NCBI GenBank assembly: GCA_023662725.1
Contig: JAMPIL010000001.1
Span: 887,618 to 951,617, forward strand
Source: Ruminococcus flavefaciens
GTDB lineage: Bacteria; Bacillota; Clostridia; Oscillospirales; Ruminococcaceae
Reading direction: 5' to 3'
Length of the DNA stretch: 64,000 bases
Both the position numbers and the translations under genes were made by a program. The notes under the pieces were generated by a model. The model had not been told where the DNA came from. It searched no databases and saw only the letters and a list, made by a program, of their open reading frames with translations. Below are positions 1-64,000 of the stretch, in pieces. Within the stretch, counting starts at the first letter, position 1. Every line of letters begins with the position of its first letter.

Positions 1-740
1 AGGAAATCGCCGTTCATAAGGCAGGAATAATCAAGAGTGGTTCAGCAGTCGTTTTGTCGGAGGATAACAGTGAATCGGTAAAAAAAATCGTACTTGAGAA
101 AACTGAAAGTATCGGAGCAGAATATGTTCCCTGTGAGCCTTGTACTCCCTATAGTGATGGAGGGCTTGTTTCACCGTTTATGTACAGAGGTATCAAGCTC
201 ACTCCTCGTATGGCAGGGATACACCAGAAATATAATGCTCAGACTGCTATAACAGTTTGTCTTTATCTCCGACGCAAGGGCTTTGAAATAAGCGACGGAA
301 ATATTATAAAGGCAGCAGAAACATCCTATGTTCCAGGAAGAATTCAGTATATCGACGGAGAACCGCCTGTTATCGTTGACGGAGGTCATAATCCAGCAGG
401 AATAAATATGCTCTCACTGAGCCTTATGTATCTTGAAACAAGAGGAAAAAAAATCTACACAGTTATGGGAATGGTCGATTCTAAGGACTATATTGACGGT
501 GTTCGGACTATTGCAAAGCACTCGGACAAGCTGTTTGCAGTTGACGGATTTGCACCGAATTCCGTTCCGGCAGAAATTGTTGCGGATATTGCAGGTTTCT
601 GCACTGATGCGGAATCATCCGCACTTGAACAGGCTGTAGCTGAGGCTAAAAGACTTGCTCTTGAAAATAACGGAGTTGCAGTTATCTGCGGTTCACTTTA
701 TCTGGCGAGCGAGTATCTGAATAATTGTGAAAAAGATTAA
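1..740 (+). CDS. folC: Folylpolyglutamate synthase / dihydrofolate synthase, C-terminal part
   Basis: The reading frame is open from base 3 to the TAA at 740, so the 5' part lies outside the window. The first visible residues, EIAVHKAGIIKSG, match the Mur-ligase-type segment of FolC that follows the ATP site, and DGGHNPAG near residue 120 is the hallmark of the C-terminal domain. The enzyme adds glutamate to folates in the cytoplasm. A TTG at 54 lies inside the frame and is not the real start. No clear terminator follows. Family call is firm. Confidence 0.9.
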   Translation, partial: EIAVHKAGIIKSGSAVVLSEDNSESVKKIVLEKTESIGAEYVPCEPCTPYSDGGLVSPFMYRGIKLTPRMAGIHQKYNAQTAITVCLYLRRKGFEISDGNIIKAAETSYVPGRIQYIDGEPPVIVDGGHNPAGINMLSLSLMYLETRGKKIYTVMGMVDSKDYIDGVRTIAKHSDKLFAVDGFAPNSVPAEIVADIAGFCTDAESSALEQAVAEAKRLALENNGVAVICGSLYLASEYLNNCEKD

Positions 741-818
741 AAAATGAATGAATTTTATACTGTGATTAGTTATAATTACCAAAAAAATGAGTTTCTAAAA
801 AAATTCTGTAAAATGGTA

Positions 819-847
819 TTGCAAAATTATTCACAGAGTGATATAAT
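819..847 (+). promoter_or_regulatory. Sigma-A-type promoter of gdhA
   Basis: TTGCAA at 819-824, a 17-base spacer, and a perfect TATAAT at 842-847, about 48 bases before the gdhA start. Confidence 0.8.
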
Positions 848-864
848 TTTATTGAACTGCATAA

Positions 865-2247
<1,383 letters not shown>

Positions 2248-2276
2248 TTAAATTGAATAAAGAGCAGTAACAATAT

Positions 2277-2310
2277 TCTCCCGCTGTGCTAACCGGCGGG
2301 AGATTCTTTA
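2277..2310 (+). terminator. Terminator after gdhA
   Basis: Stem TCTCCCGC / GCGGGAGA (2277-2284 with 2296-2303) followed by a short T-rich stretch. Confidence 0.65.
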
Positions 2311-2322
2311 TGGGAGAAGATT

Positions 2323-3033
2323 ATGAGGAAAATTAATATTATTGTTGTAATGGCTGCTGCGGCTCTTGCTTCATTATCTTCGTGTGAGGACAGGAACGAA
2401 AGTATAAAATCTTCATCTGAACTTGTCAGCAACAATCCCTTCGACAGTTATATCTTGCTTTCAGCCAACGGTGAGATTTCCGACAGTGAACTTGATGAAG
2501 CGGCAAGAATTTTCGGAAGAAGAGCCGACGAACTTCAGATCTTATACAACACATACGTTGATTACGATTCTGATTCAGTGCGAGTTTACTTAAAATACGA
2601 GGATTATTTTTCTGATAAGCTTCTCGAAACGATAACTGATAAGAATATCATAGAGTTTCGTAAAGGCAGCGATTATTCGTCAAGTGAACTGATTTTTAAC
2701 AATGATGATATTGCCGGAGCTTATGGAACTGTGTCTGATGATTTTGGTGATAAATTTTACGCAGTCACAGTAGAATTTGATGATGAGGCAAGTGAAATAT
2801 TTGCTGATGTTACCGAAGAAATTGCAGGAACTAATATTCCGCTTTCGATTTGGTTTAACGGTGAGTTGATTTGTGCTCCGATGGTCAATACAAGAATAAC
2901 AAACGGCTCTGCAATTATAACAGGAAATTTTGATGTGGAAAGCGCATCGGAACTTGCCTCAAAAATTAAATCAGAACCTCTTAAATACGATTTTTCCGTT
3001 GCTGAATATGAATTTGAAACTGCTTATAAATAA
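2323..3033 (+). CDS. Lipoprotein with a stand-alone SecD P1-head-like domain
   Basis: 236 residues. A short signal peptide ends in a lipobox (LSSC, Cys at about residue 21), so the protein is probably anchored outside the membrane. Residues about 130-225 closely follow the P1 head subdomain of the SecD export subunit: an AVTVEFDDEAS strand-helix, LSIWFNGELICAPMVN, then ITNGSAIITGNFDVESASEL. The SecD transmembrane channel is absent. RBS GGGAGAAG precedes the ATG. It lies between two terminators, so it is likely a single-gene unit. Role unknown: it could assist or mimic secretion, or be a repurposed binding domain. Confidence 0.75.
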   Translation: MRKINIIVVMAAAALASLSSCEDRNESIKSSSELVSNNPFDSYILLSANGEISDSELDEAARIFGRRADELQILYNTYVDYDSDSVRVYLKYEDYFSDKLLETITDKNIIEFRKGSDYSSSELIFNNDDIAGAYGTVSDDFGDKFYAVTVEFDDEASEIFADVTEEIAGTNIPLSIWFNGELICAPMVNTRITNGSAIITGNFDVESASELASKIKSEPLKYDFSVAEYEFETAYK

Positions 3034-3035
3034 AA

Positions 3036-3073
3036 AAATTCCCTGTTCCTATCACAGAACAGGGAAATTTTTT
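3036..3073. terminator. Bidirectional terminator between convergent genes
   Basis: Stem TTCCCTGTTC / GAACAGGGAA flanked by A-run and T-run on both sides; serves the lipoprotein gene (+) and the DUF1292 gene (-). Confidence 0.85.
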
Positions 3074-3377
3074 ACTGAAAATCAAATTCATCGGCATGAG
3101 CTTTCTTGAACTCCTCGAATACTTCATTGAGGAGATTTTCGTCCTCAACTGAAACGAAGTCATCGTATTCCGGATCCTCTGCCGGAAGGATCTCAAGTAT
3201 AACGACTTCATCCTCTTCAGACTCAAATGGAAGAAGCACAGCAAACAAACGCTCCTTATATTCGACAGTATCAAGAATTTCAAATGAAACATCTTCGCCG
3301 TTATCGTCGGTTAAGGTGATGTAATTTTCGTTTTCCTCGTCAAGTTCGTCTAACTCATTTTCAATTTCATTATTCAT
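3072..3377 (-). CDS. DUF1292 (YrzB-like) acidic protein
   Basis: 101 residues from the ATG at 3377, chosen because AGGAGG lies just upstream; the longer open frame reaching 3521 has no ribosome site and runs through the promoter. Strongly acidic, with the family pattern ITLTDDNGEDVSFEILDTVEY near residues 20-40. The family is widespread in Firmicutes and usually sits in the yrzL-yqgF-yrzB cluster; here it is alone, while the yrzL-like partner is at 28308-28553. Function is not established. Confidence 0.85.
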   Translation of the reverse strand: MNNEIENELDELDEENENYITLTDDNGEDVSFEILDTVEYKERLFAVLLPFESEEDEVVILEILPAEDPEYDDFVSVEDENLLNEVFEEFKKAHADEFDFQ

Positions 3378-3405
3378 GGGAATACCTCCTAAGTTTACTG
3401 TTTTT

Positions 3406-3434
3406 ATTTTAACATATTTTTGCAGAAAATGCAA
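3406..3434 (-). promoter_or_regulatory. Promoter of the DUF1292 gene
   Basis: On the minus strand: TTGCAT (3429-3434), 17-base spacer, TAAAAT (3406-3411). Confidence 0.7.
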
Positions 3435-3500
3435 GTAAAATTTTTCATGTGATAATATTTTATTTCCTGAGAAGAATAGAATTGGGGAGATGATTTTGAC

Positions 3501-3686
3501 ATGATTAAAAACAATAAACAAATTCCCGTTCCAGAGCCTGAAAGAAACGGACTTGAATACGTTTGTCCGTCAGCTTCATGGGGCGATATGACGGGACTTA
3601 TCCCATCCGGCTTAGAAAACGGAAGTGAAATTGAATCTTATGAGGATGTTTATCCGTATCTGCCAGAACCTGAAATGACTGAATAA
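3501..3686 (+). CDS. Small hypothetical protein, 61 residues
   Basis: Acidic, proline-containing small protein with no signal peptide or membrane segment. PVPEPERNG near the N terminus and YLPEPEMTE at the end form two similar PEPE patches. GGGGAGATG upstream could serve as a ribosome site. It is convergent with the DUF11 gene and shares its hairpin terminator. I do not recognise the family; existence is supported by position, RBS and terminator only. Confidence 0.55.
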   Translation: MIKNNKQIPVPEPERNGLEYVCPSASWGDMTGLIPSGLENGSEIESYEDVYPYLPEPEMTE

Positions 3687-3694
3687 AAAGACAC

Positions 3695-3722
3695 GGGCTG
3701 TTACACAAAAGTATAACAGCCC
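3695..3722. terminator. Bidirectional terminator
   Basis: Perfect 9-bp stem GGGCTGTTA / TAACAGCCC, T-runs on both sides; ends the 61-residue gene (+) and the DUF11 gene (-). Confidence 0.8.
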
Positions 3723-3779
3723 TGATTTTATTTCATGGAAAACTTCACCGTTATTGCGGCAGAGTTAAATTCGTGTTTA

Positions 3780-4637
3780 TCAGATGTTTCCCGTAATGAC
3801 AAGAGTGCTTACACCCGGCTGAACCGACCATGCTCCGGTAGTTGGATTCTGCGTATAAGTTGCGGCAGGAACAGTGATCTGTCCGGTAAGACTTGCGAAT
3901 TCGCCTGTAGCGTTTGAATAGGTGTAATTGGTATTTTCAGCCCAGCTTGTGCCGTTAAATTCAGCCTTAAGGTTGGTGAGAATCGGATCGAACGTATCAC
4001 GGAAAATAATGTCATCCGCAGCTGTTGCTTCCGTACTGCCGAAATTCTGGATAAGGAAAGTGTAGGTGACAGCGCCGTTTTCCTCAACAGTTGCCGGATT
4101 GAGCGACTTGCTTATTGCGAGGGAAACTGCGTTTTCAGGAGTTGTTTCTGCGGCAGCGGTTATATCGCTGAATCCGGTACCGCTTATGGTGGCAGTATTA
4201 TTGATAGATGCATCGTCACCAAGTGGAGCAAACTGATTTGCTCTTGCAGAATATACTATCGAAGCGTTTCCGCCGGCTGGAATGCTTATTCCGGTAATGG
4301 TGAGTGGATTTGTTGAAGTCACGACAGGATCAGCCTGGCGAACTCCGTTTACGAAATACTTAACGGAATCTGCCGTATAAGTCAACGGAACAACCGTCGT
4401 TGGAGTTGTGCCAAAAGAATATGCACCAAGATCATCGGTAACAGTGACGTTATCGAAAGCAGATGCGCCTGTATTCACAAGATTTATAACATAAGCCGTA
4501 TCACGGTCGGATGAATAAGTGTCGGTAACGGGAGTTTTTGTTGCAGAAAGCACCTCTACTATTTCTCCGGTGGTAATATTGGAACTTGCAACGTTTCCGT
4601 TATACGACAGCGTAGCCTGATTATAAAAAGTTGCCAT
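3780..4637 (-). CDS. DUF11 / isopeptide-repeat surface-type protein
   Basis: 285 residues from the ATG at 4637, chosen for its GGAGGAATATT ribosome site. Two beta-rich repeats are visible: one around VINLVNTGASAFDNVTVTD and a second around YTFLIQNFGSTEATAADD, both typical of DUF11 domains. A family of short proteins starting MATFYNQATLSYNG is common in Clostridia. There is no signal peptide, so localisation is unclear. It follows the kinase gene by overlap, but a hairpin at 4675-4702 lies between the two functional parts. Confidence 0.8.
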   Translation of the reverse strand: MATFYNQATLSYNGNVASSNITTGEIVEVLSATKTPVTDTYSSDRDTAYVINLVNTGASAFDNVTVTDDLGAYSFGTTPTTVVPLTYTADSVKYFVNGVRQADPVVTSTNPLTITGISIPAGGNASIVYSARANQFAPLGDDASINNTATISGTGFSDITAAAETTPENAVSLAISKSLNPATVEENGAVTYTFLIQNFGSTEATAADDIIFRDTFDPILTNLKAEFNGTSWAENTNYTYSNATGEFASLTGQITVPAATYTQNPTTGAWSVQPGVSTLVITGNI

Positions 4638-5715
4638 ATAATATTCCTCCATTAGACAAAATGTCTGATTTCGGGAGGGAGTTTCGTTTCCCTCCCTCGG
4701 TATTATTATATTCACAAGCTGTCGTTTTGGACACCAAATGCGGAAAAATAATGTTTTTTATTTTTTCCTCTTTCATACTAAAAAATAAAAGCTGTTTCAT
4801 AAGCTCACAACCACGACGAAAACAATCTGTCGGAGTTTTTCCGTTAAAATAATTATCCTCGCTTATATAGCTGATGAAATATCGCATTGCAAGTTCGCCC
4901 GTAACGTAAAGAATGCCGTAATACAGCGAATTTATTTCCGGAGCAGTTAGTATTTCGTCAAGACCGTCGGCAAATCCCTCGGCAATATTTTTGATGATTT
5001 TCAGATGATCGGAACGATTTATTTTGCAGGCGGAGCGTACAAGATCGCCGAAATCAATTGCCGCAAATCCTGTCATGGCCGTATCAAGGTCTATGACGGT
5101 GCATGGATTCCCTATCAGTATATTATCAAGCTTGGCGTCGCCGTGGATATTTCTGCGGATAAGATCAGAGGTAAAAATTTCTGAAATGGAAGTTTTCAAA
5201 TTACGGAATACATCAATAAAAGGAGATTCAACTTTTTCTTTGTCTGCATTTGTATCAAGATCCATGTATTTTTCAAAATAAGAATCAAAGTTGTGGAAAT
5301 TTTCAATAGCGGGCGAGAGCTTTTCGTTTGCCGTAATTTTTATAAAAGTACCAAAAGACCGTCCGGCGAGATAACATTTATCGCTGTATTTCCGTGAACA
5401 TTTTCCGTCTTGGATATACTTGTACATTCGCCAGAATTCATCGCCGTCCGTTACAAAATTTCGTCCTTCTGAGCTAATATAATGCGGAACTTTAATCAGA
5501 CTTTCAGCGGAATTTTCAAAGGCTTTTTCAATTGTTGAGATATTGTTCATAATAGTTTCAGGAGAGCGAAAAATCGCCCTGTTAAGCGATTGAAGGACGT
5601 ATTTTTTGCCATCGCACTTAACAAGAAAGGTCTGATTGATATGACCTTTTTTCAGCGGAGATATCTCGGCATTAGCTGTTATTCCGAAAAGTTTTAGGAT
5701 GTTATGAAGTTCCAT
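4621..5715 (-). CDS. APH-fold small-molecule kinase, N-acetylhexosamine 1-kinase-like
   Basis: 364 residues as read. HGDAKLDN at 191-198 is the phosphotransferase Brenner motif and IDLDTAM at 208-214 supplies the metal-binding Asp; the pattern DLDTAMTGFAAIDFGD is characteristic of the NahK branch, which phosphorylates N-acetylhexosamines. RBS GGAGGAAAA precedes the ATG. The family body ends near residue 315. The last 45 residues run through a strong hairpin and across the RBS and start of the next gene, so the natural C terminus may have been lost. Substrate is inferred. Confidence 0.75.
   Translation of the reverse strand: MELHNILKLFGITANAEISPLKKGHINQTFLVKCDGKKYVLQSLNRAIFRSPETIMNNISTIEKAFENSAESLIKVPHYISSEGRNFVTDGDEFWRMYKYIQDGKCSRKYSDKCYLAGRSFGTFIKITANEKLSPAIENFHNFDSYFEKYMDLDTNADKEKVESPFIDVFRNLKTSISEIFTSDLIRRNIHGDAKLDNILIGNPCTVIDLDTAMTGFAAIDFGDLVRSACKINRSDHLKIIKNIAEGFADGLDEILTAPEINSLYYGILYVTGELAMRYFISYISEDNYFNGKTPTDCFRRGCELMKQLLFFSMKEEKIKNIIFPHLVSKTTACEYNNTEGGKRNSLPKSDILSNGGILYGNFL
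4675..4702 (-). terminator. Hairpin inside the 3' end of the kinase frame
   Basis: GGGAGGGA / TCCCTCCC stem with a short loop, positioned like a transcription terminator or attenuator ahead of the DUF11 gene but lying within the open kinase frame. T-run is weak. Confidence 0.4.
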
Positions 5716-5731
5716 TTTTCCTCCGTAAAAA

Positions 5732-6190
5732 TCAGTGAAGTTTTTTCATTACATCGTAGCAGAGAAAATCCCCGTTTGAGGTATTTAAAGCATGAGATTG
5801 AGTAATGGTATAATTTCTTTTTAGATAAATTAATTTTGCCGGGAGAGAAGCGTCAAGCTGAATCTCACTATATTGTGAAAAAATATGATTTTCTGCAAAT
5901 TTAAGAAGCGAACCTCCGAAACCCTTTCCCTGATATTCCGGAAGGACGAAAAGCCGGTTTATCTCATTGGAATTTATAGTTACCGTCCCGGTTGGAATTT
6001 CTTCGTCGGAGAAACAAATAAATACATATCCGTTTAAAATATCCCTTTTGATAGCCTCATCGTTGTGATGCGAAAGGAAAAAATCCACAGCTCCGCTCGG
6101 GTAATAATGCGGATAGACAGATTTAATGGTCTGTTGGGTAATATTCTTTATAGTTTCCAAATCAGACATTTGCGCTGGTTTGATAGTCAT
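5732..6190 (-). CDS. GNAT-family N-acetyltransferase
   Basis: 152 residues, standard GNAT length. The acetyl-CoA loop is visible as LFVLPEYQGKGFGGSLL (about residues 86-102). The gene lies 16 bases upstream of the kinase and very likely forms an operon with it. Nothing in the sequence defines the acceptor substrate. The promoter must lie in or near the terminator region 6190-6250. Confidence 0.88.
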   Translation of the reverse strand: MTIKPAQMSDLETIKNITQQTIKSVYPHYYPSGAVDFFLSHHNDEAIKRDILNGYVFICFSDEEIPTGTVTINSNEINRLFVLPEYQGKGFGGSLLKFAENHIFSQYSEIQLDASLPAKLIYLKRNYTITQSHALNTSNGDFLCYDVMKKLH

Positions 6191-6216
6191 GTTTCATTCT
6201 CCTTAAAACAATGTGA

Positions 6217-6240
6217 AAAGGCGGTCTGATGACCGCCTTT
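6217..6240 (-). terminator. Terminator of the DUF711 operon
   Basis: Perfect 10-bp stem AAAGGCGGTC / GACCGCCTTT with loop TGAT, then TTTTC on the minus strand. Confidence 0.8.
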
Positions 6241-6251
6241 ATAAATAACAA

Positions 6252-7610
6252 TCAATTTTTAAGGCTCTGCATAGGCGCAGGTATGCGTCCGCCACGGTTT
6301 ATAAACTTAGCGGAAGACTTATCCTTGATAGGCATAACAGGACCGCTTCCGAGAAGTCCGCCGAATTCGAGTGTCTCGCCCTCTTTTCTTCCGATAGCGG
6401 GAATAAGGCGAACTGCCGTTGTTTTTGAATTAACCATACCGATAGCAGCTTCATCGGCAATAATTGCGGATATAGTTTCAGGAGTGATATCTCCGGGAAC
6501 AACGATCATATCGAGTCCTACAGAGCAGACAGCAGTCATTGCTTCGAGCTTTTCAAGGCTGAGCGTTCCGGCAACTGCTGCGTCTATCATGCCGGCGTCC
6601 TCTGAAACGGGGATGAAAGCTCCGGAAAGACCTCCGACTGTAGAAGAAGCCATAACTCCGCCTTTTTTAACAGCGTCATTGAGCATAGCAAGACAAGCTG
6701 TAGTTCCGTGAGTACCGCACTGTTCCAGTCCCATTTCTTCAAGGATATGAGCAACGCTGTCGCCGATAGCAGGAGTAGGAGCAAGCGAAAGGTCAACGAT
6801 TCCGAAAGGAACGTTAAGAAGCTCCGACGCTCTTGCACCGACGAGCTGTCCCATTCGTGTAATTTTGAATGCGGTTTTTTTGATTATGTCGGCAAGTTCA
6901 TTGATGGAAGCGTCGGGATGCTTTGCAAGAGCCGCACGAACAACTCCCGGACCTGAAACTCCTACATGGATTTCACAGTCAGGCTCGCCGACTCCGTGGA
7001 AAGCGCCTGCCATAAAGGGATTATCCTCAACGGCATTGCAGAAAACGACCAGCTTTGCAGGTCCGATACAATCACGGTCAGCAGTTCTCTTAGCAGATTC
7101 CTTGACTATTTCGCCCATAAGCTTTACGGCGTCCATATTGATACCGGATTTTGTTGAACCGATATTAACGGACGAGCAGATATTCTGAGTAACGTCGAGA
7201 GCTTCCGGAATGGACTTGATAAGAGCCATATCGCCGGCGCTGAATCCCTTATGAACGAGTGCGGAGTAGCCTCCGATGAAGTTAACGCCGCAGGTATCGG
7301 CTGCTCTTTGAAGTGCCTTTGCAAACTTGACCGGACTTTCATTCGGACAGGCTGCCGCAAGCATGGCGATAGGAGTAACTGAAATTCTCTTATTGATTAT
7401 CGGGATTCCATATTCCTTTTCGATTTGCTGACCGACAGGAACAAGATTTTTTGCACGGTCAACAATTTTATTGTAAACCTTTTCGCAAGCCTTGTCGATG
7501 TCTGTATCGATACAATCGAGAAGTGAAATTCCCATGGTTATTGTTCTGATATCAAGACATTCGTCCTGAATCATTCGTATAGTTTCAAGAATATTATATA
7601 CATTAAGCAT
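6252..7610 (-). CDS. DUF711 / UPF0210 family protein
   Basis: 452 residues matching the full-length UPF0210 family, sometimes named PFL family because of a fold relation to pyruvate formate-lyase. Conserved blocks visible include [13 protein letters not shown] and [13 protein letters not shown]. It is the second gene after an ACT-domain protein, a pairing conserved across Firmicutes and archaea, which suggests amino-acid-responsive control. No catalytic activity is established for the family. Confidence 0.9.
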
Positions 7611-7628
7611 TAAGCGGACTTCCTTTCA

Positions 7629-7898
7629 TTAAACGCTGTGCATAGAGTTGAAGATATCCTCATGCATTGTATGAATAGAAAGACCAAGCTCTGTTCCGAG
7701 TGATGTCATTCTGTCCACAAGAGCGGAGAAATCGCCGTTGATTCCGGAAATATCCACAAGCATTATCATTGCGAACATATCCTGTAGAACGCTCTGAGTT
7801 ACCTCGATAACGTTGACGTTGAATTCAGCGCATATTCCGCTTACTTTATGAAGAATACCAACGGTATCCTTTCCAATTACAGTTACAACTGCTCTCAT
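7629..7898 (-). CDS. ACT-domain protein, UPF0237 family
   Basis: 89 residues from the ATG at 7898, chosen for GGAGGTTTTTA upstream; the longer open frame to 7997 runs into the promoter. Starts MRAVVTVIGKDTVGILH, the first ACT strand and ligand loop of the UPF0237 family. ACT domains bind amino acids and regulate partners; the partner here is presumably the DUF711 protein 18 bases downstream. Confidence 0.92.
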   Translation of the reverse strand: MRAVVTVIGKDTVGILHKVSGICAEFNVNVIEVTQSVLQDMFAMIMLVDISGINGDFSALVDRMTSLGTELGLSIHTMHEDIFNSMHSV

Positions 7899-7984
7899 GT
7901 TAAAAACCTCCGAAGAATAATATATTTTATTATACCATGAATGCAAAGCTTGTCTTTTGCATATCTGCAAGGACGTTTGATAAT

Positions 7985-8012
7985 GTATAATAAACACTTG
8001 CGTTTATTATAC
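7985..8012. promoter_or_regulatory. 28-bp perfect inverted repeat upstream of the ACT/DUF711 operon
   Basis: GTATAATAAAC, spacer ACTTGC, GTTTATTATAC: both arms carry TATAAT, so each strand has a -10-like box. Could be an operator over the promoter of the minus-strand operon, or two overlapping -10 elements. Confidence 0.5.
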
Positions 8013-8082
8013 CATATTTTTACGGAAAAAGAAAGACTTATATATAATTTTATTTTTTAATCAGTGAAATTTAAAAAAAATG

Positions 8083-8111
8083 TGGAAAAACTTAAAGAAA
8101 TGTGTTATAAT
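8083..8111 (+). promoter_or_regulatory. Promoter of the PHP phosphatase gene
   Basis: TGGAAA (8083-8088), 17-base spacer, TATAAT (8106-8111). Confidence 0.6.
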
Positions 8112-8148
8112 AAAAGGAAAATAAAAATGACAAGAAAGGATGAAGCCT

Positions 8149-8997
8149 GTGAATTTAATTGACTGCCACACTCATACGCAGTTTTCTATGGATTCTGAAG
8201 CGGATATAAATGAAATGATAAACCGTGCCATAGAACTTGGACTAAAAGCTTACGCTATAACCGATCACTGTGAATGCAACTGCTGGTTTCCGGAAGGTCA
8301 TTATGAAAATACCGAAAATTTCGATTATTTTAATTATGCCGAGGATTTTGAAAATTCGCTGAATGCCGTTACCGCTCTTAAAGAAAAATACGGCTATGAA
8401 ATAAATCTGATCTGCGGAACTGAAATGGGACAGGCGATACATGATCTCGAAATTGCCGAGAAAATTGTTTCTGATGAAAGACTTGATTTCGTTATTGGTT
8501 CTATCCACCAGACACTGGGAGAAAAAGATTTTTTTTACATCGATTATAAAAATATGTCTATGGATGAAATCTATATTCTTCTTGACAAATACTTCAAGGA
8601 GATATTCGAGCTTTGCAGATGGGGAAAGTTCGATATTCTCGGACATCTTACATACTCGCTCCGCTATATGAAAAGAAGATGCGGAATTGATCCCGATATT
8701 TCACGCTACGATGAGATCATTGCGGAAAGTTTCCGTGAGCTTATCTCAAAAGACAAGGGGATCGAGATAAATACATCCGGTTTAAGACAAAATTTCGGAG
8801 ACGTTTTTCCTTCGCTGAAATATGTTAAACTTTTCAAGGATTTAGGAGGAGAAATACTTTCAGTCGGTTCAGACGCACATAAAGTTGAGGATCTCGGAAG
8901 CGGTATAGCCGAGGGTATTGAAATAGCACGAGCGGCGGGTTTTACGAGGCTTTGCTATTTCAAAAAAAGAAAACCTTGTTTTATAAATATCGATTAG
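8149..8997 (+). CDS. PHP-family histidinol-phosphatase-like phosphoesterase
   Basis: 282 residues from GTG 8149, preferred over the ATG at 8140 because AGAAAGGA ends directly on that ATG but is eight bases from the GTG. Metal ligands of the PHP fold are visible: DCHTHTQFS at the start, ITDHCE, a Glu in CGTEMGQ, GSIHQ and GSDAH near the end. The closest family is HisJ/HisK, which hydrolyses histidinol phosphate in histidine synthesis. No other his genes are near, so substrate is inferred. Confidence 0.85.
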   Translation: MNLIDCHTHTQFSMDSEADINEMINRAIELGLKAYAITDHCECNCWFPEGHYENTENFDYFNYAEDFENSLNAVTALKEKYGYEINLICGTEMGQAIHDLEIAEKIVSDERLDFVIGSIHQTLGEKDFFYIDYKNMSMDEIYILLDKYFKEIFELCRWGKFDILGHLTYSLRYMKRRCGIDPDISRYDEIIAESFRELISKDKGIEINTSGLRQNFGDVFPSLKYVKLFKDLGGEILSVGSDAHKVEDLGSGIAEGIEIARAAGFTRLCYFKKRKPCFINID

Positions 8998-9034
8998 AAC
9001 AGGTCTTATAATAATTATGAAAGGTAATGATATT

Positions 9035-9508
9035 ATGAATGAAATCGTAAAAATTTTACAGCAGAATGCTCGTATTTCAAATACGGCGCTGGGCGAAATG
9101 CTCGGTATTTCTGCACAGGAGGCGGCTCAGGAGATACAGAAGCTTGAGGATGACGGTGTGATCAGAGGCTATAGCGTTATTCTTGATGATGAAAAATTCG
9201 ACAAATCAATAGTTTATGCAACAATAGAACTTAAAGTTACTCCTCAGCGTGACTGCGGATTCGACGATATTGCAAAAACTATCATGATGTATGACGAGGT
9301 TGAAAGTGTTAATCTTATGTCCGGAGCATATGATCTGTCAGTTGAGGTAAAGGGAAATAATCTTAAAGACGTTGCTCTTTTCGTTTCGGAAAGACTTTCC
9401 ACGATAGACGGGGTTCTTTCAACGGCAACTCACTTTATTTTGAAAAAATATAAGGAAAAAGGTATCTTCATCGACGGTGAGGAACATGATGAAAGGGGAT
9501 TAGGTTGA
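9035..9508 (+). CDS. Lrp/AsnC-family transcription regulator
   Basis: 157 residues from ATG 9035, chosen because GAAAGG lies ten bases upstream; the ATG at 9017 has no ribosome site. N-terminal winged helix (ISNTALGEMLGISAQEAAQEI) is followed by an alpha-beta RAM ligand domain. It overlaps the aminotransferase start by four bases, so the two are translationally coupled. It likely responds to an amino acid and controls this operon. Confidence 0.92.
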   Translation: MNEIVKILQQNARISNTALGEMLGISAQEAAQEIQKLEDDGVIRGYSVILDDEKFDKSIVYATIELKVTPQRDCGFDDIAKTIMMYDEVESVNLMSGAYDLSVEVKGNNLKDVALFVSERLSTIDGVLSTATHFILKKYKEKGIFIDGEEHDERGLG

Positions 9509-10698
9509 TCGTGATAGATTACGATAAAGTTCTTTCAAATAAAATAAAAAAAATCAAGCCGTCCGGAATACGAAAATTTTTTGACATTGCCGGAACTATG
9601 GAGGGCGTTATCAGTCTGGGAGTCGGCGAGCCTGATTTCAATACACCTTGGGTGATAAGAAAAGCGGCTATACAGACTCTTGAAAGAAAGCATATAATTT
9701 ACGGTCCTAATAAGGGCATCGCTCCCCTGAGAGCTTCCATAAGTGATAAGATAGAGGAAAAACACGGAGTTAAATATGATTCCGAAAATGAAATAATCGT
9801 AACGGTCGGCGGTTCAGAGGCTATTGACCTTGCTTTAAGAGGAATTATAGATCCCGGCGACGAGGTTCTTGTCGTTGAACCATGTTTCGTCTGCTATGCT
9901 CCGCTTGTTGAGCTTGCCGGAGGAGTTCCGGTTTCAGTTCCGACAAGAATAGAAAACAATTTCAAGCTTACCGTTGAAGATTTCAAGGACAAAGTTACTG
10001 AGCGTACAAAAATGCTTATTCTGCCGTTCCCGAATAATCCTACCGGAGCTATCATGACAAAGGAAGATCTTGAACCGATCGCCGAGTTTCTGCGTGAAAC
10101 AAACATCATGGTTCTTTCAGACGAGATCTATTCCGAGCTTACATACGGCAGAAAACACGTTTCAATTATCGAGCTTGAGGGAATGCGTGAACGTACAATT
10201 TATGTAAACGGATTTTCAAAAGCTTATGCCATGACAGGCTGGAGACTGGGATATGTTGCTGCTCCTGAACCGATAATTTCTCAGGTTTTCAAGGTGCATC
10301 AGTATGGAATAATGTGCAGTCCGTATATCAGCCAGAACGCCGCAATTGAAGCTTTGAATTCATGCGATGCGGAGGTAACGAAAATGGTTGACGAATATAA
10401 CGTCCGCCGCCGCTATCTTGTAAGTGAATTCAACCGTATCGGTCTGACTTGCTTTAATCCGGAGGGAGCTTTCTATGTGTTCCCGTGCATAAAAAACACC
10501 GGTCTGACAAGCGAGGAATTTTGCGAAAGACTTCTTTATGAGGAGAAAGTTGCGGTAGTTCCGGGAAGCGCATTTGGCGAAAGCGGCGAGGGATATATAC
10601 GAATTTCCTATGCATATTCGCTCAAACATCTTATGGAAGCTATGAGCCGTATCGAAAAGTTCCTGAAAAAATTAGAGGATGAAAAGCATGAGAATTAA
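9505..10698 (+). CDS. PLP-dependent class I/II aminotransferase
   Basis: 397 residues. The PLP lysine sits in NGFSKAYAMTGWRLGY and the substrate-binding Arg in EGYIRISYAYS near the end; PFPNNPTGA is the cofactor Asn block. Start is TTG 9505 with GAAAGGGG six bases upstream; a GTG at 9511 is the alternative. Grouped with aspartate/aromatic aminotransferases; the Lrp regulator directly upstream suggests amino acid metabolism. Exact substrate cannot be read from sequence. Confidence 0.92.
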   Translation: MIVIDYDKVLSNKIKKIKPSGIRKFFDIAGTMEGVISLGVGEPDFNTPWVIRKAAIQTLERKHIIYGPNKGIAPLRASISDKIEEKHGVKYDSENEIIVTVGGSEAIDLALRGIIDPGDEVLVVEPCFVCYAPLVELAGGVPVSVPTRIENNFKLTVEDFKDKVTERTKMLILPFPNNPTGAIMTKEDLEPIAEFLRETNIMVLSDEIYSELTYGRKHVSIIELEGMRERTIYVNGFSKAYAMTGWRLGYVAAPEPIISQVFKVHQYGIMCSPYISQNAAIEALNSCDAEVTKMVDEYNVRRRYLVSEFNRIGLTCFNPEGAFYVFPCIKNTGLTSEEFCERLLYEEKVAVVPGSAFGESGEGYIRISYAYSLKHLMEAMSRIEKFLKKLEDEKHEN

Positions 10699-11563
10699 AA
10701 CTGCGGCGAAAATAAATCTTGCTCTTGATGTTTCCGGAAAGCTTGAAAACGGCTATCATATTATAAAAAGCGTATTTCAGACGGTCGGGATATATGATGA
10801 AGTTTCGGTAGAATTAATAGCGGAAAACGATGAAATTATCGTGAACTGCGTTCAGCCGGAACAGCTTTCTCAGGCGGACATCATTCCTTGCGGCGAAAAA
10901 AATATCGCTTTCAAGGCTGCGAAACTTTTTCTTGAATCACAGGGAATAAATGCAGGCTGTGTGATAAATATAAAAAAATCCATTCCCTCTCGGGCGGGAA
11001 TGGGCGGCGGCAGTTCGGATGCGGCGGCGGTTTTGTACTGCCTTAACGAACTTACAGAAGCCGGTCTTGCGAAAGAAAAACTTTCCATGCTTGGAAAAAA
11101 ACTCGGAGCGGACGTTCCTTTCTTCTTCACTGGAGGAACGGCTTACGTTGGAGGAATCGGCGAGGAAATTACTCCGATAAGCGATTATTCGGGAAGAAAA
11201 CTGGTTGTCGCCAAAGGAGTCTGCGGAGTTTCAACCGCTGATGCTTACAAAAAAATAGACGCTCTTGAAGCTTCGAAACATCCTGACGCTGATGCTCTTG
11301 TCCGATTGATTGAAAATGTTCCCGACAAAGCTTACACTGAATTCGGAAATCTTTTTGAAGAGGCAGTACAGCTTGAGGAGGTTGCGAATATCAAGAAAAT
11401 AATTCTGGAATGCGGAGCTTTGAATGCTGTTATGACCGGAAGCGGTTCTGCTGTTTTCGGTCTGTTCAATGAATCTTCAGCGGCTGAAAAATGTGTGGCT
11501 AAACTGAAAAAACATGGATTTTTTGCAGAAATATGTGAAACTGTAAAAGAATCTTTTATATGA
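10688..11563 (+). CDS. ispE: 4-diphosphocytidyl-2-C-methyl-D-erythritol kinase
   Basis: 291 residues from ATG 10688 (TTAGAGGA eight bases upstream); the ATG at 10679 sits on that ribosome site. GHMP kinase fold: KINLALDV at the N terminus, the ATP loop PSRAGMGGGSSDAA, and a C-terminal AVMTGSGSAVFGL. It phosphorylates CDP-methylerythritol in the MEP isoprenoid pathway. Overlaps the aminotransferase by 11 bases, so it is the third gene of the Lrp operon. Confidence 0.96.
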   Translation: MRIKTAAKINLALDVSGKLENGYHIIKSVFQTVGIYDEVSVELIAENDEIIVNCVQPEQLSQADIIPCGEKNIAFKAAKLFLESQGINAGCVINIKKSIPSRAGMGGGSSDAAAVLYCLNELTEAGLAKEKLSMLGKKLGADVPFFFTGGTAYVGGIGEEITPISDYSGRKLVVAKGVCGVSTADAYKKIDALEASKHPDADALVRLIENVPDKAYTEFGNLFEEAVQLEEVANIKKIILECGALNAVMTGSGSAVFGLFNESSAAEKCVAKLKKHGFFAEICETVKESFI

Positions 11564-11564
11564 A

Positions 11565-11601
11565 AAAACGGCTTCTGAATTATATTTCGGAAGCCGTTTT
11601 T
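11565..11601. terminator. Bidirectional terminator between ispE and spoVT
   Basis: Perfect 11-bp stem AAAACGGCTTC / GAAGCCGTTTT with A- and T-runs outside. Confidence 0.9.
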
Positions 11602-11606
11602 ATGTG

Positions 11607-12146
11607 TTATTCTATTTTTTTTGCGAGGAACTGTGCAGCCGCATTTATCAGACTTTTCTGAAGGTCGGTCACTTCCGTACATTTTTCGGATGTTAGGAAT
11701 GCGACTGCTCCGGAAACGTCTCCGGCGGTTATAATAGGAAGAGCCGCAATTGCGGTTCTTTCCGTGCCCTCTGCCGGATAGAAATTATTACTGTTTCCGT
11801 CGGGACAGAAAAATTGTCCACGGCTGTCCATAAGTTCCTCAAGCTGACCTGTTACACGGCGTTCATAGAATTCCTTTTTGGGGACTCCTGCGCTTGCAAC
11901 AACGTGGTCTTTATCGAATATAACAACCGGACAGCCGGCGATTTTATTCATTATGTCCGCCACATACGAAGCGTTTTCGCTCATTTCACTTATAGCGGAA
12001 TATTTTTTAAAAATAACCTCGCCGTCACTGTTGGTGTATATTTCAAGAGGGTCGCCCTCACGAATACGCATTGTGCGTCTTATTTCTTTTGGAATTACTA
12101 CTCTGCCGAGATCATCTATACGGCGAACTATTCCTGTTGCTTTCAT
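11607..12146 (-). CDS. spoVT: Stage V sporulation protein T, AbrB-type regulator
   Basis: 179 residues, the normal SpoVT length. The N terminus MKATGIVRRIDDLGRVV and IPKEIRRTMRIREGDPLEI form the swapped-hairpin AbrB DNA-binding domain (1-50); residues about 55-178 form the GAF domain, with AIAALPIITAGDVSGAV typical of the family. In Bacillus it tunes sigma-G genes in the forespore. RBS TTGGAGGC. Good evidence that this lineage keeps spore-gene control. Confidence 0.95.
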   Translation of the reverse strand: MKATGIVRRIDDLGRVVIPKEIRRTMRIREGDPLEIYTNSDGEVIFKKYSAISEMSENASYVADIMNKIAGCPVVIFDKDHVVASAGVPKKEFYERRVTGQLEELMDSRGQFFCPDGNSNNFYPAEGTERTAIAALPIITAGDVSGAVAFLTSEKCTEVTDLQKSLINAAAQFLAKKIE

Positions 12147-12285
12147 AATTTATGCCTCCAATGTTTCAGGCTTTGCCGAAAAATAGCAGGGCGGCATTGC
12201 CTTTGATTTTCATTTGCATAAGTAGTGTTTGCGAAATCTGGGATTTTATGCGTTTTAGAAAATAAAAATTGGAATATAAAATTTT

Positions 12286-12483
12286 TTAGAGAAAAAGATC
12301 AGAACAATCTTCATCAGTGATCGTGATTTCTCCATTCTCACTTTCATATTTTTGTATTTTTTGCTTTACTAATTTTTCAATCAAATTTGCCATTGAACGA
12401 TTTTCATTTTTAGCAATTTTTTTAATTTTAGCGTGATCGTCTAAATTTAGTCGAAAAGTAAATTTCAATTTTATTACAGTCAT
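12286..12483 (-). CDS. Ribbon-helix-helix protein, CopG/Arc-like
   Basis: 65 residues. IKLKFTFRLNLDDHAKIKKI gives the beta strand and first helix, and NRSMANLIEKLVKQKI the second helix, of a ribbon-helix-helix DNA-binding fold. An acidic tail follows. RBS TAGGAGG. No toxin gene is adjacent, so it may be an orphan antitoxin or a small repressor. It lies between spoVT and the divergent dockerin gene, whose promoter is 140 bases away. Confidence 0.75.
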   Translation of the reverse strand: MTVIKLKFTFRLNLDDHAKIKKIAKNENRSMANLIEKLVKQKIQKYESENGEITITDEDCSDLFL

Positions 12484-12622
12484 AATGATACATCCTCCTA
12501 TTGTTACAGGTTCTGAAATTTTAGATATTGCTATATCATTATGATTATATCACACCACGAATAGAACTATTGATATTTGGCTCGAATTGTGGCAAGAGTT
12601 TTGGGAATTTTTACAAATAATA

Positions 12623-12651
12623 TTGACAAAATGTTAAAAAAGTGTTAATAT
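12623..12651 (+). promoter_or_regulatory. Strong promoter of the dockerin gene
   Basis: TTGACA (12623-12628), 17-base spacer, TAATAT (12646-12651). It leaves a leader of about 60 bases with no clear structure. Confidence 0.85.
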
Positions 12652-12718
12652 ATAATTGCTGTATAAAATGGGTCAATAGGCAGACCGGTACGAATTTTTA
12701 AAATGGATGGTGATTACT

Positions 12719-15493
12719 ATGAAAAAATTTATAAAAAAATCTGCTTCGGTCATTTCCGCAGCAGCATTAACTCTTGGGGCAGTGAATTTTGTTCCGTACA
12801 GCGAAGTCACAGAGGCGGCTGACGAACTCCAGACAAGAGACGTCTGGTGCGCCAACGAGGATGTTAATCGCTGGGAATCGGAGCATTTTCAGTTTATATG
12901 GGGCAAAAACGGCGCTGATTCAAGTAAAATCACACAGAGCTTTCTTGAAGAAAATGCAAAGCATCTCGAAGCCTGCTGGGACGTTTACATGAACGAGCTT
13001 TCAATGGAACCGCCGACTCAATCGGTGAATATGGGACTTCGTGACGGCAAGCAGTATAAGGTAAATTTCTATATTTCGGGAACAGGACTCCGTCCATTTA
13101 CCGATGACTGGGCATATATGGGTTATGACAGTCAGGGGTATGCTTTTATGTTCTGCTGCGTCGGAGCTATGCAGAATTCTCCGAATCCCTCATGGGTTTT
13201 GCCGCATGAATTCGGACACGTTGTAACGGCTCATCAGCTTGGCTGGAACGACAACAAATACGTTCAGGCATGGTGGGAGGCTATTGGAAACTGGTATCGT
13301 GAGCAGTTCCTTTATTCCAACTACTATCAGCAGTGGGTGAACGATCCTGCGAGCGGTACGGATTATTTTGAAACATACATGAAAAACCTCTGTTTTACGC
13401 CTATTCTTGGAAGAGATAACTATGCTTCATGGGCATTTTTGCAGTATCTCACGGAAAATCCTGATAATCTTGACGGCTACGGCAGCGATTTCATAAAAAA
13501 TCTTATGCAGCAGGGAAATGTTAATGAGTACCCTTATCTCGAAATAGACCGCCTTGCCGGAGCTGATTTAAAAGATACTCTTGGGCACTATGCAAAACGT
13601 ATGGCAACGCTCGATCTGAAAATGCAGGATCGCTACAAAGCACGTCAGAATGAACTTTTCAGCAGGGGGGACTGGAACTGGGGCGAGATTTATACGCTCC
13701 TTGAAAAAAGCGGTAAGAATGACAATTATTACACCGTCCCGACGGAACGTGCTCCGCAGCAGATGGGACTTAATATCGTTCCCCTTAACGTTACGGGAAA
13801 CAGCGTTAAGGTAAACCTTGAAGGGCTTACAAGCGTTAAGGGAGCAGACTGGAGAGCGTGTCTCGTTATTGAGCAAAAGGACGGAAAAACTCGATATTCC
13901 GATCTTTTTGCTTCCGGCGGTTCAGCTTCGATGACTTTCGACAGCAATACTGATTCTGCCGCTTATTTAACGGTAACGGCAACTCCCGATGTTGATACGC
14001 TCATGCAGGTCGGAGTTCCATGGGCTTACAGTGAGGGTGAATTTGATGAGAACAATTATCCGTTCCTCAGTAAAACCAGATATCCCTATGCCGTTACGAT
14101 AGACGGAGCAGAAATTAAACAGAGTATTTATGATCATGGTTACGGTTCTGCCGACGCTATGAGTAACGGACATACTCATCCAAACGGCGGAGGATTCGTT
14201 GCTTCGTCGGCAAGAGTCGATGATTCTGTATATGTCGGCAAAAATGCAAAAATTCTCGGTAATGCGACAGTAAGCGGAAATGCTGTTATCGACGGCTATG
14301 CAATTGTTACGGGAAATTCTGCGGTTTCGGGAAATGCCGTTATAACAGGTCATGCGGTAGTTGCTGAAAGAGCTCAGGTCAGAGATAACGCTATTGTGGG
14401 CGATTATGCCGGAGTTATGGGAAATTCCGTTATTTCGGAAAATGCAAGAGTTCTTGAAAGCGGTCTTGTTTTTAATGATTATAATGTAAGCGGAAATGCA
14501 ACTGTCAAGGGCGTTGCTTATTGTATGGCAAACGGTTCTGCTTCCGGTCAGGCTATGCCGGATGGTGACTACTATGATGATTCCGGCAGAAGCATTCAGG
14601 CAGGTTCGGTTTACGGCTGGACGAGTCCGGATTCTTACGTGAACAGCCGTCCGTATAACGACGGTCAGTATGCAGGACTGGAATTCGATTCAGACAGTTC
14701 TGAAATAGCTTATGATACTTTCACCTCAACATATGCTGCTTCGTATGGCAGCCCTATATGGAATGAAGAAAAAACAAGCGCAAGGGGAGTTATTACGTTC
14801 ACGGGCGATCAATATCTTGTTGCCGACAACTCCTATGCTGCTCTTCACGACGCAGACTACCAGACTGCAGTACTTCTCAGAGATAATGGAGAAAATTCGA
14901 TTTTCCGCTTTGGAAACGATGAAGAATATATGTCGCTGACTGCTGACAACGGAAATTTCGTCTTTGAGATAAATGACGGAAGCGGAACTCAGAGTATAAC
15001 TACTGAAAACGCTTATGAACTTGGTGCGTGGACAAAGGTGAGCGTTGTTATAAATGATGATTCCGCCAAGCTTATCGTCAACGGAGAAACCGCCGCAAGC
15101 GGTTCGATTACGGCAGACCCTGTTGATATTGTTTCAGAGGACGCGGTTTATCTTATCGGAGACGGAATGAATGGTTCAATGGATTACTTCCGTGTTAATT
15201 TCAAAGAGGTTGCCGAACCGGATTATGTTTATACCGAGAAAGAGGAGATCACGATTCCTTCCGGACAGGTTCTTATAGGCGATCTTGATCTTGATATGAA
15301 GATAGATTCGTTCGATCTTATATTGATGAGGAAAGCTGTAATAGATCCATCTCTTGTAAAAAGCGATTTGCATAAAGCTGTTGCAGATGTAAACGGCGAT
15401 AATGAAGTAAACATCGCTGATGTTGTAACGATGCAGAATTATCTTCTGGGAAAAATAAAGGAATTTCCGGCAGGTACTATTATAACATATTAA
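12719..15493 (+). CDS. Secreted dockerin protein: HEFGH metallopeptidase-like domain, beta-helix, LamG-like domain
   Basis: 924 residues from ATG 12719 (GGATGGTGA upstream; the ATG at 12707 lies inside that site). Signal peptide 1-35. Residues 40-400 resemble DUF6055, with HEFGH at 163-167, a zinc-peptidase-type motif. Residues about 495-620 are imperfect hexapeptide repeats (NATVSGNAVIDGYAIVTG style) that should form a left-handed beta-helix. A LamG/concanavalin-like module (about 650-830) precedes a C-terminal type I dockerin with two calcium loops (GDLDLDMKIDSFD and ADVNGDNEVNIAD). So it should dock to a cohesin scaffold. Whether it cuts proteins or binds polysaccharide is unknown. Confidence 0.85.
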   Translation: MKKFIKKSASVISAAALTLGAVNFVPYSEVTEAADELQTRDVWCANEDVNRWESEHFQFIWGKNGADSSKITQSFLEENAKHLEACWDVYMNELSMEPPTQSVNMGLRDGKQYKVNFYISGTGLRPFTDDWAYMGYDSQGYAFMFCCVGAMQNSPNPSWVLPHEFGHVVTAHQLGWNDNKYVQAWWEAIGNWYREQFLYSNYYQQWVNDPASGTDYFETYMKNLCFTPILGRDNYASWAFLQYLTENPDNLDGYGSDFIKNLMQQGNVNEYPYLEIDRLAGADLKDTLGHYAKRMATLDLKMQDRYKARQNELFSRGDWNWGEIYTLLEKSGKNDNYYTVPTERAPQQMGLNIVPLNVTGNSVKVNLEGLTSVKGADWRACLVIEQKDGKTRYSDLFASGGSASMTFDSNTDSAAYLTVTATPDVDTLMQVGVPWAYSEGEFDENNYPFLSKTRYPYAVTIDGAEIKQSIYDHGYGSADAMSNGHTHPNGGGFVASSARVDDSVYVGKNAKILGNATVSGNAVIDGYAIVTGNSAVSGNAVITGHAVVAERAQVRDNAIVGDYAGVMGNSVISENARVLESGLVFNDYNVSGNATVKGVAYCMANGSASGQAMPDGDYYDDSGRSIQAGSVYGWTSPDSYVNSRPYNDGQYAGLEFDSDSSEIAYDTFTSTYAASYGSPIWNEEKTSARGVITFTGDQYLVADNSYAALHDADYQTAVLLRDNGENSIFRFGNDEEYMSLTADNGNFVFEINDGSGTQSITTENAYELGAWTKVSVVINDDSAKLIVNGETAASGSITADPVDIVSEDAVYLIGDGMNGSMDYFRVNFKEVAEPDYVYTEKEEITIPSGQVLIGDLDLDMKIDSFDLILMRKAVIDPSLVKSDLHKAVADVNGDNEVNIADVVTMQNYLLGKIKEFPAGTIITY

Positions 15494-15506
15494 ATAATGA
15501 ATAACG

Positions 15507-15543
15507 AAAGGCTGATACATGATTCGTGTATCAGCCCTTTTTT
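15507..15543 (+). terminator. Terminator of the dockerin gene
   Basis: Perfect 10-bp stem GGCTGATACA / TGTATCAGCC followed by C and a T-run. Confidence 0.9.
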
Positions 15544-15655
15544 GAAATTGATCTTGATGTTTGAGCAATATAAGGAGAACTTTATTCGCCTTATTCTTTG
15601 CTGAAAGCTTGTACTTCCTGTGGGCATTCTGTCCTAATTATTTTAATTAATACCG

Positions 15656-15715
15656 GGTTTCCAAAGAGTTGAGTAACCCTTTGGCAGTGGGTATAAGGGG
15701 GACAGAGTCCCCCTT
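15656..15715. repeat. Dispersed hairpin repeat, partial copy A
   Basis: Two hairpins: CCAAAGAGTT / AACCCTTTGG (15661-15684, one mismatch) and AAGGGGGAC / GTCCCCCTT (15695-15715, perfect). Order, sequence and the GGCAG spacer match the reverse complement of the element at 33121-33257. The stop codon of fruK lies in its last bases. Confidence 0.7.
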
Positions 15716-16617
15716 TATATCTGATTCAATAGTTCAAGAATCTCTTCCCGAACGGCGAGACCTTCGGAGAAAGTTGTTGCTCCTCCGCAGGCGGTTCCAA
15801 GTTTAAGAGCGTATTCGTAGTCGTTATTATCTCCGATTCCGGCGACGAATCCGGCGAGCATTGAATCTCCTGCGCCGACTGAATTTTTTACTTCTCCACG
15901 GAAAGCGCTGCATTTATGGATTTTACCTGTTTCATCCAGAAGAATAGCTCCGTTTTCAGCCATTGAAACAAGGACGTTTCTTGCTCCCATTTCGGCAAGT
16001 TTGCGAGCGTATTTTTCTATATCTTCATCGGATTCAATAACGACTCCGAAAATTTCTCCAAGTTCAAAATTATTGGGCTTTATCAGAAAAGGCTTGTATT
16101 TCAAAACGTTCAGGAGCAGGTCTTGTGTTGCATCAACAACAGTTCTGATGTTTTTTCCGGACATCTTTTTCAGAATTTTCTCATAGATATCTGACGGCAG
16201 ACTGCCCGGAATGCTTCCGGCAAGAATGAGAGTATCTCCGCTTTGAAGCTTATCAAGTTTTTCAAAAAGCTTATTAAGAGCTTTACTGTCGATATCAGGT
16301 CCCTGACCGTTAAGCTCGGTTTCTTCATTTGATTTAATTTTAATATTGATACGGGAATTGCCTTTTTCAAGTCGGACGAAATCCGTTTCAATACCCATTT
16401 GTTTAACGCCGTCTTCAATAGCCTTTCCGGTGAATCCGGCAGTGAATCCGAGAGCGATAGACTTAACTTCAAGTTCGGCAAGAATTGCGGAAACATTTAT
16501 GCCCTTTCCTCCGAAGAATATCTCCTCTGAAACAGAACGGTTTACACATCCGAGATTTATTTCATTTGTTCTTACAACATAGTCGATTGCAGGATTGAAA
16601 GTTACGGTATAAATCAT
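15715..16617 (-). CDS. fruK: 1-phosphofructokinase, PfkB family
   Basis: 300 residues. FGGKGINVSAILAEL near residue 37 and the C-terminal NSVGAGDSMLAGFVAG, with the catalytic Asp, are PfkB signatures; the overall pattern fits the FruK/LacC branch (1-phosphofructokinase or tagatose-6-phosphate kinase). No fru PTS genes are adjacent, so the substrate is probable rather than certain. It has its own promoter. The stop codon is inside a dispersed repeat. Confidence 0.85.
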   Translation of the reverse strand: MIYTVTFNPAIDYVVRTNEINLGCVNRSVSEEIFFGGKGINVSAILAELEVKSIALGFTAGFTGKAIEDGVKQMGIETDFVRLEKGNSRINIKIKSNEETELNGQGPDIDSKALNKLFEKLDKLQSGDTLILAGSIPGSLPSDIYEKILKKMSGKNIRTVVDATQDLLLNVLKYKPFLIKPNNFELGEIFGVVIESDEDIEKYARKLAEMGARNVLVSMAENGAILLDETGKIHKCSAFRGEVKNSVGAGDSMLAGFVAGIGDNNDYEYALKLGTACGGATTFSEGLAVREEILELLNQI

Positions 16618-16651
16618 TATAAATGCTCCTCAGTCAAGGTTAGTTTTAATT

Positions 16652-16680
16652 ATTATATCACTATTGTAATAGGAAATCAA
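16652..16680 (-). promoter_or_regulatory. Promoter of fruK
   Basis: Minus strand TTGATT (16675-16680), 17-base spacer, TATAAT (16652-16657). Confidence 0.75.
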
Positions 16681-16719
16681 GCAAATTATGTTGAAATGAT
16701 GAAATCATAAATTTTCCCC

Positions 16720-16748
16720 TTGAAAAATATGTTGAAATGGTGTATAAT
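16720..16748 (+). promoter_or_regulatory. Promoter of the nfeD-SPFH operon
   Basis: TTGAAA (16720-16725), 17-base spacer, TATAAT (16743-16748). It lies inside the longest open frame of NfeD and so rules out the far-upstream start codon. Confidence 0.8.
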
Positions 16749-16791
16749 AATGTTCGTAGGGATACAAATTCGCAGAAAGGGGGATTTAACT

Positions 16792-17244
16792 TTGGAGGTA
16801 TTCATCTGGGCAGTTGTATTTGTTCTTTTTGTTATTGCAGAGCTTGCAACGATTCAGCTTGTTTCAATTTGGTTTGCTGTAGGAGCGCTTGTAACGCTGA
16901 TATTCACCTACTTCTTTGAAATGAGTTTGCTTGCTCAGCTTGGTATTTTTATTCTGGCATCGGGAATATTCCTGCTTATCACTTTCCCATATCTGAAAAA
17001 ACGTCGGAATAAGGGTCACGTTTCCACTAATACAGGTCTTTACATAGGAAAGACCGCTACTGTTATAGAGGAAATAGATCAGGATAAGGGCACGGGAAGA
17101 GTGACTTTAAGCGGAGTTGACTGGAGTGCAGCCGCTTTGTCAGAAAACGAAATTATTCCTGTTGGAAGTATTGTCAAAGTGGAAAAGGTTCAGGGAACAA
17201 AGCTTGTCGTTTCACTCAAACTAAAACAGGAAACAGAGGTTTAA
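16792..17244 (+). CDS. NfeD-family membrane protein
   Basis: 150 residues from TTG 16792, chosen for AGAAAGGGGGA seven bases upstream and because the promoter lies within the longer frame. Three hydrophobic segments (about residues 2-20, 24-44, 46-66) precede a C-terminal OB-fold domain (TGLYIGKTATVIEEI...GRVTLSGVDWSA), the short NfeD1b type. It is 46 bases upstream of an SPFH gene; NfeD and SPFH proteins work as partners in membrane microdomain organisation. Confidence 0.88.
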   Translation: MEVFIWAVVFVLFVIAELATIQLVSIWFAVGALVTLIFTYFFEMSLLAQLGIFILASGIFLLITFPYLKKRRNKGHVSTNTGLYIGKTATVIEEIDQDKGTGRVTLSGVDWSAAALSENEIIPVGSIVKVEKVQGTKLVVSLKLKQETEV

Positions 17245-17290
17245 CGATCGTTTTCTTATCACGAAAACAGATTATTCGGAGGTATTTTTT

Positions 17291-18283
17291 ATGGACATTT
17301 TGGGAATTATTATTGCGGCAGTTGTAATTTTTCTGCTGATCGTTATTATCAGAAGCTTCAGGATCGTTCCGCAGGCTCACGTTTTTGTAGTTGAGCGTCT
17401 CGGTTCGTTCCACGCAGAATGGCAGACGGGAATTCATATTCTTGTTCCTTTTGTAGACAGAATCGCCGGAAAGGTTTCTCTTAAGGAAAAAGTTGTAGAC
17501 TTCAAGCCGCAGCCTGTTATTACAAAGGATAACGTAACAATGCAGATAGACACGGTCGTTTTCTATCAGGTAACAGATTCAAAACAGTATATTTACGGTG
17601 TTGAAAGACCTCTTCAGGCTATTGAAAATCTTTCGGCAACAACTCTTCGTAACATCATTGGTGAACTTGAGCTGGATGCTACGCTTACTTCAAGAGACGT
17701 TATAAACACTAAGATAACATCTATTCTCGATCAGGCTACAGACCGTTGGGGAATTAAGGTAAACCGTGTTGAGCTTAAAAATATTCTTCCTCCACGTGAG
17801 ATTCAGGACGCTATGGAAAAGCAGATGAAAGCCGAGCGTGAACGCCGTGAGAAGATTCTTCAGGCAGAGGGTGATAAAAAGTCTCAGATCTTAGTTGCAG
17901 AGGGTGAGAAGGAATCCCAGATCCTTCGTGCGCAGGCTAAAAAGGAATCTCAGATTCTTGAAGCAGAGGCGCAGAAGCAGGCAATGATACTTCGTGCAGA
18001 CGCTGTAAGAGAGCAGAAAATTCTTGAAGCAACCGGTGAAGCTCAGGCGATCGAAATGGTACAGCAGGCTCTTGCTGAGAGTATCGTAAAGCTGAATAAT
18101 GCAAATCCTAATGACGGAGTAATCCAGCTTAAATCGCTTGAAGCGTTTGCAAAGGCTGCCGACGGAAAGGCAACGAAAATTATCATTCCAAGCGAGATTC
18201 AGGGACTTGCCGGTCTTGCTGCCGGTCTTAAAGGAATCATCGAAAAGGATGCTCCTGATAATCAGACTATTAGCAAAAGATAA
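17291..18283 (+). CDS. SPFH/band 7 stomatin-like protein
   Basis: 330 residues. One N-terminal membrane segment (about 3-23), a band 7 domain (FRIVPQAHVFVVERLG onward to about 190), then a coiled coil built from KKSQILVAEGEKESQILRA-type heptads at about 195-260. This is the stomatin/QmcA branch that pairs with NfeD, encoded just upstream. RBS GGAGG. A second SPFH protein of a different branch is at 25444-26376. Confidence 0.92.
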   Translation: MDILGIIIAAVVIFLLIVIIRSFRIVPQAHVFVVERLGSFHAEWQTGIHILVPFVDRIAGKVSLKEKVVDFKPQPVITKDNVTMQIDTVVFYQVTDSKQYIYGVERPLQAIENLSATTLRNIIGELELDATLTSRDVINTKITSILDQATDRWGIKVNRVELKNILPPREIQDAMEKQMKAERERREKILQAEGDKKSQILVAEGEKESQILRAQAKKESQILEAEAQKQAMILRADAVREQKILEATGEAQAIEMVQQALAESIVKLNNANPNDGVIQLKSLEAFAKAADGKATKIIIPSEIQGLAGLAAGLKGIIEKDAPDNQTISKR

Positions 18284-18293
18284 TATAAAAATC

Positions 18294-18327
18294 AAAGCTG
18301 TCACATTGATTTGTGACAGCTTTTTTT
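18294..18327. terminator. Bidirectional terminator
   Basis: AAAGCTGTCACA / TGTGACAGCTTT, perfect stem with loop of about 6 and a run of seven T; between the SPFH gene and the convergent PP2C gene. Confidence 0.9.
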
Positions 18328-18333
18328 GTAATA

Positions 18334-19080
18334 TCATGCCTCCACGATCGCTATAACTGTAAGATTATCCTTACAGCCTTTTTCTAGTGCGCTTTTGACC
18401 ATAAGTTCCAGACGTTCCGGGAGTTTTTTAGGAAGCTCAAGAAATTCCTCCATATCGAGGGGGGAAAGATAGTCAGAAATACCGTCTGTGCAGAGTAGAA
18501 GAACATCCCCGCGTTCAAGACCTCCCTCAATGGGAGCTATGTCTATTTGGGGAACAGTATTGATATTTCCGAATGCCGGAAAAATAATATTACGGTGAAC
18601 GTGAGTCCTTCGCTGTTCCAAAGTTATGGTACCTTCTTCGTACAAAAGCTGAACAAGCGACTGATCCCGTGATATCTGACTGATACGACCGTGACGGAAG
18701 CGGTAAAGCCTTGAATCTCCTACGTTAAAGCTCAGTATACCGCCTTTTTCGTCAACAGCGATCCCGCATAATGTAGCCTGCATATTGTGTGTGTCAGGAT
18801 TTTGTGCGCTGTATTCAGCAAGCTGACGATGTATCTCGTGAAGCCGTATATCAAGGCGGATTATTCCGCTGTAGTGAATATCACGGACAAGTTCAAGGCA
18901 CATTTTTGAAGCGACTTCGCCTGAGCGTTCACCCGACACGCCGTCTGAAACGGCCGCAATAAACGGAGCGTTTATATTTTGTTCCGAAGAACCCGAATCG
19001 GCAACATTGGAACCGATAAGCATGGCGTCCTCGTTATGCGGCATAATTCCTTTTTCAGTAATTCCGCAGCAGTAATACAT
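18334..19080 (-). CDS. PP2C-type Ser/Thr protein phosphatase
   Basis: 248 residues from ATG 19080 (AGAGG ten bases upstream; TTG 19089 is too close to it). Metal-binding motifs: NEDA near the start, AAVSDGVSG, LSFNVGDSRLYRF, LLLCTDGISD, and CKDNLTVI at the end. It differs from the PrpC paralogue at 52484 and has no kinase beside it. Last gene of an operon after an LCP-like protein and TatD. Target unknown. Confidence 0.88.
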   Translation of the reverse strand: MYYCCGITEKGIMPHNEDAMLIGSNVADSGSSEQNINAPFIAAVSDGVSGERSGEVASKMCLELVRDIHYSGIIRLDIRLHEIHRQLAEYSAQNPDTHNMQATLCGIAVDEKGGILSFNVGDSRLYRFRHGRISQISRDQSLVQLLYEEGTITLEQRRTHVHRNIIFPAFGNINTVPQIDIAPIEGGLERGDVLLLCTDGISDYLSPLDMEEFLELPKKLPERLELMVKSALEKGCKDNLTVIAIVEA

Positions 19081-19098
19081 ATAGATCAAACCTCTTAT

Positions 19099-19866
19099 TT
19101 ATTGAATATTGTAAAATTCCATAGCGTTGCGGCAGGTAATATCGAGAAGTTCCTGAATTGGTATACCTTTTATTTCCGCAGCTTTTTCGGCAGTATATCT
19201 TATCATTGAACTGTCGCAGCGTTTTCCCCTGAACGGAAAAGGCGCCATGTATGGACAGTCGGTTTCAAGAAGGAGTCTGTTCAGCGGAACGGTTTCAAGC
19301 GCTTTCAGAGCCTTTTTAGCGTTTTTAAATGTAAGAACTCCGGTAAATCCGATATAAAGGCCGAGTTTTATTACTTCAGCTGCAGTTTCAGCCGAACCGC
19401 TGAAACAGTGAACGACTCCGTTCGGCTTATATTCACGCAGGATGTTCATTGTATCTTCAGTTGCGTCACGGCTGTGTATGATAACCGGGAGTTCAAGTTC
19501 GTCCGCAAGCTTAAGCTGATCTTTGAATAGTTTTATCTGTTTTTCACGATCATATCCTTCGTAATGATAATCAAGACCGATCTCGCCTATGGCTTTGATT
19601 TTCGGATTAGACCGGACGGTTTCCCGTATGATATCAAGGTAATTCTCCGGAACGCTGCCGGCATTTTCCGGATGAATTCCGGCGGAGGAATATATGTAGC
19701 CGTATTTTGACGAAAGTTCTGAATTTTCGGCTGTATCATCAAGTCCGGAAGCTGCGAGCATGATATATTTTATGCCGTTTTCAGGGAGTTTTTCAAGAAT
19801 TTCGGAGCGGTCGGAGTCGAAAGCGTGATCAGCGTAATGTGAATGGGAATCGAAAATATTATGCAT
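19099..19866 (-). CDS. TatD-family metal-dependent hydrolase
   Basis: 255 residues. Metal ligands: FDSHSHYADHAF (HxH) at the N terminus, GEIGLDYHYE, PVIIHSRDA, HCFSG and LLETDCPY. TatD/YcfH enzymes act as 3' exonucleases or D-aminoacyl deacylase-like hydrolases. It sits between the LCP-like gene (15 bases upstream) and the PP2C gene (18 bases downstream). A TatD-associated radical SAM gene is 3.2 kb away at 23050. Confidence 0.93.
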   Translation of the reverse strand: MHNIFDSHSHYADHAFDSDRSEILEKLPENGIKYIMLAASGLDDTAENSELSSKYGYIYSSAGIHPENAGSVPENYLDIIRETVRSNPKIKAIGEIGLDYHYEGYDREKQIKLFKDQLKLADELELPVIIHSRDATEDTMNILREYKPNGVVHCFSGSAETAAEVIKLGLYIGFTGVLTFKNAKKALKALETVPLNRLLLETDCPYMAPFPFRGKRCDSSMIRYTAEKAAEIKGIPIQELLDITCRNAMEFYNIQ

Positions 19867-19881
19867 AGAAATCCTCCGTTA

Positions 19882-20751
19882 TCATTCGCTGAAATATTGT
19901 TCAACGATACTTTTTATAAGCTCAGAGTTGGGCATGAAATCTTCTCCGGCGACAGTTCCGTCGATCTGAATAGCAATTGAAATGGAGTTTCCGTATTCAA
20001 ACATATTTTTTACGGCATTTTTCCTGTTTTTGTAATCCACTGAAGTAATATTTGAATCGACGTCAGTCATATTTATAATAGTATTGAAGCTGTTATCAAG
20101 GCTGTCGGAAACGTATTTTCCGTCCGCACCATTGACCATATAAGAAATCATGGAAGCCGCTTTAAAAGCTCGTTCAGGTTCTCCGTCGCTGAACATGGAG
20201 TATGTGATGAAAACTTCCATTTGCTCGCTGTTGAGATTCTGAAAACTTCCGTCGCTTTTAAGGCCGGCAATCTCTGCGTCTACAGGATAAGAAACGCATC
20301 CCATTATATCGCAGGCTCTTTTAAAAGCTTCTGAACCGAAGGTCATATATCTGTCGATAGAAATTCCCATAGCATTTTTGATGAATGAAAGCGCAGTTGC
20401 TCCGCCTCCACGTTCAAAAGCTCCTTTAAGACTTTGCTGTTTTCCGTCAACAACGGCGATCATATTGCTTGGCAGACCGATAAAAACGAGTCTTTTATCT
20501 TTTGGAATTGACCGCATCAGTACAAAGGTTGACGAGCATTTTAAATCAGGTTCATTTAGTATAAACAAAATAGAGTGGTTGTCCTCATAAGAAACCGTGT
20601 CAACATTGCGGGCACGAGGCTTAGGCGGAGCTTCATCTGTGTCTATATAATGTTTGTAAATAAACAAAGCTGCACCGCCGACAACAATAAGTCCGATAAA
20701 AATTGTTACGAGGAATGGAACAGCAATGCGTCCTGTTTTCTTTTTTGTCAT
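19882..20751 (-). CDS. Divergent LytR-CpsA-Psr (LCP)-like membrane protein
   Basis: 289 residues: cytoplasmic KKK start, one membrane helix (about 12-33), extracytoplasmic domain. The body follows the LCP layout: a strand block MRSIPKDKRLVFIGLPSNM, then GAFERGGGATALSFIKNAMGI and IDRYMTFGSEAFKRACDIMG. The usual IPRD Arg is replaced (LPSN), so the phosphotransferase activity that attaches wall polymers may be absent. First gene of the operon with TatD and PP2C. Call rests on pattern likeness. Confidence 0.6.
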   Translation of the reverse strand: MTKKKTGRIAVPFLVTIFIGLIVVGGAALFIYKHYIDTDEAPPKPRARNVDTVSYEDNHSILFILNEPDLKCSSTFVLMRSIPKDKRLVFIGLPSNMIAVVDGKQQSLKGAFERGGGATALSFIKNAMGISIDRYMTFGSEAFKRACDIMGCVSYPVDAEIAGLKSDGSFQNLNSEQMEVFITYSMFSDGEPERAFKAASMISYMVNGADGKYVSDSLDNSFNTIINMTDVDSNITSVDYKNRKNAVKNMFEYGNSISIAIQIDGTVAGEDFMPNSELIKSIVEQYFSE

Positions 20752-21078
20752 GATAAGATCTCCTTTTTAATTATATTTTGTTATATAACATATAGGCATA
20801 TATTTTTTCTTATGCCTTTTATTAACTATTCGTATAATCGTTTTTTGAAAATATTCATCGAAAAATGAATAAAAATAATTTTCCATATCGGAATGTTAAA
20901 AATTATGGTGCGGAAAATCGTTATTCAACAACCTTTTCAACATTTTCAACATCAGATATGTGTTAAATAATGTTTAAACATCAGATTCAACAGTCTGTTG
21001 AAAGAATTTTTCAAGCCCTCTTGCAAAATTCTGCGAATGTGGTATAATATGATGAGAAGGTCATTTGATTCAAAAAAT
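20752..21078. other. Intergenic stretch without a convincing gene
   Basis: AT-rich. It holds repeated TTCAACA-type words (about 20935-21002), a short palindrome TTCAACAG-T-CTGTTGAA at 20986-21002, and a plus-strand promoter at 21021 that points into the 3' end of the SLOG gene. No open frame with a ribosome site. Confidence 0.5.
21021..21048 (+). promoter_or_regulatory. Orphan promoter facing the SLOG gene
   Basis: TTGCAA (21021-21026), 16-base spacer, TATAAT (21043-21048). Transcription would run antisense to the SLOG gene; the only frame downstream is its antisense shadow. Confidence 0.5.
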
Positions 21079-21768
21079 TCAGAAAGAAAAATCGAAAGTA
21101 TTTTCAAGAAATGCGATATGTCTTCTTATGTTTCTTATATCTGTGCCGCATTCGTCAATGATTTTAAAAATATCCTCAATACTGAAACGGCAGATCCTTC
21201 TTCCCGTTTTATAGCCGTAGCTCACAGTTTGTCTCGTTCCGGTGTAGGATGAATTATTGTTGAGAAAAGCAATAATTGCGGATGAACGGTCTACCATATA
21301 ATAATTACGGTCACGGTAAAGATATTTTTCGGGCGAGGTTTTCTTATAAATTATTTCCGGATCGCTGTTTGTTGAAATGAGGATATCTGAATTTTTTTCA
21401 ACATACTTCAAAAGCTTTTTGTAATCAGCGGGAAAAACCTCGGCATGACGAAGATACGGCATAACTCCGATAAGAGTTATATTGCTGTTTGATTGTTTCT
21501 TCTTTATAATATATTCCGCAGCCCAAAGATCAATTCCGGTAGCGAGCCCGCTTATAAAATTTTCAAATCCCCGTTCAATCGCCATATCAATATATCTGTA
21601 GAGCATAAGCTTCACGGCAGATATGGTCAAAGCGCTATATATCTTGTTATGCTGATAGGGGATTATCGATTTTTCACGATGACCGGAAATGCAAAGGGTT
21701 TTGTCAGTATTTGGTCCGAATTCATCTGGCATAAGCACGGGAAGTCCGGAATCAATAGATTTTAGCAT
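21079..21768 (-). CDS. SLOG/DUF1273 (YpsA-like) family protein
   Basis: 229 residues from ATG 21768 (GGGAGG upstream); the longer frame to 21849 overlaps the promoter. Near the N terminus TLCISGHREKSI is the GHR nucleotide-binding start of DUF1273 proteins, followed by FISGLATGIDLWAAEYI and TLIGVMPY, typical of the Rossmann-like SLOG fold that binds nucleotide ligands. YpsA relatives affect cell division in Firmicutes. Monocistronic, so no partner is suggested. Confidence 0.82.
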   Translation of the reverse strand: MLKSIDSGLPVLMPDEFGPNTDKTLCISGHREKSIIPYQHNKIYSALTISAVKLMLYRYIDMAIERGFENFISGLATGIDLWAAEYIIKKKQSNSNITLIGVMPYLRHAEVFPADYKKLLKYVEKNSDILISTNSDPEIIYKKTSPEKYLYRDRNYYMVDRSSAIIAFLNNNSSYTGTRQTVSYGYKTGRRICRFSIEDIFKIIDECGTDIRNIRRHIAFLENTFDFSF

Positions 21769-21820
21769 TTTATTTAAACCTCCCGAAAAATCTTCATGAA
21801 TATCATGTGAACACGCTCTA

Positions 21821-21849
21821 ATTATAACATATAAAAACATATATTTCAA
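21821..21849 (-). promoter_or_regulatory. Promoter of the SLOG gene
   Basis: Minus strand TTGAAA (21844-21849), 17-base spacer, TATAAT (21821-21826). Confidence 0.8.
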
Positions 21850-21901
21850 GATGATTTTTCAAATGTAATTGAATTTTAATTCTTGATCAGAGAGAAAGGA
21901 A

Positions 21902-23053
21902 ATGATGACAATGAAGCCTTATCTGAAAAGAGCTTGGGCAGAGATTTCTCTTGAACAGCTTAGAAAAAATATTGGGATCATAAAAGAGCTGAATGCACCT
22001 GAAACAGAAATCATGGCAGTTGTAAAAGCCGACGCATACGGTCACGGATATGAAAGGGTAGTATGCTGTCTTTCGGATGAATGCGGGATAAAATATTTTG
22101 CCGTTTCAAATCTTGATGAAGCGATCGCTGTAAGAGGATTTTGTCCGGAAGCAGAAATACTCATATTGGGCTATACTCCGCCGGAATATGCTCATGAAAT
22201 ATCCGAGAACAATATAATTCAGGGAGTTGTTTCAACAGAGTATGCAAAGTCGCTGTGCGAGAACAGTTCGGAAACTGTAAGATGTCACGTAAAAATAGAC
22301 ACCGGAATGGGCAGAATAGGTTTGCGTCATGATAAACCGGAGCAATGTGCTGCTGAAATTGCTGAAATGCGCAGAATTGAAAAATTATCCGTTGAAGGAA
22401 TCTACACTCATTTTGCTGTTGCTGACAGTGATGCTCCTGATAACATCGCATATACCGATAAGCAGGAAAAATATATCACTGATACATACGATGTTCTTGT
22501 GCAAATGGGAATAAAGCTTCCTCATATGCACTTCATGAACAGCGCTGCAACGTGTTACCGCAACAGTTCGAGAAGCACTCTTTCAAGAGCAGGTATCATA
22601 ATTTATGGACTTCATCCTGATATAAGTCTTGATATTCCTGCCGGACTTGAACCTGTTATGGAGCTTAAAGCCGTTATTTCGCAGGTTAAGACTATTGAAG
22701 CAGGAACTTGCGTGAGCTACGGCAGAACTTTTACCGCCGATCGTGAAATGCGTGTGGCTACAGTTACAATAGGCTATGCGGACGGCTATTCAAGACTCCT
22801 TTCATCGAAGGGAGAAATTCTCGTCGGAGGAAAACGTTGTAAAATAATCGGAAGAGTGTGTATGGATCAGCTCATGATAGATGTTACTGAAGCAGAGGCA
22901 AAATCCGGCGATATAGTTACTCTGATAGGAAAAGACGGGGGAGACTGTATTACAGCCGACGAGCTTGCTTCCATATACGGAACTATCGGATATGAGGTCG
23001 TTTGCGGAATTTCCAAAAGAGTTCCGAGAATATATATTGAAGGGAAAAATTGA
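21902..23053 (+). CDS. alr: Alanine racemase
   Basis: 383 residues. The PLP lysine is in AVVKADAYGHGY (K42), and the second catalytic residue is the Tyr of CVSYGRTF (about 280). It supplies D-alanine for peptidoglycan. In-frame ATGs at 21902, 21905 and 21911 all follow AGAAAGGA; the first is given, the last has the more usual spacing. The radical SAM gene begins on its stop codon, so the two are coupled. Confidence 0.96.
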   Translation: MMTMKPYLKRAWAEISLEQLRKNIGIIKELNAPETEIMAVVKADAYGHGYERVVCCLSDECGIKYFAVSNLDEAIAVRGFCPEAEILILGYTPPEYAHEISENNIIQGVVSTEYAKSLCENSSETVRCHVKIDTGMGRIGLRHDKPEQCAAEIAEMRRIEKLSVEGIYTHFAVADSDAPDNIAYTDKQEKYITDTYDVLVQMGIKLPHMHFMNSAATCYRNSSRSTLSRAGIIIYGLHPDISLDIPAGLEPVMELKAVISQVKTIEAGTCVSYGRTFTADREMRVATVTIGYADGYSRLLSSKGEILVGGKRCKIIGRVCMDQLMIDVTEAEAKSGDIVTLIGKDGGDCITADELASIYGTIGYEVVCGISKRVPRIYIEGKN

Positions 23054-23673
23054 AAATGAAAAGAGCAATGACGATAACCTATAAGGTTGGAAATAATCTT
23101 TATATAAATTTGACAAATAAATGCCCGTGCGCCTGTACCTTCTGCATAAGGAATAATGCGGACGGAGCATACGGTTCTGATCCGCTCTGGCTGGAACATG
23201 AACCTTCTATGGATGAGATCATAGACGCTCTTGCCAAAGAAGATTTAAAGTCATACGATGAAGTGGTTTTCTGCGGATACGGCGAACCGACTTGCCGTCT
23301 TGAAGAACTTATTGAAACGGCAAAGTGGATAAGGACAAATTACGGAGCTGCTCCAAAGCTCAGAGTAAACACAAACGGTCTCGGAGATCTGGTCAATGAA
23401 CGTTCTGTTGCCGATGAACTTTGCGAAGTTCTCGATATAATTTCGGTAAGCCTTAATGCAGGAACCAAGGATGAATACATGAAGGTCACACGACCGAAGT
23501 ATGAAAACGCTTTTGAGGCAATGCAGAAATTTACTTCAGACTGCGTTAAAAATGGCGGAGCAGAAGTTGTAATGTCAGTTGTTGACGTTATTCCGCAGGA
23601 GCAGATAGACGCTTCAAGAGAAATTGCTCAAAAACTCGGCGCAGTTCTCAGAATTCGTGCTTATGATTCATAA
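23050..23673 (+). CDS. TatD-associated radical SAM protein
   Basis: 207 residues, short for a radical SAM enzyme. The CX3CX2C cluster site is in NKCPCACTFC (about 24-33). Further SAM-fold blocks are VVFCGYGEPTCR and LRVNTNGLG. This matches a small family usually encoded next to or fused with TatD; here tatD is 3.2 kb away on the other strand and the gene instead overlaps alr. TTG start at 23050 with AGGG five bases upstream; ATG 23056 is possible. Reaction unknown. Confidence 0.8.
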   Translation: MKMKRAMTITYKVGNNLYINLTNKCPCACTFCIRNNADGAYGSDPLWLEHEPSMDEIIDALAKEDLKSYDEVVFCGYGEPTCRLEELIETAKWIRTNYGAAPKLRVNTNGLGDLVNERSVADELCEVLDIISVSLNAGTKDEYMKVTRPKYENAFEAMQKFTSDCVKNGGAEVVMSVVDVIPQEQIDASREIAQKLGAVLRIRAYDS

Positions 23674-23731
23674 TTGACAAAATGCACAAAAATATCAAGT
23701 AATATTTGTGAATTGTTTCGGATGAATCCTA

Positions 23732-23760
23732 TGGAAATTTCTAATGAAATGTGATATAAT
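23732..23760 (+). promoter_or_regulatory. Promoter upstream of the 40-residue gene and ilvE
   Basis: TGGAAA (23732-23737), 17-base spacer, TATAAT (23755-23760). The leader holds a bulged hairpin TGAGA..ATTTCC / GGAAAT..TCTCA (23797-23825) that ends at the ribosome site of the small gene. Confidence 0.6.
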
Positions 23761-23839
23761 TAGTTGGATAATAAAAATGAACCTATATCAGGTCTGTGAG
23801 AGGATATTTCCAAAGGAAATTCTCAGAGGGAGAGTAAGT

Positions 23840-23962
23840 ATGGAAAACAAAAAAATCATTATTGCTGCTGCGGCTGCAACTGTTTGTGCTGCCGGATTGA
23901 CCGCTGCGGCAGTTATTGTCTGCAAAAGACTTTTTGAGAAGACTTACTTCTCTGTAAACTAA
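23840..23962 (+). CDS. Small single-pass membrane protein, 40 residues
   Basis: MENKK, then one Ala-rich hydrophobic helix (residues 6-28) and a basic tail KRLFEKTYFSVN. Ribosome site AGAGGGAGAG five bases before the ATG; the longer frame from 23744 includes the promoter. Probably cotranscribed with ilvE, 65 bases downstream. Family not recognised. Confidence 0.6.
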   Translation: MENKKIIIAAAAATVCAAGLTAAAVIVCKRLFEKTYFSVN

Positions 23963-24027
23963 GATCATCAATCCGCTCTGTGCAATGACGGACAGTCCGG
24001 AAAATATATCAAAGAAGGTTGGATAAA

Positions 24028-25095
24028 ATGGAAATCAAATTTACAAAGGCAGAAACTTTAAAGGCTAAGCCGCAGCCAGGCGATAAACTCGGATTCGGTC
24101 ATATCTTTACGGATTATATGCTTATTATGCCCTATGATGAAGGTCAGGGCTGGCATGATCCGGAAATTCGTCCTTATGGAACTATAGAGCTTTCTCCTGC
24201 CGCTATGTGCCTGCACTACGGTCAGACTGTTTTCGAGGGACTTAAAGCTTACAGAACTGCTGATAACAAAGTTCAGCTTTTCCGTCCAGACGAAAACTTC
24301 AAAAGACTTAATGTTTCAAACGAAAGACTCGTTATTCCGGAGCTTCCGGAAGATCTTGCAATGCAGTGCCTTATGGAGCTTCTTAAGATCGAAAAGGACT
24401 GGGTTCCTTCGCAAGACGGCGAATCCCTTTATATAAGACCGTTTATTTTTGCAGTTGATCCGTTCCTCGGAGTTAAGCCGGGCGCACAGTATTACTTTAT
24501 GATAATTCTTTCACCTTCCGGAGCTTATTACGAAAGCGGACTTAATCCCGTTAATATTTATGTTGAAAGCAAATATGTCCGTGCAGTAAGAGGCGGTATG
24601 GGATTTGCTAAGACAGGCGGAAACTATGCGGCTTCTCTTATCGGACAGGACGAGGCTCATAAGCAGAATTACTCTCAGGTTCTCTGGCTGGACGGTGTTG
24701 AGCAGAAGTACATAGAGGAAGTCGGAGCAATGAATATCTTCTTCGTTATCGACGGAGAAGTTGTAACTCCGATGCTTCAGGGTTCGATCCTTCCGGGAAT
24801 TACAAGAAAATCGGCTATCGAAGTATGCAGATCAAAGGGAATTAAGGTTACCGAAAGAAGAATTACAATTCAGGAAATTGCTGACGCTTATGATGCAGGC
24901 AAGCTTGATGAAGTATTCGGAACAGGTACTGCCGCCGTAATTTCTCCGGTCGGACATCTAAAGTGGAACGATAAGGTTATGGAGATCAATGATAATAAGA
25001 TCGGAAATATTTCCCAGATGCTCTATGACACAATGACCGGAATCCAGTGGGGCAAGATCGAAGATACTTTCGGCTGGACTGTTGAAGTTAAGTAA
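24028..25095 (+). CDS. ilvE: Branched-chain amino acid aminotransferase
   Basis: 355 residues from ATG 24028 (AGAAGG nine bases upstream); a TTG at 24019 touches that site. Class IV PLP fold: [14 protein letters not shown], the PLP lysine in [24 protein letters not shown] and [12 protein letters not shown]. It makes or degrades Leu, Ile and Val. Followed by a long-stem hairpin. Confidence 0.95.
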
Positions 25096-25139
25096 TTTGG
25101 TGAGTCCGTCAAAATATTGGCAAGTATAAATACAAAAAT

Positions 25140-25198
25140 AAGGCATCGCAGTTCAGCTTTTATACGGCTTGTGCTGCGATGCCTTAAAATTATTTTTA
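25140..25198 (+). terminator. Terminator-like hairpin after ilvE
   Basis: Perfect 12-bp stem AAGGCATCGCAG / CTGCGATGCCTT with a 22-base loop, followed by an AT-rich stretch ending in TATTTTT. Confidence 0.6.
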
Positions 25199-25202
25199 AA
25201 GG

Positions 25203-25337
25203 TTATTTTTGATTATTTTTTCTTTCTCTGCGGCGCTCTTTGTCTCTTTTTATTTCATGTCTTGTCTCAACTATGTAATTCACGAGCCATCCAAAAATTT
25301 CTATTACTTCAAAAATAAAAAAATCAAAAAAGTCCAT
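25203..25337 (-). CDS. Small protein, 44 residues, hydrophobic-acidic head and basic tail
   Basis: Open frame of 45 codons starting MDFFDFFIFEVIEIFGW and ending in a highly basic RDKERRRERKNNQK tail, fitting a membrane-associated amphipathic peptide. TGGGGAAAC lies six bases before the ATG. It is downstream of the SPFH gene on the same strand, with an imperfect 12-bp hairpin (25350-25378) in between. Not recognised; existence is moderately supported. Confidence 0.5.
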   Translation of the reverse strand: MDFFDFFIFEVIEIFGWLVNYIVETRHEIKRDKERRRERKNNQK

Positions 25338-25349
25338 ATTGTTTCCCCA

Positions 25350-25378
25350 TAAGGCGATTCTTACCACAAGAACCGCCT
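25350..25378 (-). terminator. Hairpin between the SPFH gene and the 44-residue gene
   Basis: AAGGCGATTCTT / AAGAACCGCCTT, 12-bp stem with one mismatch; no T-run on the minus strand, so it may be a processing or attenuation element. Confidence 0.4.
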
Positions 25379-25443
25379 TGATAAATTATATTTCCCCGTC
25401 ATGACAGATGAGCTGTTTTAATGTTCATCTTAATATTCATATT

Positions 25444-26376
25444 TTATTCTCCTATTTCGTTGTTTTCCTGAACAGCAGGAACGTTGCTCTTCGATGACGA
25501 TGAATCTGAAAGTTCGTCAAGATTTACGTCAATAAGAAGTCCGCTGTCGCTTCCTGTAACCTTTGGCAGAATACCGTTCCACTTCTGAATCTGTTCGTAA
25601 GCGATTACCTTATCCGAAAGAGATTCTTCAAGAAGTTTGTTTGCGTCTGCCTGAGCCTGAGCCTCGGTCAACGTTGCTTTTGCCTGAGCTTCTGCGGCGA
25701 TGACTTTTTTGTCGGCTTCCGCATTTGCTATAACGATAGCCTGTTCCTGTTCGGTTTTGGTTTTAAGAAGATTTTGCTCGGCAACCTGTTTTGCTTCAAT
25801 AGCGTTGTTATATTCCTCTGTAAAATCAAAGTTGACTATGTTGAATTTCTCTATGTAAATTCCGTAATCGTTAAGCTTTGCGTCAAGACTTGCCTTAACT
25901 TCGTCACCTACTGCGGCACGTTCAGTTATAAGCTGCTCTGCCGTGTATTTAGCAGTTGCCGATTTCATACATTCCTGCACTACCGGAGCGATAAGAACAG
26001 TTTGGTAGTCTATGCCGACATCCTTATACATACTTGCGGTTTTATCCGAAAGCAGTCTGTAGTTAACGGCAATTTTACTGCTTACTGTCTGAAGGTCTTT
26101 TGAAACAGCCGAAGCCGGAGTTTCGTAAACCTGAATCTTGTTGGACATATCTTCAACCTGCTGAATAAACGGTATTTTCAAGTGGAAACCTTCCTGATAA
26201 GATGTTTCCGAAACCTTTCCGAGAGTAAGAACAACTCCCGTATTTCCGGCAGGAACGATAGTGAAAGAGTTTACAGCAACTAAAATTGCAGCAGCTCCTA
26301 TAGCTATCCATTTAACGCCCTTGAATGGCTTTCCGGACGAATTGTTTTTGTGTAATTCTCTGATATCAACAGACAT
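25444..26376 (-). CDS. Prohibitin-type SPFH protein
   Basis: 310 residues. N-terminal cytoplasmic stretch, one membrane helix (about 24-42, VKWIAIGAAAILVAV), then a prohibitin/HflC-type SPFH domain (SFTIVPAGNTGVVLTLGKV to about 190) and a long Ala/Glu/Gln coiled coil (EADKKVIAAEAQAKATLTEA). The Ser-rich tail is likely disordered. It is the third gene of an operon after a DUF1836 regulator and a glycine-rich membrane protein, and it differs in branch from the NfeD-linked SPFH protein at 17291. Confidence 0.9.
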   Translation of the reverse strand: MSVDIRELHKNNSSGKPFKGVKWIAIGAAAILVAVNSFTIVPAGNTGVVLTLGKVSETSYQEGFHLKIPFIQQVEDMSNKIQVYETPASAVSKDLQTVSSKIAVNYRLLSDKTASMYKDVGIDYQTVLIAPVVQECMKSATAKYTAEQLITERAAVGDEVKASLDAKLNDYGIYIEKFNIVNFDFTEEYNNAIEAKQVAEQNLLKTKTEQEQAIVIANAEADKKVIAAEAQAKATLTEAQAQADANKLLEESLSDKVIAYEQIQKWNGILPKVTGSDSGLLIDVNLDELSDSSSSKSNVPAVQENNEIGE

Positions 26377-26391
26377 AATAATTTCTCCTTT

Positions 26392-26595
26392 TTATTCTTG
26401 TGTAATTTTTTTATCCCTAACAGAACCGATAAGCGAACCGATACTCATTCCAACGCACATCCCTATACACAGCCCGGTGAGCATATCTTTTAAAAGAACT
26501 ATTCCCATAATAACCCCAAGGGAGATTCCGATACTCATTCCGTAAGCAAGGTATTCCGAAGCGTAGCTGATACGCTCTTTTTTATTTCTCTTCAT
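26392..26595 (-). CDS. Small glycine-zipper membrane protein
   Basis: 67 residues. Two helices rich in small residues (YGMSIGISLGVIMGIVLL and GLCIGMCVGMSIGSLIG) with GxxxG repeats suggest a tight helical hairpin that can oligomerise. It overlaps the end of the DUF1836 gene by four bases and is 15 bases from the SPFH gene, so it is likely a partner of one or both. Function unknown. Confidence 0.8.
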   Translation of the reverse strand: MKRNKKERISYASEYLAYGMSIGISLGVIMGIVLLKDMLTGLCIGMCVGMSIGSLIGSVRDKKITQE

Positions 26596-27170
26596 GATGA
26601 TCCTCTCTGTTTTTCACGGATAGCGGCAAGTCCTTTTTCCATTTCGGCTTTGAGGCAGCCGCTTCTGTAAGCCATAACCATAACATACATTGCACAGGCG
26701 AGCTTTTCATCATCGGCAATTTCCTTAGTATTTTCCTTTATCTCGCCGCTTATAAGCTGTTTGACCGATTCGGTGTCGAAAGCGCCTTCATCTTCGGCAG
26801 TGAAAATAATTCTGCAAAGCATATTATAAAGGTGGATGTCGGCAATAATATCATCTGATGTATCTTCAACATCACCGTTAACATAGCTCATCAGATTTGC
26901 GATATCGTCAAGTTTCATAACATTTCGCAGCATATTTATAAGCAGTATTCGCAGAACTTGCTTTTCCGAATATTTTTTGCCTTTCGTGGATGATACCCAC
27001 CCTCGTTTTATCCAGTTTTGAATGGTAGTTCCCTCAAGTCCCGTTAGTTTTGATAGCTGGGAAAGAGTGAGACCGCCGGTTGCTTCAAGAACAGGCGAAA
27101 TAACTGAAAAAGCAGCTTCTCTTGCTGTTTCGGTAAATTTTAACGTTGTTCCCGGAATAATTCTGTTCAT
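26592..27170 (-). CDS. DUF1836 putative HTH regulator
   Basis: 192 residues. GGLTLSQLSKLTGLEGTTIQ and NWIKRGWVSS form a MerR-like winged helix near residues 32-62, and KYSEKQVLRILLINMLRNVMKL is the typical DUF1836 continuation. It heads the operon with the glycine-zipper and SPFH genes. A perfect palindrome lies within its own promoter, so autoregulation is plausible. Function of the family is not established. Confidence 0.85.
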   Translation of the reverse strand: MNRIIPGTTLKFTETAREAAFSVISPVLEATGGLTLSQLSKLTGLEGTTIQNWIKRGWVSSTKGKKYSEKQVLRILLINMLRNVMKLDDIANLMSYVNGDVEDTSDDIIADIHLYNMLCRIIFTAEDEGAFDTESVKQLISGEIKENTKEIADDEKLACAMYVMVMAYRSGCLKAEMEKGLAAIREKQRGSS

Positions 27171-27200
27171 AGTCTTTAACTCCTCTGTTGTGATAATATG

Positions 27201-27229
27201 ATTATATCATAAGTTCATATGAACTTCAA
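27201..27229 (-). promoter_or_regulatory. Promoter of the DUF1836-SPFH operon with embedded palindrome
   Basis: Minus strand TTGAAG (27224-27229), 17-base spacer, TATAAT (27201-27206). A perfect 16-bp palindrome AAGTTCATATGAACTT occupies 27211-27226, filling the spacer and touching the -35 box: an operator-like arrangement. Confidence 0.75.
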
Positions 27230-27344
27230 ATGTATTCTAAGGACGTTTTGGAGAAAAAATCGATATTTTTTTGGGTTTATTTTAGTTCTTCTCTTGTTTT
27301 CAGACTTTTTCTTGTTTTATCACGGTTTTTTATTTTGTATAGGA

Positions 27345-27376
27345 AAAGGGAAGCTGAAAAGCTTCCCTTTGTTTTT
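27345..27376. terminator. Terminator of the pdaA-like gene
   Basis: Perfect 11-bp stem AAAGGGAAGCT / AGCTTCCCTTT with a GAAA-type loop, directly after the stop codon. Confidence 0.85.
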
Positions 27377-28116
27377 TACAGAGTATAACCCTGACTTCTG
27401 AAATTGTCGATAACGTCGCCGAGTATCTCTGCATTTGTTGAAGAAACGGAATGAAGAAGAAGTATCTCTCCGCCGTGAGCAGAATCTGTGAGCTTTTTAA
27501 GTCCCATCGCCGGGTCGGGCTGACTGTCAGTTTTCCAGTCCACATAAGCAAAGCTCCAGAATAGGGTTTTATATCCGCATTTCTGAACGGTTTCAAGAGC
27601 CGATTCCGAGTACTCTCCGCAAGGACAGCGGAAATACTGCATTTGATAGCCGTAGTTATTCATAACGTAATCATGAAGCGACATAATTTCTTTTTCAGCT
27701 TCGCTTTCAGAAAGAGTTGGCAGACTTGCATGAGTCATACCATGGTTTCCGAGAACATGACCTTCTTCGATCATTCGCTTTACAAGAGCAGTTTCCTTTT
27801 TGGCATAATCGCCTGTAAGAAAGAAAATAGCCTTAACATTTTTCTCTTTAAGAGTATCAAGAATTTTTTCGGTGTAGCCGTTTTCATAGCCTTGGTCGAA
27901 AGTTATAATGATGCGTTTATCGTCATCCGAAAGAGCGTAGGCATCAAGTTCGCCGTATCGGCTGTTGAACGATAAAGCGTCTGTCGGACGGTTGGCTGAA
28001 TCAACGCTTGTGCCTTGCCCGAAGCCGATTTTAGTATTATCGGCGCAGTACACTGCAAAAGGCTGAACGCTTAAAGCAGTAAGAGTTATAGCCATAGCCG
28101 AAGCCGTTTTTCTCAT
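27376..28116 (-). CDS. pdaA: Polysaccharide deacetylase, PdaA type
   Basis: 246 residues from ATG 28116 (AAAAGGAAAAC upstream). Signal peptide, then a NodB deacetylase domain: IITFDQGYENGYTEKIL, FFLTGDYAKK, EGHVLGNHGMTHASLP and RCPCGEYSE. The DxGYExGYT and full-length pattern fit PdaA, which acts on spore-cortex peptidoglycan to make muramic delta-lactam; other murein deacetylases are possible. The usual HSxxH metal motif reads HGMTH, so the first ligand position keeps His but Ser is replaced by Gly. Monocistronic. Confidence 0.8.
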   Translation of the reverse strand: MRKTASAMAITLTALSVQPFAVYCADNTKIGFGQGTSVDSANRPTDALSFNSRYGELDAYALSDDDKRIIITFDQGYENGYTEKILDTLKEKNVKAIFFLTGDYAKKETALVKRMIEEGHVLGNHGMTHASLPTLSESEAEKEIMSLHDYVMNNYGYQMQYFRCPCGEYSESALETVQKCGYKTLFWSFAYVDWKTDSQPDPAMGLKKLTDSAHGGEILLLHSVSSTNAEILGDVIDNFRSQGYTL

Positions 28117-28212
28117 AAGCTTTGTTTTCCTTTTGAATATTGCGGAGATTGCCTCCGCATATATATTATGGCTTGACATGACTTTATTATTTATAGAAAA
28201 TTCTGCAAATAA

Positions 28213-28241
28213 AAAACAGCAGTGAGTTAAACTGCTGTTTT
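28213..28241 (-). terminator. Terminator near the IreB-like gene
   Basis: Perfect 11-bp stem AAAACAGCAGT / ACTGCTGTTTT, about 70 bases after the stop of the IreB-like gene. Confidence 0.75.
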
Positions 28242-28307
28242 GACCGTTATTATCAATATTTTAAATACGTTTCGATCCTGTGCGAAAGAATCCGTATTTA
28301 AAGATGA

Positions 28308-28553
28308 TCAATTATTGAGATAGTATCTTACAAGAACCTGTAAAAGCTCGTCACGGTCTATGTGACGAATGATATTTCTTGCATTGTTATAAGTGGTTAT
28401 GTAGGTCGGGTCTTCCGACAAAATATAACCAACGATCTGATTGATAGGATTATAGCCTTTTTGAGTAAGAGCATCGTAAACGATAGTCAGATTCTTTTTA
28501 AGCTCTGCTTCCTTATCTTCGTTAACGGAAAAGGTCATAGTTTTATCAAACAT
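28308..28553 (-). CDS. IreB/YrzL family (UPF0297) regulatory phosphoprotein
   Basis: 81 residues, typical of the family. MFDKTMTFSV carries the N-terminal Thr residues that are kinase targets in Enterococcus IreB, followed by GYNPINQIVGYILSEDPTYI and the C-terminal HIDRDELLQVLVRYYL. The likely kinase and phosphatase are the PrkC/PrpC pair at 52-55 kb (inference). In most Firmicutes it is followed by yqgF and a DUF1292 gene; here neither is adjacent. Confidence 0.93.
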   Translation of the reverse strand: MFDKTMTFSVNEDKEAELKKNLTIVYDALTQKGYNPINQIVGYILSEDPTYITTYNNARNIIRHIDRDELLQVLVRYYLNN

Positions 28554-28624
28554 TAAAAATCAGCCTCCTGACGGTAGAATACTTCGAGTGAAACGCAATT
28601 GAATCAAACAAGAAGCTTATAATA

Positions 28625-28653
28625 ATTATACTATACATACTTGAATTTTGCAA
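28625..28653 (-). promoter_or_regulatory. Promoter of the IreB-like gene
   Basis: Minus strand TTGCAA (28648-28653), 17-base spacer, TATAAT (28625-28630). Confidence 0.8.
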
Positions 28654-28700
28654 GGGTATTGCAGTAAATTTTTGAAATTGACTATATTCGACATGTTTTT

Positions 28701-28729
28701 TTGTGAATATTTACCAGACATGGTATACT
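28701..28729 (+). promoter_or_regulatory. Promoter of a possible tiny RNA
   Basis: TTGTGA (28701-28706), 17-base spacer, TATACT (28724-28729); the predicted start is a few bases before a terminator-like hairpin. Confidence 0.5.
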
Positions 28730-28735
28730 CAGAAA

Positions 28736-28779
28736 AGTGTGCAAGTGTACATATTTAAGAAGTATGCACACTTGCTTTT
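28736..28779 (+). ncRNA. Possible tiny hairpin transcript
   Basis: GCAAGTGTACATA / TATGCACACTTGC, 13-bp stem with one mismatch and a 9-base loop, followed by TTTT, right after a good promoter. The whole transcript would be about 44 bases. It could equally be a leftover terminator. Confidence 0.3.
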
Positions 28780-28878
28780 GCATGTTTCATTGACTATTTT
28801 GCTGAACCTTCATCACTTTTCAGGCAATATTCTGCATTATGAAAAGACATCGTCTTGATGGGGGCAGCGTTACGCTCC

Positions 28879-29061
28879 TTAACCGCAGCAGCCGGTTCTC
28901 TTTACGAAAGAGTTGCAGTCGGTACATTCAGGAACAGTCGGGTTATCCTCATGAGTGCCTACATTGATACAGTCAAGCGAGCAGTAATGCTCTGTAACGA
29001 GGTTGTGCTGACACTGTGAAACCGTACATTTGATGTTGTCGTTTTTCTTTTTGTTATCCAT
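28879..29061 (-). CDS. DUF1540 cysteine-rich small protein
   Basis: 60 residues with eight Cys: IKCTVSQCQHN, YCSLDCINVG, ECTDCNSFVK and the CC near the end. The spacing matches DUF1540, common in Clostridia and thought to bind metal. RBS AAGGAGTTATT. Nearby upstream is an inverted repeat TTACTGT/ACAGTAA (29159-29180). Function unknown. Confidence 0.9.
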   Translation of the reverse strand: MDNKKKNDNIKCTVSQCQHNLVTEHYCSLDCINVGTHEDNPTVPECTDCNSFVKRTGCCG

Positions 29062-29246
29062 AATAATAACTCCTTGTTTTTGATTTAGCGCTATTTCTGT
29101 CAGCTATCATTCTGAATTAACATTCCAGAGCAATAGCTGGCTTACGCTTTGCGGCATATTACTGTAAACCGGTACAGTAAATTTGATGCCTGTTTTTATT
29201 ATTGCATAACGAAGCAAAAATATACGTATTAAAATAAAAAATTCTG

Positions 29247-29275
29247 TTGCAATTTTACACAAAAAGACGTATACT
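29247..29275 (+). promoter_or_regulatory. Promoter of the two-component operon
   Basis: TTGCAA (29247-29252), 17-base spacer, TATACT (29270-29275). No pho-box-like direct repeats were evident. Confidence 0.75.
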
Positions 29276-29299
29276 ATATCTAAGGGTTGGTGAGTAAAT

Positions 29300-30010
29300 T
29301 TGATTTATCTACTTGAAGATGATTCCGGAATAAGAAGCTTTGTTATTTATGCGCTGAATAATTCCGGGTTTGAAGCAAAGGGGTTTGAAGTTCCGTCGGC
29401 TTTTTACAAGGCTTTGGAAGAAGAAATTCCGGAACTGCTTCTGCTTGACATTATGCTTCCCGAAGAGGACGGGATATCTATTCTGAAAAAACTGCGCAGA
29501 AATGAAAAAACGAAAAATCTTCCGATAATAATGCTCAGCGCAAGAGGCACGGAAGATGATAAGGTTTCCGGACTCGACAGCGGAGCGGACGATTACCTTG
29601 CAAAGCCTTTTGGAACTATGGAACTTATTTCAAGAATTAAGGCTCTTCTACGCAGATCGTATTCTGAGAAAGAAAAAGCTAATGAATTTATTGCCGTTGG
29701 AGATCTGAAGATCTATCCGGAAAATCACGAAGTTTATTCCGGAAACATTAAAATCAATATTACAAGGAAAGAATACGAACTTTTATTGTTTCTTGTGAAA
29801 AACAGGGGAAAGGTTTTTTCTCGTGATGAGCTTCTTCAAAAAATATGGGGTTATGATTTTTCCGGTGAAAGCCGTACTGTTGACGTTCATATAAGAACTC
29901 TCCGTCAAAAGCTCGGAAGCGCCGGAGATATAATCCAGACTGTTCGTGGAGTTGGCTATAAGGCGGAAAGGGATGCAGATCGACCGATTAAAAGCGATAT
30001 CTTAAAGTAA
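29300..30010 (+). CDS. OmpR/PhoB-family response regulator
   Basis: 236 residues. Receiver domain with acidic pair EDD at 6-8, phospho-acceptor Asp in LLLLDIMLPEEDG (about 51) and Lys in LAKPF (about 101); C-terminal winged helix with RKEYELLLFLVKNRGKVFSR and DVHIRTLRQKL. TTG start with GGTGAG upstream. Pairs with the kinase 35 bases downstream, PhoP-PhoR type. Signal unknown. Confidence 0.93.
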   Translation: MIYLLEDDSGIRSFVIYALNNSGFEAKGFEVPSAFYKALEEEIPELLLLDIMLPEEDGISILKKLRRNEKTKNLPIIMLSARGTEDDKVSGLDSGADDYLAKPFGTMELISRIKALLRRSYSEKEKANEFIAVGDLKIYPENHEVYSGNIKINITRKEYELLLFLVKNRGKVFSRDELLQKIWGYDFSGESRTVDVHIRTLRQKLGSAGDIIQTVRGVGYKAERDADRPIKSDILK

Positions 30011-30045
30011 TGAACGTAATTGACCGAAAAGGCAGGTGAGGAAAA

Positions 30046-31719
30046 GTGACTAGAAAAATTATACGAAGCATTATACTTATTTCAACAGTATCGGTTTTAT
30101 TTGCTTCTTTTATAGTTATGATTCTTATGAACAGATTTTTTTACAAAAAAATCGAAATCGAACTTCATTCTGAAGCCGAACTGATATCAAACGGAATAGA
30201 GTTTGGCGGAGCAGATTATCTGAAGAAAAATAACTTTAATGATATTCGTGTTCTCTGGATAGCAAAAGATGGCGGCATTCTTTTTGATTCGGAAAAGAAT
30301 GCCGTTGATTATAATGACATTACAAACAGCAAGGAGATTGAAGAAGCCTTTGAAAAAGGGCAGAGCAGTTCCTCAAGAAAGCTTATAAATATCTCTCAGA
30401 CTGCACTTATTTATGCTATGCGGCTTGATGACGGTACTGTCATAAGAGTTTCTGATATTCATTTATCGTTTCTTGCCCAGCTTGCAGGAATTATCAAGCC
30501 GCTTCTGATGTTTCTTGTTATAGCCGCCGCATTGTCAATTATGATAGCGGATAAGGTTTCAAGAAAAATCGTTCAGCCAATAAATAATATAGATCTCGAT
30601 CATCCAAAAATTGAAGCAAATTATTCTGAACTTGCACCGCTTCTGAATAAACTTCGTATTCAGAACGGAAGAGTTAACCGCCAGATGGAAGAACTCCGCC
30701 AGAGCCGGGAACAGTTCAGTCTTATAACCGAAAGTATGTCGGAAGGTATTATTATTGCCGATCAGAAGCTCGGTATTCTGGCAAGCAATTCCGGAGCATT
30801 GGCGCTTCTTGAGGCTGAACCGGTTAAAGAGGGGCAGAGTATTTATTCATTGAATAATTCCGAAATGTTCCGTCGATGTATTCAGGATGCCGCAGGCGGA
30901 AGAAATTCTGAATGCATCCTTAAAACCGAAAACGGCGACAGAGAGATCATAGCAAGTCCGGCTAAAAGCGGAAATGTTGTAAATGGAATAGTCGTTCTTA
31001 TTATGGATGTTACTCAGAAGCAAGAGCTTGAAAATATGCGTAAAGAGTTTACTTCAAACGTTTCTCATGAGCTTAAAACTCCTCTTACAACAATTTACGG
31101 TATATCTGATATGCTCGCAGGGGGATTGGTGAAAGCGGAGGATACAGCTCAGTTTGGTGAAAAAATCAAAAATGAAGCAGACCGCCTTATAACTCTGATA
31201 AATGATATCATGTCGCTTTCCAAGCTTGATGAGGTCTCTGGATTTGAACAGATGGAAGAGATTGATATTTATGAGCTTGCAGGCGAAGTTTTGATTCGTC
31301 TTGAAAGAGCCGCTCTTGAGAAAAATATCAAGACTGAGCTGGTCGGCGAGAATATTATCTATTTCGGAAACAGAACCGTTCTTGAAGAAATTATTTATAA
31401 TCTCTGCGATAATGCCGTTAAATATAATTTCGAAGGCGGAAGAATAGAGGTTAAAGTTTCACATATGCCTAAGACCGTTTTTATTACTGTTTCGGATACG
31501 GGAATGGGGATTCCGAGTCAGCATACAGACCGAATCTTCGAGCGTTTTTACCGTGTAGATAAAAGCCGCTCACGAAAGATCAACGGAACAGGTCTTGGAC
31601 TTTCTATCGTTAAGCACGGAGTTATCTACCACGGCGGAACTGTTCGTGTAGAAAGTGTTGCCGGAAAAGGATCTGTTTTTACCGTTGAACTTCCTGTCAG
31701 GGGGACGCTGTCTCCATGA
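30046..31719 (+). CDS. PhoR-like sensor histidine kinase
   Basis: 557 residues from GTG 30046. Two membrane helices (about 8-28 and 147-166) enclose an extracytoplasmic sensor of about 115 residues; a PAS domain (about 225-325) is followed by HisKA with the phospho-acceptor in NVSHELKTPLTT and an HATPase with DNAVKYN, DTGMGIP and GTGLGLSIVKHG. The final residues RGTLSP are encoded by a repeat-like GGGGGACGCTGTCTCC word, so the original C terminus may have been altered. Confidence 0.93.
   Translation: MTRKIIRSIILISTVSVLFASFIVMILMNRFFYKKIEIELHSEAELISNGIEFGGADYLKKNNFNDIRVLWIAKDGGILFDSEKNAVDYNDITNSKEIEEAFEKGQSSSSRKLINISQTALIYAMRLDDGTVIRVSDIHLSFLAQLAGIIKPLLMFLVIAAALSIMIADKVSRKIVQPINNIDLDHPKIEANYSELAPLLNKLRIQNGRVNRQMEELRQSREQFSLITESMSEGIIIADQKLGILASNSGALALLEAEPVKEGQSIYSLNNSEMFRRCIQDAAGGRNSECILKTENGDREIIASPAKSGNVVNGIVVLIMDVTQKQELENMRKEFTSNVSHELKTPLTTIYGISDMLAGGLVKAEDTAQFGEKIKNEADRLITLINDIMSLSKLDEVSGFEQMEEIDIYELAGEVLIRLERAALEKNIKTELVGENIIYFGNRTVLEEIIYNLCDNAVKYNFEGGRIEVKVSHMPKTVFITVSDTGMGIPSQHTDRIFERFYRVDKSRSRKINGTGLGLSIVKHGVIYHGGTVRVESVAGKGSVFTVELPVRGTLSP
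31699..31714. repeat. Fragment of the dispersed hairpin repeat, copy C
   Basis: GGGGGACGCTGTCTCC matches, with one extra G and one change, the first hairpin of the element at 33121-33257. It lies across the last codons of the histidine kinase. Confidence 0.45.
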
Positions 31720-31721
31720 TC

Positions 31722-31766
31722 TCTCTGTCAAGCAGAAGACCAACGAATAACGTCCCTTGACAGAGA
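31722..31766 (+). terminator. Hairpin after the histidine kinase
   Basis: Perfect 11-bp stem TCTCTGTCAAG / CTTGACAGAGA with a 23-base loop; no clean T-run, so termination is uncertain. Confidence 0.4.
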
Positions 31767-31783
31767 CAGGGAGAGATAGAATT

Positions 31784-32038
31784 CTACTTTTTTATTTTTT
31801 CATATTTAAGCTTCGTTGCAAGACCACCCCTTATGTGACGTTCCTGCTTGTTGATTTCAAGTATATCCTTAACCTTGGCGTAAAGCTCCGGATCTTCTTT
31901 GCGAAGCCGTTCACTTACGTCTTTATGTACTGTACTTTTAGAAATTCCGAAAATTTTCGCTGCGGCACGAACAGTTGCCTTGTGTTCAACGATGTACTGT
32001 CCGAGAATAACCGCCCTTTGGTTTGGCTGAGCCTTCAA
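31784..32038 (-). CDS. spoIIID: Stage III sporulation protein D
   Basis: 84 residues, the SpoIIID size. The helix-turn-helix reads TVRAAAKIFGISKSTVHKDV (about 22-41), and RHIRGGLATKLKYEK is the family's C-terminal DNA-contact segment. TTG start with AGGAGGG seven bases upstream. In Bacillus it switches mother-cell genes between sigma-E and sigma-K stages. Convergent with the two-component operon, divergent from cysK. Confidence 0.95.
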   Translation of the reverse strand: MKAQPNQRAVILGQYIVEHKATVRAAAKIFGISKSTVHKDVSERLRKEDPELYAKVKDILEINKQERHIRGGLATKLKYEKIKK

Positions 32039-32121
32039 AATAGTTCCCTCCTTTTTTCAGCGGTTCTTTCAATTATATGCTGAAAAAGGGGAATAAGAAC
32101 GAATTTGCTTAAAAATAAACC

Positions 32122-32150
32122 TTGCATATATTGCGGAAATGGTATATAAT
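32122..32150 (+). promoter_or_regulatory. Promoter of cysK
   Basis: TTGCAT (32122-32127), 17-base spacer, TATAAT (32145-32150). Confidence 0.8.
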
Positions 32151-32189
32151 AGTGTATAGTGATTTTTATCTTTAAAGGAGATCTGCTGA

Positions 32190-33113
32190 ATGATTTATAA
32201 CAATATCCTTGAAGCGATGGGACATACTCCGATGATACGGCTTAATAAGATGGTAAAAAAGGGAAGTGCGGAGGTTCTTGTAAAATTTGAAGGACTAAAC
32301 GTTGGCGGTTCAATAAAAACCAGAACAGCCTACAACATGATAAGTCATGCCGAAAAAGAAGGACTTATCGGCGAAAATACTATAATTGTTGAACCTACAA
32401 GCGGTAATCAGGGGATAGGTCTTGCGCTTGTGGGAGCTGTAAAAGGCTATAAAACGATAATTATTATGCCTGATTCTGTGAGCGAAGAAAGAAGGAAGCT
32501 TGTTACTCATTACGGAGCTGAAGTTAAGCTCGTTCACGATGACGGCGATATCGGAAAGTGTATTGAAGAATGTCTTTCAACTGCTCTGAAAATGGCGGAA
32601 GAGGACGAGAATGTGTTTGTTCCGCAGCAGTTTGCAAACCCAAATAATACGGGTGCTCATAAATACCATACGGCGCTTGAGATTCTCGAACAGACTGCCG
32701 GAAAAATAGACGGTTTTTGTTCCGGAATAGGAACAGGCGGAACGATAACCGGAATCGGCGAGGCGCTTCGTGCGCAGTATCCTGATATAGAGATATGGGC
32801 TGTTGAACCTGAAAATGCAGCTATTCTTGCCGGAGGTACTATCGGAACTCATCTTCAGATGGGAATAGGCGACGGAATTATTCCGGATATACTTAATACG
32901 GAAATTTATAATAATATTTATATAGTGTCGGATGAAGAAGCTATCCAAACTGCAAAGGATCTTGCTTCAAAAGAAGGAATAATGTGCGGAATTTCAAGCG
33001 GAACTAATGTTGCGGCGGCTTTGAAACTGGCAGAAAAGCTTGGAGAGGGAAAAACTGTTGTAACTATTCTTCCTGATACGGCAGAGAGATATTTTTCAAC
33101 GCCGCTGTTTTAG
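32190..33113 (+). CDS. cysK: Cysteine synthase (O-acetylserine sulfhydrylase)
   Basis: 307 residues, normal CysK length. PLP lysine K43 in GGSIKTRTAYNM, substrate loop EPTSGNQGIGLAL, phosphate loop GTGGTITGIGEAL and the Ser of GISSGTNVAAAL. It makes cysteine from O-acetylserine and sulfide. RBS AAAGGAG. No cysE or T-box leader is adjacent. A mobile-element-like repeat begins seven bases after the stop. Confidence 0.94.
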   Translation: MIYNNILEAMGHTPMIRLNKMVKKGSAEVLVKFEGLNVGGSIKTRTAYNMISHAEKEGLIGENTIIVEPTSGNQGIGLALVGAVKGYKTIIIMPDSVSEERRKLVTHYGAEVKLVHDDGDIGKCIEECLSTALKMAEEDENVFVPQQFANPNNTGAHKYHTALEILEQTAGKIDGFCSGIGTGGTITGIGEALRAQYPDIEIWAVEPENAAILAGGTIGTHLQMGIGDGIIPDILNTEIYNNIYIVSDEEAIQTAKDLASKEGIMCGISSGTNVAAALKLAEKLGEGKTVVTILPDTAERYFSTPLF

Positions 33114-33120
33114 CAATGTT

Positions 33121-33257
33121 GTCAACTTAAGCGGGGACGCTGTCCCCGTACCTCTGCCAAAGGGTTATACAACCCTTTGGAAATCCAATATATGGCTAAA
33201 GCCATATATTGGATACGCTTTTGCAACAGTCCAAGAAACAAAATTGCTTAAGTTGAC
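33121..33257. mobile_element. MITE-like element with 12-bp inverted ends and three hairpins
   Basis: Ends GTCAACTTAAGC (33121-33132) and GCTTAAGTTGAC (33246-33257) are perfect inverted repeats. Inside are three perfect hairpins: GGGGAC/GTCCCC (33133-33147), CCAAAGGGTT/AACCCTTTGG (33157-33180), and a 14-bp stem TCCAATATATGGCT/AGCCATATATTGGA (33184-33213). No open frame. No clear target duplication was found. Parts recur at 15656-15715 and 31699-31714. Confidence 0.65.
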
Positions 33258-33292
33258 CTCATTGTCTGTTTTAGTTCAAGGCATAATTATTG

Positions 33293-33326
33293 AAAAAAGG
33301 ACGAACCCGAAAGTTCGTCCTTTTTT
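33293..33326. terminator. Bidirectional terminator between the repeat and uvrC
   Basis: Stem AAAAAAGGACGAAC / GTTCGTCCTTTTTT, perfect, with an A-run and T-run. Confidence 0.9.
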
Positions 33327-35146
33327 TATTCATGCAGCATTTTCCATAGCTCGGATGCTGTAGTTTTATTAATTCCGGCTGCTTTGGCAAGTTCTTCCGG
33401 AGAAGCTTTTTTCAGATTTTCCTTGGTTTTAAACGTGGTCATAAGCTTTGCGGCTTTCTTTTCTCCGATGCCTTTTATCTTTAAAAGCTCTGAACTGTAT
33501 GCTCGCTTCTTGTGCTTTGAGTGCATATAGCTTACCGAATATCGGTGTACTTCATCCTGAATCCTTGTAACAAGATTAAATGCCGATTTAAGGCTGTTGA
33601 TCTGAATCTCGTGACCCTGTGCCGCAATTGCACGGGTGCGGTGTTTGTTGTCTTTGACCATACCGAAAAGTGGAATGGTCAGCCCGAGTTCGCTCATAAC
33701 TTCCTGAACTGCATGAACGTGTCCCTTGCCGCCGTCGAGAAGTATCAGATCGGGAGTTCGTGTGAAATATTCATCGCCCTCGCCGGTTTTTATGTGCATA
33801 AGCCGGCGGCGAAGCACTTCCTGCATACTGCCGTAATCGTTCTGATAAGCAATTTCTTTGATGGTGAAACGTTTGTAAGCTTTTTTCAGCGGCTGACCGT
33901 CTTCGAAAACTACCATTCCTGCGACCATTGATTCGGACGACAGATTTGAGATATCATACGCTTCAATATATTTCGGAGGTTTTGCAAGTCCGAGACTTTT
34001 TCCAAGCTGTTCAAGAGCAATCACTTCTTTTGCAGTACGGTTATTTTTCAATGCAGCGTACTCAGCGCTGTTATTTTTAGCAAGCCTTAAAAGCTCAAGC
34101 TGTTTGCCCTTCTGCGGAATATGGAAGTTGATTTTATGAGAAGAATTATGCTCCATAAGTTCGGTTATAAGTTCCGAATCATCGGGAATATGGTCGAGTA
34201 TGATGTTTTTGGGTATATCATTTCTGTCGTAGTAAAACTGCATCATGAAAATGCTGAGAACATCTTCGCCGCCGTCCGGCTTTTCAAACTCAAAAACGGC
34301 TTTGTCGTAGAGTCGGCTTTCACGGTACATGAGAACAGAAATGAATATCTCGCTGTATATTTCGGCAATTCCGATAACGTCAGCGAAGTCGATACCGCTG
34401 TTGATAATTTTTTGTTTTTCCGAAGCCTTTTTTATTGCGACTATTCGGTCACGGAGCATGGCAGCCTTTTCAAAATCGAGGTTTTCCGCTGCTTCATTCA
34501 TATCCTCTTCCATTCGTTCAACGGATTGAGCACTTCCGCTTTTTATAAAGCTGACCGCCTCTGAAACAGCGTTCTTATAGGACTCGGCGCTTATCTTTCC
34601 ACGGCAAAGTCCCATGCAGGTTTTTATATGATAGTTAAGGCACGGACGGCTTTTACCGAAATCCTGCGGAAAATTTTTTCGGCAGGTCGGAAGCATGAAA
34701 ACACGATTAGCTTCGTTTACTGTTTCTCTGGTTATAAAACCGCTTGTATATGGTCCGAGATATTTTCCGGGTTCAGCAGTATTTTTCTCGTTAGTTATAC
34801 GAGGATATTCCTCGTCCGATATCCTAATATAGTGATATCCCTTGTCGTCTTTGAGCAGAATATTATATTTGGGCTTATGCTGTTTGATAAGACTGCATTC
34901 GAGCAGGAGAGCTTCATATTCGCTGTCTGTCACGATAAAATCATAATCGTGAACATTTGATACCATTGCTGCAACCTTTGGCGAATGATCGGGATTTTCA
35001 CGGAAATAGCTTGTTACACGGTTGCGTAGATTTTTAGCTTTGCCGATATAAATTATTGCACTTTCACGGTTTTTCATTATATAAACTCCCGGCGAAAGAG
35101 TGAGCTTTGCAGTTTTTTCACGAAGATAGGGAAGTCTTGGATTCAT
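33326..35146 (-). CDS. uvrC: Excinuclease ABC subunit C
   Basis: 606 residues, full length. N-terminal GIY-YIG nuclease (GVYIMKNRESAIIYIGKAKN, about 19-38), a UvrB-interaction UVR motif with LDFEKAAMLRDRI (about 218-230), the RNase H-like second nuclease (AYDISNLSS and LILLDGGKGHV), and C-terminal helix-hairpin-helix pair (LKIKGIGEKKAAKLM). It makes both incisions in nucleotide excision repair. RBS GAGGTGAACC. Confidence 0.97.
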   Translation of the reverse strand: MNPRLPYLREKTAKLTLSPGVYIMKNRESAIIYIGKAKNLRNRVTSYFRENPDHSPKVAAMVSNVHDYDFIVTDSEYEALLLECSLIKQHKPKYNILLKDDKGYHYIRISDEEYPRITNEKNTAEPGKYLGPYTSGFITRETVNEANRVFMLPTCRKNFPQDFGKSRPCLNYHIKTCMGLCRGKISAESYKNAVSEAVSFIKSGSAQSVERMEEDMNEAAENLDFEKAAMLRDRIVAIKKASEKQKIINSGIDFADVIGIAEIYSEIFISVLMYRESRLYDKAVFEFEKPDGGEDVLSIFMMQFYYDRNDIPKNIILDHIPDDSELITELMEHNSSHKINFHIPQKGKQLELLRLAKNNSAEYAALKNNRTAKEVIALEQLGKSLGLAKPPKYIEAYDISNLSSESMVAGMVVFEDGQPLKKAYKRFTIKEIAYQNDYGSMQEVLRRRLMHIKTGEGDEYFTRTPDLILLDGGKGHVHAVQEVMSELGLTIPLFGMVKDNKHRTRAIAAQGHEIQINSLKSAFNLVTRIQDEVHRYSVSYMHSKHKKRAYSSELLKIKGIGEKKAAKLMTTFKTKENLKKASPEELAKAAGINKTTASELWKMLHE

Positions 35147-35157
35147 GGTTCACCTCG

Positions 35158-35709
35158 TTATTGTCGATTGAAATAGTTTATTCCACTGCTTGGCAGGAAA
35201 TATGTTCTGATATATCCGTCTGTTGAAAGAATGACGAATTCGTTGGTGCTTTCGAGATAGTAAACTCCGTCGCCGTCTTCGGCTTCTGTTTTATATAATG
35301 CGTCAGGATTGTTTATAACATCGCTCGCACCTTTTTCGTATTCTTGCGCTGTTTCATATCCGAAATAATCGGAAAATTCTCCTCCATGCTTTTCAAAGTG
35401 TTGGTTGAGGAGTTTTTCATTGCGAAAGTGGTATTCAACATATGAACTCTCATAAGATGTTGTTGCTTCGGTTCGTGTTTCTGTAGATTCAGTCGATTCG
35501 CTTATTACTGCTGATGTGGTTTTCTGCTCTGTTGTGGCAGTTTCGGAAGAAGATACGGCTTCCGTTATTTCAATTGTATAGCTTGAAGAAGTTTCAATCC
35601 GGGATGAATTTTCATCATCATTTTTCGGAAAAAGATTGATGCCTGCAATTGCAAGAAAAGCCGCAATAATGGCTATAAAAGACGTCAAGATTATATTTTT
35701 GTTTTTCAT
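35158..35709 (-). CDS. Membrane-anchored or secreted protein with a possible BECR-type nuclease domain
   Basis: 183 residues. N-terminal membrane segment (5-25), a disordered Ser/Thr/Glu-rich stalk (about 33-88), and a compact C-terminal domain: LLNQHFEKHGGEFSDYFGYE, a Tyr-rich middle, TNEFVILSTDGYIRTYF and GINYFNRQ. The HxxKHG start and the TYFLP..GINYFN end resemble C-terminal domains of polymorphic/CdiA-type tRNase toxins. No immunity gene is seen; the next genes are uvrC and the DUF4340 operon. The toxin link is from pattern memory, not proven. Confidence 0.55.
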   Translation of the reverse strand: MKNKNIILTSFIAIIAAFLAIAGINLFPKNDDENSSRIETSSSYTIEITEAVSSSETATTEQKTTSAVISESTESTETRTEATTSYESSYVEYHFRNEKLLNQHFEKHGGEFSDYFGYETAQEYEKGASDVINNPDALYKTEAEDGDGVYYLESTNEFVILSTDGYIRTYFLPSSGINYFNRQ

Positions 35710-35725
35710 AACGTTCTCCTAATGA

Positions 35726-35751
35726 AAACAGCGCCATTTCAGACGCTGTTT
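35726..35751 (-). terminator. Terminator of the Gld-type operon
   Basis: Perfect 8-bp stem AAACAGCG / CGCTGTTT, then TTTTC on the minus strand; just after the DUF4340 stop. Confidence 0.7.
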
Positions 35752-35758
35752 ACTGATA

Positions 35759-37132
35759 TTATTCTAAATTTGCTGTGCTGATAAATTTTTCAAGAAAGCT
35801 CTGAACGGAATTTTTTCCCGTAAGTCTGCTTGAAGAAAGAAGCATACCTGTGTATTCGCCGTCATTGAAAATATAGCAGTTGTCATTTTCTCCGGAAACA
35901 AGCTGATAGGTAAAATCAGTACCGTCACTGCAATGATAAACAGCAGTAAGGAGCGGCTCATCAAGAGTCGGCTCTGCTTTCATATCAATTCCGGAGAGGA
36001 TTACTGTCGTGAAAGAAGAGTAGAAATTCTGGAAAGCGGTGGAAACGTTCATGATGTTCATATTGAATTCAGCGCCGTTGAAGGTTCCCTTACTTTCATT
36101 CATGTCAATAGTAATATCGTATTCTTTTCCGCCGAAAGTCAGATCAAGACCGGTTACTTCGTACATTGACGGATTATAAATAGTATCTGCCAAAAAGTCA
36201 AACGGAGTTTTATCAACGAAATTCAGATCGGCTGTATAATAAGCTTCAACCTGATTATCGTCTCCGATGAGAACGTTTGAATAAGTTCCGCCGTTATAGG
36301 CGTTTCCTATAGTTATCATACGTTCTGTTCCGTCAAGTCCTTTTATTGTAACTTCCGCATATGGATCATCGAAACCGTATTTTGAAAGATCTTCAAGGTT
36401 TTCATCAAGCATCTGCTCAGCCTGAAGTCTTGTCAGGCTGTTGACCATAGAAGTTACGGCTGTGTTGTCAAATGTAAGACCTGAATATTCTTCCGGCAGA
36501 CTCCAGCCGTATGTTTCCGGATCATATTTAAGTTCACAAGTGATCTCGCCGTTTTTCTTTATAATGATCTCTGAAATTCCGAAATCGTCATATGGGATAA
36601 GCTCTTTTGCTTTAAGCATAAGACGATCTGTGCTGAATTCGCTGCCATAGAGCGAGCTTACTGCGTATATCTGGGGTTTATCTCCTACTGAAACGTAGTA
36701 ATAATCAGTTGTAGGCGAAACGTTTCCTACATGAAGAGTGTAGCTCTGGTCGCTGCTGCTGAGGATGATAGTGCTTGCATTTGCATCATCAAGACCATAA
36801 TCCGCTTTATTTCCGCTGTAGCTTGTTTCGGCTGTAAGCTCGCAGGTATATGTGCAGAGCAGATTGATATATTCCTGATCGAGAGCAAAATCGTCTCCGC
36901 TTGTAAGCTGCCACTGCGAATCAATAAGTTCGGCGGTGTATTCGCCTTCGGAGGAAACAAATTCGATTTTATTAATGCTTTCGGCATCGAAGTTAAAAAG
37001 GTTAAGATCTGCTATCTGATCCTGATACTGTTTCGTCTCGTCATCCTTTTTATCCTTAACTGCGAGATATGCTCCGACTGATCCTCCTGCCGCAGCCAGC
37101 AGAACAACTAATGCGATAACATTTTTTTTCAT
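35759..37132 (-). CDS. DUF4340 extracytoplasmic protein
   Basis: 457 residues. N-terminal membrane helix (4-22) and a long beta-rich extracytoplasmic region made of repeated modules such as INKIEFVSSEGEYTAELIDS and ISEIIIKKNGEITCELKYD, the DUF4340 signature. It shares a TAATG junction with the GldG-like gene, so the two are translationally coupled. The family nearly always accompanies Gld-type ABC transporters. Substrate unknown. Confidence 0.88.
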   Translation of the reverse strand: MKKNVIALVVLLAAAGGSVGAYLAVKDKKDDETKQYQDQIADLNLFNFDAESINKIEFVSSEGEYTAELIDSQWQLTSGDDFALDQEYINLLCTYTCELTAETSYSGNKADYGLDDANASTIILSSSDQSYTLHVGNVSPTTDYYYVSVGDKPQIYAVSSLYGSEFSTDRLMLKAKELIPYDDFGISEIIIKKNGEITCELKYDPETYGWSLPEEYSGLTFDNTAVTSMVNSLTRLQAEQMLDENLEDLSKYGFDDPYAEVTIKGLDGTERMITIGNAYNGGTYSNVLIGDDNQVEAYYTADLNFVDKTPFDFLADTIYNPSMYEVTGLDLTFGGKEYDITIDMNESKGTFNGAEFNMNIMNVSTAFQNFYSSFTTVILSGIDMKAEPTLDEPLLTAVYHCSDGTDFTYQLVSGENDNCYIFNDGEYTGMLLSSSRLTGKNSVQSFLEKFISTANLE

Positions 37133-38628
37133 TATGCGTGTCTCCTTTTAAGCCATACCGCAACTCCTATGACGGCGACAACAAGTGGGATTATAACTGT
37201 TAATGCAATAGCGGTTGTTGCCTCGTTTGCATCTTTAAAATTCATGGAATCAACGGCGTCGATCTTATTTCCGATACCGATTTCGTCCTCGATGCTGTGA
37301 AGCCATGTATTTGAGAAAAGCGTGAGCATTCCTGTTCCGTTTATTGACGGAGCAACTTCATCGGAGTCTATCATAGCTGTCGAACCGATAGCGATCACCT
37401 TTCCTCCGGTGAGTTTATTATAGGAGTAATATCCGAATGCGAGTTCAATTCCGCTTAATTCGTTGTCAGCTTCGAGAGAGGTTGTATCATCTCCGCCCAT
37501 TGAACGGCTTACGGTTGAATAAGTTCCGTCTGTGGAAGACGGAGTATTTTCGATAAGAGGTGAAATTTCAACGTTTCCGGCATTTGCAAAAGAGCCTTCA
37601 GGTATTTCAGCGAGACTTCTTGCATTTGCTATTCCGGCAGCGTATCCCTCATTTTCAACAAGGTAGATAACGTCTCCTGTAAGATTTTCGGTGAAGTCGT
37701 CTGTAGTCGGAACATATTGTATACGCATGAAATTATCGCTCTGTTCAGCCTCTCTGTTCTGGAGCTTGTTTACCGCAAGTGTTTCCGTAACGTAGTTATA
37801 GTCAATAAGGATTCCGAATTTATCGAGAATACTTTCGATATTCAGAAAGCGTCCCTCCGTTTCGCATGGAGCGAGCAGGAATGAAGCCGAGCCGCCGTTT
37901 TCGAGATAAGCGTCAAGAAGTTCTGCTTCATGTTCTGTAAGATCGCTCTGCGGACCGGCAAGATAGATTATTTTTGCATTTTCCGGCATAGCTGAAACTT
38001 CATCGAGATTCAGTTCTTTAACGTCGTAATTCTGACTTTTAAGCTGATCCGCGAATATTTTGTAGCTGTCTTCAATGGATTTTTCTCCGTGACCTGTAAG
38101 GAAATAAACGGTTGGAAGTGATCCGCTGGTGCATATTTTTATTGCTCCGGCGATGAGGTCTTCTCCGGCATACTGATCTATACCGTCAATCTGCTGGAAA
38201 ATAAGCGACTGACTTACCTTTTTTACCACATCTCCGGACTTGACGAAAACGTCGCCGACGTTTACTCCCAGCACACCTGTCGGGTCAAGAGTATTGGCAA
38301 TAGTCGGATCGCTGTTCGGATCAAAGCAGATAAGTTCAATATTATCACGTTCATTAAGCTGTGTAAGCGTATGATAAAGCGGAAGATATCTTGGTACTTG
38401 CTGTAAATAGCGAAGCTGTGATGTGAAATAAACTTCGATCTCTTTATCGGAAGTACTGTCGAGAAGTTCGGCAGTTTTTTGATTAAGAGTATATTTGCCT
38501 GCCGGAGTCATATCATAAACCTTGTCGTAATAAACCACAATAAGGTTTACCGGCACGAAAATCAGAAGAATTATCAGTGCGACGGCAATGGCAATAGGTC
38601 CGGATAAATTGTGTTTACGTTTCTGCAT
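37132..38628 (-). CDS. GldG-like ABC-system auxiliary protein
   Basis: 498 residues. One N-terminal helix (about 10-32), the start of mature region YDMTPAGKYTLNQKTAELLD, an alpha-beta extracytoplasmic domain of the GldG/IFT52-like type (VYFLTGHGEKSIEDSYKIFA, IIYLAGPQSDLTEHEAELLD), and a C-terminal helix (about 472-490). Located between the permease and the DUF4340 gene. In Bacteroidetes GldG serves gliding; here the role is unknown. Confidence 0.88.
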   Translation of the reverse strand: MQKRKHNLSGPIAIAVALIILLIFVPVNLIVVYYDKVYDMTPAGKYTLNQKTAELLDSTSDKEIEVYFTSQLRYLQQVPRYLPLYHTLTQLNERDNIELICFDPNSDPTIANTLDPTGVLGVNVGDVFVKSGDVVKKVSQSLIFQQIDGIDQYAGEDLIAGAIKICTSGSLPTVYFLTGHGEKSIEDSYKIFADQLKSQNYDVKELNLDEVSAMPENAKIIYLAGPQSDLTEHEAELLDAYLENGGSASFLLAPCETEGRFLNIESILDKFGILIDYNYVTETLAVNKLQNREAEQSDNFMRIQYVPTTDDFTENLTGDVIYLVENEGYAAGIANARSLAEIPEGSFANAGNVEISPLIENTPSSTDGTYSTVSRSMGGDDTTSLEADNELSGIELAFGYYSYNKLTGGKVIAIGSTAMIDSDEVAPSINGTGMLTLFSNTWLHSIEDEIGIGNKIDAVDSMNFKDANEATTAIALTVIIPLVVAVIGVAVWLKRRHA

Positions 38629-38634
38629 AAAAGC

Positions 38635-39369
38635 TTACCCCCTGTTCCAGCGTCTTTTTTCAATGGAGATGTATGTCCATGAAAGAAGAACCAAAATGGC
38701 TGAGATGAAAAATACGATATCGGAAAGGCGGATGAAGCCCTGTGAAAAATAATAGAATCTCGACTGTGCTGCAAATGCCAGAAGAACCGACTGAAGTTTC
38801 GGGAACTGAGAGATAAACGCAGTATAAGCAAAATCATCGAGGAAAAGGAATGCAAACATTACTATTTCACCGATTATGGCAGCTATTATTGAGCTTTCAG
38901 TGAACGAAGAAATGAGCATTCCAAGCGCAATAAACATTGTTCCCCAGAAGAAAAATCCGATATAGGCGCAGATAAGCTGGCTTATAACGACAGTTCCGTA
39001 GTTGGCAGTGATGATAGGGAAGATAAGAGAGCCTGCCATCATGAAGAGAAAAACGGTTACGTTTGCAAGAAATTTTCCAATAACGATTTTAATAACGCTT
39101 ATCGGAGAGGTCATAAGCAGCACTTCCGTACCGAATTTTCTTTCGTCGGCAAATGTTCGCATAGTTATAATAGGAATAAGAAACATGAAAAAGAAGATTA
39201 TGTCATAAAAAATTCCCGTGAACGAGAACTGAACAAGACTTCCTGATTCCAGTCCGCCGATTTGGTTTGCAAAAATATAAGTAAAGAGAAGCATGAATAA
39301 TGCAGCCAGAGCATAGGCAAAGGGTGTAAAGAAGAACGACTGCAAGTCTTTTTTGTAAACAGAAAACAT
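38635..39369 (-). CDS. ABC-2 type permease, GldF-like
   Basis: 244 residues with six hydrophobic segments. It begins FSVYKKDLQSFFFTPFAYAL, typical of ABC-2 permeases of the Gld/Nos branch. The start codon directly follows the stop of the ATPase gene, and GldG-like follows after six bases. Confidence 0.9.
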   Translation of the reverse strand: MFSVYKKDLQSFFFTPFAYALAALFMLLFTYIFANQIGGLESGSLVQFSFTGIFYDIIFFFMFLIPIITMRTFADERKFGTEVLLMTSPISVIKIVIGKFLANVTVFLFMMAGSLIFPIITANYGTVVISQLICAYIGFFFWGTMFIALGMLISSFTESSIIAAIIGEIVMFAFLFLDDFAYTAFISQFPKLQSVLLAFAAQSRFYYFSQGFIRLSDIVFFISAILVLLSWTYISIEKRRWNRG

Positions 39370-40413
39370 TTAATTATCCTCCTTTTCACCGTCAGTTTCA
39401 TCATTTTCTGATGAAGCGGAGCTTTTTTCTTCTGGTACGATCTCATCAAGAAGATCGGTGAGCTTTGTTTTTTGAACGGGACGATTGATAAGCTCGATAA
39501 ATACGTTTTCAAGATTAGGCTTGTCCGTATAAATCTCCATGATTCGCACATGATTTTTGATAAGTTCGTTCATAAGAGAATCCTGAATTGCTTCAGCGTC
39601 TCCTTCAAGCTGAACGCTGAACGAGAATATATCGTTTCCTTCATCATCAATAGAAAGAAGCTCTTTAACGCCCTCGGCGGTTTCAATAATAGAGGCAGCT
39701 TTGCTCTTTGAACCTTTCACCTTAATGTTGAGGACAAGGGCAGAACTGTACGATTTTTCAAGGTTTTCAATAGTGTCGATCGCTCTTATATCGCCCTTAT
39801 TGATGATAATTACTCTGTCGCAGACCTCGCTTACTTCGCTGAGGATATGTGAGCTGAAAATAACCGTGTGGTCTTTTTTTAGATCTTTGATGATCTTTCT
39901 TACCTCGATTACCTGATTCGGATCAAGACCGACAGTCGGTTCATCAAGAATGATGAATTTAGGATTTCCGAGCAGCGCCTGAGCAAATCCGACACGCTGT
40001 TTATAGCCCTTGGAAAGGTTGCGTATGAGTTTGCCCTTAACGTCCGTAATACCGAGAAGCGTCATAACACGCTGGATTTCATCTTTTTTTTCACCGGAAG
40101 GAATTTTTTTGAGTCCGGCACAGAATGAGAGGTATTCGCTTACCTTCATATCGGGATAAACCGGAGGTATTTCCGGCAGGTAGCCGATATTTTTCTTTGC
40201 CTTTACAGGTTCTTTTGTGATATCCGTTCCGAAGATGGAAACGCTTCCTCCGGACATAGGCAGAAATCCGGCGATCATGTTCATAGTTGTGGATTTTCCG
40301 GCGCCGTTAGGTCCGAGAAAACCAAGAATCTCATTATCGTTGATAGTAAAGCTGATATTGTTTACGGCTTTGTTTTTTCCGTAATATTTTGTTAGATTTT
40401 CAATCGTAATCAT
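39370..40413 (-). CDS. ABC transporter ATPase, GldA-like
   Basis: 347 residues. Walker A GPNGAGKS (about 35-42), Q-loop region YLPEIPPVYPDM, signature LSKGYKQRVGFAQAL, Walker B FIILDEPTVGLDP, and switch His in SSHILSEV. A long C-terminal extension (about 220-347) ends in an acidic, disordered tail. It energises the permease downstream. RBS GAAAGGAG. First gene of a four-gene operon. Confidence 0.94.
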   Translation of the reverse strand: MITIENLTKYYGKNKAVNNISFTINDNEILGFLGPNGAGKSTTMNMIAGFLPMSGGSVSIFGTDITKEPVKAKKNIGYLPEIPPVYPDMKVSEYLSFCAGLKKIPSGEKKDEIQRVMTLLGITDVKGKLIRNLSKGYKQRVGFAQALLGNPKFIILDEPTVGLDPNQVIEVRKIIKDLKKDHTVIFSSHILSEVSEVCDRVIIINKGDIRAIDTIENLEKSYSSALVLNIKVKGSKSKAASIIETAEGVKELLSIDDEGNDIFSFSVQLEGDAEAIQDSLMNELIKNHVRIMEIYTDKPNLENVFIELINRPVQKTKLTDLLDEIVPEEKSSASSENDETDGEKEDN

Positions 40414-40791
40414 GAGTTTCTCCTTTCTATCAGAAATATATAATTATACATTATAGTAACATACTATTTCATTATCTCAAATTTTTATAGATTCAAGATT
40501 AACGTACTGTTAATAAATTGTTAATTCAGAAAAAACGTGATATAGACAGATGATACTATTTATAAAATTACTGCTAAATATTATACCAAATATGTGTAAA
40601 ATTTGTGAAAGATTATTGTGAAGCGGATGAATCTTTTTAAACAGATTATATTTTTAAATATATACATTTCGGTTTAACAAATTTCCGTTTTTGGCTGTTT
40701 GGACAATAGACAAAGTATACAAAAAAGAACTTCGGATTGTGTGCATTGCAACAAAATGTTCCAGATGAAAAAAAGAAAATAGTCTAAACTG

Positions 40792-40820
40792 TTGACATGG
40801 GTTGAAATCTGGACTATAAT
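40792..40820 (+). promoter_or_regulatory. Consensus promoter of the GH48 gene
   Basis: TTGACA (40792-40797), 17-base spacer, TATAAT (40815-40820): perfect sigma-A consensus, fitting a very highly expressed cellulase. Confidence 0.92.
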
Positions 40821-40824
40821 TAAC

Positions 40825-40975
40825 TTGAAAATAGTTTGAGATGTGGGCGATTTATATCCGCTTGCAGTGTACGAGGTATTTTCGTATGATTTTTCCGACG
40901 GAATAACCCTCGGAAAGTCAATACTCATTTTCAAACCACTATAAATTTATATTATTAATGAGAGGGGTAAAACTT
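40825..40975 (+). promoter_or_regulatory. Structured 5' leader of the GH48 gene
   Basis: Predicted leader of about 150 bases. Arms TTGAAAAT (40825-40832) and ATTTTCAA (40927-40934) can close the whole region; inside are TACGA/TCGTA (40870-40886) and TTTCCGA/TCGGAAA (40892-40916). GTTTGAG (40834-40840) can compete for the same 3' arm. No known riboswitch consensus was recognised. Confidence 0.5.
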
Positions 40976-43462
40976 ATGATAAGCAAAAAGAACAAGGCTC
41001 TCGTTGCAGGAATTCTTGCAGCAGCTACTTCTGTTTCAGCTATTCTTCCTGCTATGGGTTCAGCAGCTGAAAATCCGTATGCTTCTGAGAACGGCGCTAA
41101 CGAAAGCTATGCATCAATGTTCGAATCACTTTATGCTGACGTTATTACAAACGGTCAGGAAAACGGTTACCTGAGCAGCCAGACAAACGGCGATTCATTC
41201 GGTATTCCTTACCATTCAATCGAAACACTCTGTATCGAGGCTCCTGACTACGGTCACGAAACAACATCCGAGGCTATGTCTTATATTGCTTGGGTTGCTG
41301 CTATGCACGATGTACTCGTTAAAGAGGGAGCTATCGAAGGCTCTAACGACATGAAGAAGGCTTGGAACACTCTTGAAGCTATCATTCCTGGTTGGTCTAA
41401 GGCTGCCGGCAGATCCGATATCAGATACAATTCTATCTGGAGTCAGGGCAGACTCAAGGCTGATACGGCTTATGAGCGTGATCTTCCTAATCAGTATCCT
41501 ACAAGCAATGCTGGCGTTGACGCTATCAATCCTCTGTTTGATGTATATAAGTCGGCATACAGCAGCGATAACGGCTATTACCTTATGCACTGGCTTGCTG
41601 ACGTTGACGACTGGTATGGTTTCGGCGGCGGCAACGGCAAATTCACATTCATCAATACATTCCAGAGAGGCGAGCAGGAATCCTGTTTTGAAACTGTTCC
41701 TCATCCTTGTCTCGAAGAACTTAAATACGGTAATAGCCAGGACGGTATTAAGGGCATTTTCAACGGTGTAGGCAATGTTGCAGCTCAGTATGCATTCACA
41801 AATGCTCCTGACGCTGAAGATCGTGCTATTCAGGCTGTTTATTTTGCAAATACATGGGGCGTTGACACAGGCGATCTTTCTGATCTCGCAGGTAAGATGG
41901 GTGACCAGTGCCGTAATGATATGTTTGATAAGTATTATCATGCAATCGGATGCCAGGATATTATGTCCTCAGGCAGCGCAGGTACACAGAGCCAGCACTA
42001 CCTCATGTCATGGTATACATCATGGGGCGGAGCTCTCGGTAACTACGACTGGGCTTGGCAGATCGGCTGCTCACACTCGCATCAGTTCTATCAGAACCCA
42101 CTTGCAGCTTATGCTCTCGTTACAGACAGCAAGATCAATGCTGGTATGAAGGCTAATAACGCACAGGCTACATCTGACTATAAGGAATCTCTTAAGAGAC
42201 AGATCGAAATGTATCTCTGGCTCCAGTCTGTTGAAGGTCCTTTCGCAGGCGGATGTACAAACTCTTACAGAGGTCGTTACGAGAAGTATCCGGATGGATA
42301 TCCAACATTCTACGACATGGTTTATGTTCCGCATCCTGTATATGCTGACCCAGGTTCAAACCACTGGATCGGTAACCAGGTATGGTCAACTCAGCGTCTT
42401 GCTGAACTTTACTATTATGTAAAGGTTAATGGCGATACAAGCGGAGTTAAACCGGCTGGTATGTCTATCGAAGATGCTCTTGAGAAGCTTCTTGAGAGAT
42501 GGATTGGCTGGTTTGAGGAGAATACTCATTTCGATTGGACTGCTCCAGACGGAACTGACTACACATATTGTATTCCTTCTAACCTCGATTGGGGTTCATC
42601 TGATACAGACTACACTTGTGCTCCTGATACATGGACAGGAACTTATAATGAAAATGGAAACCAGAAGCTTCACGCTACAATCACTGGCTATGGTCAGGGA
42701 GACGTTGGATGCGTATCTTCACTCTGTGAGACACTCATCTACTACGCTGCTGCTAACGGAGTTCCTGCTTCTGAGGCTTATGAAGAGACGGCTAAGGATG
42801 ATTCTATAGCTGCTAAGGGACTTCGTCTCGCTAACAAGCTTCTCTCCGCTCAGTGGGAACAGGGTCGTGATGAAGTTGGTATTTCCTTCATGGATCACAA
42901 CGGAAGCCTTACTCGTGTATTCGAGCAGGATGTTTATATTCCTACAAACTATACAGGAACTATGCCTGATGGTTCTACTCTTGCTAATGGTGCAACATTC
43001 ATTTCTATTCGTAAGAACTATGAGAAGGATCCTATGTTCCAGGAACTCAAGGCAGCTTATGAAGCTTCAGGTAAGACATCAACTGAGGGTTACGAGTATA
43101 AGCTCCACAGATTCTGGCACGCTGGTGACGCTCTCATGGCTTACGGTAACATGGCTCTTCTCTATCCTCAGGTTAAGCCAATTACAGGCAGCGAAGAGAC
43201 TGAAGTTCTCTGGGGCGACGCTAACTGCGATGGCAAGGTAGATATGTCTGATGCTGTTCTTATCATGCAGTCACTTTCAAATCCTGATAAGTATGGTATT
43301 AACGGTTCTGATCCTACACACATTACAGAGCAGGGACAGCGTAATGCAGACGTTTACGAGAACGGTACAAGCGGTATTACAAACGAAGATGCTCTTCAGA
43401 TTCAGAAGTTTAAGCTTGAACTTGTTAAGTCACTTGATCCTAAGGATTTCGTTAAGGAATAA
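40976..43462 (+). CDS. Family 48 glycoside hydrolase with C-terminal dockerin
   Basis: 828 residues from ATG 40976 (AGAGGGG nine bases upstream; the ATG at 40958 precedes that site). Signal peptide 1-32, GH48 catalytic module about 35-730, with the proton-donor Glu in EAPDYGHETTSEAMSY. A type I dockerin closes the protein: first loop WGDANCDGKVDMSDA, second less regular loop NADVYENGTSGITNEDA. GH48 enzymes release cellobiose processively from cellulose chain ends and are the most abundant cellulosome enzymes. Codon use is strongly biased, matching high expression. No carbohydrate-binding module is present. Confidence 0.97.
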   Translation: MISKKNKALVAGILAAATSVSAILPAMGSAAENPYASENGANESYASMFESLYADVITNGQENGYLSSQTNGDSFGIPYHSIETLCIEAPDYGHETTSEAMSYIAWVAAMHDVLVKEGAIEGSNDMKKAWNTLEAIIPGWSKAAGRSDIRYNSIWSQGRLKADTAYERDLPNQYPTSNAGVDAINPLFDVYKSAYSSDNGYYLMHWLADVDDWYGFGGGNGKFTFINTFQRGEQESCFETVPHPCLEELKYGNSQDGIKGIFNGVGNVAAQYAFTNAPDAEDRAIQAVYFANTWGVDTGDLSDLAGKMGDQCRNDMFDKYYHAIGCQDIMSSGSAGTQSQHYLMSWYTSWGGALGNYDWAWQIGCSHSHQFYQNPLAAYALVTDSKINAGMKANNAQATSDYKESLKRQIEMYLWLQSVEGPFAGGCTNSYRGRYEKYPDGYPTFYDMVYVPHPVYADPGSNHWIGNQVWSTQRLAELYYYVKVNGDTSGVKPAGMSIEDALEKLLERWIGWFEENTHFDWTAPDGTDYTYCIPSNLDWGSSDTDYTCAPDTWTGTYNENGNQKLHATITGYGQGDVGCVSSLCETLIYYAAANGVPASEAYEETAKDDSIAAKGLRLANKLLSAQWEQGRDEVGISFMDHNGSLTRVFEQDVYIPTNYTGTMPDGSTLANGATFISIRKNYEKDPMFQELKAAYEASGKTSTEGYEYKLHRFWHAGDALMAYGNMALLYPQVKPITGSEETEVLWGDANCDGKVDMSDAVLIMQSLSNPDKYGINGSDPTHITEQGQRNADVYENGTSGITNEDALQIQKFKLELVKSLDPKDFVKE

Positions 43463-43474
43463 TTCTATAATTTT

Positions 43475-43503
43475 AAAGGGATGCTTCGGCATCCCTTTTT
43501 ATT
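43475..43503 (+). terminator. Terminator of the GH48 gene
   Basis: AAAGGGATGC, TTCG loop, GCATCCCTTT, then T-run. Confidence 0.93.
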
Positions 43504-43515
43504 TTTGCAAAACAC

Positions 43516-43544
43516 TTGCTTTTTTGTGCTGAAAGTGATATAAT
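43516..43544 (+). promoter_or_regulatory. Promoter of the yicC-to-spoVM operon
   Basis: TTGCTT (43516-43521), 17-base spacer, TATAAT (43539-43544). Confidence 0.8.
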
Positions 43545-43603
43545 AAATTTGTATACATATATGGAAATTTGTGTGCAAAACTAAATGGAAAGCAGGGGAT
43601 AAG

Positions 43604-44482
43604 GTGCTAAAAAGTATGACCGGCTACGGCAGGGCGCAGAAGATCCTTAACGGCAGAGATATTACAGTAGAAATTCGCTCCGTTAATCATAGATATTACG
43701 AGTATACTTCGAGAATTCCAAGAACCTACAGTTACATTGATGAAAAGTTGAAGGCGCTTCTTAAAACGGGAATTTCAAGAGGAAAAATTGATGTAGCTGT
43801 AACTATAAACAATATAGAGGGTAAAGATTCTGAAATCGCTGTCAACAAAAGTATTGCAGAAGGCTATGTTTCGGCGCTCAGGGGGATTGCTGATGAACTT
43901 GGACTTAAGGATGATCTTACACTTTCAAACTTGATAAAACTTTCCGATATTTTTAATATTCAAAAAACTCCGGATGATGAGGAAATGGTTTGGAATGATG
44001 TTTATGAGGTTACAAATGAGGCTTTGGAAAAGTTCATTGATATGAGAGGCGTCGAGGGAAAACTGCTCGGCGAAAATATTATTGAAAAGGCTGATTATAT
44101 CCTTGAAATGGTTGAAAAGGTCGAGGAACTTTCTCCGCAGACTGTCGAAAATTACCGGAACAGGCTCTATAAAAAACTTAGCGAAGTTTTGGAAGATAAA
44201 AATATTGATGATCAGAGGCTTCTGACCGAAGCTGCGGTATTTTCTGAGAAAATTGCTGTCGATGAAGAGACAGTTCGCCTCAGAAGCCATATTTCTCAGC
44301 TGAAAACTATTCTTGAGTCGGATGAAGCTGTTGGAAGAAAACTCGATTTCGTTGTTCAGGAGATTAACCGTGAGGTAAATACGATCGGTTCAAAAGCACA
44401 AGATCTGAATGTGACTAAAATTGTAGTTGAAATGAAATCTGAAATCGAAAAAATCCGTGAGCAGATCCAGAATATAGAGTAG
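43604..44482 (+). CDS. yicC: YicC-family endoribonuclease
   Basis: 292 residues from GTG 43604 (AGCAGGGGA upstream), giving the family start MLKSMTGYGRAQ. Conserved VEIRSVNHRYYE follows, and the C terminus carries DFVVQEINREVNTIGSKAQD. YicC proteins are ribonucleases implicated in small RNA turnover and stationary-phase survival. First gene of a long operon; nine bases before remA. Confidence 0.92.
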   Translation: MLKSMTGYGRAQKILNGRDITVEIRSVNHRYYEYTSRIPRTYSYIDEKLKALLKTGISRGKIDVAVTINNIEGKDSEIAVNKSIAEGYVSALRGIADELGLKDDLTLSNLIKLSDIFNIQKTPDDEEMVWNDVYEVTNEALEKFIDMRGVEGKLLGENIIEKADYILEMVEKVEELSPQTVENYRNRLYKKLSEVLEDKNIDDQRLLTEAAVFSEKIAVDEETVRLRSHISQLKTILESDEAVGRKLDFVVQEINREVNTIGSKAQDLNVTKIVVEMKSEIEKIREQIQNIE

Positions 44483-44491
44483 GTGCAAGCA

Positions 44492-44749
44492 ATGAAGCTT
44501 ATAAATATCGGCTACGGAAATATGGTTTCCGCCGAAAGAATAGTTACGATAGTCAGTCCTGATTCTGCACCGATAAAAAGGCTTGTTCAGGAGGCTCGTG
44601 ACGGCGGAAATGCCATAGATGCGACCTATGGAAGAAAAACAAGAGCGGTTATTATTATGGATAGTGGACATATTATCCTTTCGTCCCTTATTACAGACAC
44701 TCTTGCAGCAAGAATCAATGGTTCAGGAGGTAATGATGAACATGAGTAA
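44492..44749 (+). CDS. remA: RemA/DUF370 family regulator
   Basis: 85 residues from ATG 44492. [19 protein letters not shown] and [19 protein letters not shown] are diagnostic. In Bacillus, RemA is a DNA-binding activator of biofilm matrix and osmoprotection genes; the yicC-remA-gmk-rpoZ order is conserved in Firmicutes. Overlaps gmk by 14 bases. Short acidic tail NDEHE. Confidence 0.94.
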
Positions 44750-45347
44750 AGGCAGACTTATCGTCTTTTCTGCACCGTCCGGCTGCGGAAAAGGAACTAT
44801 GCTTGCCGAAATTCTTAAAGATGAGAAATTTTACGTTTCTGTTTCGGCAACTACAAGAAAACCTCGTGAGGGTGAAGTTGATGGAGTAAATTATCACTTT
44901 ATCAGCCATGAGGAGTTCTTGAAAAAAATCGAAGAAAACGCTTTTATCGAATATGCTGAATACTGTAGTAACTTTTATGGAACACTCAAAAGCGAAGTCG
45001 ATAATAAGCTTGAACAGGGAATCAATGTGATTCTTGAAATAGAGGTTCAGGGCGCTATGAAAATCCGTGATATACGTCCGGATGCGATTTTCGTGTTTGT
45101 AGCTCCACCTTCAATAAACGAGCTTCGCCGCCGTCTCAAAAAAAGAGGAACGGAATCCGATGAGATTATTGAGGAAAGAATTTCCAAGGCTGCCGGCGAG
45201 ATAATGCTGGCAGAAAAATATGATTATGTTGTTGTCAATGCTGCCCTTGAGGACGCTGTAAGCGATTTTCTCACGATCATTCGTGCAGAAGAACTTAAGA
45301 GCGAATTCTCAGGCGAAATTATAAATGAGGTGTTAAAAAATGCTTAG
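44736..45347 (+). CDS. gmk: Guanylate kinase
   Basis: 203 residues from ATG 44736 (AGGAGG five bases upstream); ATG 44742 is the alternative. P-loop [16 protein letters not shown] site [17 protein letters not shown], and [13 protein letters not shown]. Converts GMP to GDP. The much longer open frame from 44619 runs antiphase through remA and is not real. Confidence 0.96.
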
Positions 45348-45549
45348 ACCTGCTGTAAATCAGATTATTTCAAAAAATGAGAGTTGTTATTCACTTGTTA
45401 TTGCCGTTGCAAAACGCGCAAGAGAAATTTCTGAAACTCTCTACAAAAACGGTGAGACCCTTGAGGAAAAGCCCGTTAAAACTGCTGTTGAAGAAATCGC
45501 AAGCGGAAAGTGCAAAATTGTAAGCACTGCTGAAGTATCAGCAGAATAA
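45340..45549 (+). CDS. rpoZ: RNA polymerase omega subunit
   Basis: 69 residues. [10 protein letters not shown] then YSLVIAVAKRAREI, the conserved helix contacting beta-prime. Overlaps gmk by eight bases and priA by one. Assists RNA polymerase assembly. Confidence 0.94.
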   Translation: MLRPAVNQIISKNESCYSLVIAVAKRAREISETLYKNGETLEEKPVKTAVEEIASGKCKIVSTAEVSAE

Positions 45550-47993
45550 TGTCGCTGATTGCGGAAACGGCTGTAAGCGGAACGTCGTATTCATTCGACA
45601 AATTGTTCAGCTATGTTGTTCCGGAAAAATTCTGCGGTAAAATAGCCTGCGGATGCAGAGTTCTCGTTCCTTTTGGAAACGGAAATAAGCGAAGGATAGG
45701 CATTGTGATGAAACTATTCGAAGGCGATGGTGTGAAGCTAAAAAAATTCGTTTCTCTTATAGACGACAGGCCATTGCTTTCGGATGAGCTTATCCGGCTT
45801 GCTTTTTACCTGCATGAGCAGACTTTCTGCACATATTTTGACGCTGCGAAAATCATGTTGCCACCGGCAATGAGCGTTACAGTTAAAGAACGGTTCGGTA
45901 TTGTGAAAAGTTTCGATGCCTATGAAAATCTTTCTGAAGAGGGCGCAAGTCTTCTTGCGAAAATCAATTCTCCCGAAACAGAGCTGAACAGCTTTCTTGA
46001 AAATTATATCGTTGAAAATGGAAGAGCAGTTGTTGACGAATTGTGTGATTCCGGAGCTGTCATTTCAGACAACGTTTTCAGACAGTCAGTCGGCGATGCA
46101 ACTATGAAAATGGTTCGCCTTACGGATGAATTTTTGAGAAAGCCAGAGAGTTTTAAGCTTACTCCAAAACAGAAGCAGGTTGCTAATTTCCTTTTGGAAT
46201 ACGGTTCAGCAGCGGAAAAAGAAGCTGCATATATGTGCGGAGTGACTGTTGCTGTAGTTAAAAGACTCGCTGCAAATGGTGCTGCTGAGGAGTATGAAGC
46301 AGAAATTTTACGTGGTGTAGACGATGGCGCAGAAATCAGATGCGATCCCGATTCCATCGTACTTTCGGATGAACAGCAAGCTGCACATGATGCGGTTTTC
46401 GCTCAGATTTTTGAGGAAAAACCGGCTGCTTTTCTTCTTCATGGAGTGACGGGAAGCGGTAAAACTTCCGTTTTTGAAAAGCTTATTGCAGATACGGTAA
46501 GGCTTGGCAGACAGGCTGTCCTGCTTGTTCCGGAAATCGGTCTTACTCCGCAGATTCTGAAACGATTTCGTTCGCTTTTCGGTGAAAGGGTTGCCGTTAT
46601 TCACAGCGGACTGTCTCTTGGACAAAGACTTGATGAGTACAAACGAATAAAAAGAGGCGATGCGGATATCGTTATAGGTACGAGAAGTGCGGTTTTTGCA
46701 CCTTGCAGCAATATCGGTCTTATCATCATTGATGAAGAGGGCGAGCGGTCGTATAAGTCGGACAGCTCACCCAGGTATATTGCTCATGATGCTGCAAAAC
46801 AGCGTTGTTTTTATCACAATGCCACGCTTCTTCTGGCTTCGGCAACACCATCAATCGAGAGCTATTATCTTGCTGAAAGAGGCGTTTATCGTCTGCTCGA
46901 GATGAAAAAACGTTACCACAGCAGTTCGCTCCCGGATGTTCGGATAGTTGATATGAATATTGAGCGCAGCGAGGGCAATGCTGCTGAATTCAGCCGTGAG
47001 CTGACCGATGAGATAAATCTTAATCTCAAAAACGGCGAGCAGACCATTCTGCTTCTCAACCGCCGTGGATTTCATACGATCATAAGCTGCTGCGATTGTT
47101 ACCAGCCGATTTACTGCCCGAATTGCTCGGTTCCGTTGACATATCATAAAAAAAATGACAAAATGATGTGTCATTACTGTGGCTTTGTGAGCGAACCGAT
47201 CACAAAGTGTCCGTCATGCGGTTCGGAAAGATTGAAAAATATGGGATTTGGTACTCAGAAACTGGAGGAAGAATTAAAAATGTTCTTTCCATCAGCAAGA
47301 GTCCTGAGAATGGACGCTGATACCACTTTCTCCCGATATTCCTATGAAAAGAACTTTGCTGCATTCCGTGACGGCAAATATGATATAATGATCGGAACTC
47401 AGATGATAGGTAAGGGTCTTGATTTCCCAAATGTTACTCTTGTGGGAGTGCTATCGGTTGATAAAGCCTTGTATGCCGGTGATTTCCGTAGTTACGAGCG
47501 GACTTTTTCTCTCATTACTCAGGTTGTGGGCCGAGGCGGACGAGGCAGTCGAAAGGGGCGTGCCGTGCTTCAGACGTTTATACCGGAGCATTATATAATG
47601 AATCTTGCGGCTGCTCAGGACTATAAAGGTTTTTACAAAGAAGAAATTGCAATCAGACGTGCAATGATTTTTCCTCCGCTTTGCGATATGTGTATATTTT
47701 GTTTTTCTGCAATTGACGAAATATCGGTAAAAAGTGGAGCTGATGCAGTTATTTTGCTTATGAATGAAAAACTGCGTATGCTTCAGCCGAAAACTCCTGT
47801 AAGAGTTCTTGGTCCGGTAAAATGCTCTTACGGAAAAATCGGAGGAAAATTTCGGTACAGAATTATTATGAAATGCAAAAATACCGCCGAAATAAGATCT
47901 TTTATCAGTGAGGTTCTTGTCGAATCTTCTAAATTAAAAGAGATGAAAAAAGTCTCGCTTTATGCGGACATGAACGGTGATGTTGGAGTATAA
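45549..47993 (+). CDS. priA: Primosomal replication restart helicase PriA
   Basis: 814 residues, full length. N-terminal 3'BD domain, Walker A LHGVTGSGKTSVFEKL (about 298), helicase motif II IIIDEEGERSYK (about 396), zinc-binding Cys clusters SCCDCYQPIYCPNC and CHYCG / CPSCGS, and motifs GTQMIGKGLDF and QVVGRGGRGSR. It reloads the replisome at broken forks. Motif II normally reads DEEH; here the His codon is GGC (Gly), which may weaken coupling of ATP hydrolysis. Confidence 0.95.
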   Translation: MSLIAETAVSGTSYSFDKLFSYVVPEKFCGKIACGCRVLVPFGNGNKRRIGIVMKLFEGDGVKLKKFVSLIDDRPLLSDELIRLAFYLHEQTFCTYFDAAKIMLPPAMSVTVKERFGIVKSFDAYENLSEEGASLLAKINSPETELNSFLENYIVENGRAVVDELCDSGAVISDNVFRQSVGDATMKMVRLTDEFLRKPESFKLTPKQKQVANFLLEYGSAAEKEAAYMCGVTVAVVKRLAANGAAEEYEAEILRGVDDGAEIRCDPDSIVLSDEQQAAHDAVFAQIFEEKPAAFLLHGVTGSGKTSVFEKLIADTVRLGRQAVLLVPEIGLTPQILKRFRSLFGERVAVIHSGLSLGQRLDEYKRIKRGDADIVIGTRSAVFAPCSNIGLIIIDEEGERSYKSDSSPRYIAHDAAKQRCFYHNATLLLASATPSIESYYLAERGVYRLLEMKKRYHSSSLPDVRIVDMNIERSEGNAAEFSRELTDEINLNLKNGEQTILLLNRRGFHTIISCCDCYQPIYCPNCSVPLTYHKKNDKMMCHYCGFVSEPITKCPSCGSERLKNMGFGTQKLEEELKMFFPSARVLRMDADTTFSRYSYEKNFAAFRDGKYDIMIGTQMIGKGLDFPNVTLVGVLSVDKALYAGDFRSYERTFSLITQVVGRGGRGSRKGRAVLQTFIPEHYIMNLAAAQDYKGFYKEEIAIRRAMIFPPLCDMCIFCFSAIDEISVKSGADAVILLMNEKLRMLQPKTPVRVLGPVKCSYGKIGGKFRYRIIMKCKNTAEIRSFISEVLVESSKLKEMKKVSLYADMNGDVGV

Positions 47994-48011
47994 TTGAAAG
48001 GAATGTATAAA

Positions 48012-48473
48012 ATGGCGTTGAGAAAAATTTTAACTGATAAGGATGAAATGCTACACAAGGTTTGCAAACCTGTTGATAAATTTGATGAGAAATTAGCTCA
48101 GCTTTTGGATGATATGCACGAAACTCTTGATAAGGCTCAGGGACTTGGTCTTGCTGCTCCGCAAATCGGTGTTTGCAGACGTATTTTTATCATGCACCTT
48201 GAAGAGGGTTCAGTAGAGGCTATAAATCCCGAAGTTTCGAGATGTGAAGGCAAACAGAGAGTTCAGGAAGGCTGCCTTTCCTGTCCGAATGTCTGGGGAT
48301 ATGTTACAAGACCGATGAAGTGTCATCTCAAGGCGCAGGACAGAAACGGAAACTGGTTTGAGCGTGACTTCATTGAGCTTGGCGCAGAGTGTACCTGTCA
48401 CGAAAACGATCACCTCGATGGTCATGTTTTTACAGAAATCGTGGAGGAATTCTTTGTTCTGGAGGAGGAATGA
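48012..48473 (+). CDS. def: Peptide deformylase
   Basis: 153 residues from ATG 48012 (AAAGGA nine bases upstream); upstream TTG/ATG codons lie too close to that site. All three motifs are intact: GLGLAAPQIG, EGCLSCP and HENDHLDG (metal ligands Cys and two His). Removes the N-formyl group from new proteins; fmt, which adds it to the initiator tRNA, follows six bases downstream. Confidence 0.96.
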   Translation: MALRKILTDKDEMLHKVCKPVDKFDEKLAQLLDDMHETLDKAQGLGLAAPQIGVCRRIFIMHLEEGSVEAINPEVSRCEGKQRVQEGCLSCPNVWGYVTRPMKCHLKAQDRNGNWFERDFIELGAECTCHENDHLDGHVFTEIVEEFFVLEEE

Positions 48474-48479
48474 TATAGT

Positions 48480-49412
48480 ATGAAGATAGTTTTTATGGGA
48501 ACGCCGGATTTTGCCGTTCCCTGTCTGAAAACTCTTGCGGAGAGCGATAATGAGGTTGCAGCAGTTTTTACTCAGCCCGATAAGCCGAAGGGAAGGGGAT
48601 ATAAAATGATACCGACTCCTGTTAAGGCTGTTGCGGAGGAATATGGTCTGCCGGTCTACCAGCCGCTGTCTCTGAGAAAAGGCGATGACGCAGAGCGATC
48701 AATGAAGATTTTGAACGATATTGCTCCTGATCTTATCGTTGTTACAGCTTATGGTCAGATTCTTCCGAAAGAGATTTTAGAACTTCCAAAATACGGATGT
48801 ATAAATATTCACGCTTCACTTCTTCCTAAGTATAGAGGAGCAGCTCCGATAAACTGGGTCATTCTCAACGGTGAAACTGAAACCGGCGTAACCTCTATGA
48901 AGATGAGCGAAGGACTTGATACAGGTGATATGCTCATTAAGAAAAGCACGAAAATCGGTGAAAATGAGACTTATCAGGAACTTTATGACCGACTTTCTAT
49001 TATGGGAGGAGAAGTTCTTGCCGAAACTATCGAGTCAATCTTGAACGGCAGTCTTGCTCCTGAAAAGCAGGATGACTCGCTTTCGTGCTATTCTCCGATG
49101 ATAAAAAAGGAAATGAGCGCACTTGATTTCTCGAAGTCCGCAGAGGAAATCCATAATACCATAAGAGGTGTTACTGGATTTTCAATGCTTGAAGGGAAAA
49201 GATTAAAGGTTTTCAAATCTGAAATTTTGGACAATATTGCTCCGGATGCTGAGAACGGCGAGATAGTTGATACAGATTCGTTTGCAGTTAAATGCGGCGA
49301 CGGGCGGCTTATCCGATTCTGCGAAGTTCAGCCGGAGGGTAAAAAACGTATGAAAACTGAGGATTTCCTCAGAGGAAAAAAGCTCGCAAAGGGCGAAAAA
49401 TTGAATTATTAG
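48480..49412 (+). CDS. fmt: Methionyl-tRNA formyltransferase
   Basis: 310 residues. MKIVFMGTPDFAVPCL start, formyl-folate site INIHASLLPKYRGAAPINW, and SMKMSEGLDTGDML; C-terminal tRNA-binding domain from about 205. Forms formyl-Met-tRNA. RBS GGAGGAGG. Confidence 0.97.
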   Translation: MKIVFMGTPDFAVPCLKTLAESDNEVAAVFTQPDKPKGRGYKMIPTPVKAVAEEYGLPVYQPLSLRKGDDAERSMKILNDIAPDLIVVTAYGQILPKEILELPKYGCINIHASLLPKYRGAAPINWVILNGETETGVTSMKMSEGLDTGDMLIKKSTKIGENETYQELYDRLSIMGGEVLAETIESILNGSLAPEKQDDSLSCYSPMIKKEMSALDFSKSAEEIHNTIRGVTGFSMLEGKRLKVFKSEILDNIAPDAENGEIVDTDSFAVKCGDGRLIRFCEVQPEGKKRMKTEDFLRGKKLAKGEKLNY

Positions 49413-49424
49413 GAGGAACATACT

Positions 49425-50093
49425 ATGGGAATCGTTATTTTATTGGTCATGATAATTCTGCCTATCATAGCGCAGGTTAATGTTAATTCAACTTTTAAAA
49501 AGTATAAAAATGTAAGAAATTCGAGAGGTCTTACTGCTGATCAGGTCGCAAGACAGATTCTCGACAGCAATGGTCTTTATAATGTCCGCATCGAGCGCAT
49601 CAGCGGTGAGCTTACCGATCATTACGATCCAAAAGATAACGTTGTGAGACTTTCTGACGCTGTTTACGGACAGACTTCTGTTGCAGCTATCGGCGTTGCT
49701 GCACATGAGTGCGGTCATGCCTGCCAGCATGCGCAGGAATATACACCTATTAAAATAAGAACGGCTATAGTTCCGATTACAAATATTTGCTCAAGACTTT
49801 GGTATTTCGTGTTCATTCTTGGCATTTTTCTGTTTGAGATTTTCCCTGAACTTGCACTTATCGGAATTATTATGTTCGGCGCAGTTGTACTTTTCCAGGC
49901 TGTAACTCTTCCTGTTGAACTTGATGCAAGCGGAAGGGCTCTTAAAACGCTTGAAGCGGACGGAATTCTTGATTATAATGAAGTGCCGATGGCTCAGAAA
50001 GTTCTTAAGGCGGCAGCGTTCACTTATGTGACAGCTCTTGTAACTTCCATACTTCAGCTTATAAGACTCCTTGCGTCTGTTAAAAGAGACTGA
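49425..50093 (+). CDS. YugP-type membrane zinc metallopeptidase
   Basis: 222 residues. N-terminal membrane segment, HECGH zinc motif in AAHECGHACQHA (about 91-102), then two hydrophobic segments (about 115-160) and a final one. Matches the YugP/Zn_peptidase_2 family. Its place between fmt and rsmB is common in Clostridia. Substrate unknown. RBS AGGAGGA. Confidence 0.9.
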   Translation: MGIVILLVMIILPIIAQVNVNSTFKKYKNVRNSRGLTADQVARQILDSNGLYNVRIERISGELTDHYDPKDNVVRLSDAVYGQTSVAAIGVAAHECGHACQHAQEYTPIKIRTAIVPITNICSRLWYFVFILGIFLFEIFPELALIGIIMFGAVVLFQAVTLPVELDASGRALKTLEADGILDYNEVPMAQKVLKAAAFTYVTALVTSILQLIRLLASVKRD

Positions 50094-50095
50094 TT

Positions 50096-51409
50096 ATGGC
50101 AGATTCACGCTATCTTGCAGTAAAACTCCTGATTAAAACGTTTAAAAACGGGAGCTATTCCAACTTGCAGTTAAACAGCGGACTTGGCGGTTCTGATCTA
50201 GATGAACGTGATAAAAAACTGTGTTCAGCCATTTATTATGGGGTTATAGATAGGAAGATCACTCTTGACCATATAATCGAATCATTTTCGTCACGCCCGC
50301 TGAACAAGCTCGACAACGCTGTTTTGAATATTCTCAGAAGTGGAATCTATCAGATTTTGTATATGGATTCCGTTCCAGATAATGCGGCGGTCAGCGAGAG
50401 TGTTGAGCTTGCAAAGAAGTTTGCGAAAACGAGCGCTTCAGGCATGGTAAATGCGATACTGCGTAATTTTATTCGTCAAGGTAAGCAAATAAAGTTTCCT
50501 ACGGACAGAACTCAGACAATTTCCGTAAAATATTCCGTTCCCGAGGAGCTTGTTAAAAGTCTTATTGCCGATTACGGTGAGGAGCTTGCAGAAAATTTAT
50601 TTGCAAATGCTCTTGAAAAAAGTCCTGTTGCAATAAGAAAAAATAATCTTCGATGCAGTGATGAAGAGTTGATATCATTGCTTGCAAAAGATTCGGCAAA
50701 AGCTGAAAAATCTATTCTCATTGAGGGATGCTATATGCTTGACGGCGGAGATGTTATGGCTTTAGATGCATTTAAACAGGGATTTTTCCATGTTCAGGAT
50801 ATTTCTTCGCAGCTTTGTTGTCATGCCCTGGCTCCGACTGAAAAAGACGTTGTTCTCGATATATGCGCTGCTCCTGGCGGTAAAACGTTCACAATGGCGG
50901 AACTTATGCATGGCAGAGGAGAAATTCGTGCTTTTGACCTTCATGAAAAACGTGTAAAGCTTATCCGTGACGGCGCTCAGCGTCTTGGTATTGAAAATAT
51001 CCGTGCCGAAAAAGGCGACGCTATGATATTTAATCCGGAACTTCAGGAATTTACAAAAATTCTTTGCGATGTTCCATGTTCCGGGTTTGGAGTTATAGGA
51101 AAAAAGCCGGAGATAAAATATAAAAGTCTTTCAGATTTTGATAATCTTCCTGATATTCAGTATAAAATTGCCGATAACGCTGTTAAATATCTTTCGCATG
51201 GCGGAGAAATGATCTACTCAACTTGTACGCTCAGAAAAGTCGAAAATGACGACGTTGTTGAACGTCTGCTAAAAAATCATCCGGAGCTTGAACCGGTGGA
51301 CTTCTTGAAACAGTTCGGCGAACCATTCTGTGGATATAAGGCAAGCATTTTTCCCTGTCATTTTGGAAGCGACGGATTTTTTATAGCTAAATTCAGAAAA
51401 AAGAAATAA
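50096..51409 (+). CDS. rsmB: 16S rRNA (cytosine-C5) methyltransferase RsmB
   Basis: 437 residues. N-terminal NusB-like domain (1-135), SAM site DICAAPGGKTFTMAEL (about 261), and the catalytic PC motif CDVPCSGFGVIGKKPE with the second Cys in YSTCTL. Modifies C967 of 16S rRNA. Starts two bases after the preceding stop. Confidence 0.95.
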   Translation: MADSRYLAVKLLIKTFKNGSYSNLQLNSGLGGSDLDERDKKLCSAIYYGVIDRKITLDHIIESFSSRPLNKLDNAVLNILRSGIYQILYMDSVPDNAAVSESVELAKKFAKTSASGMVNAILRNFIRQGKQIKFPTDRTQTISVKYSVPEELVKSLIADYGEELAENLFANALEKSPVAIRKNNLRCSDEELISLLAKDSAKAEKSILIEGCYMLDGGDVMALDAFKQGFFHVQDISSQLCCHALAPTEKDVVLDICAAPGGKTFTMAELMHGRGEIRAFDLHEKRVKLIRDGAQRLGIENIRAEKGDAMIFNPELQEFTKILCDVPCSGFGVIGKKPEIKYKSLSDFDNLPDIQYKIADNAVKYLSHGGEMIYSTCTLRKVENDDVVERLLKNHPELEPVDFLKQFGEPFCGYKASIFPCHFGSDGFFIAKFRKKK

Positions 51410-51428
51410 CATTTAAGCGGGTGATCAA

Positions 51429-52487
51429 TTGGAAAAAATAGATATTCTCAGTCTCAGTCTTGAGGAATTGGAAAATATTCTTATTGAAAACGGAGAGAAG
51501 AAATTCCGTGCAAAACAGATTTTTCAGTGGCTTCATGTCAAAAGAGTCTTTGATTTCAGCAAGATGACTGATATATCTGTCCAATTGAGACAGAGTTTAA
51601 ATGAAATTTTTTGTATAAAAGGACTATTTGTGCAAAAAAAGCTTGAATCTGCTATAGATAATACGGTAAAATATCTTTATAGACTTCCGGACGGTAATTA
51701 TGTTGAAACAGTTTTGATGGAATACAATTACGGCAGAAGTATCTGCGTCTCAACTCAGGTCGGCTGTAAAATGGGATGCCGTTTCTGTGCTTCTGCAATC
51801 GCCGGGTATATTCGTGACCTTGAACCGTCTGAAATACTTATGCAGATTTATGAAACGGAAAAGGATACCGGAGTAAGAGTATCCGGAGTTGTTCTTATGG
51901 GAATCGGCGAGCCGCTTGATAACTTTGCCAATGTTATGAGGTTTCTGAGTCTGCTTTCAGATAAAAATGGAAATAATTTAAGTCTGCGGCACGTTTCGCT
52001 TTCTACCTGCGGAATCGTTCCGAAGATCTATGAGCTTGCAGATAAGAAGCTTCAGCTTACTCTGTCTGTTTCGCTTCATAGTCCGGATAACGACAAAAGA
52101 AGTGAAATAATGCCCGTGAACCGAACATATAATATAGACAAGCTTATTGAAGCTTGCCGTGTGTATATTGAAAAAACAGGACGGCGTATAACCTTTGAAT
52201 ATGCTGTTATAGATAATGTTAATTCCGCTGAAAAAGACGCAGACAAACTTGCAGATCTGCTGCGTGGGCTGAATTGCCATGTAAATCTGATACCTGTAAA
52301 TCAGGTAAAAGAGAGGAATTATAAAACTGCCGCTTCCGGCGTTGCACAGTTTGCAAAGAGACTTGAAAAACGTGGAATAAACGCTACGGTAAGAAGGACT
52401 CTCGGAAGCGATATAGAGGCGGCTTGCGGTCAATTAAGACGTGACGCTGTAAAACAACAAAACGGATGCGGAGGTGCGGAGGATTGA
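51429..52487 (+). CDS. rlmN: 23S rRNA / tRNA adenine-C2 methyltransferase RlmN
   Basis: 352 residues from TTG 51429. Radical SAM CX3CX2C in GCKMGCRFCASAIAGY (about 115), GIGEPLDN, and the C-terminal methyl-carrying Cys in EAACGQLR. Methylates A2503 of 23S rRNA. The Gly/Asp tail overlaps the next ribosome site. Confidence 0.96.
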   Translation: MEKIDILSLSLEELENILIENGEKKFRAKQIFQWLHVKRVFDFSKMTDISVQLRQSLNEIFCIKGLFVQKKLESAIDNTVKYLYRLPDGNYVETVLMEYNYGRSICVSTQVGCKMGCRFCASAIAGYIRDLEPSEILMQIYETEKDTGVRVSGVVLMGIGEPLDNFANVMRFLSLLSDKNGNNLSLRHVSLSTCGIVPKIYELADKKLQLTLSVSLHSPDNDKRSEIMPVNRTYNIDKLIEACRVYIEKTGRRITFEYAVIDNVNSAEKDADKLADLLRGLNCHVNLIPVNQVKERNYKTAASGVAQFAKRLEKRGINATVRRTLGSDIEAACGQLRRDAVKQQNGCGGAED

Positions 52488-53209
52488 GATATAGATTCGG
52501 AACGGATATCGGTCTTAAACGTGACGAAAATCAGGACGCAGTTAGATGCGAATATTTCGGACATAATATTCTTGCCGTTGTTTGTGACGGTATGGGCGGC
52601 GAACGTGCTGGAAAAGAAGCAAGCTGCGTTGCTATAGAGGAATTTTTTCAGAGGTTTTCTGCCGGATATTCCGAAAATCTTGATGACGAGGCTATAAGAA
52701 AGCTGCTCATTTCATCTGTTTCAGCCGCAAATTCCGTTATTTACACAAGAGCAAGGCTCGATTTTAAGAATTTCGGAATGGGAACAACCTGCGTTGCCGC
52801 ATTTATCAACCAAAAGTCCGTATTCATAGTTAATGTCGGTGACAGCAGAGCTTATCTCGTTACAGACCGTGAGCTTATGAAGATCACCAACGATCACAAT
52901 GTTGCAGCTCTGCTTTATGAGCAGGGAAAAATTACTGCCGAAGAAATGGAAGTTCATCCGCAGAAACATATGCTGGTTAAGGCTGTTGGAGTGGAAAAAA
53001 CCGTTCTTCCGGATACATTTGTTCTTGATTATGAAAATAAAATAAGTCTGTTGCTCTGTTCCGATGGACTTTCGGGATATTGCAGCGATGATGAAATATA
53101 CAGCGTTATCCTTAATTCAACTTTCGATAACGTTGCCGACGAACTGATTCAGCTCGCTCTTAGCAAGGGCGGAAGAGATAATGTAACTGTTGCAGTTATA
53201 TCAGATTAA
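52484..53209 (+). CDS. prpC: PP2C phosphatase partner of PrkC
   Basis: 241 residues from TTG 52484, chosen because GGAGG is nine bases upstream and it gives the usual start MRYRFGTDIGLKRDENQD; the ATG at 52466 precedes that site. Metal motifs VVCDGMGGERAG, VGDSRAYLV, LCSDGLS and GRDNVTVAVI. It reverses phosphorylation by the kinase encoded 15 bases downstream. Overlaps rlmN by four bases. Confidence 0.95.
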   Translation: MRYRFGTDIGLKRDENQDAVRCEYFGHNILAVVCDGMGGERAGKEASCVAIEEFFQRFSAGYSENLDDEAIRKLLISSVSAANSVIYTRARLDFKNFGMGTTCVAAFINQKSVFIVNVGDSRAYLVTDRELMKITNDHNVAALLYEQGKITAEEMEVHPQKHMLVKAVGVEKTVLPDTFVLDYENKISLLLCSDGLSGYCSDDEIYSVILNSTFDNVADELIQLALSKGGRDNVTVAVISD

Positions 53210-53224
53210 TTCAGGAGGATTGGT

Positions 53225-55543
53225 ATGGATAAAAACATTGGCAAAAAACTCGATGGAAGATACGAAATAACCGAACTTATCGGAGTAGGCGGAATGGCGG
53301 AAGTTTATAAAGGAATTGATGTTATCGATAACAAAACCGTCGCAATTAAAATTCTTAAAAAAGAATATGCCGAAAATGAAGAATTTCTTCGCCGTTTCAG
53401 AAATGAATCAAAGGCTATTGCCGTTCTTTCTCATCCTAATATCGTAAGAATTTACGACGTGGGTTTTTCCGAAAAAATTCAATATATCGTTATGGAATAT
53501 ATTGACGGTATAACCTTGAAAGAGTATATCGAAGAGGAAAAGGTTTTAACCTGGAAAGATACGGTTCACTTCGTTATCCAGATTTTAAGAGCACTTCAGC
53601 ACGCTCATGATAAGGGTATCGTTCACCGTGATATAAAGCCGCAGAATATTATGATGTTCACCGACGGCACTATCAAGGTAATGGATTTCGGAATTGCCAA
53701 ATTTGCAAGAGAAGACGGCAAAACTGCTACCGATCAGGCTATAGGAAGCGTTCATTATATCAGTCCTGAACAGGCAAGCGGAAGCGTTACAGACGCTAAA
53801 AGCGATATTTATTCCGTCGGAGCTATGATGTATGAAATGCTCACCGGAAGGAAACCTTTTGACAGCGATAATCCCGTAGCTATAGCTGTTATGCATATGC
53901 ATGACATTCCGGAAAGACCAAGAGCAATAAACCTCGATATCCCGGACGGACTTGAAGAGATAGTTTTAAGAGCAATGGAAAAAGCTCCGGAGGACAGATA
54001 TCAGTCTACCGCAGAGATGATAAAGGATATCGAAAAGTTTAAATCCAATCCGCTGATAACGTTTGGTTATTATCAGGAGGAAGCCGATAGTTCTAATGAA
54101 GATACACTGAATTTTGCTGCACCTCCAAACAACGAGGTACAGCTTGAAACTCCCGTTGCCGAACCTGAAAGGGTCATGGCAGGAAATGCGCCTGTTTATG
54201 CGAATCAGGCTCCGGTCTATCCGCAGAATATGCAAGGCTATGGCAACCAGCCTGCACCGGCTTACGATAATTATTACGATGAAGATGATGAAGAAGAGGA
54301 AGAACGGTCATCGCTTGTTATTCCTGTACTTACTGCCGTTGTGGTTGTTGTAATTATAGTTGCTGTAATATTTGTTGCAACGCTTCTCAGTGGTCTTTTA
54401 AAGGGCAGTGGCAAAAAGAACGATTTCACTATGCCCGACTTTATTGGAAAAGATTACAACGAGGCTGTAAGCGAATACGGCAACAATATTAAATTTGAGG
54501 TCATCGGTTCTGAATACAGTGAGTATGATGAAAACGCTATTATCGAACAGAGTATCGAACCTGATACAGAATTCAATAAGGGCGATACCCTTAAGGTTAA
54601 AATAAGCAAGGGAATGGAAACAACGGAAGTTCCCAACTGTGTTGATATGAATCAGGAAATGGCTAAAGATGTGCTTAATCAGCGAGGGCTTAAGCCGGAA
54701 ATAAAACAATCAACCGATCGTAAAGTCAAAAAGGGATACGTTATAAAAACCGAGCCCCAAGAAGGAACTTCAGTTCATAAGGGCTCTACGGTTATCCTTT
54801 ATGTAAGTATGGGCGCAAACCTTGACCAGATAGTTGTTAAGGATTATACTGGTAAGGATATTGAAGACGCTGTGGATATTGCAGAATATGACGGACTTAA
54901 AGTTATAACAGCTACGAAGCATTCCTATGAAAAAGAAGGCATTGTTGTTGAACAGAGCATCAAAAAGGGCGAAAAAGTTGATGCCGAAACAGAGATCACT
55001 CTTTATTTCAGCGACGGAATTGCTCCTGACGGCGAGATTCCTTTCACAATTCCGTTTCCCTCAGATGCTAACGGAAGATTCGTTATCGACTTTGTTATTG
55101 TAGGAGAAGACGGAAAGACGAATACCGTAAGTACACCTACCTTACTCGTTCCCGAACAGGGATCTGTCGAGCAGGTTATCCAGGGTTCCGGTGAAAATGT
55201 ACGTGTTTCGGTAATGCTCACAAATCTTAATAATAATGCAAGAGCGACTATCGGAACTTATTATTTCAATTTCGCTACAGAAAGCATCGTAACGCAGAGT
55301 GAAGATATATATGGTGCGTTTAACGCTGTAGGAGGATTCCCGGAGCCGGAAACTGAACCGACTACGGAAGAGCCGACTCCTGAACCTACGCCTGAACCGA
55401 CTCCCGAACCCTCTACAAATGATTATCAGCCAGGAGTTAACGGCGAATACGATTTGTACGGAAACTGGGTATACTATCAGCCCGGCATAAATGGAGACTG
55501 GCAGACTCAGGATGACGGTCAGACTGTATGGGTATGGTTCTGA
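53225..55543 (+). CDS. prkC: PASTA-domain Ser/Thr protein kinase
   Basis: 772 residues. Kinase domain 10-275 (GVGGMAEVYKG, VHRDIKPQNIM, VMDFGIAKF), a Pro/Tyr/Asp-rich juxtamembrane linker to about 358, a membrane helix (about 360-390), three PASTA repeats (about 400-600), then an extra extracellular region: a beta domain, a TPEPTPEPTPEP linker and a Trp/Tyr-rich tail with YQPGVNG and YQPGING. It senses muropeptides or wall stress. Only three PASTA repeats; the tail is beyond the usual family end. Likely targets include the IreB-like protein at 28308. Confidence 0.95.
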   Translation: MDKNIGKKLDGRYEITELIGVGGMAEVYKGIDVIDNKTVAIKILKKEYAENEEFLRRFRNESKAIAVLSHPNIVRIYDVGFSEKIQYIVMEYIDGITLKEYIEEEKVLTWKDTVHFVIQILRALQHAHDKGIVHRDIKPQNIMMFTDGTIKVMDFGIAKFAREDGKTATDQAIGSVHYISPEQASGSVTDAKSDIYSVGAMMYEMLTGRKPFDSDNPVAIAVMHMHDIPERPRAINLDIPDGLEEIVLRAMEKAPEDRYQSTAEMIKDIEKFKSNPLITFGYYQEEADSSNEDTLNFAAPPNNEVQLETPVAEPERVMAGNAPVYANQAPVYPQNMQGYGNQPAPAYDNYYDEDDEEEEERSSLVIPVLTAVVVVVIIVAVIFVATLLSGLLKGSGKKNDFTMPDFIGKDYNEAVSEYGNNIKFEVIGSEYSEYDENAIIEQSIEPDTEFNKGDTLKVKISKGMETTEVPNCVDMNQEMAKDVLNQRGLKPEIKQSTDRKVKKGYVIKTEPQEGTSVHKGSTVILYVSMGANLDQIVVKDYTGKDIEDAVDIAEYDGLKVITATKHSYEKEGIVVEQSIKKGEKVDAETEITLYFSDGIAPDGEIPFTIPFPSDANGRFVIDFVIVGEDGKTNTVSTPTLLVPEQGSVEQVIQGSGENVRVSVMLTNLNNNARATIGTYYFNFATESIVTQSEDIYGAFNAVGGFPEPETEPTTEEPTPEPTPEPTPEPSTNDYQPGVNGEYDLYGNWVYYQPGINGDWQTQDDGQTVWVWF

Positions 55544-56421
55544 TGAAGAGCAGTATTCAAAGCGGGATAATAACAAAATGCTTAGGGGGACTCTATACTG
55601 TAGAGTCCCCTGACGGTATATTTGAATGCAAGGCAAGAGGAATTTTCCGCAACAGAGGTATAAGCCCGTGCGTGGGCGATAACGTTAAGCTTGAAGACGG
55701 TGTTATAACCGAGATCGGCGAGCGAAAAAACTCTATAATAAGACCACCTCTTGCAAATCTCGATCAGCTTGTTTTTGTGGTGTCAACCTGCGAACCAGCG
55801 CCGAATTATCTCATTCTTGATAAATTTATTGCAATTGCCGAATATAAGGGGATTCGTCCGGTTGTTGCCGTTACGAAAACCGATCTTGGCGACAGTTCTG
55901 AAATTTGTGATATTTATGGAAAAATAGGAATTGATATTGTTGAAATCGACTATGGCAAAGAGAGTTCTGTTGAAGCTGTAAGAGAGATTCTTTCAGGAAA
56001 AATAAGCGCATTCACAGGCAATTCAGGAGCAGGAAAATCGACTCTTCTCAATGCAATAGACTCTTCGCTCAATATTCCGACCGCTGAAATAAGCCGAAAA
56101 CTCGGAAGAGGCAGACACACAACACGTCATGCAGAACTTTATAAGCTTAACGGAGGAGGATATATTGCTGATACTCCCGGTTTTTCAACATTTGAAACGA
56201 ATCGTTATGATATCATCCGCAAAGAAGAACTCGCCGGTTGTTTTCGTGAAATGGATGATTATGTTGATAACTGCCGATTTAAGGACTGTTCGCATACCTG
56301 CGAAAAAGGGTGTGCCGTTATAGAAGCGGTTCAGGGCGGAGCTATTTCGCAGAGCCGTCATGAAAGCTACTGCGCTATGTACGATGAAGCAAAGCAGATC
56401 AAGGAGTGGGAGCTGAAATGA
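55543..56421 (+). CDS. rsgA: Ribosome small-subunit GTPase RsgA
   Basis: 292 residues; ATG 55543 overlaps the prkC stop (TGATG). OB domain, circularly permuted GTPase with G4 TKTDL, G1 FTGNSGAGKSTLLNA and G3 DTPGF, then a C-terminal zinc knuckle (CRFKDCSHTCEKGC). Helps mature 30S subunits and is a known PrkC substrate in Bacillus. A perfect 10-bp hairpin lies within codons 15-23. Confidence 0.96.
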   Translation: MKSSIQSGIITKCLGGLYTVESPDGIFECKARGIFRNRGISPCVGDNVKLEDGVITEIGERKNSIIRPPLANLDQLVFVVSTCEPAPNYLILDKFIAIAEYKGIRPVVAVTKTDLGDSSEICDIYGKIGIDIVEIDYGKESSVEAVREILSGKISAFTGNSGAGKSTLLNAIDSSLNIPTAEISRKLGRGRHTTRHAELYKLNGGGYIADTPGFSTFETNRYDIIRKEELAGCFREMDDYVDNCRFKDCSHTCEKGCAVIEAVQGGAISQSRHESYCAMYDEAKQIKEWELK

Positions 56422-57038
56422 ATACTTACAGAATTTTTGCCGGAGGGGATTTTCAGGTTTCAGAAACATTGAAAATCGGTTCGCAGGATATTATAATGTG
56501 CGCCGACAAGGGACTGAATCATGCGAAAAGCCTGAATATTACTCCGGATATAGTAGTTGGCGATTTCGATTCGTATAGGGAAAAGCTTCCGGAAAATACT
56601 GAGATTTTTTACAGTATCCCCGAAAAAGACGATACCGATACTATGCTTGCAGTGAAAATCGCTCTTGAAAGGAGAGCTGAAAAAATAATTATCCACGGTG
56701 CTCTCGGCGGACGTTTTGATCATGCCTTTGCCAATATCCAGACACTTGTTTATATTCACAAACAGGGATGCGAAGCTGAAATTGCCGACTGCGGCAATGT
56801 AATGACGGTCTGTGGCGAGGGGGAGCATTCCTTTGAACTGTGGAACGATTGGTACTTCTCGGTTTTTGCGCTTACAGAAAAGCTTGAGATAGAGAGTATG
56901 AGCGGAGTTAAATATCCTTTGGAAAATTACTGCATGACAAACAGCTTTCCTCTTGGAGTAAGCAACGAGATAACCGCAAGCAAGGCTTTACTTAAAATAC
57001 GCAGCGGAACAGCTCTTGTCGTTCGTTCAAAAATGTGA
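56418..57038 (+). CDS. thiN: Thiamine diphosphokinase
   Basis: 206 residues from ATG 56418 (ATGA overlap with rsgA). IMCADKGLNHA, VVGDFDS and the DTDTMLAVKIAL / GALGGRFDHAFANI blocks are characteristic. Makes thiamine diphosphate from thiamine and ATP. In Bacillus the order is prpC-prkC-rsgA-rpe-thiN-spoVM; rpe is missing here. Confidence 0.94.
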   Translation: MNTYRIFAGGDFQVSETLKIGSQDIIMCADKGLNHAKSLNITPDIVVGDFDSYREKLPENTEIFYSIPEKDDTDTMLAVKIALERRAEKIIIHGALGGRFDHAFANIQTLVYIHKQGCEAEIADCGNVMTVCGEGEHSFELWNDWYFSVFALTEKLEIESMSGVKYPLENYCMTNSFPLGVSNEITASKALLKIRSGTALVVRSKM

Positions 57039-57099
57039 AGTAACATTTTCTTGATAGCTGAATATAATGAGGTATATTCAGTTGAAGGAGGGACTACAT

Positions 57100-57183
57100 A
57101 TGAAGGTTGTAGTAATAAGAAGTCCGAAATTTATATCAGGGATATTGAGAGTTATTTTCAGAATAAAAAAGGAAGAAGAATAA
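57100..57183 (+). CDS. spoVM: Stage V sporulation protein M, 27 residues
   Basis: MKVVVIRSPKFISGIL, then a basic-hydrophobic helix and a KKEEE tail. Size, the xxIxxPKFxxGIxR pattern and position right after thiN match SpoVM, the amphipathic helix that recognises the convex forespore membrane and anchors the SpoIVA coat base. A strong AAGGAGGG is seven bases upstream. Too short for most gene callers. A terminator follows within 60 bases. Confidence 0.88.
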   Translation: MKVVVIRSPKFISGILRVIFRIKKEEE

Positions 57184-57215
57184 ATCTGCGAAGAGTATAC
57201 ATATACTCTGCTTTC

Positions 57216-57248
57216 AGACTGTCACCAACAAGGCGGCAGTCTTTTTAT
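57216..57248 (+). terminator. Terminator after spoVM
   Basis: AGACTGTC / GGCAGTCT stem (one G-T pair) then CTTTTTATTTT. A small hairpin GAGTATA/TATACTC lies just before. Confidence 0.8.
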
Positions 57249-57281
57249 TTTGTTTTTTTTTATACATAAATCCTTCACCTC

Positions 57282-57310
57282 TTGCATTATTATTAATGAT
57301 ATGCTATAAT
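57282..57310 (+). promoter_or_regulatory. Promoter of the purA operon
   Basis: TTGCAT (57282-57287), 17-base spacer, TATAAT (57305-57310). The 110-base leader shows no purine riboswitch consensus. Confidence 0.8.
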
Positions 57311-57426
57311 AAATTGTAAGTGTGCAGTTTTGCATATTAATTCGGAATTTATTCTTGTTATCAACGCTATGATTTATTGATTCAAGAATATTTTCTTAAA
57401 TCATAATTATGAAAAGAGGAAAATAA

Positions 57427-58704
57427 ATGCCTGCTAATATTGTTGTCGGAACTCAGTGGGGAGACGAGGGAAAGGGAAAAATTATTGATATCCTTGCTTC
57501 CCGTGCAGATGTTGTTGTTCGTTCACAGGGCGGAAATAATGCCGGTCATACCGTTGTAAATAATGGCGAAGTTTATAAGCTTCACCTTATTCCATCCGGA
57601 ATTCTTTATCCGAATACGCTTTGTCTTATCGGTGCAGGAGTTGTTCTTGATCCTAAGGACTTTATCGGCGAACTCGATAGTCTTGCTGAAAGAGGAATCA
57701 AAACAGAAGGTCATCTCAAGGTTGATCCCCGTGCGCATATCGTTATGCCGTGGCACATCACTCTTGACGGTCTTTCAGAAACTTTCAGAGGCGGTAAGGA
57801 TATCGGTACAACAAAGCGTGGTATAGGTCCTACTTATATGGATAAATATGAACGCTGTGGAATCAGAATGTTCGATCTTGTAAATCCTGATGTGCTTGCT
57901 GAAAAAATTCAGGCTACAGGTAAGCTTAAAAATAAAATCATTACAGATGTTTACGGCGGAGAAGCTTTTGATCTCGACGCTGTTACGGCTGAATATATCG
58001 AATACGGAAAGAGACTTGCTCCTTATATGGACGATGTTTCCGTTCTTACTTTTGAAGCTCATAAGGCTGGAAAAACGATCATGTTCGAGGGCGCACAGGC
58101 TACACTTCTTGATATTGACTTTGGTACATATCCATATGTTACATCTTCCCATCCGCTTTCAGCAGGAGTCTGCGTAGGAACGGGAGTAGGACCTAAGGTT
58201 ATTACAAATATCATTGGCGTTGCCAAGGCTTACACAACTCGTGTCGGAAAAGGACCTTTCCCCACAGAGCTTGATGATGAGATCGGCGATCAGATCAGAA
58301 ATGTAGGCGGAGAATTCGGTACGACTACTGGCAGACCGAGAAGAACAGGCTGGTTTGACGCAGTTATAGTTCGCCATTCAGTAAGAGTAAACGGTCTTGA
58401 CAGCCTTGCTATAAACAAGCTGGATACTCTTTCTGGAATTGATACTCTTAAAATCTGCGTTGCATATAAAAAGCCCGATGGCGCTGTTATTGAACACTTC
58501 CCACCGGCACTTGAGGAACTTGCAGGATGCACCCCTGTTTACGAGGAGTTTGAAGGATTTAAGGAGGATATTTCTCAGTGCAAGAGCTTTGATGAACTTC
58601 CGGAAAATTGCCGCAAATATATTGCACGCCTGGAAGAACTTGTGGGATGTCATGTAAGCATGGTCGGCGTAGGTCCTGACAGAACTCAGATCATTGAAAG
58701 ATAA
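57427..58704 (+). CDS. purA: Adenylosuccinate synthetase
   Basis: 425 residues, full length. P-loop GTQWGDEGKGKIID at the N terminus, GGNNAGHTVV, TTKRGIGPTYMDKYERCGIR, and GRPRRTGWFDAV. First step from IMP to AMP. It is followed after two bases by a secreted dockerin protein gene. Confidence 0.97.
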   Translation: MPANIVVGTQWGDEGKGKIIDILASRADVVVRSQGGNNAGHTVVNNGEVYKLHLIPSGILYPNTLCLIGAGVVLDPKDFIGELDSLAERGIKTEGHLKVDPRAHIVMPWHITLDGLSETFRGGKDIGTTKRGIGPTYMDKYERCGIRMFDLVNPDVLAEKIQATGKLKNKIITDVYGGEAFDLDAVTAEYIEYGKRLAPYMDDVSVLTFEAHKAGKTIMFEGAQATLLDIDFGTYPYVTSSHPLSAGVCVGTGVGPKVITNIIGVAKAYTTRVGKGPFPTELDDEIGDQIRNVGGEFGTTTGRPRRTGWFDAVIVRHSVRVNGLDSLAINKLDTLSGIDTLKICVAYKKPDGAVIEHFPPALEELAGCTPVYEEFEGFKEDISQCKSFDELPENCRKYIARLEELVGCHVSMVGVGPDRTQIIER

Positions 58705-58706
58705 TT

Positions 58707-59903
58707 ATGAAACTGTTTAAGAAAATAGTTTCAGTTTTAGCTGCGCTGACCGTTATGTCAAGCGCAGCAGTTTCCTCTGTTTATGCAGTTGAAACTGACA
58801 CGAACATACGGTTTGCAAGTGATATTCAGTATAGTGCGTCCGGGAGTTTTTCAACACTCGATGAAGCTGCTGAATACCTTAGAGAACGAATCAAGCTTCG
58901 CAATGAAGCCGTGAATATTACTGTTCCGTATTCGTTTGATCAGGCATCTGATGTTCTGGTCGAGATTATGGATAAGGCTTTTGCTGAAACAGGAAACGGC
59001 AATGAGGGAGATTATATCCGATTTGGTATTCATGGATATGAATGTTCCTACAGCGGTGATTCTGCAAGAGTTACTTTTAATATCAGATTTTATTATTTTA
59101 CAACAGGCGAAGAGGAAAGGCTTGTCGATGAAAAAGTTGAAAGTATCCTTGAAGAGCTTGATCTGATAGGAAAATCAGACTATGAAAAAATAGGGATTAT
59201 TTATGATTATATCATAAATAATGTTTCTTATGCTTATGATTCTTCCGACGACGTGATTTTTTCTGCCTATAGTGCGCTTTTCAACGGTTCGGCTGTTTGT
59301 CAGGGGATAGCTCAGCTTTTTTATCGCTTGACAACGGAAGCAGGAATCTCCTGCCGGATTGTATCCGGAACGGCAAACGGCGGAAATCATGCATGGAATA
59401 TTGCTGAAATAAACGGAAAATACTATCTGCTCGATCCGACGTTTGATTTGTCTTATGGCGGAAGAGCAATGTATTATTTTCTTAGAGGTTCGGAAAATTT
59501 CGATGAACATAATAAAACTGCTCCTCACATTGCCGGTTCGGGAAAAGAGGATAATTATGCTTATGCGCCGAACTATACTTCGGCTGAATTTACAAAAAAA
59601 TATCCCATATCACAAATTGATTATGATCCGGAAAATGATAAGATCACCTATAGTACTGGTGATGTAAACGGCGATGGAATAGTTGACGGTATTGATGCAA
59701 CTCTTGTACTCAGGGCTTATACTCTGATTATTGCCGGTCAGAATTGTGATTTTAGTGATGAACAAATGGTTGCAGCTGATATTAATGGTGACAGTATTGT
59801 CGATGGAATAGACGCTACACATATTCTCAGGTATTACACGCTGCGTTTATCCGGATATGACCATTTGTCAATTGAAGAGTATCAAGAAACGTATTTGAGG
59901 TGA
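58707..59903 (+). CDS. Secreted dockerin protein with transglutaminase-like domain
   Basis: 398 residues. Signal peptide 1-27; a mixed N-terminal domain; a transglutaminase-like fold with triad Cys198 (GSAVCQGIAQ), His228 (GGNHAWN) and Asp243 (LLDPTFD); C-terminal dockerin with two well-kept calcium loops, GDVNGDGIVDGIDATL and ADINGDSIVDGIDATH. It should attach to a cohesin. The domain could act as a protease, cross-linker or inactive binder. The ribosome site is weak (GAAAG), so translation may depend on coupling to purA two bases upstream. Confidence 0.88.
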   Translation: MKLFKKIVSVLAALTVMSSAAVSSVYAVETDTNIRFASDIQYSASGSFSTLDEAAEYLRERIKLRNEAVNITVPYSFDQASDVLVEIMDKAFAETGNGNEGDYIRFGIHGYECSYSGDSARVTFNIRFYYFTTGEEERLVDEKVESILEELDLIGKSDYEKIGIIYDYIINNVSYAYDSSDDVIFSAYSALFNGSAVCQGIAQLFYRLTTEAGISCRIVSGTANGGNHAWNIAEINGKYYLLDPTFDLSYGGRAMYYFLRGSENFDEHNKTAPHIAGSGKEDNYAYAPNYTSAEFTKKYPISQIDYDPENDKITYSTGDVNGDGIVDGIDATLVLRAYTLIIAGQNCDFSDEQMVAADINGDSIVDGIDATHILRYYTLRLSGYDHLSIEEYQETYLR

Positions 59904-59907
59904 GAAA

Positions 59908-61014
59908 ATGAACGATGAAAATAACTTCGGCGGTTCTCCGCTTGATGATATAGAATACAGCGCTCAGCCAAAAAATGAAGGACCGCAGAGAATCTCAGCT
60001 CCCGTGCTCGATGAGATAGACTATGTTGCTCCAACTGCAAAAAAAGGCGGTCCGCAGGGAGTTTCGGCGCCTGTTCTTGATGATATGGGCGCTTACGTTC
60101 CGAACGAGCAGAAAAAAGGTGCACCGACTGGAGTAAACGCTCCGATTCTTGACAGTAACGATGATTTTGCTGCTGAACCGGAGAAAGTTGTAATGACTGA
60201 TGAAGAAATCATTGCAGGATTCACCGCAGATCAGCTTGAAACTTTCAACAGACTTCCGGCTGTAAATAAGCAGAAAGTGCTTGATTTGAGAAGAGCTCAG
60301 CTTGGTGTTGAAGCTCCACCGCCGATTGTAACTGCTCCGGTTCTGGATGAAGACAATTATATTCCGTCTCCTGAAAAGACCGCAGAACCGCCGAAATTTG
60401 AAGAGCCAGTAAAAGCCCCTGTACTTGATGAAGAGCCTAAACCACCGAAATATGTTCCGAAATTTGTGGATGAAGACCTTGAAAGAGCGAAGCAGGAAGG
60501 TGCAAAAAAGGCAGTTTCCTCACAACTTTCCTCAAATCAGAAAGATTCAAAGGAAAGTCTGCGAATGATGCTTCAACTGAAAGAAGAGCGTCAAGCAGAA
60601 ATGGCTGCAAAGGGCTTTAGGATTTCGATACTTCTTGCGGTAATCGGTATAATTTCAGCAGTTTTATTCTATCTGCTCTATTCAGGACAGCTTGGCTTGA
60701 CCTATAAGGACGGTTTAAGCGGAATCGGAAAAATAATTGAAAATTCTGCCATGTATATAGCCATAACTGTCGGAATTTGTTCTGTTACACTTATAACAGG
60801 TATCAGCGGATTCAAGTCACTCAGTTCGCTTGTGTTCCTGCTTTTAGGAGTTATTCAGATTTTCCCCGGAATTATCATGATACCTCAGCATAACGGAAGT
60901 ATGGCGCTTACTGCAATTCTCTACGGAGCTGCTCTTGTCGGAACTATAGTTGTTTTCTTCATGCTTTCTGCCAGCGAGTCCGTTGGACTGTTCTTTAAAA
61001 AGAATAAAAATTAA
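59908..61014 (+). CDS. Membrane protein with five repeated APVLD motifs
   Basis: 368 residues. The N-terminal 230 residues are disordered, acidic and Pro-rich, with APVLD-type motifs at 31-35, 54-58, 78-82 (APILD), 143-147 and 170-174, each followed by acidic or aromatic residues; a degenerate SPLDDIEY lies at 10-17. Four membrane helices occupy about 235-360. RBS GAGGTGAG overlaps the end of the previous gene. Not a family I recognise; the repeats look like short docking motifs for a cytoplasmic partner. Confidence 0.8.
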   Translation: MNDENNFGGSPLDDIEYSAQPKNEGPQRISAPVLDEIDYVAPTAKKGGPQGVSAPVLDDMGAYVPNEQKKGAPTGVNAPILDSNDDFAAEPEKVVMTDEEIIAGFTADQLETFNRLPAVNKQKVLDLRRAQLGVEAPPPIVTAPVLDEDNYIPSPEKTAEPPKFEEPVKAPVLDEEPKPPKYVPKFVDEDLERAKQEGAKKAVSSQLSSNQKDSKESLRMMLQLKEERQAEMAAKGFRISILLAVIGIISAVLFYLLYSGQLGLTYKDGLSGIGKIIENSAMYIAITVGICSVTLITGISGFKSLSSLVFLLLGVIQIFPGIIMIPQHNGSMALTAILYGAALVGTIVVFFMLSASESVGLFFKKNKN

Positions 61015-61051
61015 AGTTTGAATCAACCTCAATGCAGTGTTGACGTGTAAT

Positions 61052-61082
61052 AAAAAGACCGCTTTTTGCAAGCGGTCTTTTT
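61052..61082. terminator. Bidirectional terminator
   Basis: AAAAAGACCGCTT / AAGCGGTCTTTTT, perfect 13-bp stem, between convergent units. Confidence 0.92.
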
Positions 61083-61103
61083 ATATGATTTTGTTTGATT
61101 TGC

Positions 61104-61271
61104 TTATATACCACATTCATCGTAGTCTTTCCACTTTTCGACGTAAATCTTATTGCTCCAACTCTTGAACATGATGTAGCAAACTGAAGCAATAGCTATG
61201 AAAATTGCGCCGAGCATAGGAAGAGAATCTCTGATTATTTTTCGTGATGTGTATTTTTCTTTATCGCTCAT
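61104..61271 (-). CDS. Small membrane protein, 55 residues, in the pspA operon
   Basis: MSDKEKYTSRKIIRDSL, one membrane helix (about 17-35, LPMLGAIFIAIASVCYIMF), then a charged tail ending YDECGI. RBS AGAGGTTTAAT six bases before the ATG, and only 20 bases after the pspA stop, so it is cotranscribed. Too short for the usual length cut-off. Could be a membrane partner of PspA, analogous in place to PspB/PspC but not similar in sequence. Confidence 0.7.
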   Translation of the reverse strand: MSDKEKYTSRKIIRDSLPMLGAIFIAIASVCYIMFKSWSNKIYVEKWKDYDECGI

Positions 61272-61291
61272 ATTAAACCTCTGAAATTAAT

Positions 61292-61987
61292 TTATTCGGC
61301 ATCCGAAGAATCAGTATCTGCACTACCGTTCATTTCAGCCATAAGTCTTGCAAGCTCTGCATCAACTTTTGCATCGGATTCAAGTTTTTCAAAAGAATCG
61401 CTTAACTCATCGTCCGATCCGGCAATTTCAGAAAAAGCGGAAGCCTCAGCCTCTTTACGTTCAACTTTTTCTTCCATTCTTCTAAACTTCTCTAAAGATG
61501 AAGAACCGTCAAATCCGCCGGAAGATTTAGCGAGATTTTTCTGTGTTTCAGCCATCTGTGAACGGGCAATAAGCATTGCCTGTTTGGCTTTAGCTTCATC
61601 AAGTTTGGATTTCAGAACCTCGACCTGATTACCGATAGCCTCAGTCTGATCAGAAATAGACTCATACATTTCCTTGTAGCTTGCAACGTCCTCATCGGCT
61701 TTAACTTTTTTGGCGAGAGCCTGTTTTGCAAGTTCCTGATTGCCCTGAGAGAGTGCAGCTTTAGCTTTCAGCTCCCAGCCTTCGGAAACCTTTTTTGCTT
61801 CAAGATACTTCTTTTCAGCAAGACGTTCACTTGCCTTAGCTTTTCCGTAATTCTGTGTAGCTTTAGTAAGCTCCTTCTGCATATCAAGAATGATTTGTTT
61901 AACCATTTTTTCCGGATCCTCAGCTCTATCAATAAGATCGTTTACATTTGATTTAAGAAGATCACTTAATCTACGAAATACTCCCAT
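61292..61987 (-). CDS. pspA: PspA/IM30 phage-shock family protein
   Basis: 231 residues from ATG 61987 (AGGAGGG upstream); the longer frame runs into the promoter. MGVFRRLSDLLKSNVNDLI is the membrane-binding amphipathic helix, DPEKMVKQIILDMQ the conserved helix start, followed by long coiled coil to about 190 and an acidic Asp/Ser tail. ESCRT-III-like protein that repairs stressed membranes. Confidence 0.94.
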   Translation of the reverse strand: MGVFRRLSDLLKSNVNDLIDRAEDPEKMVKQIILDMQKELTKATQNYGKAKASERLAEKKYLEAKKVSEGWELKAKAALSQGNQELAKQALAKKVKADEDVASYKEMYESISDQTEAIGNQVEVLKSKLDEAKAKQAMLIARSQMAETQKNLAKSSGGFDGSSSLEKFRRMEEKVERKEAEASAFSEIAGSDDELSDSFEKLESDAKVDAELARLMAEMNGSADTDSSDAE

Positions 61988-62054
61988 AAAAAACCCTCCT
62001 GTGTCATGGAAAAAATATAAATGAAAAACAACCCCTTTGTCTTTCAATAATATT

Positions 62055-62083
62055 ATTATAGAGCAGAATCTTCGGCTTGTCAA
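62055..62083 (-). promoter_or_regulatory. Promoter of the pspA operon
   Basis: Minus strand TTGACA (62078-62083), 17-base spacer, TATAAT (62055-62060): perfect consensus. Confidence 0.9.
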
Positions 62084-62142
62084 GAATATTTTAACAGTTT
62101 CATCAAATTTTCATCATAAAGCGGTTTCTTTAGAGCATGTGT

Positions 62143-62418
62143 TCACAGGTTCTTATTTTCATCTTCTATTTCGGTGATATATTTGCCAAGCTCTTCAATT
62201 GAAATTCCTTTTGAATCAAATGATATGTCCTCATTTATTCGGAGAAGCTTTTCACGCAGATCGAGAAGTTTTTTTCGGCGTTCGTAGGCATCAGCATTCA
62301 TAATGATAAGATCAGGCGAACCTTCTTTAACGAGTTTGATAGGTTCAGATGTAATTTCGCACAGCTTAGTGAATAAATCATAATTGCGGTTGAAATCTTC
62401 ATGTTTAATAGATATCAT
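62143..62418 (-). CDS. Phd/YefM-type antitoxin-like protein without a toxin
   Basis: 91 residues. MISIKHEDFNRNYD, then SEPIKLVKEGSPDLIIMNADAYERR matches the Phd/YefM fold, where the second half of the strand-helix pair contacts DNA. No RelE, Doc or other toxin frame lies on either side. It may be an orphan antitoxin or a stand-alone repressor. It has a strong promoter of its own. Confidence 0.8.
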   Translation of the reverse strand: MISIKHEDFNRNYDLFTKLCEITSEPIKLVKEGSPDLIIMNADAYERRKKLLDLREKLLRINEDISFDSKGISIEELGKYITEIEDENKNL

Positions 62419-62475
62419 AAGCGTTGTTCTCCTTTTTATTGAAAATTTAACGATTTTAAATCTTTCTTTTAGATT

Positions 62476-62504
62476 ATTTTAACTCAAATTATTTATATTG
62501 TCAA
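62476..62504 (-). promoter_or_regulatory. Promoter of the Phd-like gene
   Basis: Minus strand TTGACA (62499-62504), 17-base spacer, TAAAAT (62476-62481). Confidence 0.8.
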
Positions 62505-62573
62505 CAGGATTTTACAGAAAAATTACGGATTTTTCTGAGGCTGACTTTACTTGAATAAAACTTTGGCAAGCTA

Positions 62574-62602
62574 TTGAAAAAACGCAGGAAATATGTTATA
62601 AT
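62574..62602 (+). promoter_or_regulatory. Promoter of miaB
   Basis: TTGAAA (62574-62579), 17-base spacer, TATAAT (62597-62602). Confidence 0.85.
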
Positions 62603-62739
62603 AATATATTACAAGATTATATAGCTTTGCTGGTCTTGTTGATTATTTTGATGTCTGAATTTGTCTTAAATCTGAAAAATTTTGATAATATCAACGCATA
62701 CTGATTGGTAAAGCAGCATGAAAAAGCGGGGTATCTGTT

Positions 62740-64000
62740 TTGAACGATAATACATTTTATATAAATGAATTAAATAAACTTTTTTCCGGCAGTTCAAAAA
62801 AAGCTTATGTCAGAAGCTTTGGCTGTCAGCTTAACGTTTCCGACGGAGAAAAGATAAAGGGTTTGCTTAAACAAATCGGTTATACATTCACTGAGAACGA
62901 AAACGAAGCCGATCTTATTATTCTTAATACCTGCGCCGTGCGTGAATCAGCGGAAGACAGGGTTTTTGGAATTATTGGAAGCATGAAAAAGCTCAAGGAA
63001 CTCAATCCATCTCTTATCATAGGAGTTTCCGGATGTATGAGCGCTCAGGAGCATATTGCGGAAAAAATAAAAAAATCGTATCCGCAGGTTAGTTTTGTCC
63101 TCGGAACGTCGGCGATAAATTCTCTTCCGAAGCTTCTGCTTGAAAGCGTTCGTGGAACGAGATTTTCAGCCGATATAGCTGAATATGATGACTTTTCAGA
63201 AACGTTTGAACAGGTTCGTGAAAGCAAGTTCAAGGCATCTGTTCCGATAATGTTCGGATGCAATAATTTCTGTACATATTGTATAGTCCCATATGTTCGT
63301 GGACGTGAGCGAAGCCGTTCGGCTGAGGATATTATCAGTGAAGTGACACAACTGGTGCATGACGGTTACAAGGAGATTATGCTTCTCGGACAAAATGTGA
63401 ATTCTTACGGAAATGATCTCGGTGGCGGAATTTCTTTCCCGAAACTTCTGCGTGAACTTGATAAGATCGACGGAGATTTCATAATCCGATTTATGTCATC
63501 TCATCCGAAAGACGCTTCGATAGAGCTTATTGATACGATTTTTGATTGCAGTAAGGTTGCAAAATCGCTTCATCTGCCTGTTCAGAGCGGAAGCGACAGT
63601 GTTCTTGAAAGAATGAACAGACGTTATACTGCGGAAAAATATCTCGGAATAGTTGACTATATCAGAACCCGTGACAGTGATTTTTCTCTAACAACCGATC
63701 TTATCGTCGGGTTCCCTGATGAGAGCGACGAGGAATTTGAGGCTACTCTCGACCTTATAAGGTATGTTAAGTACGACAATATCTACTCCTTTATTTACTC
63801 GAAGAGAAGCGGAACTAAGGCAGCTGAAATGCCCGACAAAATTTCCGATGAGATTAAGAGCGAACGTATGAGAAAACTGCTGGAGGTTCAGCGAGAGATA
63901 TCCTCAGAACGCTATCAGCGGTTTATCGGTAAAAAAATGCGTGTGCTGGTTGACGGTATCTCGAAAAAAAGAAAAGGATTCATTTCGGGAAAGAGCAATG
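62740..64000 (+). CDS. miaB: tRNA-2-methylthio-N6-dimethylallyladenosine synthase, 5' part
   Basis: 420 codons visible, cut by the window end. TTG start 62740 with GCGGGG eight bases upstream; no in-frame ATG is near. Methylthiotransferase Cys residues in SFGCQLN, LNTCAVRE and SGCMSA; radical SAM CX3CX2C in GCNNFCTYCIVPYVRG; TRAM domain beginning near the end. Adds a methylthio group to A37 of tRNAs reading U-initial codons. MiaB rather than MtaB is favoured by the CIVPYVRGRERSR block. Confidence 0.94.
   Translation, partial: MNDNTFYINELNKLFSGSSKKAYVRSFGCQLNVSDGEKIKGLLKQIGYTFTENENEADLIILNTCAVRESAEDRVFGIIGSMKKLKELNPSLIIGVSGCMSAQEHIAEKIKKSYPQVSFVLGTSAINSLPKLLLESVRGTRFSADIAEYDDFSETFEQVRESKFKASVPIMFGCNNFCTYCIVPYVRGRERSRSAEDIISEVTQLVHDGYKEIMLLGQNVNSYGNDLGGGISFPKLLRELDKIDGDFIIRFMSSHPKDASIELIDTIFDCSKVAKSLHLPVQSGSDSVLERMNRRYTAEKYLGIVDYIRTRDSDFSLTTDLIVGFPDESDEEFEATLDLIRYVKYDNIYSFIYSKRSGTKAAEMPDKISDEIKSERMRKLLEVQREISSERYQRFIGKKMRVLVDGISKKRKGFISGKSN

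Follow-up and report, generated by a model that had tools for sequence, protein, structure and literature searches.

A 27-codon gene for the sporulation peptide SpoVM follows thiN in the 64,000-nucleotide stretch of Ruminococcus flavefaciens DNA analysed here (the window), and the leader in front of it (57040–57092) is predicted to fold in a way that would keep the gene silent on read-through messages. Profile score, conservation and co-occurrence with SpoIVA establish 57100–57183 as spoVM; the peptide is an ordinary SpoVM of a kind already modelled, and NCBI's own model would name it. What is new beyond the known SpoVM family is the leader, which went unmentioned in the first-pass annotation of this DNA. 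With a little better than even confidence, we favor the view that it acts as a read-through lock: a putative promoter sits in the left arm of a hairpin, and modelling of the folds suggests that the gene's own transcript would be open and the read-through transcript closed. The features concerned, all on the forward strand, are these:

52466–53209, +, PP2C phosphatase gene, prpC type (PF13672)
53225–55543, +, PASTA-domain protein kinase gene, prkC type (PF00069, PF03793)
55528–56421, +, rsgA GTPase gene (PF03193)
56418–57038, +, thiN, thiamine pyrophosphokinase (TPK domains PF04263, PF04265), likely source of read-through
57043–57044, +, AC of the -35-like element, SigK type, within GTAAC at 57040–57044
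57046–57052, +, anti-Shine-Dalgarno stretch UUUUCUU, in the promoter spacer; predicted partner 57086–57092
57055–57084, +, central hairpin, arms 57055–57066 and 57073–57084, loop 57067–57072, from the fold and from covariation in relatives
57060–57068, +, -10-like box GAATATAAT; predicted transcription start near 57075
57085–57091, +, Shine-Dalgarno site AAGGAGG, from sequence (AAGGAGGG spans 57085–57092)
57100–57183, +, spoVM, 27 codons plus TAA, product MKVVVIRSPKFISGILRVIFRIKKEEE, matching NF033436
57219–57246, +, terminator-like stem and T tract 3' of spoVM, from a consensus scan and weak alone

The spoVM gene, its distribution and its neighbors

The first-pass annotation had called 57100–57183 spoVM and proposed a profile search as a check. 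That search gives the window peptide 52.7 bits against the NCBIfam SpoVM equivalog NF033436 (SpoVM_broad; cut-off 31), and the functional residues, the position downstream of thiN and the co-occurrence with SpoIVA agree with the assignment. Lys2, Ile6, Pro9 and Ile15 of SpoVM have been given functional roles (PMC5607322, in part); all four are in the window peptide, and Pro9 is retained in 124 of 130 family peptides. The SpoVM structure 2MVH in the PDB aligns with residues 1–20 (E 0.23), and the window's own genome carries a single copy of the gene. A chance open frame would fit the absence of any match in a Pfam search with the window peptide and its score of 12.7 against the Bacillus-type model NF011327, below the cut-off of 55. 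It is refuted by the NF033436 score, by purifying selection (pS 0.72, near saturation, and pN 0.12 against 37 named relatives, namely those among loci L134–L174 whose peptide reaches at least 40 bits), by a SpoVM match in every one of the 33 good genomes of the genus (58 of all 60) and by the co-occurrence with SpoIVA, and we give it a vanishingly small probability. Conservation in relatives and similarity to SpoVM profiles, the two points on which the original call had been staked, are thus both found. The closest relative, L134, differs from the window spoVM by only three changes, all synonymous, and so has an identical peptide, next to a ThiN that is 91% identical.

Across the 148 genomes of the family, a SpoVM profile match at E 0.01 is present in 131, of which 111 lie over the cut-off, and SpoIVA is present in 135. 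The two are found together in 129 genomes and are both missing from 11, with SpoVM alone in 2 and SpoIVA alone in 6, which makes 140 concordant and 8 discordant genomes (Fisher p 7e-11, with genomes treated as unrelated). The window's own genome encodes SpoIVA at C3:15975-17438 (706 bits). SpoVM is described as an amphipathic helix that inserts into the forespore membrane, with a preference for positive curvature, and that recruits SpoIVA (PMC7911427, in part), and by analogy with known SpoVM the window peptide probably serves as a curvature-sensing anchor for SpoIVA on the forespore. A passage of Galperin 2012 (PMC3533761) asks if the job of SpoVM is the same in clostridia, a question on which the joint presence and absence of the two genes bears. 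Of the 129 genomes that have both genes, 31 carry spoVM within 8 kb of spoIVA on one contig (L126, L130 and L043 are examples). In L126, the sole interval examined of these 31, a SipL-domain gene lies between them, an arrangement that would group three basement-coat genes. Of 156 genomes in a class-wide survey, 5, including that of the window, had an NF033436 match over the cut-off, and class peptides that resemble SpoVM by eye fell under it; given the 111 of 148 genomes in the family, the model may under-detect SpoVM outside it.

The acidic EEE tail noted in the first-pass annotation is really present, but it is not unusual. At least two acidic residues from position 23 on occur in 75 of the 130 family peptides and in none of 25 clean peptides taken from the rest of the class, where many stop at residue 23–24 (this set had 28 loci, three of them without a clean peptide by the script's rule). 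The acidic tail is a lineage trait, common in the family.

The gene order described earlier also holds up, with genes for a PP2C phosphatase, a PASTA kinase, rsgA, thiN and spoVM in succession and, as had been noted, no rpe in the cluster; the one rpe match of the genome is on contig C33. The end of thiN and the start of spoVM are 61 nt apart, and purA follows at 57427. A SpoVM-like peptide accompanies thiN in 58 of 80 named ThiN relatives, always downstream of it and on its strand. In 3 of the other 22 the sequence ends within 161 bases past thiN, and in the remaining 19 no SpoVM-like peptide was found in the at least 1815 bases searched past thiN. A palindrome, GAGTATACATATACTC, lies just past the spoVM stop at 57193–57208; it is in L134 too and by eye absent from the other relatives printed. 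Further on, 58707–59903 encodes a secreted transglutaminase-like protein whose C-terminal end looks dockerin-like by eye.

Promoter-like element and hairpin in the leader

The promoter-like element upstream of spoVM reads AC-N15-GAATATAAT, with a SigK-like -35. Its box is exact in 46 of the 58 named relatives with a downstream spoVM and in 3 of 1160 shuffles, or, allowing one mismatch, in 51 of 58 and 46 of 1160; among the 38 loci that have the exact box, of which the window is one, 32 have xAC 15 nt before it. For the wider family we used 130 loci, drawn from the 131 matching genomes with G112 left out and with the window itself as L007. The pattern AC-Nk-[GT][ACG]ATANNNT occurs in them with k=15 in 22 loci and k=16 in 30, and with 0–6 loci at each other spacing from k 10 to 21. 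One or other of the two preferred spacings is therefore present in 52 of 130 loci, as against 1.1% in shuffles, and was not found in 78.

Promoters of SigE and SigK in Clostridioides difficile have similar -10 boxes and differ at -35, where SigE promoters carry ATA and SigK promoters AC; CATATAAT is the -10 box of one SigK promoter (PMC3789822, in part). By motif alone, the spoVM promoter looks SigK-type and that of sipL in the same genome, which has ATA at the corresponding -35 place, looks SigE-type. The AC at -35 thus suggests SigK for spoVM rather than the SigE reported for C. difficile. A SigA promoter was also considered, as the window element matches it at 10 of 12 positions; the AC-N15/16 spacing across the family speaks for a mother-cell sigma factor. 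A genome-wide search for AAC-N15-GAATATNAT returned 4 places against 5 for the reversed control, hence no excess, and by eye no sporulation gene lies within 900 bases downstream of the other three, so we draw no regulon from it.

This promoter-like element falls within a hairpin: it is contained in one arm, and the opposite arm extends into the ribosome-binding site. The long leader of the window folds at -19.7 kcal/mol (z -3.76, with none of 200 shuffles as good), while the short leader, which starts seven bases past the box, reaches -5.4 (z -1.61); five other leaders, picked by eye, gave z-scores of -3.16 to -6.53. The Shine-Dalgarno site is predicted to be unpaired 22% of the time in the long leader and 72% in the short one. 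A search of Rfam returned one match, far under the gathering score (20.1 against 70).

The hairpin could instead be a transcript-end or RNase processing element for the thiN mRNA that touches spoVM secondarily, and its place between thiN and spoVM in the window and in 37 named relatives would suit that role. No T run follows the hairpin, however, and a consensus scan found no terminator-like site in the thiN–spoVM interval (over 55400–57500 it found 2, with 1.5 expected in shuffles); the minimum-energy pairing, moreover, reaches into the Shine-Dalgarno site. We regard this role as very improbable.

We return to the read-through lock. Because spoVM stands behind vegetative housekeeping genes in an interval where no terminator-like site was found, mRNA reading through into it would be expected. 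On such mRNA, the promoter-spacer sequence and the -10 arm would pair with the stretch that runs into the Shine-Dalgarno site and hide it. The putative mother-cell sigma promoter (-35 AC, -10 box) lies inside that left arm, and a transcript starting near 57075 would lack the arm and expose the site. The same DNA would then keep SpoVM off in vegetative cells and turn it on in the sporulating mother cell, with kinase-rsgA-thiN read-through mRNA translationally locked for spoVM and sporulation transcripts alone being translated. One possible reason for such a lock is that the peptide is membrane-active, and leaky synthesis would perhaps be costly. We put forward more tentatively, at somewhat under even chances, the fuller proposal of a two-layer developmental lock, in which one stretch is at once the spacer of a SigK-type promoter and the anti-Shine-Dalgarno strand, vegetative read-through is silent and production falls late in the mother cell. 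A different use of the same structure would be as a tunable translational brake that the functional transcript retains and that a factor or temperature might open. A small hairpin at the sigG ribosome-binding site damps sigG 2–4 fold (PMC5942855, in part), which lends the idea some plausibility. With the -10-like box in the left arm, though, the promoter transcript should be without that arm, and we think a brake improbable.

Pairing of the two arms in relatives and beyond

A more serious competitor to the lock is a plain spoVM with its own sporulation promoter, whose palindromic or pyrimidine-rich spacer would give rise to the hairpin as a by-product with no effect on translation. The window itself offers this reading some comfort: the pairing of 57046–57052 with 57086–57092 is in the minimum-energy fold but not in the centroid structure, which keeps the central hairpin and loses the pairing at the ribosome-binding site. 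In the 38 loci with an exact box (the window and 37 relatives), the ribosome-binding site is on average 0.26 unpaired in the long leader, 0.78 in the short one and 0.52 when the left flank is shuffled (p 5.7e-8 and 8.5e-8 for the comparisons), and this opening upon shuffling of the left flank argues against a by-product. The values are 0.29, 0.74 and 0.52 in 19 clusters at below 80% identity (p 1.9e-5 and 8.2e-5), and 31%, 72% and 50% in the 52 loci with at most one mismatch in the box (the window and 51 named relatives). Closure exceeds that of 95% of left-flank shuffles in 21 of the 38 loci and 9 of the 19 clusters, and 31 of the 38 fold better than 95% of shuffles. Closure is absent from L134, the closest relative, in which the site is 0.99 unpaired in the long leader (0.82 long against 0.80 short in the 38-locus comparison), and likewise from L156; both loci favor the by-product reading.

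Swapping arms between loci speaks in the other direction. In the 19 clusters, native arms pair at -10.68 kcal/mol and swapped arms at -7.98 (p 5e-5, the floor of 20000 permutations); the floor is reached with 19, 18 and 11 clusters, and p is 1e-4 with 9 clusters at below 55% identity. The mirror control (p 0.21) and the controls at coding 27–52 (0.63), coding 53–78 (0.17), the end of thiN (0.82) and after the stop (0.98) are non-significant, and that at coding 1–26 is borderline (0.058). At the genus level these controls speak against shared ancestry alone as the cause of arm pairing, the one borderline value notwithstanding.

Covariation also weighs against a by-product. A first alignment of 21 rows, A1, misplaced the right arm of the window, so the alignment used for pair counts, A2, omits the window; it holds 17 of the 38 exact-box loci. 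The 21 left out comprise, besides the window, L134 and L156 (no closure), L148 and L164 (poor central stem), L138, L142, L152–L155 and L169–L173 (loop or arm of other length or register) and near-duplicates, and this choice of rows, by omitting badly fitting loci, favors the stem. In A2, 95.3% of the cells in the named stem are paired (88.4% in shuffles), 10 cells differ on both sides where shuffles have 2.7, and covariation scores 0.246 where shuffles score 0.099 (0 of 500 shuffles in each case; slid versions of the stem score 0.004–0.104). Of the 10 pairs, 3 show a double change, a count that is not exceptional (146 of 500 shuffles). At one pair G-C becomes A-U or U-A, and at the next C-G becomes G-C or A-U. 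RNAalifold gives 9 pairs, 3 of them with double changes. Throughout the A2 rows the -10 box is invariant and its partner strand variable, as would be expected if the left arm answers both to a sigma factor and to the structure.

The effect is weak family-wide, which again suits a by-product. Closed loci number 21 of 130 where 6.5 are expected, with 5 in the opposite tail. In the 52 family loci with the promoter pattern, the ribosome-binding site is 0.38 unpaired in the long leader, 0.56 in the short and 0.45 after shuffling (p 2.7e-5 and 0.02). Arm swapping over 46 family clusters gives p 5e-5 with a mirror control at 0.055 and a coding control at 0.0099; with these control values, base composition confounds the family-level swap, and the controls there do not speak against shared ancestry. 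In the rest of the class, a single locus of 25 closes. As modelled, the lock stands out strongly in the named Ruminococcus relatives, occurs patchily in the family and is not a general device, and other family members may have rebuilt it with unrelated stems (L029, L030 and L060, for example). Taking both sides together, we consider a by-product rather unlikely, though it deserves to be kept in mind alongside the read-through lock that we prefer.

Sporulation genes of the host and known systems

Judged from gene content, sporulation of the host is plausible. Its genome has SpoIVA and SipL, whose genes adjoin on C3, and SpoIIR over the cut-off. SigE scores over one cut-off (360.5 against 339) and just under another (346.8 against 348.6), a SigG-like protein falls under both of its cut-offs (362.9 against 372 and 348.1 against 457), and a SigF-like protein falls well under (196 against 321). 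Two Spo0A-type proteins, at C11:256859 and C3:2501, are both over the cut-off of 200 (226.6 and 213.6). The presence of spoIIR sets this genome apart from Ruminococcus albus 7, which is listed as lacking spoIIR, among others, in part of Galperin 2012 (PMC3533761).

The sigK gene is split between C33:107992-108330 (L265, L268) and C11:654735-655085 (L266, L269), which cover profile positions 3–129 and 109–226 and share a 10-base core at the break, and a large serine recombinase gene (PF00239, PF07508) ends right at the C-terminal piece. The arrangement resembles the skin element of B. subtilis and C. difficile; a literature search on skin element, sigK and Ruminococcus found none. The C-terminal piece lies 650 kb inside a 1.4 Mb contig, which implies a very large excised segment, a rearranged chromosome or a wrong assembly.

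If the leader works as predicted, it would show how a membrane-active peptide can be encoded behind housekeeping genes without harm, with one short stretch serving as both promoter spacer and translational lock, and it would point to SigK timing, instead of SigE timing, for SpoVM in gut Clostridia. A literature search, mostly of open papers and in some cases judged by title, found no such leader described at spoVM. The peptide itself is like SpoVM of Bacillus subtilis (PDB 2MVH) and C. difficile in length, in K2, I6, P9 and I15, in its basic amphipathic layout and in having its partner SpoIVA in the same genome, and differs from them in its acidic tail. SipL is present, as in C. difficile and unlike in Bacilli. 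The spoVM gene of C. difficile is SigE-dependent, whereas the promoter-like element here is of the AC (SigK) type, and SpoVM is largely dispensable in that species (PMC5607322, in part).

The logic of the leader has two likenesses elsewhere. In late genes of phage T4, such as the lysozyme gene e, an internal late promoter lies inside a hairpin at the ribosome-binding site, and the early long mRNA is locked while the late short mRNA is open; that is a phage with another sigma factor, and the likeness lies in the logic. Closer to sporulation is sigG (spoIIIG) of B. subtilis, for which a large hairpin in read-through mRNA has been proposed to block translation; transcripts that start at the sigG promoter itself are unable to form it (PMC5942855, in part). 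There, as in the spoVM leader, the ribosome-binding site is predicted to be hidden in the long mRNA and free in the short one. The gene, the compartment and the lineage are different, and here the promoter spacer carries the anti-Shine-Dalgarno stretch and the upstream genes are housekeeping rather than sporulation genes. The read-through lock, if true, would carry the principle proposed for sigG over to a coat gene of gut Clostridia.
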